Under the pieces are notes generated by a model. The model did no database searches. It saw only the letters and a program-made list of their open reading frames with translations, and was not told where the DNA came from. This document shows, in pieces, positions 1 through 34,407 of a DNA stretch of 34,407 nt (positions are counted from its first letter, which is position 1; each line of letters begins with the position of its first letter). The translations under genes were made by a program, and so were the position numbers. The DNA lies in contig DWXK01000065.1 in assembly GCA_019119205.1 (NCBI GenBank), positions 1 through 34,407 on the forward strand. Reading direction: 5' to 3'. The stretch is from Candidatus Mediterraneibacter intestinavium. GTDB taxonomy: Bacteria > Bacillota > Clostridia > Lachnospirales > Lachnospiraceae.

Positions 1-1811
1 CGCAGCGTATATCCGTAATCCTCCAGCAGTGCAAGCGTATTCGTATATTCCGGATACAGGTATAATTGCGATACATTGATTGGAAAACCGTTACTGAAAT
101 AGGAGTTCCCGGTGTTGTATGAAGGGCCGGTCTTATCTATAGTCTGTTCAGTCTGTTCCGGGTCAGGTATTTGAACAGAGAGTTCACCTATGGGAACAGA
201 GTTTATGAGCGTATCGGCGCTGACATTCAGGATATCTTTTTCATATGCTTCCAGAAGGGCGTTCCGCTGCTCTTTATCCAGTTTCATTTGATCCGGTATA
301 CCATAGATATCGGACAGAGCGATGGATATTACGGAGTTTTTATCAAGGTGGAAGTAAGGAAAGAGCTCTTTTCTGTAGTTCTGATTATCCAGCACCTCTT
401 CCAACGCGGCGGCAGCGTCTTCATATCTGACAGGATACTGCCTCGATACCACCCGTCCGCCTGAGAGTTTATAACGGAATAATGCGTTAATATAATCTGG
501 GTTATCCTGTGCATCGATACCGTTTTCCAGATTTTCGATTCCGGAGCGTGCCAGAGTATAGAGGACATCTGTCTCTTCTTTGGGAGCAAAATATCCAAGC
601 TCGGATTCGAAAGGATATTCAAGATCCGGATAACTAAAATAGTAGCTGAAAGAATCCGGCCGGAAACAGATGGCTTCCACCTTATCTTCGTTCGGTATAT
701 AGGTATCATAACCGAGAAGATCAAACCGGAAGATACACAGAACCGCCATGACGCCGGCAACCGCTATAAGGGAGGATTTCCAGCCTCTGAGGAGCTGTTT
801 CAGATCCAGGGTATATATGAATTCGATCACAGCGCAGAGGATGACAGCTGCCAGGAGACTCAGGAGAAAGATCCATCCGGTACCGTCGAGCAGCATGAGC
901 TTCTGGACCGCAAGGCTGACAAACAGTGCGGTCGGGATGCAGATCAGTACTTTCAGCACAGGAGCAACAGCAGGAAATGCAATGGAATTCCCTGCAGCCT
1001 CTGACGGGTAAATCCGGTAGAGGAGTACCGCACATATGATAAGCAGAGCGGATATAAGTATCGCCGCGGCAGCCGGACCGACATGGAGGCTGCCGGTGGC
1101 CCCCTCTGTGATCAGGGAACTGAACAATTCATAAGGTGAAAGGTAACTGGCAAGTTTCTGAGGCAGTGTGGAGCTCAGATCATAGCTGTAGTAACTCTTG
1201 AAAAAGGCCAGTTCCAGTGAAGAAGCCAGGGCAAATATCATGGTGGGATATACAATTACCGCCAGCGCTGCCAACAGTCCGGTGACAGTCCTTCCCGTTA
1301 CCATAACGGCGAAGACAGAAGCATTATAAATGATAAAAAACGCCAGGATGCCGCCAAGGGCGGCTACAGCAGAATATTGTGCAAGCCGGGCGGTCATAAG
1401 TCCGTTTACCGCGCCTGCTATTATAGTCAGTATACTGCAGATCATATATGGAACAAGAAAGATGATCAGTCCGGACAGGTAGGTTGTGGCAAACCATGTT
1501 GTGCGTTTTACAGGAAGAGAGTGGAAAAAGTCCAGCCTCTCTCTGGAGTGGATATAGCCGAAACCGGTCAGGGCGGTAAGAACGGCTAACACTGCAATCG
1601 CCCCGGCAAGAGAGCGCAGGTTATTCCCGTTTATTAGACCGGGAAAATAAGCGATAAGGTCTGATGCAGAATCTGTGTATGTACTTAGAAAGAGCATTGT
1701 ATAAACAGGCATAGCCAGAAAGAGAACAATGCTTGTCAATGCGAGAAGCCATCCTCTGTGTTTGATGTCCGCACGAATTAGTTTAATGTAAGAAATAGTC
1801 TTTGACGTCAT
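1..1811 (-). CDS. ABC transporter permease with large C-terminal extracytoplasmic region, 3' end cut by window edge
   Basis: The reverse strand stays open from an ATG at 1811 to base 1, giving 603 codons with no stop, so the gene is partial. The protein starts MTSKTISYIKLIRADIKHRG and has several hydrophobic segments: one at about residues 22-40, a series through the middle, and one near residue 350 just before a long hydrophilic tail. This fits a membrane-spanning export permease with an extracytoplasmic tail. The layout resembles Lachnospiraceae ABC permeases annotated with a DUF6449 tail; that family name is from memory. It overlaps the ATPase gene by 29 bp, so the two are very likely co-translated subunits of one transporter. 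The substrate is unknown. YtrA-regulated transporters often respond to cell-envelope stress, which is only a guess here. Confidence 0.85.
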   Translation of the reverse strand, partial: MTSKTISYIKLIRADIKHRGWLLALTSIVLFLAMPVYTMLFLSTYTDSASDLIAYFPGLINGNNLRSLAGAIAVLAVLTALTGFGYIHSRERLDFFHSLPVKRTTWFATTYLSGLIIFLVPYMICSILTIIAGAVNGLMTARLAQYSAVAALGGILAFFIIYNASVFAVMVTGRTVTGLLAALAVIVYPTMIFALASSLELAFFKSYYSYDLSSTLPQKLASYLSPYELFSSLITEGATGSLHVGPAAAAILISALLIICAVLLYRIYPSEAAGNSIAFPAVAPVLKVLICIPTALFVSLAVQKLMLLDGTGWIFLLSLLAAVILCAVIEFIYTLDLKQLLRGWKSSLIAVAGVMAVLCIFRFDLLGYDTYIPNEDKVEAICFRPDSFSYYFSYPDLEYPFESELGYFAPKEETDVLYTLARSGIENLENGIDAQDNPDYINALFRYKLSGGRVVSRQYPVRYEDAAAALEEVLDNQNYRKELFPYFHLDKNSVISIALSDIYGIPDQMKLDKEQRNALLEAYEKDILNVSADTLINSVPIGELSVQIPDPEQTEQTIDKTGPSYNTGNSYFSNGFPINVSQLYLYPEYTNTLALLEDYGYTL

Positions 1812-2688
1812 AACCGGCCACCTCCGTTTCACTGATAAATATTTCCTCGAGAGTAAGAGGCAGAACCTCGATAAACAAAGGGTTCTGCGCTTCTGCAATG
1901 CGCAGGACATCCAAGCGCTCTCCGCGGACTGTGAGAGTCAGCAAAGAACCGGTGCGTTCCAGCTTAACGACGCGCAGGTTTCTTAAAAGTTCCTGCTCGC
2001 GGTGAGCATCCTGAATCACACATTGAAGTTTACAGATATTACATTTGATCTGGTCAAGGTCCTGTGTGAGCAGCAGCTTTCCCTGATGGAGAAGCCCCAC
2101 ATTGTCGCAGATGTCTTCCAGTTCCCTGAGATTGTGGGAAGAGATCACGGGGGTAAAATCCCGGTTCATGATCTCGGCGGCGAACAGGCTTTTGACCGCC
2201 TGGCGCACTACAGGGTCAAGTCCGTCAAATGTCTCATCGCACAACAGATATTTCGTGCCGGCGCACAGACCAAGAAGGATTGACACCTGTTTTTTCATAC
2301 CTTTTGAGAAAGCGTTGATTCTGCGGTTGGTATCCAGATTAAAGATTTTGGTCAGAGAATCGAATTGCTTTCTGTTAAAGGCCGGGTAGACTGTCATATA
2401 GTAATCCCTCATTTCTTTCAGGTCTGCATTCTGAAAAAAGTAGGGAGAGTCAGATAAGAAACAAATCTGGGATTTTATATCCGGGTTTTCGAATACCGGG
2501 TCTCCATCTACAAGGAGTTCTCCGCTGTCAGGACGGATAATCCCGCTGATCATGCGAAGCAGTGTGCTTTTCCCCGCACCGTTTGATCCGATCAGACCGA
2601 ATACCATACCCTCGCGAATCGTGCCGGTTACATGATCTACAGCGTGTATATTGTGAAATGTCTTGTCAAGGTCTTTCAGTTCGATCAT
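1783..2688 (-). CDS. ABC transporter ATP-binding protein (YtrB-like)
   Basis: This 301-residue nucleotide-binding subunit powers the permease encoded just downstream. Visible motifs are Walker A GSNGAGKS at residues 34-41, a signature-like FSKGMKKQ, Walker B LLCDETFDGLD and an H-loop in SSHNL. The signature differs from canonical LSGGQ, as is common in YtrB and other export-type ATPases. A C-terminal extension of about 90 residues follows the core domain. The start codon overlaps the stop of the GntR gene (ATGA), and GGAGGATATCAG lies just ahead as ribosome binding site. The order regulator-ATPase-permease is typical of self-regulated GntR/YtrA transporter operons. The substrate cannot be read from the sequence. 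Confidence 0.93.
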   Translation of the reverse strand: MIELKDLDKTFHNIHAVDHVTGTIREGMVFGLIGSNGAGKSTLLRMISGIIRPDSGELLVDGDPVFENPDIKSQICFLSDSPYFFQNADLKEMRDYYMTVYPAFNRKQFDSLTKIFNLDTNRRINAFSKGMKKQVSILLGLCAGTKYLLCDETFDGLDPVVRQAVKSLFAAEIMNRDFTPVISSHNLRELEDICDNVGLLHQGKLLLTQDLDQIKCNICKLQCVIQDAHREQELLRNLRVVKLERTGSLLTLTVRGERLDVLRIAEAQNPLFIEVLPLTLEEIFISETEVAGYDVKDYFLH

Positions 2689-3059
2689 CTGATATCCTCC
2701 TCCTGATACAGTCCATCCAGGACTGTAATGTATTCTGAACGTGTAATTCCAAGTTCTTTGCCCTGCCTGAGAAGCTGACGGATCTCTTCCAGCAGGGAAT
2801 GTTTTTTATTTTCTGCAAGTTTTGCAGTGTCCGATACATAATTACCGCGTCCTCTGACCGGATAGATATAGCCTTGCTGTTCCAACAGTGCAAAGGCTTT
2901 CTGTATAGTGTTCGGATTGATGGAAAGCTCCACAGCGAGGGAGCGCACAGAGGGCATCTGGCTGCCCGGGGGCAGCGCTCCTCTCAGGATCAAAGCTTGG
3001 AAACGCTCTGCAATCTGCTCGTAAAGCGGCAGTTTGCTTTGATAGTCGATTGTGATCAT
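2685..3059 (-). CDS. GntR family transcriptional regulator, YtrA subfamily
   Basis: This 124-residue protein starts MITIDYQSKLPLYEQIAERF and carries an N-terminal winged helix-turn-helix, with PPGSQMPSVRSLAVELSINP and NTIQKAFALLEQQGYIYPVRGRG as the recognisable GntR core. It is too short for a ligand-binding domain and instead has a short C-terminal helical tail, as in the YtrA subfamily. A longer reading frame reaches 3146 but would start inside the promoter. The ATG at 3059 is preceded by AGAGGGATACT and matches where family members begin. It is first in the operon and lies next to a palindrome covering the probable transcription start, so it probably represses its own operon. Confidence 0.92.
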   Translation of the reverse strand: MITIDYQSKLPLYEQIAERFQALILRGALPPGSQMPSVRSLAVELSINPNTIQKAFALLEQQGYIYPVRGRGNYVSDTAKLAENKKHSLLEEIRQLLRQGKELGITRSEYITVLDGLYQEEDIR

Positions 3060-3092
3060 AGTATCCCTCTTCTTTTTATATAACTGTTTGAA

Positions 3093-3115
3093 GTGTACTA
3101 ATGCTAATAGTACAC
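3093..3115. promoter_or_regulatory. Probable GntR/YtrA operator
   Basis: A perfect inverted repeat, GTGTACTA, 7-base spacer, TAGTACAC, sits immediately downstream of the -10 of the reverse promoter, over the probable start of transcription. YtrA-type regulators bind palindromes with similar TGTAC/GTACA halves in their own promoters. That this GntR protein binds here is inferred from position and symmetry. Confidence 0.7.
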
Positions 3116-3117
3116 TT

Positions 3118-3146
3118 AACATACCATAGAAGATATGGAAAGTCAA
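3118..3146 (-). promoter_or_regulatory. Promoter of the GntR-ABC operon
   Basis: On the reverse strand, -35 TTGACT (3141-3146), a 17-bp spacer and -10 TATGTT (3118-3123) form a good sigma-A type promoter. The palindromic operator follows directly. Confidence 0.7.
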
Positions 3147-3173
3147 TATTGATGAAATTCGTTGATGTTTATC

Positions 3174-3202
3174 TTGTGAATCCGGAAGAATAGTGGTATG
3201 AT
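3174..3202 (+). promoter_or_regulatory. Promoter of the folate operon
   Basis: -35 TTGTGA (3174-3179), a 17-bp spacer and -10 TATGAT (3197-3202) lie about 75 bp ahead of the folC start codon. It is divergent from the GntR promoter. Confidence 0.6.
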
Positions 3203-3211
3203 GTACATCGT

Positions 3212-3238
3212 CGTAAAGGGTTAGAAGATCCCTTTACG
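3212..3238 (+). promoter_or_regulatory. 5' leader hairpin of the folate operon
   Basis: A perfect 9-bp stem (CGTAAAGGG / CCCTTTACG) with a 9-base loop lies at or within a few bases of the predicted 5' end of the fol transcript. No U-tract follows, so it is not a terminator. It could stabilise the 5' end or be a regulatory element. It lacks the size and layout of a tetrahydrofolate riboswitch. Confidence 0.5.
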
Positions 3239-3277
3239 AGGAAACACAAACAGAATACGGAAAGGAAACGAAAGAAC

Positions 3278-4663
3278 GTGACCTATAGAGAAGCAAGGGT
3301 ATATTTGGACGAGATGTCGAAATACGGAAGTGTACTTGGCTTGGAGACGATTCGAGGTCTGTTGCGTGAACTTGGGAATCCCCAGGATGACTTGAAGTTC
3401 ATACATATTGCAGGAACGAATGGCAAGGGATCTGTGCTTGCATACACTTCGACGATACTGAGTGAGGCAGGATACAGGACCGGGCGGTATGTTTCACCGA
3501 CAGTGGTTTCCTATCTGGAACGGATCCAGGTAGACGGAAGCTGGATCCCGGAAGAGAAATTTGCGGATCTGACAGAGAGAGTAAGAGATGCTATCGCCCG
3601 AATGGAAGCGGCAGGGGAACATTCGCCCACCGTGTTTGAAGCAGAAACGGCGATAGCGTTTTTATATTATAAGGAAATGAAGTGCGACTTTGTGGTCCTT
3701 GAAGCGGGGCTGGGCGGAGAACTGGACGCTACGAACATCGTAAAGAATACAGTATGCGCCGTCTTTACCAGCATCAGCCGGGATCATATCGGAGTGCTGG
3801 GAGACACACTGGAAGAGATCGCGGAAAATAAAGCGGGGATCATCAAGCCGGGCAGCGCGGTCGTCTCCGCAGTGCAGAAACCCGAAGTGACACAGATCCT
3901 CAAAGCGCGGGCAGCGCGGTACGGTCTGGAGCTTGCGCAGGCGGGATATGTTGACATCATCAAGGAAGATTTCCGGGGGGTTCGGTTTTCTTATAAAGAG
4001 TTCGGGGAACTTTACAGCCCTCTGGCAGGAAAGAGTCAGATCACAAATGCGGCGGCGGCGCTGGAGGTGATCCGGATGCTGAGGAGACTTGGCTGCAGGA
4101 TCAGTGCGGAAGCAGTGGAGAAGGGCATCGCCCACACTGTGTGGCAGGGAAGGTTTTCCTGCGTGATGGACCGCCCGGTGTTTCTCCTGGACGGAGCCCA
4201 CAATGAGGATGCAGCACTTCGGCTGCGGGAATCGGTAGAGGCCTATTTTCCGGAGAAGAAGCTGATCTGCATCATGGGCGTTTTTAAGGATAAAGAGTAT
4301 GAAAAGATCACAGATATCATGTGCCCCCTGGCCTCCTCCGTACATACGGTGAGCCTGCCGGACAGAAAACGGACTCTGCCGGCTTCGGAACTGGCACGGA
4401 CCGTTCGGGGCAGATGCCCGGAGATAAAAGTAAAAGAGGATGAGAGCGTGGAACAGGCTGTCCATGAAGCTCTGGAAGAAGCCGTCGAAGAGGATGTGAT
4501 CCTGGCGTTCGGCTCTCTGTCCTACCTGGAACAGGTGAAAGAAGCGCTGGACAGAGAAACGGCAGAATGGGAAGAGAAGGAACGGATGAATGCAGGACCG
4601 GATCCCGAGCCATCGGGTCGGGGACTGGAAATGCAGCAACAGAAAAGAGGGATACGAAAATGA
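3278..4663 (+). CDS. folC: Bifunctional folylpolyglutamate synthase / dihydrofolate synthase
   Basis: This 461-residue cytoplasmic Mur-ligase-type enzyme adds glutamate to dihydropteroate and to folates using ATP. The ATP-binding loop is [11 protein letters not shown] at about residues 42-52, followed by a typical FolC core: [28 protein letters not shown], the Mur-ligase [20 protein letters not shown] segment and [10 protein letters not shown]. The start is GTG at 3278 with AAGGAAA a little upstream. It is longer than the usual roughly 430 residues because of a charged tail after residue 430. The stop overlaps the folE start (ATGA), so it leads a folate biosynthesis operon. Confidence 0.95.
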
Positions 4664-5217
4664 CAGATCAGAAAAAAATCAGGCAGGCGGTCCGCCTCTT
4701 CCTGGAGGGGATCGGCGAGGATCCGGAGCGGGAAGGCTTAAAGGATACTCCGGACCGGATCGCCCGGATGTGTGGAGAGATATATGGCGGGATGGACGAG
4801 GATGCGGGGATGCATCTGTGCAGGACCTTCTCTGTGGATAACAGTGAGATGGTGGTGGAAAAAGATATCACATTTTACTCTATGTGTGAACATCATGCGC
4901 TGCCGTTTTACGGAAAAGCACATATCGCGTATATCCCGGACGGGAAAGTCGTGGGACTGAGCAAGCTGGCAAGGACGGTGGAAGTCTATGCGAGAAGGCT
5001 TCAGATCCAGGAACAGCTGACCGGGCAGATCGCGGATGCACTGATGGAATATATGCAGCCAAAAGGCGCCATTGTCATGCTGGAAGCAGAGCATATGTGC
5101 ATGACAATGCGGGGCATTAAAAAGCCGGGGAGCCGGACCGTCACGCTGGCGAGAAGAGGCGTGTTCGAGACGGATCCTGCGCTGGAAGAACGGTTTTTCC
5201 GTATGCTGGAAAGATGA
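4660..5217 (+). CDS. folE: GTP cyclohydrolase I
   Basis: This 185-residue enzyme converts GTP to 7,8-dihydroneopterin triphosphate, the first step of pterin synthesis. Zinc ligands match the family: Cys76 and His79 in the CEHH motif and Cys147 in EHMCM. The [20 protein letters not shown] segment is also diagnostic. An upstream in-frame start would add 31 residues of folC-overlapping sequence, but the ATG at 4660 has AGAGGG upstream and gives the normal family length, so it is preferred. It overlaps folC by 4 bases. Confidence 0.96.
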
Positions 5218-5271
5218 TGCCGGAGGATGGCGCTTTTAAAATGCGATAAGATAAGCGAGGGAGAACGTGTG

Positions 5272-5763
5272 ATGGAGAGAGTCAATGCCATTTGGGATCA
5301 TCCGATATATCAGGCATATTACAGGAAGCTTGAGCAGCTGGAAAAGGACAGGATCTTCTGCCGGCATCAGATGATACATCTCCTGGATGTGGCGAGGATC
5401 GCATATATCCGGAATCTGGAGGACGGCCTGGGATTTTCAAAGGAGCTGGTCTACGCTGCGGCGATCCTTCACGATATAGGAAAGTCGCTGCAGTATGAGG
5501 AGAAGATCCCTCATGAACTTGTAGGAGTGGCCATCGCAGATCAGATCCTCTCAGGGCTTCCGGAGGAGGTAACTTTTACAGAAGAGGAGAAAGATCAGAT
5601 CCTGACTGCGATAAAAGGACACAGAAGGCTCCGGGAAGATGCAGAGCCTCTGGAGCGGCTCCTGTACGAGAGCGACAAGGCGTCCAGGATGTGCTTTGCC
5701 TGTCCGGCGGAGGCAGAGTGCGACTGGAGCAAAGAAAAAAAGAATATGGAGATCAAGGTATGA
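5272..5763 (+). CDS. HD-domain phosphohydrolase in the folate operon
   Basis: This 163-residue protein carries an HD metal-dependent hydrolase signature: His32 (CRHQMIHLLDVARI), the His67-Asp68 pair in AAAILHDIGKSL, and downstream His81. The C-terminus contains a CFACPAEAECDW cysteine cluster. The chosen ATG at 5272 has GAGGGAG eight bases upstream; an earlier ATG at 5227 is possible but has no properly spaced ribosome binding site. It sits between folE and folP and overlaps folP by 4 bases, so a role in pterin or folate metabolism is likely. No Nudix-type dihydroneopterin triphosphate pyrophosphatase is present, so this protein is a candidate for dephosphorylating that intermediate. This is inference; HD proteins also hydrolyse many other nucleotides. 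Confidence 0.85.
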   Translation: MERVNAIWDHPIYQAYYRKLEQLEKDRIFCRHQMIHLLDVARIAYIRNLEDGLGFSKELVYAAAILHDIGKSLQYEEKIPHELVGVAIADQILSGLPEEVTFTEEEKDQILTAIKGHRRLREDAEPLERLLYESDKASRMCFACPAEAECDWSKEKKNMEIKV

Positions 5764-6575
5764 ACATAGGCGGAAAACAGTTTGACACAGAAAATAATAC
5801 CTATATCATGGGAATCCTGAACGTAACACCGGATTCTTTTTCTGACGGAGGAAAGTATAACAACATGGATGCGGCGCTGCGCCACGCAGAACAGATGGTG
5901 CGGGAAGGAGCCGACATCCTTGATGTGGGCGGGGAGTCTACCCGGCCGGGACATATCCAGATCACGGATGAAGAGGAAGCGGCGCGTGTGGTGCCGGTGA
6001 TCCGGGCACTCAAAAAAGAGTTTGATGTGCCTGTATCCATTGATACTTACAAGAGCCGGGTGGCGGAGGCTGCCCTGGATGCAGGCGCAGATCTTGTAAA
6101 TGATATCTGGGGACTGAAGTACGATGGCAGGATGGCAGAGGTCATCGCCGGATATCACGCGGCGTGCTGCCTGATGCATAACAGAGATATGGCTGAATAT
6201 AGAGAGTTCCTTACGGATTTTATGGAAGATATGCGGGAGTGTGTGCGCCTGGCAGAAAATGCCGGTATCCGGAAGGACGGGATCATCCTGGACCCGGGCG
6301 TGGGATTTGGAAAAACATATGAGATGAACCTGGAGATCATTGACAGACTGGAGATCATGCATGAACTGGGATATCCGGTCCTTCTGGGGACTTCCAGAAA
6401 ATCCGTGATCGGGCTGACACTGGACCTGCCGGCAGACCAGAGAGAGGAAGGAACGCTGGTGACAACAGTTTACGGAGTGCAGAAGGGATGCGCCTTTGTG
6501 CGCGTCCATGACGTGGAGAAGAATAAGAGAGCCATCCGGATGACAAAGGCGCTGATGAGAGAACACAGCCTGTAA
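5760..6575 (+). CDS. folP: Dihydropteroate synthase
   Basis: This 271-residue TIM-barrel enzyme joins p-aminobenzoate to the pterin pyrophosphate and is the target of sulfonamides. Diagnostic segments are MGILNVTPDSFSDGG (residues 17-31), ILDVGGESTRPG, PVSIDTYKSRVA, VNDIWG, ILDPGVGFGKT and LLGTSRKSVIG. A longer frame opens at 5691 inside the HD gene, but the ATG at 5760 (MNIGGKQF) gives the usual length and a 4-base overlap with the upstream stop. It is part of the fol operon. Confidence 0.96.
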   Translation: MNIGGKQFDTENNTYIMGILNVTPDSFSDGGKYNNMDAALRHAEQMVREGADILDVGGESTRPGHIQITDEEEAARVVPVIRALKKEFDVPVSIDTYKSRVAEAALDAGADLVNDIWGLKYDGRMAEVIAGYHAACCLMHNRDMAEYREFLTDFMEDMRECVRLAENAGIRKDGIILDPGVGFGKTYEMNLEIIDRLEIMHELGYPVLLGTSRKSVIGLTLDLPADQREEGTLVTTVYGVQKGCAFVRVHDVEKNKRAIRMTKALMREHSL

Positions 6576-6643
6576 AAGGGGTGTGTCAGCAGTTAGGACA
6601 GGATGTCGGAGAACTATTTAGAAAGTATGAGGTGTTTATTACA

Positions 6644-7465
6644 ATGGGGCTGGATGAGATCAGGATCGAGGATCTGGAAGTGTTTGCAAATCATGGTGTC
6701 TTTCCCGAGGAAAATGTGCTCGGGCAGAAATTTCTGGTGACAGCAGTGCTTTATACGGACACAAGGAAGGCTGGGAAGACGGATGACCTTACCGCTTCCA
6801 TCCATTATGGAGAGGTGAGCGCATTTATAGAGCGTTATCTGCGGGAGCATACTTTTCAGCTCCTTGAGAGGGCGGCAGAGAGTCTTGCGGAGAAGATGCT
6901 CCTTTCCTATCCTCTGCTCAGAAAAGTCAGGCTTACGATCAAGAAGCCCTGGGCTCCGGTAAAACTCCCGCTGAAGACGGTGGGCGTGACCATCGAGCGG
7001 GGGTGGCACACGGCATACATCGCTCTGGGATCTAATATGGGAGACCGGAAAGCATATCTGGATCAGGCGGTGAAAGCACTGGATGACAGGGCGGATTCCC
7101 GTGTGGAGAAGGTGTCCGGATTTATCGAGACGCCGCCTTACGGTGTGACCGATCAGGCAGATTTCCTCAACGGGTGCCTGAAGTTAAAGACTCTTCTGTA
7201 TCCGGGAGAACTTCTGGAAGAACTGGGCCGGATCGAAAAGGATGCCGGACGGGAACGTATCATACACTGGGGACCAAGGACGCTGGATTTGGACATCATC
7301 TTTTACGATGATCTGGTCTGGGAGGAAGACGAGCTGTGCATCCCCCACGTGGAAATGCATAAGAGAAGGTTTGTGCTGGAACCGCTCTCGGAGATCGCGC
7401 CGTATAAGAGACATCCGGTGTATGGAAAAACAGTGAAGGAGATGCTCGCGGAGCTGGCGGAGTGA
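6644..7465 (+). CDS. folK: Fused dihydroneopterin aldolase / HPPK
   Basis: This is a bifunctional FolB-FolK fusion of 273 residues. Residues 1-118 are dihydroneopterin aldolase (ANHGVFPEE with Glu22, and LTIKKPWAPVKLPL with the catalytic Lys at 100/101), which makes 6-hydroxymethyldihydropterin. Residues 123-273 are 6-hydroxymethyldihydropterin pyrophosphokinase (YIALGSNMGDR, then WGPRTLDLDIIFYDD), which activates it for FolP. The ATG at 6644 has GAGGTG nine bases upstream; a GTG at 6581 would add 21 unlikely residues. The fusion lets two consecutive reactions occur on one chain. The last codons lie inside the outer arm of a long palindrome. Confidence 0.95.
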   Translation: MGLDEIRIEDLEVFANHGVFPEENVLGQKFLVTAVLYTDTRKAGKTDDLTASIHYGEVSAFIERYLREHTFQLLERAAESLAEKMLLSYPLLRKVRLTIKKPWAPVKLPLKTVGVTIERGWHTAYIALGSNMGDRKAYLDQAVKALDDRADSRVEKVSGFIETPPYGVTDQADFLNGCLKLKTLLYPGELLEELGRIEKDAGRERIIHWGPRTLDLDIIFYDDLVWEEDELCIPHVEMHKRRFVLEPLSEIAPYKRHPVYGKTVKEMLAELAE

Positions 7466-7635
7466 GGGGGACCACCGTCCGCCTAAGAGGTGTGCTGTCT
7501 GCGGGCACGCTCCCGCTCGGAAAACAATGCAGCGGACACGTAAGAGCGCAAAGGACGCGCTCTAAGTGCCGGCATTGTTTTAACGGCCCTTAGACAGCAC
7601 ACCTTTTAGGCTGGGCTGTTCCCTCACTCCGGCAG
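7454..7635. repeat. Palindromic element R1, copy A
   Basis: A 182-bp nested imperfect palindrome. The outer arms are 7454-7468 and 7621-7635 (14 of 15 pair). Next are 7481-7500 with 7591-7610 (19 of 20 pair, the odd one a G-U), then AAAACAATGC (7521-7530) with GCATTGTTTT. The tip is AGAGCGC, loop AAAGGAC, GCGCTCT (7543-7563). The core 7529-7573 is identical to copy B over 45 bases. The left arm includes the folK stop codon. Function unknown: it could be a structured RNA, a 3'-end element or a non-autonomous mobile palindrome. Confidence 0.85.
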
Positions 7636-7650
7636 TTCGCGGGGCAGTCC

Positions 7651-7686
7651 GGGAGGACGCGCCCGGAGGGCGCTGCTCCCTGGGGA
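7651..7686 (+). repeat. Short palindrome R2, copy A
   Basis: Hairpin GGGAG ... GCGCCC, 3-base loop, GGGCGC ... CTCCC followed by TGGG. Near-identical units occur at 27815-27849 (same strand) and 13226-13259 (opposite strand), each near an R1 copy. Confidence 0.75.
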
Positions 7687-7688
7687 GG

Positions 7689-7718
7689 GGATGCGTGGCC
7701 CCTGCGGGGCGCGCATCC
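7689..7718. repeat. Small GC-rich hairpin
   Basis: GGATGCG pairs with CGCATCC around an inner GCCCC / GGGGC stem with a 3-base loop. No copies of it were noticed elsewhere in the window. It lies between R2 and the next long palindrome. Confidence 0.45.
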
Positions 7719-7731
7719 ATGGAAAGAGAGT

Positions 7732-7942
7732 GGGAGAGGGGGTGGGGCGTGGCAGGTGACTTTGGAGGAATCCCTGGAAATAGTTGGAGCTCTGGGCTCT
7801 GGCGTTAAACATTACAATGGCGCTTGTTTGAGGCGAAGACGAGTTGTGCCATTGTAATGTTTGTTTTTAGCCAGAGAACAGAGCTCCTAGTATTTCCGGG
7901 ATTCTGGAACGGAACCTGAAACGTCCCGCGCCCTCTCTCCCC
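7732..7942. repeat. Long palindrome R3
   Basis: A 211-bp imperfect palindrome with a core different from R1. A perfect 15-bp inner stem (AAACATTACAATGGC at 7807-7821 with its complement at 7848-7862) encloses 26 bases. Further out, 7768-7800 pairs imperfectly with 7871-7904, and the G-rich left end pairs with the C-rich right end. It fills most of the gap between the convergent fol and aroA transcripts. Confidence 0.7.
7807..7868 (+). terminator. Terminator-like core of R3
   Basis: On the plus strand the 15-bp perfect stem is followed at once by GTTTTT, as in an intrinsic terminator. It would end readthrough from the folate operon. The 26-base loop is longer than usual. Confidence 0.5.
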
Positions 7943-8025
7943 AAATACGTCTTGAAAGTATTCTCCTTCCGCGGTTTTCGGATGGCGGTTTTCGGACGCT
8001 GACCTTATCAGTCCCGGAAGGTTTC

Positions 8026-9318
8026 TCACAGCAGCAGTTCGAAGGTGTCGTAGAAATCGGGATAGGATACTTCGATGCACTTGCTGTCCAGGATCTTTGT
8101 GTTTCCTTCTGCGATCAGTGCTGCGATGCTGAACGCCATGGCGATGCGGTGGTCCAGGAGTGTGTGGATGGACGCGCCCTTGAGCGGTGTCCCTCCGGTG
8201 ATGATCATGCCGTCGTCAGTGGGGGTGACTTTACAGCCCATGGCTTTCAGGTTGTCTGTCACCGTCTCGATACGGTCGGTCTCCTTGACCTTCAGTTCTG
8301 CGGCGTCTTTTATGACGGTAGTCCCCTCTGCAGCGGCAGCCATGACCGCGATGATCGGGATCTCGTCGATCAGTGTGGGGATGATGTCCCCCTCGATCCG
8401 GATGCCGTGGAGACGGCTGGTGCGGACGAGGATGTCGGCGATCTTCTCCCCACCCTCGGTGCGCTCGTTGAGCAGTGTGATGTCTCCTCCCATATCCTCG
8501 CATACTTTGAGTATCCCGGCGCGGGTGGTATTGATGCCGACACCTTCGATCAGGATCTCGGAATCCGGTACGAGCAGTCCTGCTGCGATAAAGTAGGCAG
8601 CAGAAGAGATATCGCCGGGTACGGTGAGTTTCTGTCCGTACAGCTCTCTCCCGGGACGGATGGAAGCCGTTGCCCTGGTGCTGCCGATCTCAAAGGTGGA
8701 GCGGATATCTGCGCCGAATTCCCGGAGCATGAGTTCCGTGTGGTTTCGGGAGAGAGTGGGCTCTGTGACAGAAGTTTCTCCCTCGGCGTAGAGTCCGGCG
8801 AGAAGGAGACAGGATTTTACCTGGGCGGATGCGACAGGTGAATCGTAATGGATCCCGTGGAGTTTCCCCGGGGTGATATAGAGCGGGGCACAGCCGTTGC
8901 GCAGGATGCTGGATACATTTGCGCCCATTTGGGTGAGCGGAGCTATGATCCGCTTCATGGGTCTTGAGTTCAGGGATTCATCTCCGGAGAGCTTGGAGTC
9001 AAAGGGCTGACCTGCAAGGATGCCGGAGAGCAGCCGGGTCGTGGTGCCGCTGTTCCCCACGTCCAGGATGTGGTCAGGGGCAGAGAGCCCGTTGAGCCCT
9101 TTCCCGTGTACGATAACGGTGTCCCCCTTTTCTTTTATATCGATTCCCATGGTGCGGAAACAGCGGATCGTTGCAAGACAGTCCGCACCATTCAGAAAAT
9201 GACGGATCTCGGTAGTACCTTTCGCGATGGAGCCGAACATGACGCTCCGGTGGGAGATGGACTTATCTCCCGGTACGCTGACTTTTCCCCTTAATCCGGT
9301 GATGCTGCATAATTCCAT
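8026..9318 (-). CDS. aroA: 3-phosphoshikimate 1-carboxyvinyltransferase (EPSP synthase)
   Basis: This 430-residue enzyme transfers enolpyruvate from PEP to shikimate-3-phosphate, the sixth shikimate-pathway step and the glyphosate target. Motifs seen are VPGDKSISHR (residues 15-24), LDVGNSGTTTRLLSG, GDESLNSRPMKRI and KVKETDRI. The length is normal. AAGGACATGTTACA precedes the ATG. It lies 75 bp downstream of tyrA on the same strand, so the two are probably co-transcribed for aromatic amino acid synthesis. No clear U-tract terminator follows; the palindrome cluster at 7454-7942 lies beyond. Confidence 0.96.
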   Translation of the reverse strand: MELCSITGLRGKVSVPGDKSISHRSVMFGSIAKGTTEIRHFLNGADCLATIRCFRTMGIDIKEKGDTVIVHGKGLNGLSAPDHILDVGNSGTTTRLLSGILAGQPFDSKLSGDESLNSRPMKRIIAPLTQMGANVSSILRNGCAPLYITPGKLHGIHYDSPVASAQVKSCLLLAGLYAEGETSVTEPTLSRNHTELMLREFGADIRSTFEIGSTRATASIRPGRELYGQKLTVPGDISSAAYFIAAGLLVPDSEILIEGVGINTTRAGILKVCEDMGGDITLLNERTEGGEKIADILVRTSRLHGIRIEGDIIPTLIDEIPIIAVMAAAAEGTTVIKDAAELKVKETDRIETVTDNLKAMGCKVTPTDDGMIITGGTPLKGASIHTLLDHRIAMAFSIAALIAEGNTKILDSKCIEVSYPDFYDTFELLL

Positions 9319-9393
9319 TGTAACATGTCCTTCTTTCTCGTGTTTTTACGTGCCCCAGAGACATGCGCTTCATGCGGATATGAAACGCGGTCA

Positions 9394-10491
9394 TTATACC
9401 TCATATACGATATAATGGTATTTCTGTAACAGGGCTGTGGCCTTGGAAGAGGAAGCCTCATCATAAAACTCGATGCGGAGTACGCCTTCCTCAAACTCTC
9501 TGTTGTGTATGATGCCGATATTTTTGATATTGATGTTATTGCTGGCGAGGATGGTGGCGATGGTCGCGATCCCGCCCGCTTCGTCGATGATGTCGCAGTA
9601 CAGTGCGAACTGTTTCTTGATCGGTCCCGCAGAACTGCCCGGCATGGAATCCCGGTAGTCTTTTGAGGATTCGAACATGGAGTAGAGCGCCGGTTCATCT
9701 CCGGAGTCGACCAGGGACTTTGCATGCTCCAGAGCGTTGATATATTCTCCCAGGATGCGGGAGATGTTCTTCCCGTTCTTCAGGCAGATCTGCTGCCACA
9801 TGACAGGTGATGATGATGCGATCCTGGTGATGTCCTTAAACCCGCCCGCAGCCAGCGCTTTCATCAGTTCGTCCGCAGAGTCCGTGTCATGGACAAAATT
9901 CACAAGGGTGGAGGCGATGATGTGCGGAAGGTGGCTGATCGTCCCGGTGATATTGTCATGCTCTTTATAGTCAAGGACGATGGGAAGCGCCTTCAGGGAC
10001 GCGATGAAATCCCGGTATGCCGTTACCTTTTCCTCCGCCACTTTTTCGGTTGGGGTGAGGATATAGTAGGCATTTTCGATCAGATGCGCTTTCGCGTTGG
10101 AAAAACCACTTTTTTCCGAACCGGTCATGGGGTGTCCGCCGATAAAATTTTCCTCCATCCCGAGAGTGATGATCTCCTCATGGATGGAAGTCTTGACGCT
10201 CCCCACATCGGTGAGGATACAGTCTTCGTCCACAAGTTCCTTAAGCTGCGCCAGATAGGCGGTATTATAGGAAACCGGAGCGCACAGGAAGATGTACGAA
10301 CATCCTCTGAAGTTGTCGTCTATGGAGGAACAGGATGTGTGGATCGTCCCCTCCTGGATGGCAAGGGCAAGTGTCTCCCGGTTTTTATCAAAGGCAAGTA
10401 TCTCATAGTCCGGGTAATAACGGCGGACCGCCTTTGCGATGGAGCCTCCGATCAGCCCGAGCCCGATAAATCCTATTTTTACTGAAGCCAT
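9394..10491 (-). CDS. tyrA: Prephenate dehydrogenase with C-terminal ACT domain
   Basis: This 365-residue enzyme oxidatively decarboxylates prephenate to 4-hydroxyphenylpyruvate with NAD(P), committing flux to tyrosine. The N-terminal nucleotide-binding motif is GFIGLGLIGGSIAKA (residues 7-21), and HPMTGSEKSGF is the conserved substrate region. Residues from about 295 (FALYCDIIDEAGGIATIATI) form an ACT domain, usually a feedback sensor for tyrosine. The frame is open far upstream, but the ATG at 10491 (MASVKIGF) has AAAGGAA upstream and is where homologues begin. It is first gene of the tyrA-aroA unit. Confidence 0.95.
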   Translation of the reverse strand: MASVKIGFIGLGLIGGSIAKAVRRYYPDYEILAFDKNRETLALAIQEGTIHTSCSSIDDNFRGCSYIFLCAPVSYNTAYLAQLKELVDEDCILTDVGSVKTSIHEEIITLGMEENFIGGHPMTGSEKSGFSNAKAHLIENAYYILTPTEKVAEEKVTAYRDFIASLKALPIVLDYKEHDNITGTISHLPHIIASTLVNFVHDTDSADELMKALAAGGFKDITRIASSSPVMWQQICLKNGKNISRILGEYINALEHAKSLVDSGDEPALYSMFESSKDYRDSMPGSSAGPIKKQFALYCDIIDEAGGIATIATILASNNINIKNIGIIHNREFEEGVLRIEFYDEASSSKATALLQKYHYIVYEV

Positions 10492-10526
10492 AGCTGAATT
10501 CCTTTCACTGTCATAATGTCCGTATA

Positions 10527-10590
10527 GCGCCGCGGACCTCCTCGGGCACGGCTGCCCGGGGTGAGACTGCTGTGTGGGCAGATGCGGCGC
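10527..10590 (-). promoter_or_regulatory. Structured leader upstream of tyrA
   Basis: The reverse-strand leader can fold with an outer GCGCCGC / GCGGCGC stem (10584-10590 with 10527-10533) enclosing a 6-bp CGGGCA / TGCCCG hairpin with a 4-base loop. It lies between the predicted transcription start near 10594 and the tyrA ribosome binding site. No terminator or clear T-box consensus was found. A regulatory role is only suggested. Confidence 0.4.
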
Positions 10591-10600
10591 ACACAGAGAT

Positions 10601-10629
10601 ATTTTAACACTTTGCACTGTAAAAGTAAA
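10601..10629 (-). promoter_or_regulatory. Promoter of tyrA-aroA
   Basis: Reverse-strand -35 TTTACT (10624-10629), 17-bp spacer, -10 TAAAAT (10601-10606). It leaves a leader of about 100 bases before tyrA. Confidence 0.6.
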
Positions 10630-10663
10630 CAACTTCTGGATATGTGAAAAATGAATAAAATAG

Positions 10664-10692
10664 TTGTATTTATCGAGAAGTTTTAGTACAAT
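10664..10692 (+). promoter_or_regulatory. Promoter of the EF-G-like gene
   Basis: -35 TTGTAT (10664-10669), 17-bp spacer, -10 TACAAT (10687-10692). It leaves a leader of about 110 bases before the start codon. Confidence 0.6.
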
Positions 10693-10809
10693 ATATCCAT
10701 AGCGTGCATATCCGTGAAAGATCATGATCCACACCTGGTCCGGAAAAGAGGCGTGAACTATGATAATGAAGAGAGAATATGCACAATAACTATACAAGGA
10801 GGCAGCAGC

Positions 10810-12885
10810 ATGAAGGTTTACAGAACAGACGAAATTAGGAACGTGGTCCTGCTCGGACACGGCGGAAGCGGCAAGACGAGTCTTGTCGAGGCGATGCTGT
10901 ATGTATCAGGGGCTACAAACCGTATGGGGAAAGTCTCAGAGTCCAATACGGTGAGCGATTTTGATAAAGAGGAGCAGAAACGCGGATTTTCGATCAGCAC
11001 GAGCCTGATCCCAATCGAGTGGGAGAAAGCGAAGATCAATATACTGGATACACCGGGTTATTTTGATTTTGTCGGAGAAGTGGAAGAAGCAGTGAGCGCG
11101 GCGGACGCGGCGGTCATCGTAGTGTCCGGAAAAGCAGGCGTGCAGGTGGGAACAGAGAAGGCATGGGAACTCTGTGACAAATACAATCTTCCGAGAATGG
11201 TATATGTGACAGAGATGGACGTAGACGATGCAAGTTTCCGTCAGGTGGTCGAGGATCTGACAGCGAGATACGGAAAGAAGATCGCGCCTCATTTCCAGCC
11301 GATCCGTGAAAATGAAAAACTGGTCGGGTATATCAACGTCATCAAGAATGCAGGGCGCAGATATACAGGGATCGGCCAGAGAGAAGAGTGCGAGATCCCG
11401 GATTACTGTAAACCGAACCTGGAGATCCTGAGGGATTCTCTTATGGAAGCTGTGGCAGAGACCAGCGAGGAATTTATGGAGCGTTACTTCAACGGTGAGG
11501 AGTTCTCCATCGAAGAGATCCGCGCTGCGATGCGTACCGAGGTTATGGACGGGGATATCGTCCCGGTGGCGATGGGATCCAATATCCAGGCACAGGGCGT
11601 TGCAAACCTCCTGTCTGATATCGTGAGATTCTTCCCGAGCCCGGACAAGAGGACCTGCGCGGGGATCAACCGCACGACGAATGACATCTTTGAGGCAAAC
11701 TACGAGTTCTCAAAGGCAAAGAGCGCTTATGTGTTCAAGACCATGGTGGATCCGTTCATCGGAAAATATTCCTTTGTCAAAGTATGCTCAGGCGTTCTTA
11801 AAGGTGACGACGTTCTTTATAACGCGGATACAGAATCCGAGGAAAAACCGGGCAAGCTGTATACCATGTGCGGAAACAAACCGTCAGAGGTCTCTGAACT
11901 GTTCGCGGGAGATATCGGCGCCATCGCAAAACTTGCCAATACCCGTACAGGAGATACGCTGTCCACAAAAGCGACCCAGGTCAGCTATGCAAAGACAGAC
12001 TATTCTGTTCCGTATACATATATGAAGTATACTGTAAATAAGAAAGGCGACGAGGATAAGGTGTCTCAGGCACTCTCAAGGATGACTGCGGAGGATGTGA
12101 CACTGAAAGTCGTAAATGACAGCGAGAACAGGCAGACGCTCCTGTATGGTATGGGAGATCAGCATCTCGAGATCACAGCGAGCAAGCTGGCGGCAAGATA
12201 TAAGGTAGAGATCACGCTGAGTACACCGAAGGTTGCATTCCGCGAGACGATCCGCAAGAACTCCGATGTGGATATGAAATATAAGAAACAGACCGGCGGG
12301 CATGGACAGTACGGACATGTCAAGATGAAATTTGAGCCGTCGGGAGACCTTGAGACTCCTTATATATTTGAGGAGTGCGTTGTGGGCGGCGCGGTTCCGA
12401 AGAACTACTTCCCGGCAGTGGAAAAAGGACTTCAGGAATCAGTTGTGAAAGGACCTCTTGCGGGATATCCGGTAGTCGGCGTGAAGGCGACGCTGTATGA
12501 CGGATCCTACCATCCGGTAGATTCCTCAGAGATGGCGTTCAAGACGGCGACAAGCCAGGCGTTCAAGAAAGGCTTCATGGAAGCTTCTCCGGTACTCCTT
12601 GAGCCCATTGCTTCTCTCAAAGTCACGGTTCCGGACGACTACACCGGAGATGTCATGGGAGACCTCAACAAGAGACGCGGACGCGTGCTCGGCATGAACC
12701 CGATCGCTGGCGGAAAACAGGTGATCGAGGCAGATATCCCGATGACCGGTCTCTTCGGATACTGTACGACCCTGCGCTCCATGACAGGCGGACGCGGTAC
12801 CTATGAGTATACATTTGCACGCTATGAGCAGGCTCCGTCCGATGTCCAGGAGAAGGAGATTGCTGCGAGAGCGGAGGATAATTAG
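10810..12885 (+). CDS. Elongation factor G-like translational GTPase (EF-G paralogue)
   Basis: This 691-residue protein has the full EF-G length and domain order: G domain, domain II, III, IV (the KKQTGGHGQYGHVKMKFEP segment) and V. The P-loop is GHGGSGKT (16-23), not the AHIDAGKT of housekeeping EF-G, and switch I contains KRGFSIST in place of RGITI. G3 is DTPG (80-83). The G4 motif, normally NKxD for guanine recognition, reads TEMD at 134-137. This places it among EF-G-like paralogues rather than fusA itself; its cellular role is not settled. The start chosen has AGGAGG 7 bases upstream; an upstream in-frame start at 10714 lacks one. The stop lies inside the left arm of palindrome R1 copy B. 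Confidence 0.9.
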   Translation: MKVYRTDEIRNVVLLGHGGSGKTSLVEAMLYVSGATNRMGKVSESNTVSDFDKEEQKRGFSISTSLIPIEWEKAKINILDTPGYFDFVGEVEEAVSAADAAVIVVSGKAGVQVGTEKAWELCDKYNLPRMVYVTEMDVDDASFRQVVEDLTARYGKKIAPHFQPIRENEKLVGYINVIKNAGRRYTGIGQREECEIPDYCKPNLEILRDSLMEAVAETSEEFMERYFNGEEFSIEEIRAAMRTEVMDGDIVPVAMGSNIQAQGVANLLSDIVRFFPSPDKRTCAGINRTTNDIFEANYEFSKAKSAYVFKTMVDPFIGKYSFVKVCSGVLKGDDVLYNADTESEEKPGKLYTMCGNKPSEVSELFAGDIGAIAKLANTRTGDTLSTKATQVSYAKTDYSVPYTYMKYTVNKKGDEDKVSQALSRMTAEDVTLKVVNDSENRQTLLYGMGDQHLEITASKLAARYKVEITLSTPKVAFRETIRKNSDVDMKYKKQTGGHGQYGHVKMKFEPSGDLETPYIFEECVVGGAVPKNYFPAVEKGLQESVVKGPLAGYPVVGVKATLYDGSYHPVDSSEMAFKTATSQAFKKGFMEASPVLLEPIASLKVTVPDDYTGDVMGDLNKRRGRVLGMNPIAGGKQVIEADIPMTGLFGYCTTLRSMTGGRGTYEYTFARYEQAPSDVQEKEIAARAEDN

Positions 12886-13080
12886 AATATTGGGGGAGCG
12901 GTGGGGACGTCCGCCGGATATATGTACTGATCTCAGGCGCGCTTTCGCTTGGAGAACAGCGCAGCGGACACGTAAGAGCGCAAAGGACGCGCTCTAAGTG
13001 CCGGCGCTGTTCTACAGCCTTCGATCAGCACATACATCCGGCTGGGCCAACCCCACTCCCCGGCAATTTCTGGAATTATA
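12878..13080. repeat. Palindromic element R1, copy B
   Basis: A nested imperfect palindrome of about 203 bp. The outermost arms contain ATAATT and G-rich/C-rich tracts (12891-12905 with 13051-13062). Middle arms 12913-12932 pair with 13023-13042 (two mismatches). Inner arms are GAACAGCGC (12954-12962) and GCGCTGTTC (13004-13012), and the tip is AGAGCGC / GCGCTCT with loop AAAGGAC. Bases 12961-13005 match copy A exactly. The left arm includes the stop codon of the EF-G-like gene. Confidence 0.85.
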
Positions 13081-13085
13081 AAGTA

Positions 13086-13158
13086 GAAGAAGCGGGAGGG
13101 TTTCTGACTGCACAGAGTAAAAACTGATGCAGGAAGAAGCCCTCCCGCTTCTTCCTGC
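13086..13158 (+). repeat. Mutually exclusive hairpins
   Basis: The segment 13140-13158 can pair in two ways. CCCTCCCGCTTCTTC pairs perfectly over 15 bp with 13086-13100, or CTTCTTCCTGC (13148-13158) pairs over 11 bp with GCAGGAAGAAG (13129-13139), leaving an 8-base loop. This is attenuator-like geometry, but no U-tract follows. Confidence 0.55.
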
Positions 13159-13170
13159 ACTTACTTATTC

Positions 13171-13193
13171 CCGGGGAACCATAGGTTCCCCGG
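13171..13193. repeat. Perfect 10-bp GC-rich hairpin
   Basis: CCGGGGAACC, 3-base loop, GGTTCCCCGG. Neither strand shows a convincing U-tract, although AAAAA follows on the plus strand. It is part of the palindrome cluster downstream of the EF-G-like gene. Confidence 0.55.
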
Positions 13194-13225
13194 AAAAACC
13201 TTCCGTCCTGAGGGCCTTCCCTGCC

Positions 13226-13259
13226 CCCAGGGAGCAGCGCCCAAAGGGCGCGACCTCCC
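13226..13259 (-). repeat. Short palindrome R2, copy B (inverted)
   Basis: On the reverse strand it reads GGGAGGTCGCGCCC, TTT, GGGCGCTGCTCCCTGGG, matching the R2 units at 7651-7686 and 27815-27849. The loop triplet varies among copies (GGA, TTT, GGT) while the stem is kept. Confidence 0.75.
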
Positions 13260-13331
13260 GAACGTCCCCAAAATCTGTCCGGGTGAGGGAGAAAACTTCC
13301 CGGGCATCCCTGCCGGTCACGGATCCTTCAG

Positions 13332-13377
13332 CGCCGGGGATACATCCCCCTCCGGCGGAAACATATCATCCCCGGCG
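13332..13377. repeat. Inverted repeat in GC-rich intergenic DNA
   Basis: CGCCGGGGAT (13332-13341) and ATCCCCGGCG (13368-13377) pair perfectly over 10 bp around 26 bases. I see no gene in 13081-13464; the one long open frame there runs through these palindromes. Confidence 0.45.
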
Positions 13378-13464
13378 AACACACATCCAAAGCCGGCACA
13401 TCCCCCGGAAAAACCGCCCCTTATCCCGCCGGATTTCCCCAGTGTAAAGAAAACGCTAAGATTA

Positions 13465-13493
13465 TTGTACTTTAGAATCAAAGGTGCTATAAT
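13465..13493 (+). promoter_or_regulatory. Promoter of the trk operon
   Basis: -35 TTGTAC (13465-13470), 17-bp spacer, -10 TATAAT (13488-13493, perfect consensus), about 58 bp ahead of trkA. Confidence 0.7.
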
Positions 13494-13550
13494 TGCTCTG
13501 CTGCGTATGCAGGAGGATTTTCAATAATATTCTTACAGAGGGAAAAGAAA

Positions 13551-14909
13551 ATGAAAATTGTGATTATCGGAGACGGAAAAGTGGGGTATAAACTGGCAAA
13601 ACAGCTTTCCGTCGAGAACTATGATGTTGTGATGATAGACAACAATGAAAAAAAGATGCGTTTTGCCGTAGACCGGCTTGACATCGCCTGTGTAACAGGA
13701 GATGGAGTCAGCGCGGATGTGCAGAAGGAGGCGGATGTGCCTCATGCGGATCTGGTGATTGCATGTACATCGGCGGACGAGTGCAATATGCTGAGTTGTC
13801 TGATCGCGAAGAGGCTTGGAGCAAAACATACGATCGCACGTGTCAGAAATCCGGTCTATTTCCATCAGATCGGACTCCTCAAAGAGGACCTTCATCTGAG
13901 CATGGCGGTCAATCCGGAACTCATTGTAGCGGATGAGATCAGCAGGCTCCTGCTGTTCCCGGATGCGAGCAAGGTTGAGACGTTTGTAAAGGGAAGGGTA
14001 GAGCTGATCGAATTCCCGATCCCGAAAGAAAGCCGGCTTGTCGGTATGTCTCTTGCAGAAATGTATAACAGATTCCAGATCAAGATTCTTGTCTGTGCAG
14101 TGGAAAATTGTGATCATGTTATTATACCGGACGGAGATTATGTGATTCGCGAGGGAGATAAACTACATATTGCGGCTTCGCACAAAGAGGTGGAACAGTT
14201 TTTTAAAGTTCTTGGAAAGCACAGAGAAAAGATAAGGAAAGTCATTATCTGCGGAGGCGGAAGAGTAGCGTATTATCTTTCTGTCCAGCTTTGTTCTATT
14301 GGAATGCAGGTCAAGATCATAGAGCGGGATGAAGCGAGATGCGAGGATCTGTGTGAACTTCTCCCGAAAGCCACGATCATAAACGGCGATGCGACAGATC
14401 ACGATCTTCTTATTGAGGAAGGGATCGAGGATGCGGATGCTTTTGTTGCCCTGACAGGGATGGATGAGGAAAATATCATCACCGCACTGTTCGCAAAAAG
14501 CCAGGGGATCGATAAGATCATAGCAAAAGTCAATGAGGACAGGCGGGCGCGCATGGTGGAAGAGTTTGGGATCGACAGTATCGTGTCGGCAAAAACTGCT
14601 ACGGCAGATGCGATCCTGAGTTATGTAAGAGCAAGAAAGAACTCTCAGGCAAGCGCCAATATCGAGACGATGTATCAGCTCGTAGATGAGCAGGTGGAGG
14701 CTCTGGAATTTATCATCAAGTCGGAGACGCGCTATACAGGGATCCCGCTCAAGGACCTGTCGCTGAAGTCAAACAACCTGATCGCATGTATCGCGAGAAA
14801 GCGCCAGATCATCATCCCTGGCGGAGATGACCATATGGAGGCTGGTGACAGCGTGATCGTAGTCACGATGGAAAAAGGAATTGAAGATATAGAAGACATA
14901 CTGATGTAG
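13551..14909 (+). CDS. trkA: Trk system potassium transport regulatory subunit TrkA
   Basis: This 452-residue cytoplasmic subunit gates the TrkH potassium channel in response to nucleotides. It is a tandem of two RCK units. The first has the Rossmann motif IIGDGKVGYKLA (residues 5-16), and the second begins near KVIICGGGRVAYYLS (about residue 226). Each is followed by a TrkA-C region, for example LIEFPIPKESRLVGMSLAEM and LEFIIKSETRYTGIPLKDLS. The length is normal for a full double-RCK TrkA. It is separated from trkH by 10 bp. Confidence 0.94.
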   Translation: MKIVIIGDGKVGYKLAKQLSVENYDVVMIDNNEKKMRFAVDRLDIACVTGDGVSADVQKEADVPHADLVIACTSADECNMLSCLIAKRLGAKHTIARVRNPVYFHQIGLLKEDLHLSMAVNPELIVADEISRLLLFPDASKVETFVKGRVELIEFPIPKESRLVGMSLAEMYNRFQIKILVCAVENCDHVIIPDGDYVIREGDKLHIAASHKEVEQFFKVLGKHREKIRKVIICGGGRVAYYLSVQLCSIGMQVKIIERDEARCEDLCELLPKATIINGDATDHDLLIEEGIEDADAFVALTGMDEENIITALFAKSQGIDKIIAKVNEDRRARMVEEFGIDSIVSAKTATADAILSYVRARKNSQASANIETMYQLVDEQVEALEFIIKSETRYTGIPLKDLSLKSNNLIACIARKRQIIIPGGDDHMEAGDSVIVVTMEKGIEDIEDILM

Positions 14910-14919
14910 GTGCAGAAAA

Positions 14920-16365
14920 ATGAATAAGAGAATGATAGTCTATATACTGGGAAAGATGCTGGGAGTCGAGGGTGCCGTCCTTCTGATCCCTGCTCTGGTA
15001 TCGCTCATTTACGGGGAGAAGACAGGAGCTGCGTTTGTCATCGTCGGAGCGGTGCTGGGAGTCATCTTCCTGATCTTCGGCAGAAAACGCCCGAAGAATA
15101 CCAGGATCTACGGCAAGGAAGGTTTTGTCATCGTAGGGCTTGCCTGGATCCTGTGGTCCCTGTTCGGGGCGCTTCCTTTTTATATCACGGGATGCATCCC
15201 CAGTTACATCGATGCGTTCTTTGAGACGGTCTCCGGGTTTACCACAACGGGGTCAACGATCCTTCAGGAGATTGAGAGCCTTCCGATGGGGATCAATTTC
15301 TGGAGATGTCTCACCCATTGGATCGGAGGTATGGGAGTGCTCGTCTTTGTCATGATGATCACCTCCCTTGACGATGAGAATTCCATGCCCCTTATGAGGG
15401 CTGAGATGCCGGGACCGGAGGCGGATAAGCTGGTTCCAAAGGCAAGGCAGACGGCAAAGATCCTCTACGGGATGTACTTTGCCCTGACGGCAGTGGAAGT
15501 GATCCTTCTTATGTTCGGAGGGATGAACCTGTACGATGCTCTGGTTCATTCGTTCAGTACTGCCGGAACAGGAGGGTTCTCCAACAGGAACGCCAGCGTC
15601 AGCTTCTATGACAGCGCATATATCGACGGCGTGATCACGATCTTTATGATTCTGTTCGGAGTGAATTTCAACCTGTATTTCCTGCTCCTCTTAAAGGACT
15701 GGAAGAGCGTGTTGAAAAACGAAGAGCTTCGTGCCTATCTGGGAGTGATCGCGGCTGCTATCGCAGTGATCACGGTAAATATCCTGAACATCTATGGAAA
15801 TGTACTCCATGCATTCCGTTATGCGTCGTTCCAGGTCGCATCGGTCATCACGACGACCGGATTTTATACGGCGGATTACGAACTCTGGCCGGAACTTTCG
15901 AAAGCGGTCCTTCTGTCGATCATGTTCATTGGGGCATGCGCCGGATCTACCGGAGGCGGTATCAAAGTGTGCAGGTTTGTGGTACTTTGTAAATCCATCC
16001 GCCAGGAGATCCGGAAGATCCTTCATCCGAATGCAGTGACAGTGATCAAGCTGAACGGGAAAAGAGTGGGCGCAGAAACGCTCCGCGGGATCAACGTATA
16101 TTTTGCGGCGTATGTATTCATACTGGTCGCTTCCGTGATCATCGTTTCCATAGATAATTTTGATTTTGCTACATCATTCAGCGGCGTTCTGACAACAATA
16201 AATAACGTGGGACCGGGAATCTCGAAAGTAGGACCGGTGGAGAACTTCCATATGTTCTCACCTCTGTCAAAGATCGTTTTCAGTTTTGACATGCTGGTGG
16301 GGCGTCTTGAGATCATCCCGTACCTTCTGATGTTCTCGCCGGATCTGTGGCGCAGGAGATTCTGA
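14920..16365 (+). CDS. trkH: Trk potassium uptake protein TrkH
   Basis: This 481-residue membrane channel subunit has four repeated M1-P-M2 units. Filter-like pore segments are visible as SGFTTTGSTI, STAGTGGFSN, ITTTGFYTAD and INNVGPGISK, and the conserved GACAGSTGGGIKVCR segment is present. The ending LEIIPYLLMFSPDLWRRRF is typical. The start is preceded by TAGGTGCAGAAAA. With trkA it forms a K+ uptake system used for turgor and pH control. Confidence 0.95.
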   Translation: MNKRMIVYILGKMLGVEGAVLLIPALVSLIYGEKTGAAFVIVGAVLGVIFLIFGRKRPKNTRIYGKEGFVIVGLAWILWSLFGALPFYITGCIPSYIDAFFETVSGFTTTGSTILQEIESLPMGINFWRCLTHWIGGMGVLVFVMMITSLDDENSMPLMRAEMPGPEADKLVPKARQTAKILYGMYFALTAVEVILLMFGGMNLYDALVHSFSTAGTGGFSNRNASVSFYDSAYIDGVITIFMILFGVNFNLYFLLLLKDWKSVLKNEELRAYLGVIAAAIAVITVNILNIYGNVLHAFRYASFQVASVITTTGFYTADYELWPELSKAVLLSIMFIGACAGSTGGGIKVCRFVVLCKSIRQEIRKILHPNAVTVIKLNGKRVGAETLRGINVYFAAYVFILVASVIIVSIDNFDFATSFSGVLTTINNVGPGISKVGPVENFHMFSPLSKIVFSFDMLVGRLEIIPYLLMFSPDLWRRRF

Positions 16366-16395
16366 CACGGTATCCTGCAAAGAAAGGAAAAGTGA

Positions 16396-18021
16396 ATGAA
16401 AAAGTTAAAAACAAAGGTGCTCATAGCAGTCCTTGCGGTCCTCTTGCTGGGAATCTACTATTACGCAGCTCTGCCCGCGATCAATATCCATTCCACGGAG
16501 TTCTGGATTTTTCTTGTCATCCTGATCATCCTTGCGGCACTGATCTTTATCAAAAAGAAGAATCTGGACCGGTATGGACTCAGAGAGTCGAAAGGGCTGA
16601 AAGTGATCCTGGGGCTTCTCGCGGCGGTGGTCATCGTGTATCTTGCCGGGACGCTGCTGTCTTCTCCTGTGATCAATGCGAAAAAATATCAACAGCTCAT
16701 GGCAGTGGAGACCGGGGAGTTCACAACAGATATCGAAGAACTCTCGTACGATCAGATTCCTCTCCTTGACCGTGATTCGGCTGCGCTCCTGGGGAACAGG
16801 AAGATGGGGAGCATGGTGGATATGGTGTCCCAGTTTGAGGTGGATGAACTGTATTCCCAGATCAATTACAAGGATCGTCCGGTCCGGGTATCGCCTCTGA
16901 AATATGCCAGCCTGATCAAGTGGTTTACCAATCAGAGCGAGGGGATCCCGGCGTATATCACGATCGATATGGCAACTCAGAACACGGAACTGGTCAAACT
17001 GGACGAGGGAATGAAATATACGACCAGCGACCATTTTAACCGGAATATTTACCGGCATCTCAGATTCCGGTATCCGACTTATATTTTCAATGATCTCAGT
17101 TTTGAGGTGAATGAAGAAGGCGTACCGTACTGGATCTGTCCCGTGAAGCAGTATAATATCGGATTGTTCGGCGGGGTTACGATAGGTAGGGTTGTATTGT
17201 GCAACGCAATAACAGGTGAAACGGAGGACTATGCTATAGAGGATGCGCCCCAGTGGATCGACCGGGCTTATTCAGCGGATCTTCTCGTGCAGCTCTATGA
17301 TTATCACGGGACGCTCAAACACGGATTTCTTAACAGCGTGCTTGGTCAGAAGGACTGCCTTGAGACTACGGAAGGATATAATTATCTGGCGATCAACGAC
17401 GATGTGTGGGTCTATACCGGTGTGACATCGGTCAGCGGAGATCAGTCCAATGTCGGGTTCGTACTCATGAACCAGCGGACTATGGAGACAAGGTTTTATG
17501 AGGTGGAAGGAGCTACGGAGGCTTCTGCCATGTCCTCGGCGGAAGGGCAGGTACAGAACCTGCATTATACTGCTACATTCCCGCTGCTGCTCAACATCTC
17601 CGGGGAGCCTACGTATTTCATCGCGCTGAAAGATGACGCGGGTCTTGTGAAGATGTATGCGATGGTAAACGTGCAGAAATACCAGATCGTTGCTACAGGG
17701 GATACGGTCAGTGAATGTGAGGATGCCTACACGGATCTGATGTATGAGAACGGGATCAGGGAAACAGCAGAGGATACGAGAGAGGTCCTGACGATCACGG
17801 CGCCGATCACCAGGATCGCCCAGGGAGTCATCGACGGTAATTCCCACTATTATATCATGCTGGAAGGCTCTGACGGGATCTTTGATATCCCGGTCGTGGA
17901 TTTTATTGACATCATCAGGTACAATGTGGGAGATGAGGTGACCATAGAATATAAAGAAGGAGAGCGGAGTAACACGGTACTGTCGCTCAATGGCGTGGAG
18001 AAAGCGGCGCAGGAACAGTGA
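16396..18021 (+). CDS. Membrane-anchored protein of unknown function linked to trk
   Basis: I do not recognise this 541-residue protein. Three hydrophobic segments lie near the N-terminus (about 7-27, 36-53 and 69-88), followed by a soluble domain of about 450 residues, probably outside the membrane. Recognisable stretches include IKWFTNQSEGIPAYITIDMA, GLFGGVTIGRVVLCNAITGE and a C-terminal part with ALKDDAGLVKMYAMVNVQKY. It begins 30 bp after trkH with AAAGGAAAA as ribosome binding site and ends at a strong terminator, so it is probably the last gene of the trk transcript. A role with the transporter is suggested only by position. Confidence 0.85.
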   Translation: MKKLKTKVLIAVLAVLLLGIYYYAALPAINIHSTEFWIFLVILIILAALIFIKKKNLDRYGLRESKGLKVILGLLAAVVIVYLAGTLLSSPVINAKKYQQLMAVETGEFTTDIEELSYDQIPLLDRDSAALLGNRKMGSMVDMVSQFEVDELYSQINYKDRPVRVSPLKYASLIKWFTNQSEGIPAYITIDMATQNTELVKLDEGMKYTTSDHFNRNIYRHLRFRYPTYIFNDLSFEVNEEGVPYWICPVKQYNIGLFGGVTIGRVVLCNAITGETEDYAIEDAPQWIDRAYSADLLVQLYDYHGTLKHGFLNSVLGQKDCLETTEGYNYLAINDDVWVYTGVTSVSGDQSNVGFVLMNQRTMETRFYEVEGATEASAMSSAEGQVQNLHYTATFPLLLNISGEPTYFIALKDDAGLVKMYAMVNVQKYQIVATGDTVSECEDAYTDLMYENGIRETAEDTREVLTITAPITRIAQGVIDGNSHYYIMLEGSDGIFDIPVVDFIDIIRYNVGDEVTIEYKEGERSNTVLSLNGVEKAAQEQ

Positions 18022-18060
18022 ATCCGTGGATCGGACAATATATTTTGTGAAAAAAGAAGG

Positions 18061-18101
18061 GGTGTCCCAGGAGCTGTATGGCTCCTGGGACACCCTCTTT
18101 T
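18061..18101 (+). terminator. Strong bidirectional terminator
   Basis: Perfect 14-bp stem GGTGTCCCAGGAGC / GCTCCTGGGACACC with a 6-base loop. On the plus strand CTCTTTT follows; on the minus strand CCTTCTTTTTT follows. It separates the convergent trk operon and the small P-loop gene. Confidence 0.9.
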
Positions 18102-18116
18102 GGTCGATTTTGAGAT

Positions 18117-18539
18117 CTAGCAGATAACATTACAGCCGGATGCATCTAAATCCGGTATATCTTTCTTCTCAGCGCCGATGCTGAGGTAGAAATCAATGTT
18201 GTTTTCAGTGGAGATCTTATTCAGCTTCTGGAGAAATGCCGGAAGGCTTTCCAAAGTGATGTTGGCCTGTTTTAACACGCTGTCGATAAAGACGGTCTCG
18301 ATATCATGGTTGCCTGCTACCATGCCGTAAAGGAACCCGACGAACTCTTCGAGGGTAAGGATATCTGGATAATCTGCCATCCGGATCGCACGGATATTAA
18401 AGTCTACCGTGTATGTGTCCTTGTGGCTCTTCTTGATAAATACTACGTTTCCGTTGGAAGTTTTCACCTTCTCGTTTGCAAGATCAATCATTTGCTGTGT
18501 CTTTCCGCTGCCTCTTGGGCCTGTGATTAAGTTTACCAT
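18117..18539 (-). CDS. Small P-loop NTPase of unknown function
   Basis: This 140-residue protein begins MVNLITGPRGSGKTQQMIDL with a clear Walker A (GPRGSGKT, residues 7-14) and has a Walker B-like IETVFIDSVL near residue 82. It is too short to hold a partner domain and lacks signature motifs of transporters or kinases. Relatives in Clostridia are usually left as ATP-binding proteins. AAGGAGAG precedes the ATG. It has its own promoter and a shared terminator, so it appears to be a single-gene transcript. Confidence 0.85.
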   Translation of the reverse strand: MVNLITGPRGSGKTQQMIDLANEKVKTSNGNVVFIKKSHKDTYTVDFNIRAIRMADYPDILTLEEFVGFLYGMVAGNHDIETVFIDSVLKQANITLESLPAFLQKLNKISTENNIDFYLSIGAEKKDIPDLDASGCNVIC

Positions 18540-18602
18540 GGCGAATCTCTCCTTTATGTATGTATTGTTTGAGAATTCTCACCTCTCAAATATCTTAGAA
18601 CT

Positions 18603-18631
18603 ATTATACAACAAAGCGATGTGGGGAACAA
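18603..18631 (-). promoter_or_regulatory. Promoter of the P-loop gene
   Basis: Reverse-strand -35 TTGTTC (18626-18631), 17-bp spacer, -10 TATAAT (18603-18608). A palindrome TGAGAATTCTCA follows in the leader, close to the predicted transcript start. Confidence 0.65.
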
Positions 18632-18688
18632 CTAAAAAAAGGATAAAATAGAAAAATATAATTTTGAGAAAAGTTATCAAAAAAGATA

Positions 18689-18717
18689 TTGAAAAATCAC
18701 GAGTGATATGGTAGTAT
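18689..18717 (+). promoter_or_regulatory. Promoter of the DUF3793-flavodoxin pair
   Basis: -35 TTGAAA (18689-18694), 17-bp spacer, -10 TAGTAT (18712-18717). A Fur-like box begins ten bases downstream of the -10. Confidence 0.55.
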
Positions 18718-18726
18718 CTCAATAGT

Positions 18727-18741
18727 TGAAAATCATTCTCA
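18727..18741. promoter_or_regulatory. Fur-like box
   Basis: TGAAAATCATTCTCA matches the 7-1-7 Fur-family consensus TGATAATCATTATCA at 13 of 15 positions. It lies at the probable transcription start, where a bound repressor would block initiation. The flavodoxin downstream suits iron-limitation control. Which Fur paralogue would bind cannot be told. Confidence 0.65.
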
Positions 18742-18759
18742 AAATTAAAGGAGGGAACA

Positions 18760-19347
18760 ATGCCGGCTGAAGTATTGTCTTATTTTTTAAAAAATAGTGA
18801 CCGGAGGATACGGCTTGCCTTTCAGGTCGTGCTCCAGTGCGCGCCTTTTCTGAAGGGACTGAAAGTGTCCTGTGTCATTACCGTGGACTCGCAGTCATAC
18901 GGCATTTTGAGGGAACTCATGGACGGTCTGGGGATCGAATATCATAGACTTTCGGAATCCGGCGGCAGATGCCTTGTCCTTTTCTACCGTCCGGAAGAAC
19001 TGGAAGCGTATCTGAAAAGAGCAGAAGTATATGCGCTGATCTGTGAGTATGGCTACGCCGCAATGGAACTCCCGGAAATGCTGGGGAGACTTTCGCAGAG
19101 AGTGGCGGAGTACGAAGAAATGAATCTGGGATTCCCCCATGAGATCGGCGCCTTCCTGGGATATCCGGCAGGGGATGTGCGGGGATTTATACGCAACGGA
19201 GGAAAGGATTTTCTCATGACAGGATACTGGAAAGTGTACGGCAACGTTCCTGCAGCGAAAATGATCTTCAATCGATATGACCGTGCAAAGAACTGGGCGG
19301 TGAATGAGTTCCTGACGGGAAAGAGCATCCGGGAAATTGCTCTTTAA
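18760..19347 (+). CDS. DUF3793 family protein
   Basis: This 195-residue protein resembles the DUF3793 family of Clostridia, from the opening LSYFLKNSDRRIRLAFQVVLQCAPFLKGLK, here split as LSYFLKNSDR and RIRLAFQVVL, and the segment LGYPAGDVRGFIRNGGKDF near residue 130. No catalytic motif, signal peptide or membrane segment is evident. The ribosome binding site AAAGGAGGGAACA is very strong. It precedes a flavodoxin and follows a Fur-like box, so it is probably induced by iron limitation. In Clostridia the family is often found near flavodoxins and ferrous iron transporters, but its biochemical role is unknown to me. Confidence 0.85.
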   Translation: MPAEVLSYFLKNSDRRIRLAFQVVLQCAPFLKGLKVSCVITVDSQSYGILRELMDGLGIEYHRLSESGGRCLVLFYRPEELEAYLKRAEVYALICEYGYAAMELPEMLGRLSQRVAEYEEMNLGFPHEIGAFLGYPAGDVRGFIRNGGKDFLMTGYWKVYGNVPAAKMIFNRYDRAKNWAVNEFLTGKSIREIAL

Positions 19348-19410
19348 GAACAGCGGAACTTTGACAGAAAACGCACCGGCGGATGCCGGGCAAAGAAAAG
19401 GAGGAAAAAA

Positions 19411-19842
19411 ATGAGTGTATCAGTAGTATACTGGAGCGGAACAGGAAACACGCAGGCGATGGCTGAGGCGGTGGCGGAAGGGATCCGCAGAGCGGGAGCG
19501 GAGGCTGATGTGACGGAAGTATCGGAAAAAGATGCTTCAGCGCTGTCAGGAGAGAATGCGTTTGCCCTGGGATGCCCTTCCATGGGAGCGGAGCAGCTGG
19601 AAGAATCTGAGATGGAACCTTTCGTGGAGGCTCTGGAACCTCTGGTATCCGGAAAGACGCTCCTCCTCTTCGGCTCCTACGGCTGGGGAGATGGAGAATG
19701 GATGAGAAACTGGGCGGAGCGCATGAAAAATGCCGGGGCGGTCCTTGTGAGAGAAGAAGGGATCATCGCCAATGAGGCGCCGGACGAGGAGGCGCTTGAA
19801 GCGTGCCGCGCCGCGGGAGAAGAACTTGCCGGAAAGGCGTGA
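19411..19842 (+). CDS. Flavodoxin
   Basis: This 143-residue short-chain flavodoxin is an FMN electron carrier that replaces ferredoxin when iron is scarce. The phosphate-binding loop is SGTGNTQ at residues 9-15 (VVYWSGTGNTQAMAEAV), and isoalloxazine contact loops are visible at GCPSMGAEQL and FGSYGWGDGEWM. It is small, acidic and cytoplasmic. AAAGGAGGAAAAAA precedes the start. The gap to the DUF3793 gene is 63 bp on the same strand, so the two likely share a transcript and Fur-type control. Confidence 0.95.
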   Translation: MSVSVVYWSGTGNTQAMAEAVAEGIRRAGAEADVTEVSEKDASALSGENAFALGCPSMGAEQLEESEMEPFVEALEPLVSGKTLLLFGSYGWGDGEWMRNWAERMKNAGAVLVREEGIIANEAPDEEALEACRAAGEELAGKA

Positions 19843-19858
19843 GAGAAAAACAAAGTGA

Positions 19859-19890
19859 ATGTCTGCCGGGAAGAAAAAGCCGGCAGGCAT
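19859..19890 (+). terminator. Hairpin after flavodoxin
   Basis: An 11-bp stem (ATGTCTGCCGG with CCGGCAGGCAT, one G-U pair) and a 10-base A-rich loop lie 17 bases after the flavodoxin stop. There is no U-tract, so intrinsic termination here is uncertain; it may protect the 3' end. Confidence 0.45.
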
Positions 19891-20018
19891 TGACAAAAGC
19901 TCCCTCTGATGCATATCATAAGAGCAGTGGTAAAAAATGATCAGTAAGAAACCCCCTTTTTGAATAAAGGAAAACAGCAGATACCGGCTGCCTTGGGAGG
20001 GGGAGAGGGAGAGAAAAG

Positions 20019-20801
20019 ATGGACCAGAACATATTACTCGGAATTTTTATACCATTTGCAGGAACCACACTTGGATCGGCAATGGTATTTTTTATGAAAA
20101 AAGAAATGAACCAGAGGCTGCAGAAGCTGCTTCTGGGATTTGCGTCAGGAGTGATGATCGCAGCGTCTGTATGGTCTCTGCTCATCCCGGCGATCGGGAT
20201 GGCGGAGGACGCAGGCGGCATCGCCTGGATTCCTGCGGCGGCAGGATTTCTGCTGGGGATGGGATTTCTGCTCGTTCTTGATACAGTGACGCCCCATCTG
20301 CATTTCACAGAGGAGAAACCGGAAGGGATGCCCTCTCATTTAAAAAAAACAACCATGCTTGTCCTTGCAGTGACACTCCATAACATCCCGGAAGGGATGG
20401 CGGTGGGCGTCACCTTTGCCGGAGCGATGGCGGGAAATGGGGCGCTGACTCTTGCCGGGGCATTTGCGCTGTCGGTGGGGATTGCGATCCAGAATTTCCC
20501 GGAGGGGGCGATCATCTCCATGCCTCTGAAGGGGCAGGGGATCTCCAGGACAAGAGCGTTTGCATATGGGACGCTCTCCGGGATCGTGGAGCCTGTTGCG
20601 GCGTTCATCACGATACTGCTGACCGGGCTTGTTGTGCCGTTTCTGCCCTATCTCCTTGCATTTGCAGCGGGCGCCATGATCTATGTGGTGGTTGAGGAAC
20701 TGATCCCGGAAGCCCAGGAAGGAGCGCACTCCAATATAGGCACCGTGGGTGTGGCCCTGGGATTTGTCCTGATGATGATACTGGATGTGGCGCTTGGATG
20801 A
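20019..20801 (+). CDS. ZIP family divalent metal transporter
   Basis: This 260-residue inner-membrane protein has about eight hydrophobic segments. The metal-binding signatures are HNIPEG (His121-Gly126) in TM4 and QNFPEG (Gln158-Gly163) in TM5. A His-containing loop TPHLHFTEE lies at 91-99. ZIP proteins bring Zn2+, Fe2+ or Mn2+ into the cytoplasm; the exact metal cannot be decided. GGGAGAGAAAAG precedes the ATG. It follows the probably iron-regulated flavodoxin unit by 176 bp but has its own terminator. Confidence 0.92.
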   Translation: MDQNILLGIFIPFAGTTLGSAMVFFMKKEMNQRLQKLLLGFASGVMIAASVWSLLIPAIGMAEDAGGIAWIPAAAGFLLGMGFLLVLDTVTPHLHFTEEKPEGMPSHLKKTTMLVLAVTLHNIPEGMAVGVTFAGAMAGNGALTLAGAFALSVGIAIQNFPEGAIISMPLKGQGISRTRAFAYGTLSGIVEPVAAFITILLTGLVVPFLPYLLAFAAGAMIYVVVEELIPEAQEGAHSNIGTVGVALGFVLMMILDVALG

Positions 20802-20889
20802 CGGACGGCAGCGGAAGAGTACCGACACAGGACGCCGGGATATGTGGGTACTGCAGCGCGGTGATGCCGGAAAATACAGAACAGATTCG

Positions 20890-20928
20890 GACAGGAAGTG
20901 ACAGACAATTCACATTCCTGTCTGTTTT
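20890..20928 (+). terminator. Terminator after the ZIP gene
   Basis: GACAGGAAGTG pairs with CACATTCCTGTC (one bulged base) around a 10-base loop, followed by TGTTTTTG. A typical intrinsic terminator. Confidence 0.8.
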
Positions 20929-20997
20929 TGTGTAACGGAATCTGTGAAATATTTCAGGAGAGAGAAATTCTCTGAAAATGCAGGGCTTGTTCTGAAA

Positions 20998-21044
20998 ATA
21001 CATGATAATGTGTTTTAGGGATTGCCAAACACTATATTTTGTAT
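20998..21044. promoter_or_regulatory. Two NrdR-like boxes upstream of nrdD
   Basis: ATACATGATAATGTGT (20998-21013, 12 of 16 to the NrdR consensus) and ACACTATATTTTGTAT (21029-21044, about 13-14 of 16) start exactly 31 bp apart, three helical turns, as usual for paired NrdR sites. The second overlaps the promoter spacer. NrdR represses ribonucleotide reductase genes when dATP is high. Confidence 0.8.
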
Positions 21045-21050
21045 TAGAAT
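21022..21050 (+). promoter_or_regulatory. Promoter of nrdDG
   Basis: -35 TTGCCA (21022-21027), 17-bp spacer, -10 TAGAAT (21045-21050). The downstream NrdR-like box fills the spacer. Confidence 0.65.
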
Positions 21051-21091
21051 AAAGCCTGTACGAAAAAGACATTAACGAGGAGAAGGGCAGA

Positions 21092-23251
21092 ATGAAGATT
21101 ATCAAGAGAAATGGCTCGGAAGAAGTATTTGATATTAAAAAGATCATCACCGCGATCACCAAGGCGGATACAAACGCTGAGAGCAGAAGTTTAAATGACG
21201 GACAGATCGAGGATATCGCGGAGTATGTGGAATTTAAATGCAATAAACTGAACCGCGCTGTATCCGTGGAGGAGATCCAGGATATGGTGGAGAATCAGAT
21301 CATGGCGACAGGAGCATTCGAACTGGCGAGACAGTACGTGAGATACCGTTACAAACGTTCTCTCGTGCGCCGCGCGAACACGACGGACAACCGGATACTG
21401 TCACTGATCGAGTGCAACAATGAAGATGTGAAGCAGGAGAACTCAAACAAGAACCCGGCGGTCAACAGTGTCCAGAGGGACTATATGGCGGGGGAGGTCA
21501 GCCGTGACCTGACCCAGAGGATGCTCCTGCCGGAGGATATCGTTGAGGCGGATAAGGCCGGGATCATCCACTTCCATGATTCGGATTACTATGCGCAGCA
21601 CATGCACAACTGCGATCTGGTCAATCTGGAGGACATGCTCCAGAACGGGACTGTTATCAGCGGGACCATGATCGAAAAGCCCCACAGTTTTTCGACAGCA
21701 TGCAACATCGCGACGCAGATCATCGCACAGGTGGCGAGCAACCAGTATGGCGGACAGAGTATTTCCCTGGCGCATCTTGCTCCCTTTGTGCAGGTGTCCA
21801 GAGAGAAGATCCGTGCGGAAGTGCTCCAGGAGATGAAACTGGTGGGCTTTGAATACCCGAAGGATGTGCTTGACGAGATCGTCGAGAGCAGGCTGAAAAA
21901 GGAGATCACAAAGGGCGTACAGACCATAGAGTACCAGGTGATCACTCTGATGACGACCAACGGACAGGCGCCTTTCCTGACCGTGTTCATGTATCTGAAT
22001 GAGGCGAAGAGCGAGGCGGAGAAAAAAGACCTCGCCATGATCATTGAGGAGACGCTCAAACAGCGCTACCAGGGCGTGAAGAACGAGGCGGGTGTCTGGG
22101 TGACGCCGGCGTTCCCGAAACTGATCTATGTTCTCGAAGAGGATAACATCGACGAGGGACAGCCCTATTACTACCTGACGGAGCTTGCCGCAAAGTGTAC
22201 GTCAAAACGCCTTGTTCCGGATTACATTTCTGAGAAGAAGATGAAAGAGTTAAAAGAGGGCAACTGCTTCCCGGTGATGGGGTGCAGGAGCGCGCTGAAC
22301 CCATGGAAAGACGAGAACGGGAACTACAAGTTTTATGGAAGGTTCAACCAGGGGGTCGTCACTATCAATCTGGTGGATGTGGCACTCTCATCCGGCGGGG
22401 ACAAAGAGAAGTTCTGGAAGGTCTTTGACGAGAGGCTGGACCTGTGCTACCGTGCCCTGATGTGCAGGCACAACCGCCTGAAAGGAACGCTCTCCGACGC
22501 AGCGCCGATCCTGTGGCAGTATGGCGCTCTGGCGCGGCTGAAGAAGGGAGAACCGATCGACAGGCTGCTCTATGGCGGATATTCTTCTATCTCCCTGGGA
22601 TATGCGGGTCTGTATGAGTGTGTGAAATATATGACCGGCAAGTCCCATACGGATCCGGAAGCGACACCCTTTGCCCTGGAAGTGATGCAGCATATGAACG
22701 ATGCCTGCGACAAGTGGAAAGAGGAGACGAACATTGCCTTCAGCATCTACGGATCGCCCATCGAGAGTACCACATACAAGTTTGCAAAATGCCTTCAGAA
22801 ACGCTTCGGTATCGTGCCGGGCGTAACGGACAAGAGTTATATCACAAATAGCTACCATGTCCATGTGGGAGAGGAGATCGACGCGTTCTCGAAGCTGAAA
22901 TTCGAGTCTCAGTTCCAGGCTCTCTCCACCGGCGGCGCAATCAGCTATGTGGAGGTGCCGGATATGCAGGATAATATCCCGGCGGTGCTCCAGGTCATCC
23001 GCTTTATCTATGATAACATCATGTACGCAGAGCTGAACACCAAGAGCGATTACTGCCAGGCATGCGGCTATGACGGCGAGATCAAGATCGTCAGCGGCGA
23101 GGACGGAAAGCTGGAGTGGGAATGCCCCCACTGCGGAAACCGTGACCAGAATACGCTGAACGTGGCGAGACGCACCTGCGGTTACATCGGCACACAGTTC
23201 TGGAACCAGGGAAGGACACAGGAGATCAAGGAAAGAGTGCTGCATCTGTGA
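21092..23251 (+). CDS. nrdD: Anaerobic ribonucleoside-triphosphate reductase
   Basis: This 719-residue class III ribonucleotide reductase makes deoxynucleotides without oxygen. An ATP-cone (residues 1-90, starting MKIIKRNGSEEVFDIKKI) provides allosteric control. The C-terminus carries a zinc site from two CxxC pairs (YCQACG and CPHCG) and the glycyl radical motif RRTCGYIG, with the radical Gly at about 697. The length is full. GAGGAGAAGGGCAGA precedes the ATG. Its activating enzyme follows 45 bp downstream, and paired NrdR-like boxes lie upstream. Confidence 0.97.
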   Translation: MKIIKRNGSEEVFDIKKIITAITKADTNAESRSLNDGQIEDIAEYVEFKCNKLNRAVSVEEIQDMVENQIMATGAFELARQYVRYRYKRSLVRRANTTDNRILSLIECNNEDVKQENSNKNPAVNSVQRDYMAGEVSRDLTQRMLLPEDIVEADKAGIIHFHDSDYYAQHMHNCDLVNLEDMLQNGTVISGTMIEKPHSFSTACNIATQIIAQVASNQYGGQSISLAHLAPFVQVSREKIRAEVLQEMKLVGFEYPKDVLDEIVESRLKKEITKGVQTIEYQVITLMTTNGQAPFLTVFMYLNEAKSEAEKKDLAMIIEETLKQRYQGVKNEAGVWVTPAFPKLIYVLEEDNIDEGQPYYYLTELAAKCTSKRLVPDYISEKKMKELKEGNCFPVMGCRSALNPWKDENGNYKFYGRFNQGVVTINLVDVALSSGGDKEKFWKVFDERLDLCYRALMCRHNRLKGTLSDAAPILWQYGALARLKKGEPIDRLLYGGYSSISLGYAGLYECVKYMTGKSHTDPEATPFALEVMQHMNDACDKWKEETNIAFSIYGSPIESTTYKFAKCLQKRFGIVPGVTDKSYITNSYHVHVGEEIDAFSKLKFESQFQALSTGGAISYVEVPDMQDNIPAVLQVIRFIYDNIMYAELNTKSDYCQACGYDGEIKIVSGEDGKLEWECPHCGNRDQNTLNVARRTCGYIGTQFWNQGRTQEIKERVLHL

Positions 23252-23296
23252 ATAGTATAGTAACGATACAGCAGAAAAATACAGGAAACGAAAGAA

Positions 23297-23839
23297 ATGC
23301 ATTATGGAGAGATAAAAAAATGTGATATCGCGAACGGGGAGGGAGTGAGAGCCTCCCTCTTCGTCTCCGGATGTACGCATCACTGCCCCGGGTGCTTCAA
23401 CAGAGAGACCTGGGATTTCTGTTATGGAAAAGAATTTACGGAGGAGACGGAAGAAGAGCTGTTAAAAGCTCTGGAGCCCGGATATATCAACGGGCTCTCC
23501 CTTCTGGGCGGGGAGCCCTTCGAGCCGGAGAATCAGGAGGTACTTGTTCCGTTTCTCCGGAAAGTCAGAGAAAGGTATCCGGATAAGACAGTCTGGTGCT
23601 ACAGCGGGTATCTTTTTGATAAGGAACTGCTCCGGGAGAGCCGGGCGAGATGTGGGTTGACGGATGAGATGCTGTCTATGATCGATATCCTGGTGGATGG
23701 ACGGTTCGTTGAGTCACTCAAGGATATTACCCTGGTGTTCCGGGGATCTTCCAATCAGAGAGTGATCGATGTGAAGAAGAGCCTGGAGCGAGGGGATGTG
23801 GTGCTGTGGGAGCAGAAGATCAAAAGAGGGATGTTCTGA
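23297..23839 (+). CDS. nrdG: Anaerobic ribonucleotide reductase activating protein
   Basis: This 180-residue radical-SAM activase installs the glycyl radical on NrdD using S-adenosylmethionine and a [4Fe-4S] cluster. The CxxxCxxC cluster motif is Cys26, Cys30 and Cys33 in SGCTHHCPGCFN. The LLGGEPFEPEN segment is the GGE-type SAM-binding motif. It follows nrdD on the same strand and is followed by a strong terminator, so nrdD-nrdG is a two-gene operon. Confidence 0.96.
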   Translation: MHYGEIKKCDIANGEGVRASLFVSGCTHHCPGCFNRETWDFCYGKEFTEETEEELLKALEPGYINGLSLLGGEPFEPENQEVLVPFLRKVRERYPDKTVWCYSGYLFDKELLRESRARCGLTDEMLSMIDILVDGRFVESLKDITLVFRGSSNQRVIDVKKSLERGDVVLWEQKIKRGMF

Positions 23840-23931
23840 GGAACTGCTGATGGGGCGTTACCTTTAAAGGAATAATGCAGGCAGAAAAAGAGAGAAAAGT
23901 GGTTCGGCTGGCATAGAGATCCGGACACAAG

Positions 23932-23957
23932 AAAGGCGGGGGAGTTCCCCGCCTTTT
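23932..23957. terminator. Bidirectional terminator after nrdG
   Basis: AAAGGCGGGG, 5-base loop, CCCCGCCTTT then T. The flanking A and T runs let it serve both nrdG (plus) and the ABC permease ending at 23962 (minus). Confidence 0.85.
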
Positions 23958-23961
23958 GGCT

Positions 23962-24744
23962 TTACAGCCTCTTTTCCGAAACACTCTTCGCACTGATCCC
24001 CAGCATTCTGCATACTACTTTCAATGTCCGACGGTAGAACAGGAAGATCCCTGCCCCAAAAAACATCATGATCAGCACGCAGACTCCTACACCGGTGCCC
24101 TCGGACAGTGAGATCCGTCCGTCGTTGGCGAACAGGATCATGAGGAAGAACAGAGTGATCGCCGTCATGCCGAGGATCGTGGGCAGGGAGCAGATCTTTG
24201 AAAGCTGTTCCCTTACAGAGCGGAAACGGAATTCATTTCCCGCTCCCAGGCGGGTCAGATCCTCGTATACCTGCCGGTTGGACATAGCCACAGTGCCTTC
24301 TTTATCCGGGAGAAAGAGGCGGAAGATCTGCCAGATACCCAGGGTGAACAGCGGTCCCAGGATGATCCCGGTCAGTGCTGGGAACGCCATAGAGGCGAAC
24401 AGTTCGCGAAAGAGCTGCCCGGCAAGGGAACGCTTCCCTGTGCCCAGTGCCATGAAGACACCGATCTCCCGGGATTTGTAGCGGAAGAACAGCATGGCGG
24501 CATAGACTGTAAACACAAGGCAGCCGAAGATGGCGATGCAGAAGACCATCATGACCTGTTTCATGCTGTCGCCGCCGGGCGGGAAAGTCTCCTGCACGGT
24601 GGAGGACCAGATCAGGAAAGAGAATGCGCTGACCAGCAGGTTTGCGATAAGATTACAGAGGATTAGGAGCCTGTAATCAGTCTTTGCATGTCTGCGCAGT
24701 TTGGAAAATACCTGTTTCATTGTACGGATCGATGTTGTTTTCAT
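23962..24744 (-). CDS. Half-size FtsX-like ABC permease
   Basis: This 260-residue membrane protein resembles only the N-terminal part of BceB/YxdM-type permeases, which are usually 600-670 residues with ten membrane spans. Hydrophobic segments lie near 25-47, 62-88, 115-145, 186-206 and 215-237. The FtsX region is at about 65-145 (FFRYKSREIGVFMALGTGKR). There is no large extracellular domain and no second FtsX half. The stop is followed after about four bases by a terminator, so the second half may have been lost by deletion, or this could be a natural half-transporter working as a dimer. It overlaps the ATPase gene by 4 bases. Confidence 0.85.
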   Translation of the reverse strand: MKTTSIRTMKQVFSKLRRHAKTDYRLLILCNLIANLLVSAFSFLIWSSTVQETFPPGGDSMKQVMMVFCIAIFGCLVFTVYAAMLFFRYKSREIGVFMALGTGKRSLAGQLFRELFASMAFPALTGIILGPLFTLGIWQIFRLFLPDKEGTVAMSNRQVYEDLTRLGAGNEFRFRSVREQLSKICSLPTILGMTAITLFFLMILFANDGRISLSEGTGVGVCVLIMMFFGAGIFLFYRRTLKVVCRMLGISAKSVSEKRL

Positions 24745-25487
24745 ATGTCTTCACCACTCATTTCTTTGATCGTATCAAGGAGCCGGTCCTGGAATTCAAG
24801 CCGGTTCTCTTTGTTTTCCAGAGTACGGTACACAGTTCCGTCTTTTAAGATGATGACCCGGTCACAGAAGGACGCCGAGAAACTGTCATGAGTCACCATA
24901 AAGATGGTGGCGTCCAGAGCGTGGCGTGCCTCCAGGAAGGAGTCGATGACCGCGCGGCTTGAACGGGAGTCCAGATTGCCTGTGGGCTCGTCGGCAAGGA
25001 TCAGCAGGGGATTATTGATGAGTGCCCGCGCCACAGCAGTGCGCTGTTTTTCTCCTCCGGAGATCTCGGCGGGGTATTTGTCCCGGATCGCATCGATGCC
25101 AAAGAGTTTCAGGAGCCGGTCTGCGTTCCTTTCTCCGTCTGATGTGACTTCTCCGTGGATGATCCTGGGCAGCAGGATATTTTCCCGCACGGTGAGCCCG
25201 TCCAGGAGCATGAAATCCTGAAAGACAAAACCCAGTTTTTCATTTCGGACCTTTGCCAGTTCTTCCTCGGAGAGGCCGGAAAGCTTCTCACCGGACAGCG
25301 TGATCAGACCGCTTTCGTAAGGGGTATAGCAGGAGATGCAGTTGAGAAGAGTACTTTTCCCGGAACCGGAGGGGCCCATGACGGCCACGAACTCTCCTTT
25401 GTCCACGTTCAGGCTGACGCCTTTTAAGACCTCATAAGTCCGGGAGCCGGTCCGGTAGGATTTGTGAAGTCTGCTTACATACAGCAT
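24741..25487 (-). CDS. ABC transporter ATP-binding protein (BceA/MacB-like)
   Basis: This 248-residue ATPase of the antimicrobial-peptide/lipoprotein exporter class has Walker A GPSGSGKS (residues 38-45), signature EISGGEKQR, Walker B LLILADEPTGNLDS and the H-loop in MVTHDS. The Q-loop is FVFQDFMLLDGLTVREN. The ATG at 25487 (MLYVSRLHKSYRTG) has AGGTGG 7 bases upstream; an ATG at 25541 would add 18 residues containing a hairpin and lacks a binding site. It pairs with the overlapping half-size permease and is divergent from a LytTR two-component system, a usual arrangement for bacteriocin-response exporters. Confidence 0.94.
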   Translation of the reverse strand: MLYVSRLHKSYRTGSRTYEVLKGVSLNVDKGEFVAVMGPSGSGKSTLLNCISCYTPYESGLITLSGEKLSGLSEEELAKVRNEKLGFVFQDFMLLDGLTVRENILLPRIIHGEVTSDGERNADRLLKLFGIDAIRDKYPAEISGGEKQRTAVARALINNPLLILADEPTGNLDSRSSRAVIDSFLEARHALDATIFMVTHDSFSASFCDRVIILKDGTVYRTLENKENRLEFQDRLLDTIKEMSGEDI

Positions 25488-25509
25488 ATGGATACCACCT
25501 TTCGATTCT

Positions 25510-25529
25510 GCCGGCGTCAAAACGCCGGC
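25510..25529. repeat. Perfect 8-bp hairpin in the ABC leader
   Basis: GCCGGCGT, loop CAAA, ACGCCGGC. It lies just upstream of the ABC ATPase start in the leader of the minus-strand operon. On the plus strand GCTTGTTTT follows, so it could stop antisense or read-in transcription. Confidence 0.5.
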
Positions 25530-25662
25530 GCTTGTTTTCATAAGACTTAAGAATTTTAAAGTCTGTGTTCAGCATCAGTGTACCGCGCGGAAGGAGGCTG
25601 CGGGAAACGGCTGTCATGTTTGGCGCCTGCCAGGGCATGTTTGGAAGGAAAAATGCAGAGTT

Positions 25663-25690
25663 TGTAAAGAACGGAGAGGCTGATGTAAAG
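25663..25690. promoter_or_regulatory. Candidate LytTR regulator binding site
   Basis: TGTAAAG occurs twice, at 25663-25669 and 25684-25690, exactly 21 bp apart. LytTR regulators bind two direct repeats separated by about two helical turns. The site lies between the two divergent operons, 50-80 bp upstream of the response regulator promoter. Binding by the adjacent regulator is inference. Confidence 0.5.
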
Positions 25691-25716
25691 TTTTGCAGTG
25701 CAGGGGCGAGGGAGTT

Positions 25717-25765
25717 TTGTTGGAGAGCTGAGGGATGTGATATAATGATTGCGCGATGCGCAATC
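25717..25765 (+). promoter_or_regulatory. Promoter of the two-component operon with palindrome at +1
   Basis: -35 TTGTTG (25717-25722), 18-bp spacer, -10 TATAAT (25741-25746). GATTGCGC, GAT, GCGCAATC (25747-25765) is a perfect inverted repeat over the start of transcription. It could be an operator or a 5' hairpin. Confidence 0.6.
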
Positions 25766-25807
25766 CGGACAGTGAACGGATAAAAACGTAAGACAGGAGG
25801 GGAAAAT

Positions 25808-26524
25808 ATGCTCAGGATCGGGAACTGTGATGACGAAAGGGCGTCGGCGGAGAAGCTGTATCTGACTTTGGAGCCGCTTCTCGGGGAGGACGAAGAGATC
25901 ATCTATGAGTTTTCAAATGGAGTGAGCGCTGCAAACTGGCTGGAGAAGCATCCCGGGGAGATGGAACTGCTTTTCCTTGACGTGGAGATGGAGCCGGTGG
26001 ACGGCATCCGGACTGCAGAGCGGATCCGGACCTTTGACCGGGACATCGTTCTTGTCTTTGTAACAGGGCACGAAGAGTTCGCCCTGCACGGATACCGGGT
26101 GAACGCGTCGGACTATGTGATCAAGCCGGCAAAAAGAGAACGGCTGGCAGAACTGCTGGATCGGGTAAGGCGAGAAATGGAGACCAGGAGCGGAGCGCTG
26201 TTTGCATTCAAAAGCCCGGACGGAATCTGCCAGATCCCATATAACAGGATCCGGTATTTTTACAGTGAGAGGCGGCTGGTCCATGTGGTCTGCGGGGAGG
26301 AGGACATCCCTTTCTACGGAAAGCTGAATGATCTGGAGAAAGAGCTCCCCCGCAGGTTCGTGCGGATCCACAACCGGTATATCGTGAATGCGGACTGGGT
26401 AGAACGTGTAAATGGAAATAAGGTCATTACAGAGGGAAGGGAGCTGCCGGTCAGCCGTTCCATGAAACAGGAAGCGGTATCTGCGCTGGCGCGGATGATC
26501 CTGGAAAAGAGGAAAGGGGGATGA
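25808..26524 (+). CDS. LytTR family response regulator
   Basis: This 238-residue regulator has a receiver domain (1-120) with acidic pocket Asp8/Asp9, phospho-acceptor Asp58 (LLFLDVEMEPVDG), Thr86 and Lys107. A C-terminal LytTR DNA-binding domain follows from about 135 (RIRYFYSERRLVHVV; RFVRIHNRYIVNADWVERV). It resembles AgrA/ComE-type regulators of peptide signalling and bacteriocin genes. AGGAGGGGAAAAT precedes the start. The stop overlaps the kinase start by 4 bases. Its phosphodonor kinase appears damaged, so it may now be controlled otherwise or be inactive. Confidence 0.95.
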   Translation: MLRIGNCDDERASAEKLYLTLEPLLGEDEEIIYEFSNGVSAANWLEKHPGEMELLFLDVEMEPVDGIRTAERIRTFDRDIVLVFVTGHEEFALHGYRVNASDYVIKPAKRERLAELLDRVRREMETRSGALFAFKSPDGICQIPYNRIRYFYSERRLVHVVCGEEDIPFYGKLNDLEKELPRRFVRIHNRYIVNADWVERVNGNKVITEGRELPVSRSMKQEAVSALARMILEKRKGG

Positions 26525-27942
26525 GAGCGGTGGATTTCAGTCTGCTCCCGAGAAACCTGGAATTGGGAATCTGGCCGGGTGTTCTGTTTACGATCAAGAT
26601 CATAATGGGAAGTCTGCCATTCCTGTTCCTGAAAAAACTGATCCAGATCCGAAAAAGTAAAATGCGAATGGTGATGTTGTTCCTCTTGTGCGAGATACTG
26701 ATGTGGCTCCCCTGCTACGTAGGAGACATCACGAATCTTCCGCTGATGTTTCTGGCGTTTGCAGCGGCGGTGTTTTTCTGCTGTGAGGGGACGCCCCGGC
26801 AGAAACTGGCGGCAGCGGTGCTGACCGCCGGACCGGCTTTTTCTGTCAATGTCCTGACAGACAATTATTTTCTTGAATTTAATTTGACGATTAACGGAAT
26901 GAGGAGCGTGCCTCTGCCCGGGTACTGGGAGATCAGGCTGGGATACTGGGCGGTGATGTGCCTGCTGGCGCGAAAGCTTCTTGCGGGACAAAGGCAGGAG
27001 CTTCCCGGAAAATTCTGGAATCTGCTCATCCTGCTCTCGGCGCCGGTGTTCGGGATGCTGGGGGCTCTCGTGATATTTTCGGATCAGGAGATCGGGAATG
27101 CATGGCGGGATATCAGCATTTCCGCTCTGTGTATGCTGTACTGGATCGGGATGATCCTGACCGTACACGTGCTGGGAAGGCAGCAGGAACTGGAACGGAA
27201 GGAACATTTTTATCAGATGAGGCAGCAGTATTATAATGCCATGGAGCGGCAGCAGAAGGAAGTCCGGCGTCTGCGCCATGATATGAAAAATCATCTGACT
27301 GCCCTGTCCGGTCTTTCCGGGGAGGCAGAAAAGGCTTATCTGACGGAACTTCTGAACGCTCCGGCGCTTTCCCCGGGGAGGACATACTGTGAGAACAGGA
27401 CGGCCATCGTGGTGCTCAGCGCGAAGGCAGATCAGGCTCTGGAACAGGAGACGGAGTTTGAAGTGCATGCGATGATCCCGGAATCCATTCCGGTGGATCC
27501 CATGGATCTGTGTTCCCTTCTGGGAAATGTGCTGGACAACGCACTGGAAGCAGCGGCAAGGATGCCCAGAGAGCAGAGACGTGTTTCTTTTTCGGCAGGA
27601 GTGGAAAAAGGACTCCTTCTATCTGCCGGTGTGAGGAGAGGGCGTCCGCCGGAGGGCATATGTTGCCTTCGGACCCGCTCTCGCTCGGAAAACAACGCAG
27701 CGGTACATAGGCGCCCAAAGGGCGGGCGCCAAGTGCCGGCGTTGTTTTACGGTCCTCAGGCAGTATATGCCTTCCGGCTGGGCTTTCTCCTGTGCGGCGG
27801 ATGGAAGAACGGACGGGAGGGGCGCGCCCGGTGGGCGCTGCTCCCTGGGAGACGATATGGGGAGGTGGAAAAAGTGTTGGGGCGATGCTCCCTGGGAGAT
27901 GATAGCGGGAACTTTATTCTTGAGTTTGCGGGGGAAGAGTGA
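26521..27942 (+). CDS. GHKL sensor histidine kinase with ATPase domain disrupted by repeat R1
   Basis: This 473-residue frame starts as a normal AgrC-like kinase. There are about six membrane segments in residues 15-220, a coiled linker, the H-box RRLRHDMKNHLTAL with His253, and the N-box LLGNVLDNALEAA (residues 333-345). After about residue 366 the sequence stops resembling a kinase. There is no glycine-rich G-box, and the remaining roughly 108 residues are read through palindromes R1 copy C and R2 copy C, giving an Arg/Gly-rich tail. The element appears to have replaced the end of the gene, so ATP binding and autophosphorylation are probably lost. The frame is open by chance. It overlaps the regulator gene by 4 bases. 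Confidence 0.85.
   Translation: MRAVDFSLLPRNLELGIWPGVLFTIKIIMGSLPFLFLKKLIQIRKSKMRMVMLFLLCEILMWLPCYVGDITNLPLMFLAFAAAVFFCCEGTPRQKLAAAVLTAGPAFSVNVLTDNYFLEFNLTINGMRSVPLPGYWEIRLGYWAVMCLLARKLLAGQRQELPGKFWNLLILLSAPVFGMLGALVIFSDQEIGNAWRDISISALCMLYWIGMILTVHVLGRQQELERKEHFYQMRQQYYNAMERQQKEVRRLRHDMKNHLTALSGLSGEAEKAYLTELLNAPALSPGRTYCENRTAIVVLSAKADQALEQETEFEVHAMIPESIPVDPMDLCSLLGNVLDNALEAAARMPREQRRVSFSAGVEKGLLLSAGVRRGRPPEGICCLRTRSRSENNAAVHRRPKGGRQVPALFYGPQAVYAFRLGFLLCGGWKNGREGRARWALLPGRRYGEVEKVLGRCSLGDDSGNFILEFAGEE
27615..27810. repeat. Palindromic element R1, copy C, inside the kinase gene
   Basis: Arms 27625-27640 and 27785-27798 pair partly. Middle arms 27648-27668 pair with 27757-27777 (three wobble pairs). 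AAAACAACGC (27689-27698) pairs with GCGTTGTTTT. The tip is GGCGCCC, AAAGGGC, GGGCGCC (27710-27730). Compared with copies A and B the stem bases differ on both sides together, so pairing is kept. The unpaired flank CGCTCTCGCTCGG also recurs in similar form. It replaces the 3' part of the kinase coding region. Confidence 0.85.
27815..27849 (+). repeat. Short palindrome R2, copy C
   Basis: GGGAGGGGCGCGCCC, GGT, GGGCGCTGCTCCCTGGG. Same unit as 7651-7686. It follows R1 copy C by about 5 bp. Confidence 0.75.
27840..27904 (+). repeat. Direct repeat from the R2 right half
   Basis: GCTCCCTGGGAGACGATA (27840-27857) is repeated with one change at 27887-27904. It looks like a partial duplication at the distal edge of the inserted element. 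Confidence 0.6.
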
Positions 27943-27948
27943 TATGAT
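27920..27948 (+). promoter_or_regulatory. Promoter of the Rpn-type nuclease gene
   Basis: -35 TTGAGT (27920-27925), 17-bp spacer, -10 TATGAT (27943-27948), overlapping the end of the kinase frame. It gives a leader of about 145 bases with no clear gene in 27949-28099. Confidence 0.6.
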
Positions 27949-28099
27949 GGTTTTACATCAAAATCCCGGATGCAACATTTCTTTAAAATTCAATGATCCG
28001 GAAAATGCTGTCCAAGAGGAGGCATATCTCAATGTTCACGGCGTTTCGGCCGGAGATACCATATTTTGATGAAAAAGCATATACGTAAGGAGGAAAACT

Positions 28100-29146
28100 A
28101 TGGGGAAAGCGGACATAGCTGTGAAAAACTGGCTTGGAAACAATGAGAGATTTGCGGATCTGTTCAATGGTATTGTTTTTGGTATTGTTTTCGGCGGAAG
28201 GCAGGTGATCAGACCGGAGGAACTGGAGAACATGGACCGTGAGACGGACATTATCGTGCCGGGGAAGGACGGAGAGCGAAAGGGAGTGCAACGCTACAGG
28301 GATCTTGTGAAAAGATGGAGGAAGAAAGTGGATCTTGCTGTTCTGGCATGTGAGGCACAGAATAATGTCAATTATGCCATGCCAGTGCGGAATATGACCC
28401 AGGACGGGTTGTCTTACACGGATCAGATCAGAGCGCTTTGGCAAAAAAGAGAACAGGAAAGAAAAAACGGGCACAGGATGAAAAAGCTGACAGGAGAGGA
28501 ATATCTGTCCCGGTTCGGAAAAGACGACAGGATTTTTCCAGTCATTACGCTGGTATTTTACTATGATGTGAAAAAATGGGACGGAGCACAGGAACTTTAC
28601 GACATGTTTGAAATAGACACGGAACTGAAAGAAGCGGAGGTGTTGAAGCGATATATCCCGAATTACCGGATCAATCTGATCGATGCGGGCAATATGGAAC
28701 ATCTGGAACGATTTGAGACGGATTTACAACAGGTTTTCGGAATGTTACAATGTAGAGGTGAGAAACAGAAACTTCAGAAATATATTCAGGATAACCGACA
28801 TTTTTTTGAATGTGTGGACGTGGAGACCTATCAGGTGATGCTGGAATTTCTTCAATCAAGAAAAATAATGAAGAATATTATACTGACAGAGAAGGAGGAT
28901 AAGATCGATATGTGCAAGGCAATGGATGACTGGTATGCGGATGCAGTAAGAGAAGGGAGAAAGGCAGGAGAAGAACTGGGTCGGGCAGATGGCTTGGCAA
29001 AAGGCAGAGCAGAGGGCCGTATGGAAGGCAGAAAAGCAATAATTATTTCCATGCTCTCTAAAGGATTGTCCGCAGAAGAGATCAAAAACTATACCAATGG
29101 GACAGATGAGGAGATCGAATGTGCGAGAAAGGAAATGGGGAACTGA
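28100..29146 (+). CDS. Rpn family PD-(D/E)XK nuclease / transposase-like protein
   Basis: This 348-residue protein has the layout of the Rpn (recombination-promoting nuclease) family. An N-terminal WLGNNERFADLFNG segment is followed by Asp78 (KVDLAVLAC) and the E-x-Q pair Glu85/Gln87 in ACEAQN, the nuclease core. A beta strand region VITLVFYYDVKKWDG follows. The C-terminus holds an R/G/E-rich repeat, GRADGLAKGRAEGRMEGR, typical of the family. The AAGGAGGAAAACT binding site is strong. Such proteins are DNA endonucleases linked to RecA-independent recombination or defence and are often mobile and multi-copy. It sits beside the repeat-disrupted kinase, marking this as a rearranged spot. Confidence 0.88.
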   Translation: MGKADIAVKNWLGNNERFADLFNGIVFGIVFGGRQVIRPEELENMDRETDIIVPGKDGERKGVQRYRDLVKRWRKKVDLAVLACEAQNNVNYAMPVRNMTQDGLSYTDQIRALWQKREQERKNGHRMKKLTGEEYLSRFGKDDRIFPVITLVFYYDVKKWDGAQELYDMFEIDTELKEAEVLKRYIPNYRINLIDAGNMEHLERFETDLQQVFGMLQCRGEKQKLQKYIQDNRHFFECVDVETYQVMLEFLQSRKIMKNIILTEKEDKIDMCKAMDDWYADAVREGRKAGEELGRADGLAKGRAEGRMEGRKAIIISMLSKGLSAEEIKNYTNGTDEEIECARKEMGN

Positions 29147-29152
29147 CAGATC

Positions 29153-29932
29153 ATGGACTTGGATTTCGGAAAAGCTAAGCAGGTTTTTGAAGAATATCTG
29201 GACGGTTACGACCGGGAAAATGACAAGGTAAAGCTGAAGATCATCCATACATATGGGGTGGTAGAACAGAGCAGGAGTCTTGCGGAAAGGCTGAAGCTTT
29301 CAGAGGAAGATACATCGCTTGCTATGATCATTGCCCTTCTTCACGACATCGGGAGATTTGAGCAGTTAAAGAGATTTGACAGCTTTGAGCCTGCGACGAT
29401 GGATCATGCGGCATACGGGGTGGAGGTCCTTTTCGGGGAAGGAATGATACGCCGGTTTGTAGCTGACGATACATGGGATGATATTATCCGGACCGCTATC
29501 GCGAAGCACAGTGACTTTATCCTGGGAGGGATCGGGGACGAGCGGACGCTGCTCCATGCGAAACTGATCCGTGATGCGGATAAGCTGGATAACTGCCGTG
29601 TGAAGCTTGTGGATGACCTGGAGACTTTTATGGGAGCGCCGGCAGCGGAGGTCGGAGCGCAGAGGATCAGCCCGAAAGTGAGGGAGGATGCCCTCGCGGG
29701 GCGGAGCATATATTCGCCGGACCGGAAGACCCTGATGGATTACTGGGTATCTTATCTGGCGTATTTTTATGACCTGAACTTTCGGGAGAGCCTGGATATT
29801 GTGGAAGAGAATGATTTTGTCCGCCGGATATCTGACAGAGTGCCCTATACAGAGCCTGAGACGAGGCGGACTATGGAAAAACTGCGCAGACAGCTTGTGA
29901 TATATGTGCGGGAAGGGTTAAAACAGTTATGA
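29153..29932 (+). CDS. HD-domain hydrolase
   Basis: This 259-residue HD superfamily phosphohydrolase has metal ligands visible as His32 (KIIHTYGV), the pair His64-Asp65 in ALLHDIGRFEQ, His85 in TMDHAAYG, and a later Asp in IRDADKLDNCRV. The last motif (DADKLDN) is frequent in HD hydrolases acting on nucleotides. The substrate is not determined. It begins 7 bases after the nuclease gene with a weak binding site, and its stop region overlaps a possible start of the next gene, so the three genes may be co-transcribed. Confidence 0.9.
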   Translation: MDLDFGKAKQVFEEYLDGYDRENDKVKLKIIHTYGVVEQSRSLAERLKLSEEDTSLAMIIALLHDIGRFEQLKRFDSFEPATMDHAAYGVEVLFGEGMIRRFVADDTWDDIIRTAIAKHSDFILGGIGDERTLLHAKLIRDADKLDNCRVKLVDDLETFMGAPAAEVGAQRISPKVREDALAGRSIYSPDRKTLMDYWVSYLAYFYDLNFRESLDIVEENDFVRRISDRVPYTEPETRRTMEKLRRQLVIYVREGLKQL

Positions 29933-29952
29933 AAGAAAAGGAGAAATGCGAT

Positions 29953-31083
29953 ATGGGAAACTATCTTGGAGAAGAAATACCGAAACTGGGATTTGGTCTG
30001 ATGCGCCTTCCTATGAAGGACGATGCGATCGATATCGGACAGACAAAAGAGATGGTAGACAGATTTATGGAAGCCGGGTTCTGCTATTTTGACACCGCTT
30101 ACGGATACAATGACGGGGAGTCGGAAAGGGCGATAAAGGAAGCGCTTGTAGACCGCTACCCGAGAGAGAAGTTCCTTCTTGCGACAAAGCTCCCGGCGTG
30201 GGCAGGGGCAAAGAGCAAAGAGGAGGCGGAGCAGATGTTCTATACCTCTCTTGAGCGGACCGGAGCAGGGTATTTTGATTTTTACCTGTTACATAATCTG
30301 GGAGAAGAGAGGACTCATTTCTTTGACGATTACGGGATCTGGGATTTCCTTCAGGAGAGAAAAAAAGAAGGGCTGATCCGCCATCTGGGATTCTCCATAC
30401 ACGACAAGGCTGAGGTGGTGGATCAGGTCCTGACGGAGCACCCGGAGATGGAATTCATCCAGCTTCAGATCAACTATGCGGACTGGGAAGACCCGTCCAT
30501 CGAATCAAGAAAGTGCTATGAAGCGGCGAGAAAGCACGGGAAGCCGGTGATCATCATGGAACCGGTCAAGGGAGGAACGCTGGCGGATCCGCCGAAGGAA
30601 GTGGCGGAGATATTCAAAGAGGCGGACCCGGAGGCTTCCCCGTCCTCCTGGGCGATCCGTTTCGCGGCGTCCCTGGACGGAGTGGTCACGGTGCTGTCGG
30701 GAATGTCCAATGTGGAGCAGATGGAGGACAACATCTCTTATATGAAAGAGTTTCATCCGCTGACGGAGAAAGAGCAGAAGGTGGTGGAAAAGGCGAGAGA
30801 GACCTTTAACTCCTTCCCGAAGGTTCCGTGTACCGCATGCGCATACTGTATGAAAGGATGCCCGAAAAATATCGCGATCTACGGGACGTTCCAGGCGGTA
30901 AACATCTACAATATGTACAATGACCTTGCGGGGGCAAAGGGAAAATACGAGTGGAATACAAGCGGACATGGCTGGGGCAAGGCTTCCGAGTGTATCAAGT
31001 GCGGAAAGTGCGAGGAGGTCTGTCCGCAGCACATCCATATCCGGGACGAACTGGAAAAAGCGGCGGAAGTGCTGGAAAAATAG
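29953..31083 (+). CDS. Aldo/keto reductase with C-terminal 4Fe-4S domain
   Basis: This 376-residue protein has a TIM-barrel NAD(P)-dependent reductase domain (KLGFGLMRLPM at 11-21; catalytic Asp47 and Tyr52 in DTAYGY; Lys79 in ATKLPA; His in LLHNLG) followed by a ferredoxin-like domain. The latter carries CTACAYCMKGCP and CIKCGKCEEVCP, enough cysteines for two clusters, so electrons could come from ferredoxin-type partners. Such fusions are common in anaerobes; the substrate is unknown. The ATG at 29953 has AAGGAGA 8 bases upstream and matches family starts (MGNYLGEEIPKLG). An ATG at 29929, overlapping the HD stop, is the alternative and would add 8 residues. Confidence 0.93.
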   Translation: MGNYLGEEIPKLGFGLMRLPMKDDAIDIGQTKEMVDRFMEAGFCYFDTAYGYNDGESERAIKEALVDRYPREKFLLATKLPAWAGAKSKEEAEQMFYTSLERTGAGYFDFYLLHNLGEERTHFFDDYGIWDFLQERKKEGLIRHLGFSIHDKAEVVDQVLTEHPEMEFIQLQINYADWEDPSIESRKCYEAARKHGKPVIIMEPVKGGTLADPPKEVAEIFKEADPEASPSSWAIRFAASLDGVVTVLSGMSNVEQMEDNISYMKEFHPLTEKEQKVVEKARETFNSFPKVPCTACAYCMKGCPKNIAIYGTFQAVNIYNMYNDLAGAKGKYEWNTSGHGWGKASECIKCGKCEEVCPQHIHIRDELEKAAEVLEK

Positions 31084-31119
31084 CAGGGCAGCGGAAGAGC
31101 AATTAAAGAAAATTTAAGA

Positions 31120-31208
31120 AAAACCATCCTTCGATTTAAAATACGGAAATTAGACTGTACCTGTACAAAAAGAAAGGCTTACAGCTGAAATGATCGGAGG
31201 ATGGTTTT
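31120..31208 (+). promoter_or_regulatory. Inverted repeat sequestering the vanZ-like ribosome binding site
   Basis: AAAACCATCCTTCGAT (31120-31135) is complementary to ATCGGAGGATGGTTTT (31193-31208) at all 16 positions with one U-G pair. The right arm contains the GGAGG binding site and ends one base before the start codon. A transcript starting upstream of 31120 would hide the binding site in a stem around a 57-base loop. The loop contains CTGTAC twice in tandem. Confidence 0.65.
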
Positions 31209-31868
31209 ATGAATGCTTATATGATACAGGGGATACTGATGGACGGATATGAATTTCTGGCTTTGGCAGTCCCCTTTTTTGTCCTGTTTGTGATAATGAG
31301 GGGGAAAAGACAAAAGGGCGAAAAAGACGGGGCGTCCTGCCTGGCTGCGTCGGCAGTGTTTCTTATCTATCTTTGGGGTGTGTTCCACTTTACAGGCGCC
31401 GGGACGATATGGGAACCTGTACGGTACGGGATGTCCGGCGGAGCGTTCCGGCAGGAGGAAATCAACCTCATCCCCTTTTCCCTGGGGATCGATCCGGTGG
31501 GATATGGGCTCAATGTTGTGCTTTTCCTTCCCTTTGGTTTTCTCCTGCCGTTTCTTTGGAAAGAGACGGACAGTCTGCGGAAAACAGCGGCAGGCGGCTT
31601 TATGCTGTCCCTGCTCATTGAACTGAGCCAGCTTCTAAATAACCGCAGTACAGATGTAGACGACCTGATCCTGAATACGGCGGGGGCTGTCCTGGGATAC
31701 GGGGCTTTCCGGATGCTGGACCTGATATCAGGAGGAAAGATCCGGTGCAGGCTCAGCGGGCGGCTCATCAGGCGGATGGGGCCGGTCCTTTTTATTGCGG
31801 CGGCGTTCCTTGGCCGGTTTTTCTTCTTTGATGAGATGGGGGCAGCGGGATTTCTGTACGGATTCTGA
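31209..31868 (+). CDS. VanZ family membrane protein
   Basis: This 219-residue membrane protein has about five hydrophobic segments (near 12-30, 45-62, 98-118, 132-146 and 192-205). The VanZ-family core is seen as EINLIPFSLG, YGLNVVLFLPFGFLLPFLW and LLNNRSTDVDDLILNTAGAVLGY. VanZ-like proteins are linked to low-level teicoplanin or lipoglycopeptide resistance and envelope stress; most chromosomal members lack a defined role. The start has a strong GGAGG, which is itself buried in a long potential stem. There are no van cluster genes nearby. Confidence 0.9.
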   Translation: MNAYMIQGILMDGYEFLALAVPFFVLFVIMRGKRQKGEKDGASCLAASAVFLIYLWGVFHFTGAGTIWEPVRYGMSGGAFRQEEINLIPFSLGIDPVGYGLNVVLFLPFGFLLPFLWKETDSLRKTAAGGFMLSLLIELSQLLNNRSTDVDDLILNTAGAVLGYGAFRMLDLISGGKIRCRLSGRLIRRMGPVLFIAAAFLGRFFFFDEMGAAGFLYGF

Positions 31869-31876
31869 AAAAGTCT

Positions 31877-31904
31877 TTGAGTTTTTTTTCAGACCGGCTA
31901 TACT
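31877..31904 (+). promoter_or_regulatory. Promoter of the AmmeMemoRadiSam pair
   Basis: -35 TTGAGT (31877-31882), 16-bp spacer containing a T-run, -10 TATACT (31899-31904). About 75 bp ahead of the start codon. The leader contains the hairpin CGGAGC GGATA GCTCCG. Confidence 0.55.
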
Positions 31905-31978
31905 GATATTACAGACGCCGGAGCGGATAGCTCCGAATGGATAACAGATAACGAAGTTTGGCGAAGGGAGGGAAAGCT

Positions 31979-33367
31979 ATGGCAGTAAAAGGCGCGGTAA
32001 TGGTGCCCCATCCGCCCATTATCATACCGGAGATCGGACGCGGTGAGGAAAAGAAGATCAAGGAGACGTCGGATTCCTATCGGAGAGCAGCGGCGAAGAT
32101 CGCTGAGTGGGATCCGGATACTGTGATCGTCATCTCGCCCCACTCGGTAATGTATGCGGACTATTTTCACATTTCCCCCGGAACAGGGGCGAAGGGGGAC
32201 TTCGGGCAGTTCCGGGCGCCGCAGGTAAAGTTCCGTGTGGATTACGACACAGAGTTCGTAAGTGTGCTTGCCCGGGAAGCACAGGCGAGGGACATCCCGG
32301 CGGGAACGCTGGGAGAAAGAGAGAAGCGGCTGGATCACGGGACAATGGTTCCCTTGTATTTCCTGGATCAATGTACGAAAGATTACCGGCTTGTGCGCAT
32401 CGGTCTCTCAGGACTGCCGCTTACGGTTCACTATGAGCTGGGTGAGTGTATCCGAAAGACAGCGGAACTGCTTGACCGGGATGTGGTGATCATTGGAAGC
32501 GGGGATCTGTCCCATAAGCTGAAGGAGGACGGACCATACGGTTTTCAGAAAGAAGGCCCGGAGTACGATGAACGGATCATGGACGTGATGGGGCGCGGGG
32601 CGTTCGGAGAACTTTTTGATTTCTCCGAGGAGTTCTGTGATAAGGCGGCAGAGTGCGGACACCGTTCCTTTACCATCATGGCGGGGGTGCTGGACGGACT
32701 GAAGGTGAAGACAGAGAGACTGTCACATCAGGGAACATTTGGCGTGGGATACGGGGTCTGCACTTATGAAGTGACGGGGCGTGACCCGCAGAGATATTTT
32801 CTGGAGCAGTACCGGGGAGCGCAAAAAAGGGCGGCGGAACAGAGGAAGGCTTCGGAAGATCCGTATGTACGGCTTGCCAGAGAGACAGTAGAAACTTATG
32901 TCAGGACAGGGAAGAAGATCCGTGTTCCCGAAGGGCTGCCGGAGGAGCTGTATTCCCGCAGGGCCGGCGTGTTTGTTTCTCTGAAAGAGGAAGGACAGCT
33001 TCGGGGATGCATCGGGACGATCTCACCTGTGCGGGGGAGTATTGCGGAGGAGATCATCGAGAACGGGATCAGCGTTGCAGCGAGAGATCCCCGCTTCCAT
33101 GCGGTGAAACCGGAGGAACTGGACAGGTTGGAGTACAGTGTGGACGTGCTGGGAGAGACGGAAGAGATCGATTCGCCGGAAGAACTGGACGTGAAACGGT
33201 ATGGTGTTGTTGTGAGCCGGGGATATAAAAGAGGCCTTCTCCTCCCTGACCTGGAAGGCGTGGATACAGTGGAGAAACAGATCGAGATCGCGAGAAGGAA
33301 GGCTGGGATACCGGAAGATGAAGAGGATATCCGCCTGGAGCGCTTTGAGGTGGTGAGGCATTTTTGA
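31979..33367 (+). CDS. amrA: AmmeMemoRadiSam system protein A (extradiol dioxygenase-like + AMMECR1 fusion)
   Basis: This 462-residue cytoplasmic protein has two domains. Residues 1-265 resemble class III extradiol dioxygenases (LigB type), with AVMVPHPPIIIPEIG at the start, the His-containing VISPHSVMY, and GSGDLSHKL as metal-site candidates. Residues from about 285 form an AMMECR1 domain with the hallmark QLRGCIGTISP and VAARDPRFHAV. These domains co-occur with a radical-SAM protein as the AmmeMemoRadiSam system, whose reaction and substrate are not established as far as I know. The ATG at 31979 has AAGGGAGGGAAAGC upstream. The stop overlaps the radical-SAM start. Confidence 0.92.
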   Translation: MAVKGAVMVPHPPIIIPEIGRGEEKKIKETSDSYRRAAAKIAEWDPDTVIVISPHSVMYADYFHISPGTGAKGDFGQFRAPQVKFRVDYDTEFVSVLAREAQARDIPAGTLGEREKRLDHGTMVPLYFLDQCTKDYRLVRIGLSGLPLTVHYELGECIRKTAELLDRDVVIIGSGDLSHKLKEDGPYGFQKEGPEYDERIMDVMGRGAFGELFDFSEEFCDKAAECGHRSFTIMAGVLDGLKVKTERLSHQGTFGVGYGVCTYEVTGRDPQRYFLEQYRGAQKRAAEQRKASEDPYVRLARETVETYVRTGKKIRVPEGLPEELYSRRAGVFVSLKEEGQLRGCIGTISPVRGSIAEEIIENGISVAARDPRFHAVKPEELDRLEYSVDVLGETEEIDSPEELDVKRYGVVVSRGYKRGLLLPDLEGVDTVEKQIEIARRKAGIPEDEEDIRLERFEVVRHF

Positions 33368-34221
33368 GAGAGGGAAAGAAAGCTGTCTGTCCGGTCTGCT
33401 TCCACCACTGTGCTCTGGCAGAGGGGCAGTACGGCAGATGCAGGGCGAGAAAAAATGTAAACGGCACAGTCGTCTGCGATAGTTACGGAAAGGCAACTGC
33501 GCTGGCGCTGGATCCGATTGAAAAGAAACCGCTGAGACATTTTATGCCGGGAAGCCTGATCCTTTCTGTGGGGAGCTATGGGTGTAATCTCTCCTGCCCT
33601 TTTTGCCAGAACCATGATATCTCTATGGGAGAACCAGGGGAAACGGAGTACAGAAAAATCTCCCCGGAACAACTGGCGGAGCTGGCGGCGGTATACAGAG
33701 AGAGGGAAGACGGATACGGCAGAAGGAATATCGGCGTGGCGTTTACCTATAACGAGCCACTGACGGGGTACGAATTTGTCCGGGATACGGCGCGGCTTGT
33801 CCGGGAGCGGGGGATGAAAAACGTACTCGTCACAAACGGTACTGCGGAGCTTTCTGTGCTGGAAGAGCTCCTGCCTTTTATCGATGCCATGAACATAGAC
33901 CTGAAAGGATTTACGGAGGGATATTACCGGAAACTGGGCGGCAGCCTTGAGGCGGTGAAAGCGTTTATCCGCCGGGCGGCAGGGGAATGCCATGTGGAAC
34001 TCACCACGCTGATCGTGCCGGGAGAGAATGATTCTGAGAAGGAAATGGAGCGGGAGGCGGAGTGGATCGCGTCGGTGGATCCTGAGAGCGTGCTCCATGT
34101 GACCCGGTTTTTCCCGAGATATAAGATGACGGACCGGGAACCCACTGATGTGAAAACAGTGTACCGGCTCCGGGATACGGCTGCAAAATATCTGAAAAAC
34201 GTATATACAGGGAACTGCTGA
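33364..34221 (+). CDS. amrS: AmmeMemoRadiSam system radical SAM enzyme
   Basis: This 285-residue radical-SAM protein has its CxxxCxxC motif at Cys74, Cys78 and Cys81 (GCNLSCPFCQNHD). It resembles pyruvate formate-lyase activating enzymes, with an extra N-terminal cysteine-rich segment (CPVCFHHCALAEGQYGRCRA) that may bind a metal or a second cluster. TNGTAELSVLEELLPFIDAM and the MNIDLKGF segment are typical of the PflA-like branch. The start is TTG, overlapping the stop of the upstream gene by 4 bases, which implies translational coupling with the dioxygenase/AMMECR1 fusion. The reaction is unknown. Confidence 0.92.
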   Translation: MREGKKAVCPVCFHHCALAEGQYGRCRARKNVNGTVVCDSYGKATALALDPIEKKPLRHFMPGSLILSVGSYGCNLSCPFCQNHDISMGEPGETEYRKISPEQLAELAAVYREREDGYGRRNIGVAFTYNEPLTGYEFVRDTARLVRERGMKNVLVTNGTAELSVLEELLPFIDAMNIDLKGFTEGYYRKLGGSLEAVKAFIRRAAGECHVELTTLIVPGENDSEKEMEREAEWIASVDPESVLHVTRFFPRYKMTDREPTDVKTVYRLRDTAAKYLKNVYTGNC

Positions 34222-34307
34222 ACTGCGAAGCCAAGTACAATGTTTCGCAAATAACCGGACTGGCAGATATGTATAAAAGGGGCTGTCGGGAAATAGATAG
34301 CCCTACA

Positions 34308-34349
34308 CAGGGGCAGGTGTGATTTCATACGAATTCACACCTGCCCCTG
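34308..34349 (+). terminator. 15-bp perfect hairpin after amrS
   Basis: CAGGGGCAGGTGTGA and TCACACCTGCCCCTG pair around 12 bases, followed by AATTTATCC. A weak U-tract makes it a probable but not ideal terminator for the AmmeMemoRadiSam transcript. Confidence 0.6.
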
Positions 34350-34366
34350 AATTTATCCTCTAAAAA

Positions 34367-34402
34367 GAGAAAAAGATGGCTAACGACAACCATCTTTCTC
34401 TC
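34367..34402 (-). terminator. Probable terminator of a minus-strand gene beyond the right edge
   Basis: GAGAAAAAGATGG pairs with CCATCTTTCTCTC (one mismatch) around a 10-base loop. On the minus strand the stem runs into TTTTTCTCTTTTT, as expected for a transcript arriving from the right. Confidence 0.6.
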
Positions 34403-34407
34403 CGTTC

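Follow-up and report, generated by a model that had tools for sequence, protein, structure and literature searches.

A large family of hairpin-forming repeats in Lachnospiraceae with arms that covary largely without an RNA wobble signature

R1 is a large family of hairpin-forming repeats that, in the genome samples searched, belongs to the Lachnospiraceae, one of the major groups of gut bacteria, and is present in none of the libraries searched. Its members are, on balance, probably outsized REP/REPIN-like palindromic DNA repeats, copied in trans by a putative enzyme and with arms whose palindromic pairing is maintained largely at the DNA level. Matches to R1 were found in 88 of the 299 Lachnospiraceae genomes sampled (about 30%) and in 25/37 genomes of Mediterraneibacter; the genome harboring the window (G000, 82% complete) contains 28 distinct copies. 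Thus, the further copies in related genomes, on the existence of which the preliminary description had staked its case, are many.

The window, i.e., the whole 34,407-nt stretch from Candidatus Mediterraneibacter intestinavium, contains three R1 hairpins, copies A, B and C, nested as initially described and located where they had been placed. The covariance model (CM) built from these same three copies (length 167, 63 pairs) situates them by cmsearch at 7462-7629, 12894-13060 and 27629-27796, and none of 200 shuffles of each copy folded as well as the original. The features of the window are as follows:

7454..7635, + strand: R1 copy A, nested hairpin; fold z-score -10.2; CM match 185.1 bits
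7508..7520, + strand: side mini-hairpin of copy A, CGCTCCCGCTCGG; 2 bp, loop UYNC; part of the three-way junction
7529..7573, + strand: conserved tip of copy A, 45 nt, same as in copy B
7651..7680, + strand: R2, a second short hairpin repeat, after R1 copy A
12878..13080, + strand: R1 copy B; fold z-score -6.7; CM match 180 bits
12940..12952, + strand: side mini-hairpin of copy B, CGCTTTCGCTTGG
12961..13005, + strand: conserved tip of copy B
13230..13259, - strand: R2 in inverted orientation, downstream of copy B
13333..13376, - strand: fourth, inverted R1, a remnant that would pair with copy B
27615..27810, + strand: R1 copy C; fold z-score -7.2; CM match 167.7 bits
27676..27688, + strand: side mini-hairpin of copy C, CGCTCTCGCTCGG
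27697..27740, + strand: conserved tip of copy C, 44 nt, with the compensated stem GGCGCCC/GGGCGCC
27815..27845, + strand: R2 after copy C, with a partial second copy at 27880-27898

Copy A lies directly 3' of a folB-folK fusion gene (Pfam FolB + HPPK), the stop codon of which (TGA, 7463-7465) sits within the outer stem of the hairpin, and copy B directly 3' of an EF-G-like gene (Pfam; 10714-12885, stop TAG). Copy C lies 3' of a GHKL histidine kinase gene with the ancestral stop TGA at 27632-27634, as judged by comparison with the relative G007. In the latter, the gene (read by eye) ends with FFYLPV and a stop just 5' of the hairpin; in the window, it has lost ~180 nt internally, and its frame continues through the hairpin. 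The G007 orthologue of the inverted remnant is a whole hairpin.

Comparison of the three copies agrees with most of what had been noted earlier: the 45 tip bases are shared by A and B, the stem AGAGCGC/GCGCTCT is replaced in copy C by its compensated version while the loop AAAGGRC is kept, and the recurring unpaired blocks, CGCTYNCGCTYGG and GGCTGGGC, are present in A, B and C. The middle arms of A and B, previously believed to be unrelated, turned out to be diverged, with 80% identity over 107 nt without gaps.

The R1 core hairpin comprises ~165 nt and is often longer, ranging from about 165 to 230 nt. Its most strongly conserved part is the tip, which is retained across genera and is asymmetric: besides a three-way junction, from which a small CGCTYNCGCTC side hairpin projects, it has an AG bulge and an A-rich loop of 7 bases. 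The arms, which outside the tip core span ~50 aligned positions on average, diverge between the copies yet stay mostly Watson-Crick paired. Among 89 clustered copies, double changes were detected at 28/31 stem pairs and, at the two pairs of the side mini-hairpin, in 9/89 and 5/89 sequences. The covariation score of this set was 0.507 vs. 0.184 for shuffled and 0.07-0.12 for slid controls, far beyond a decaying palindrome, as the preliminary description had anticipated. R1 therefore displays the covarying conserved structure expected of an Rfam-type RNA.

Strong covariation is usually read as indicating a functional RNA. R1 represents a concrete case of strong covariation largely lacking the RNA wobble signature, so the DNA vs. 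RNA origin of covariation becomes testable. Isolated mismatches in the R1 arms included 67 G:U and 78 A:C, whereas T-box RNAs of Lachnospiraceae showed 39 G:U vs. 8 A:C, about 5:1 (Fisher p = 8e-6; this control, comprising 8 of 10 sequences counted from model alignments, unlike the arm alignment of R1, replaced a tRNA wobble control with just three usable tRNAs). Total arm mismatches of the 94 cluster representatives amounted to 182 GU and 161 AC (p = 0.28), and the sites behind a sense gene were no different (55 GU, 64 AC). An unclustered subset of 59 copies leans the opposite way (160 GU, 113 AC), and one-sided wobble marks two core columns (GU 24/AC 1 and GU 31/AC 0); apart from these exceptions, the arms of the representatives lack the tolerance of wobble over A:C expected of an Rfam-type RNA. 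Since G:U is about as frequent as A:C, in contrast to the T-box RNAs, selection on the arms as RNA is argued against. Judging from these sequence comparisons, pairing between the R1 arms appears to be maintained in the DNA and not at the RNA level. Hence, of the earlier proposal that paired changes with fixed loops result from selection on structure, the covariation stands, and the part concerning RNA selection on the arms finds no support.

In 23 alignments of G000-G007 orthologues, the one-sided changes were 41 GU, 56 AC and 85 other, and the both-sided changes yielded 38 Watson-Crick and 9 non-pairing combinations. With five alignments set aside, in which the G007 hairpin was missing, half-deleted or misaligned (L031, L032, L033, L037, L040), the respective counts were 28, 41 and 40 for the one-sided changes, and 35 and 3 for the both-sided ones; 30 of these 35 Watson-Crick changes were concentrated in four hairpins.

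A DNA process capable of making the arms of inverted repeats match is quasipalindrome correction by template switching; because it operates at the DNA level, paired changes are possible without RNA selection. As far as the accessible part of PMC8604942 goes, the process has been described in yeast and E. coli as a source of mutations, and not as a way of maintaining a repeat family. Closer to R1 in the genomic pattern are the REP/REPIN/BIME elements, which, according to the accessible part of PMC3733652, are dispersed palindromes, many per genome, located beside the 3' ends of genes in convergent or tandem arrangement, form inverted dimers and sometimes supply the stop codon. R1 likewise has many extragenic copies, preferentially at the 3' ends of genes and sometimes as inverted pairs. 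Still, REPs are characterized in the same text as palindromes of 20-40 bp that carry an unpaired tag, GTAG or CGTC, whereas R1, at about 165-230 nt and with a three-way-junction tip, exceeds this size and has no such general unpaired tag (CGTC occurs in A, B and C, mostly predicted to be paired, and is missing, by eye, in other copies); it also shows no family-wide association with RAYT and, in the samples, is confined to Lachnospiraceae. Another similar system is MRSC-65-2, which, in the accessible part of PMC11109978, has a long covarying stem and dozens of copies per genome, and a structure of this type, as its authors suggest, may matter as DNA. Compared by description only, MRSC-65-2 has been reported in diverse phyla and consists of one long stem bearing a UYCCGG repeat; R1, by contrast, features a three-way junction at its tip, and no copies of it were found in the samples beyond a single family.

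The location of R1 is biased to gene ends: a sense stop codon preceded the core by at most 100 nt in 77/138 contexts, and an antisense stop followed it at the same distance or less in 13/138 (43/78 and 8/78, respectively, among cluster representatives), with 40/138 contexts lacking an upstream sense gene. The arms extend into a stop codon or coding end at 15/44 loci vs. 6/129 swapped-partner controls. R1 marks gene ends at many places per genome, with a bearing on the separation of convergent genes; six convergent inverted pairs were read in G000. A different location is that of the ileS-leader copies, which (by eye) are flanked by a T-box-like terminator and the start codon; a misidentified T-box was rejected, a T-box at the gathering score being found in L017 alone among 11 ileS-leader loci of the genus.

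Near-identical dispersed copies, as well as presence/absence differences between relatives, speak for the mobile palindromic element envisaged in the preliminary description. In genome G020, seven copies, 94-98% alike over 211-250 nt, lie between unrelated genes, each with a sense stop 4-5 nt 5' of the common CGGATTT (7/7). Cassettes of ~350-700 nt in G020 have matching ends, AATTCCGGATTTATC ... GATAAATCCGGAATT. Presence/absence differences were recorded at locus B, rnfB-apbE, L032 and L037; thus, in two close species, R1 can be present in one and absent or half-deleted in the other. At the same time, most R1 sites are inherited, since each of the 17 ileS-leader copies (17/17), when compared within a set of 61, has its nearest relative in the corresponding copy of another species, and 16/19 G007 hairpins are closest to their own orthologue; at the remaining 3/19 loci, B and C among them, a paralogue is nearer to the G007 hairpin.

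The search for a mobilising enzyme among RAYT genes returned none: across 299 Lachnospiraceae genomes, R1 was found in 14/53 with and 74/246 without RAYT (p = 0.74). Within the genus, a weak association was observed (R1 in 18/22 genomes with RAYT-like genes, sorted by frame length, vs. 7/15 others; p = 0.036). The RAYT-like gene in the genus is mostly single-copy, with two in G014, G029 and G030. No R1 core was seen near RAYT in the 21 RAYT loci viewed, so RAYT/TnpA_REP was rejected as the mover, given also the lack of a family-wide association. IS200-type Y1 genes showed (by eye) no relation to R1 copy number.

Among the other explanations of R1, chance or decaying palindromes, i.e., ordinary terminators with no special history, are scarcely credible: the copies do sit at gene ends, where terminators lie, but a covariation score so far above that of the slid controls refutes this origin, the tip is conserved across genera, and the simple terminators that relatives carry at the corresponding loci have a different appearance. 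It is also quite unlikely that R1 is a MITE-like non-autonomous transposon moved by an ordinary DDE transposase, with the palindromes as inverted ends and the stop-to-stop cassettes of G020 as whole elements. The matching ends of these cassettes and the inverted R1 pairs are in line with this idea, but no consistent target duplication was found (none clear, by eye, in G020 or G029; L032 has one 7-bp direct repeat), the strongest conservation resides in the tip, and the ends, constant within G020, differ between lineages.

More substantial, though doubtful, is the explanation of R1 as a structured RNA element in the 3' regions of mRNAs, e.g., a protein-binding or 3'-end-protecting one, kept by selection on the RNA fold, with its spread being secondary. 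The sense bias after stop codons, the conserved unpaired tip nucleotides together with the covarying side hairpin, the old, inherited sites (e.g., the ileS leader), the two core columns tolerating G:U alone and the excess of G:U in one unclustered subset speak for it. It is at odds with the near-equal G:U and A:C counts in the arms of the representatives, also at the sense sites, with the contexts devoid of an upstream sense gene and with the near-identical dispersed copies.

The REP/REPIN-like DNA repeat, the most probable of these readings, would imply that R1 copies are made rarely and in trans by a putative host enzyme recognising the extruded hairpin or single strand via the tip. The arms would be kept matched mainly at the DNA level by template-switch correction between them and, occasionally, by replacement with another copy, while selection for a hairpin would act alongside. 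Hairpins transcribed as part of an mRNA 3' region may, in addition, protect 3' ends or restrict read-through, roles that have been put forward for REPs. A bolder and rather improbable version is that R1 represents a new class of hairpin-borne mobile element, in which a putative enzyme reads the folded single-stranded tip and copies the hairpin to gene ends, the hairpin intermediate rewriting the arms; in one lineage, the copied segment would extend precisely from the stop codon of one convergent gene to that of the other. If so, the covariation would stem from the copying mechanism and not from RNA selection.

R1 had not been recognised initially as a named family, and this holds as far as Rfam goes, with no match at gathering scores. 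No recognised description of the family was encountered in the accessible text of the open papers searched, supplementary motif lists (e.g., that of PMC8040213) lying outside this scope. No match was obtained in the genome samples searched beyond Lachnospiraceae, nor did copy A give a blastn match in the phage/plasmid search. A phage or plasmid origin was rejected: two strict pattern matches in viral contigs fail as CM matches, as do those in Labrenzia, an Actinomycetota MAG and a Treponema MAG, so all of them look like chance. One CM match (L105, 73.5 bits) resides in a MAG titled only 'uncultured Eubacteriales'.

R1, a Lachnospiraceae family of long hairpin-forming palindromic repeats with a conserved three-way-junction tip, occurs three times in the window. 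Reading, folding and comparison confirmed the three hairpins of the preliminary description, which fold far better than shuffled sequences, at the following positions; a second short hairpin repeat, R2, comes after R1.

7454-7635, R1 copy A
7651-7680, R2
12878-13080, R1 copy B
13230-13259, R2, inverted downstream of copy B
27615-27810, R1 copy C
27815-27845, R2
27880-27898, R2

A covariance model trained on the three window copies only (E-values are rough) retrieved further copies from related genomes. In G000, the genome that contains the window (2.6 Mb in 104 contigs, 81.6% complete), it gave 37 matches, nine of them opposite-strand readings of the same palindromes, i.e., 28 copies. The original observation is sound, and its extent is larger than first noted. 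R1 is present in 25 of the 37 genomes of the genus Mediterraneibacter (G000 counted) and in at least 88 of 299 genomes sampled across the family Lachnospiraceae, a lower bound, with at most nine candidates scored per genome under strict filters. All six R1-positive genomes in a class-wide sample of 245 belong to this family, which includes both Mediterraneibacter and Eisenbergiella, the latter also R1-bearing; the model search found R1 in none of the 24 genomes from other families of the same order. At gathering scores, Rfam returned no R1 match for the window, for 11 loci of the genus (one of which contains a T-box) or for another 20 loci, of which 19 are outside the genus.

The anatomy of the core was derived with a regular expression for the tip, which restricts letters position by position and leaves pairing free. 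It yielded 174 distinct copies in the collected loci; 169 with sufficient flank formed 94 clusters (80% identity), and removal of five representatives with unusual core length left 89 sequences. The core is a three-way junction (alignment A5) formed by an outer stem, a side hairpin (CGCTYNCGCTC; 2 bp, four loop bases) and an inner stem, the latter with an AG bulge, a tip stem and a loop of 7 bases. In the hand-written structure, 92.7% of cells are paired, and double changes occur at 28 of the 31 pairs, the side hairpin by itself showing them in 9 and 5 sequences. The covariation score is 0.507; shuffles score 0.184 and slid structures 0.07-0.12. Some rows are off by one base at the 3' end, which lowers the outer-pair values, and the counts are not independent events, since the sequences are related.

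Arms under RNA selection would be expected to tolerate G:U but not A:C. With every mismatch type penalized equally in the arm alignment, the 94 cluster representatives gave 182 G:U and 161 A:C (p = 0.28); the 59 unclustered copies of the first 57 loci lean towards G:U (160 to 113), and for 22 copies belonging to other genera the counts are 23 and 29. Isolated mismatches with pairs on both sides numbered 67 and 78, vs. 39 and 8 in eight T-box leaders of Lachnospiraceae, counted from model alignments (Fisher p = 8e-6). The counts were 55 and 64 at sites with a sense gene upstream and 25 and 27 with an antisense gene upstream. The arms show no clear strand preference. Core mismatches, with outer and closing pairs excluded for the row shift, amount to 69 G:U and 33 A:C; two columns contribute 55 of the former and 1 of the latter (14 and 32 in the other columns), and these two columns remain compatible with RNA.

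Orthologous hairpins of G000 and its relative M. glycyrrhizinilyticus An427 (G007) were compared in 23 alignments, where one-sided changes comprised 41 G:U, 56 A:C and 85 others, and both-sided changes left 38 pairs Watson-Crick and 9 non-pairing. Without five unreliable alignments (L031, L032, L033, L037, L040; G007 hairpin absent, halved, or stretch misplaced), the figures become 28, 41 and 40, with 35 Watson-Crick and 3 non-pairing. Since 30 of these 35 are confined to four hairpins, compensation occurs in bursts. The G007 hairpin is closest to its own orthologue at 16 of 19 loci and closer to a paralogue at three (B, C and the L043 locus). By eye, the L032 hairpin is absent from G007, where the 7-bp sequence flanking it in G000 is single-copy; L037 carries a different sequence in G007, and L033 and L040 show half-hairpin deletions there. 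At L040, R1 is followed by tandem R2 copies. Elsewhere, an almost perfect R1 arm of roughly 65 bp (L264) looks as if recently formed or corrected, and tandem R1 copies 98-99% alike recur with a period of ~187 nt (L188, G170:C21).

Dispersal is seen in genome G020, where seven R1 copies with unrelated flanks share 94-98% identity over 211-250 nt, and four of them 95-98% over 472-688 nt. All seven have a sense stop codon 4-5 nt ahead of a common CGGATTT, and six cassettes reach up to 8 nt or less from where the convergent gene stops; a convergent gene was not found at the seventh, L177. The G020 cassettes (L172-L178) occupy the whole space between convergent genes. Palindromic cassettes starting ATTCnnnTTT (ATCCC in G019) directly 3' of a stop codon were noted both there and in the rnfB 3' regions of G002, G004, G019, G031 and G032, where the stretches viewed contained no R1 motif. 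Another R1 subfamily is dispersed in G029, with looser position and mosaic right ends.

At locus B, the site of copy B, R1 is present in G000, G007 and G029, while six relatives lack it and have 95-149 nt between matched flanks. Inserted between both locus-B R1s of G007 is, by eye, a 535-aa transposase-like gene (L226, G007:C211, ~1787-3394). Both rnfB and apbE are found in 19 of 30 loci; their spacer holds an R1 pair in G000 (555 nt) and G007 (548 nt) and a different palindromic cassette in G004 (738 nt), and measures 0-282 nt in the remaining 16. The R1 pair of the ileS leader is inherited: when 17 copies, found in 11 species, were compared against a set of 61, every one of the 17 matched best a same-orientation ileS copy of another species. 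The inverted pair or a single member (L046/L049, L013, L015, L016, L019 and others) is, where read, preceded by a T-box-like terminator and followed by the start codon.

R1 is dispersed, variably present and conserved at its tip. An enzyme acting on the folded strand might move it, and template switching might match its arms to each other; arm homogenisation by this route is established in other systems (PMC8604942). R1 behaves similarly to REP/REPIN, the small bacterial palindromic repeats, but departs from what defines a REP in its size, its tag and its link to the REP-associated transposase (RAYT), and hence is not counted as a member. RAYT, the most evident candidate for the mover, lacks a family-wide association with R1 (R1 in 14 of 53 RAYT-positive vs. 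74 of 246 RAYT-negative genomes); within the genus, a weak one appears (18 of 22 genomes with RAYT-like genes vs. 7 of 15 others, p = 0.036). RAYT-like genes of ~255-300 aa occur at L290 and L292-L311 (Y1_Tnp in the one scanned); their neighbours, named by eye, are an apparent glyS in 18 of the 21 loci and transketolase-like genes in the other three.

Relative to genes, called as long ORFs without annotation (the call overlapping the hairpin in 29 contexts), a sense gene lies upstream of R1 in 98 of 138 contexts, and in 77 that gene stops 100 nt or less from the core; in 13, an antisense stop follows the core at a distance of 100 nt or less. Among 78 cluster representatives, 43 have the sense stop before the core and 8 the antisense stop behind it; tandem-gene bias alone is not significant in this set (27 vs. 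16, p = 0.13). Arm pairing extends into the stop codon or coding end at 15 of 44 loci, vs. 6 of 129 swapped-partner controls. Of six convergent R1 pairs examined in G000, several have a terminator-like hairpin between the two members (by eye). The GHKL histidine kinase gene that precedes copy C (26521-27942) has, by eye, an internal deletion of ~180 nt relative to G007, because of which its frame continues through the copy C hairpin.
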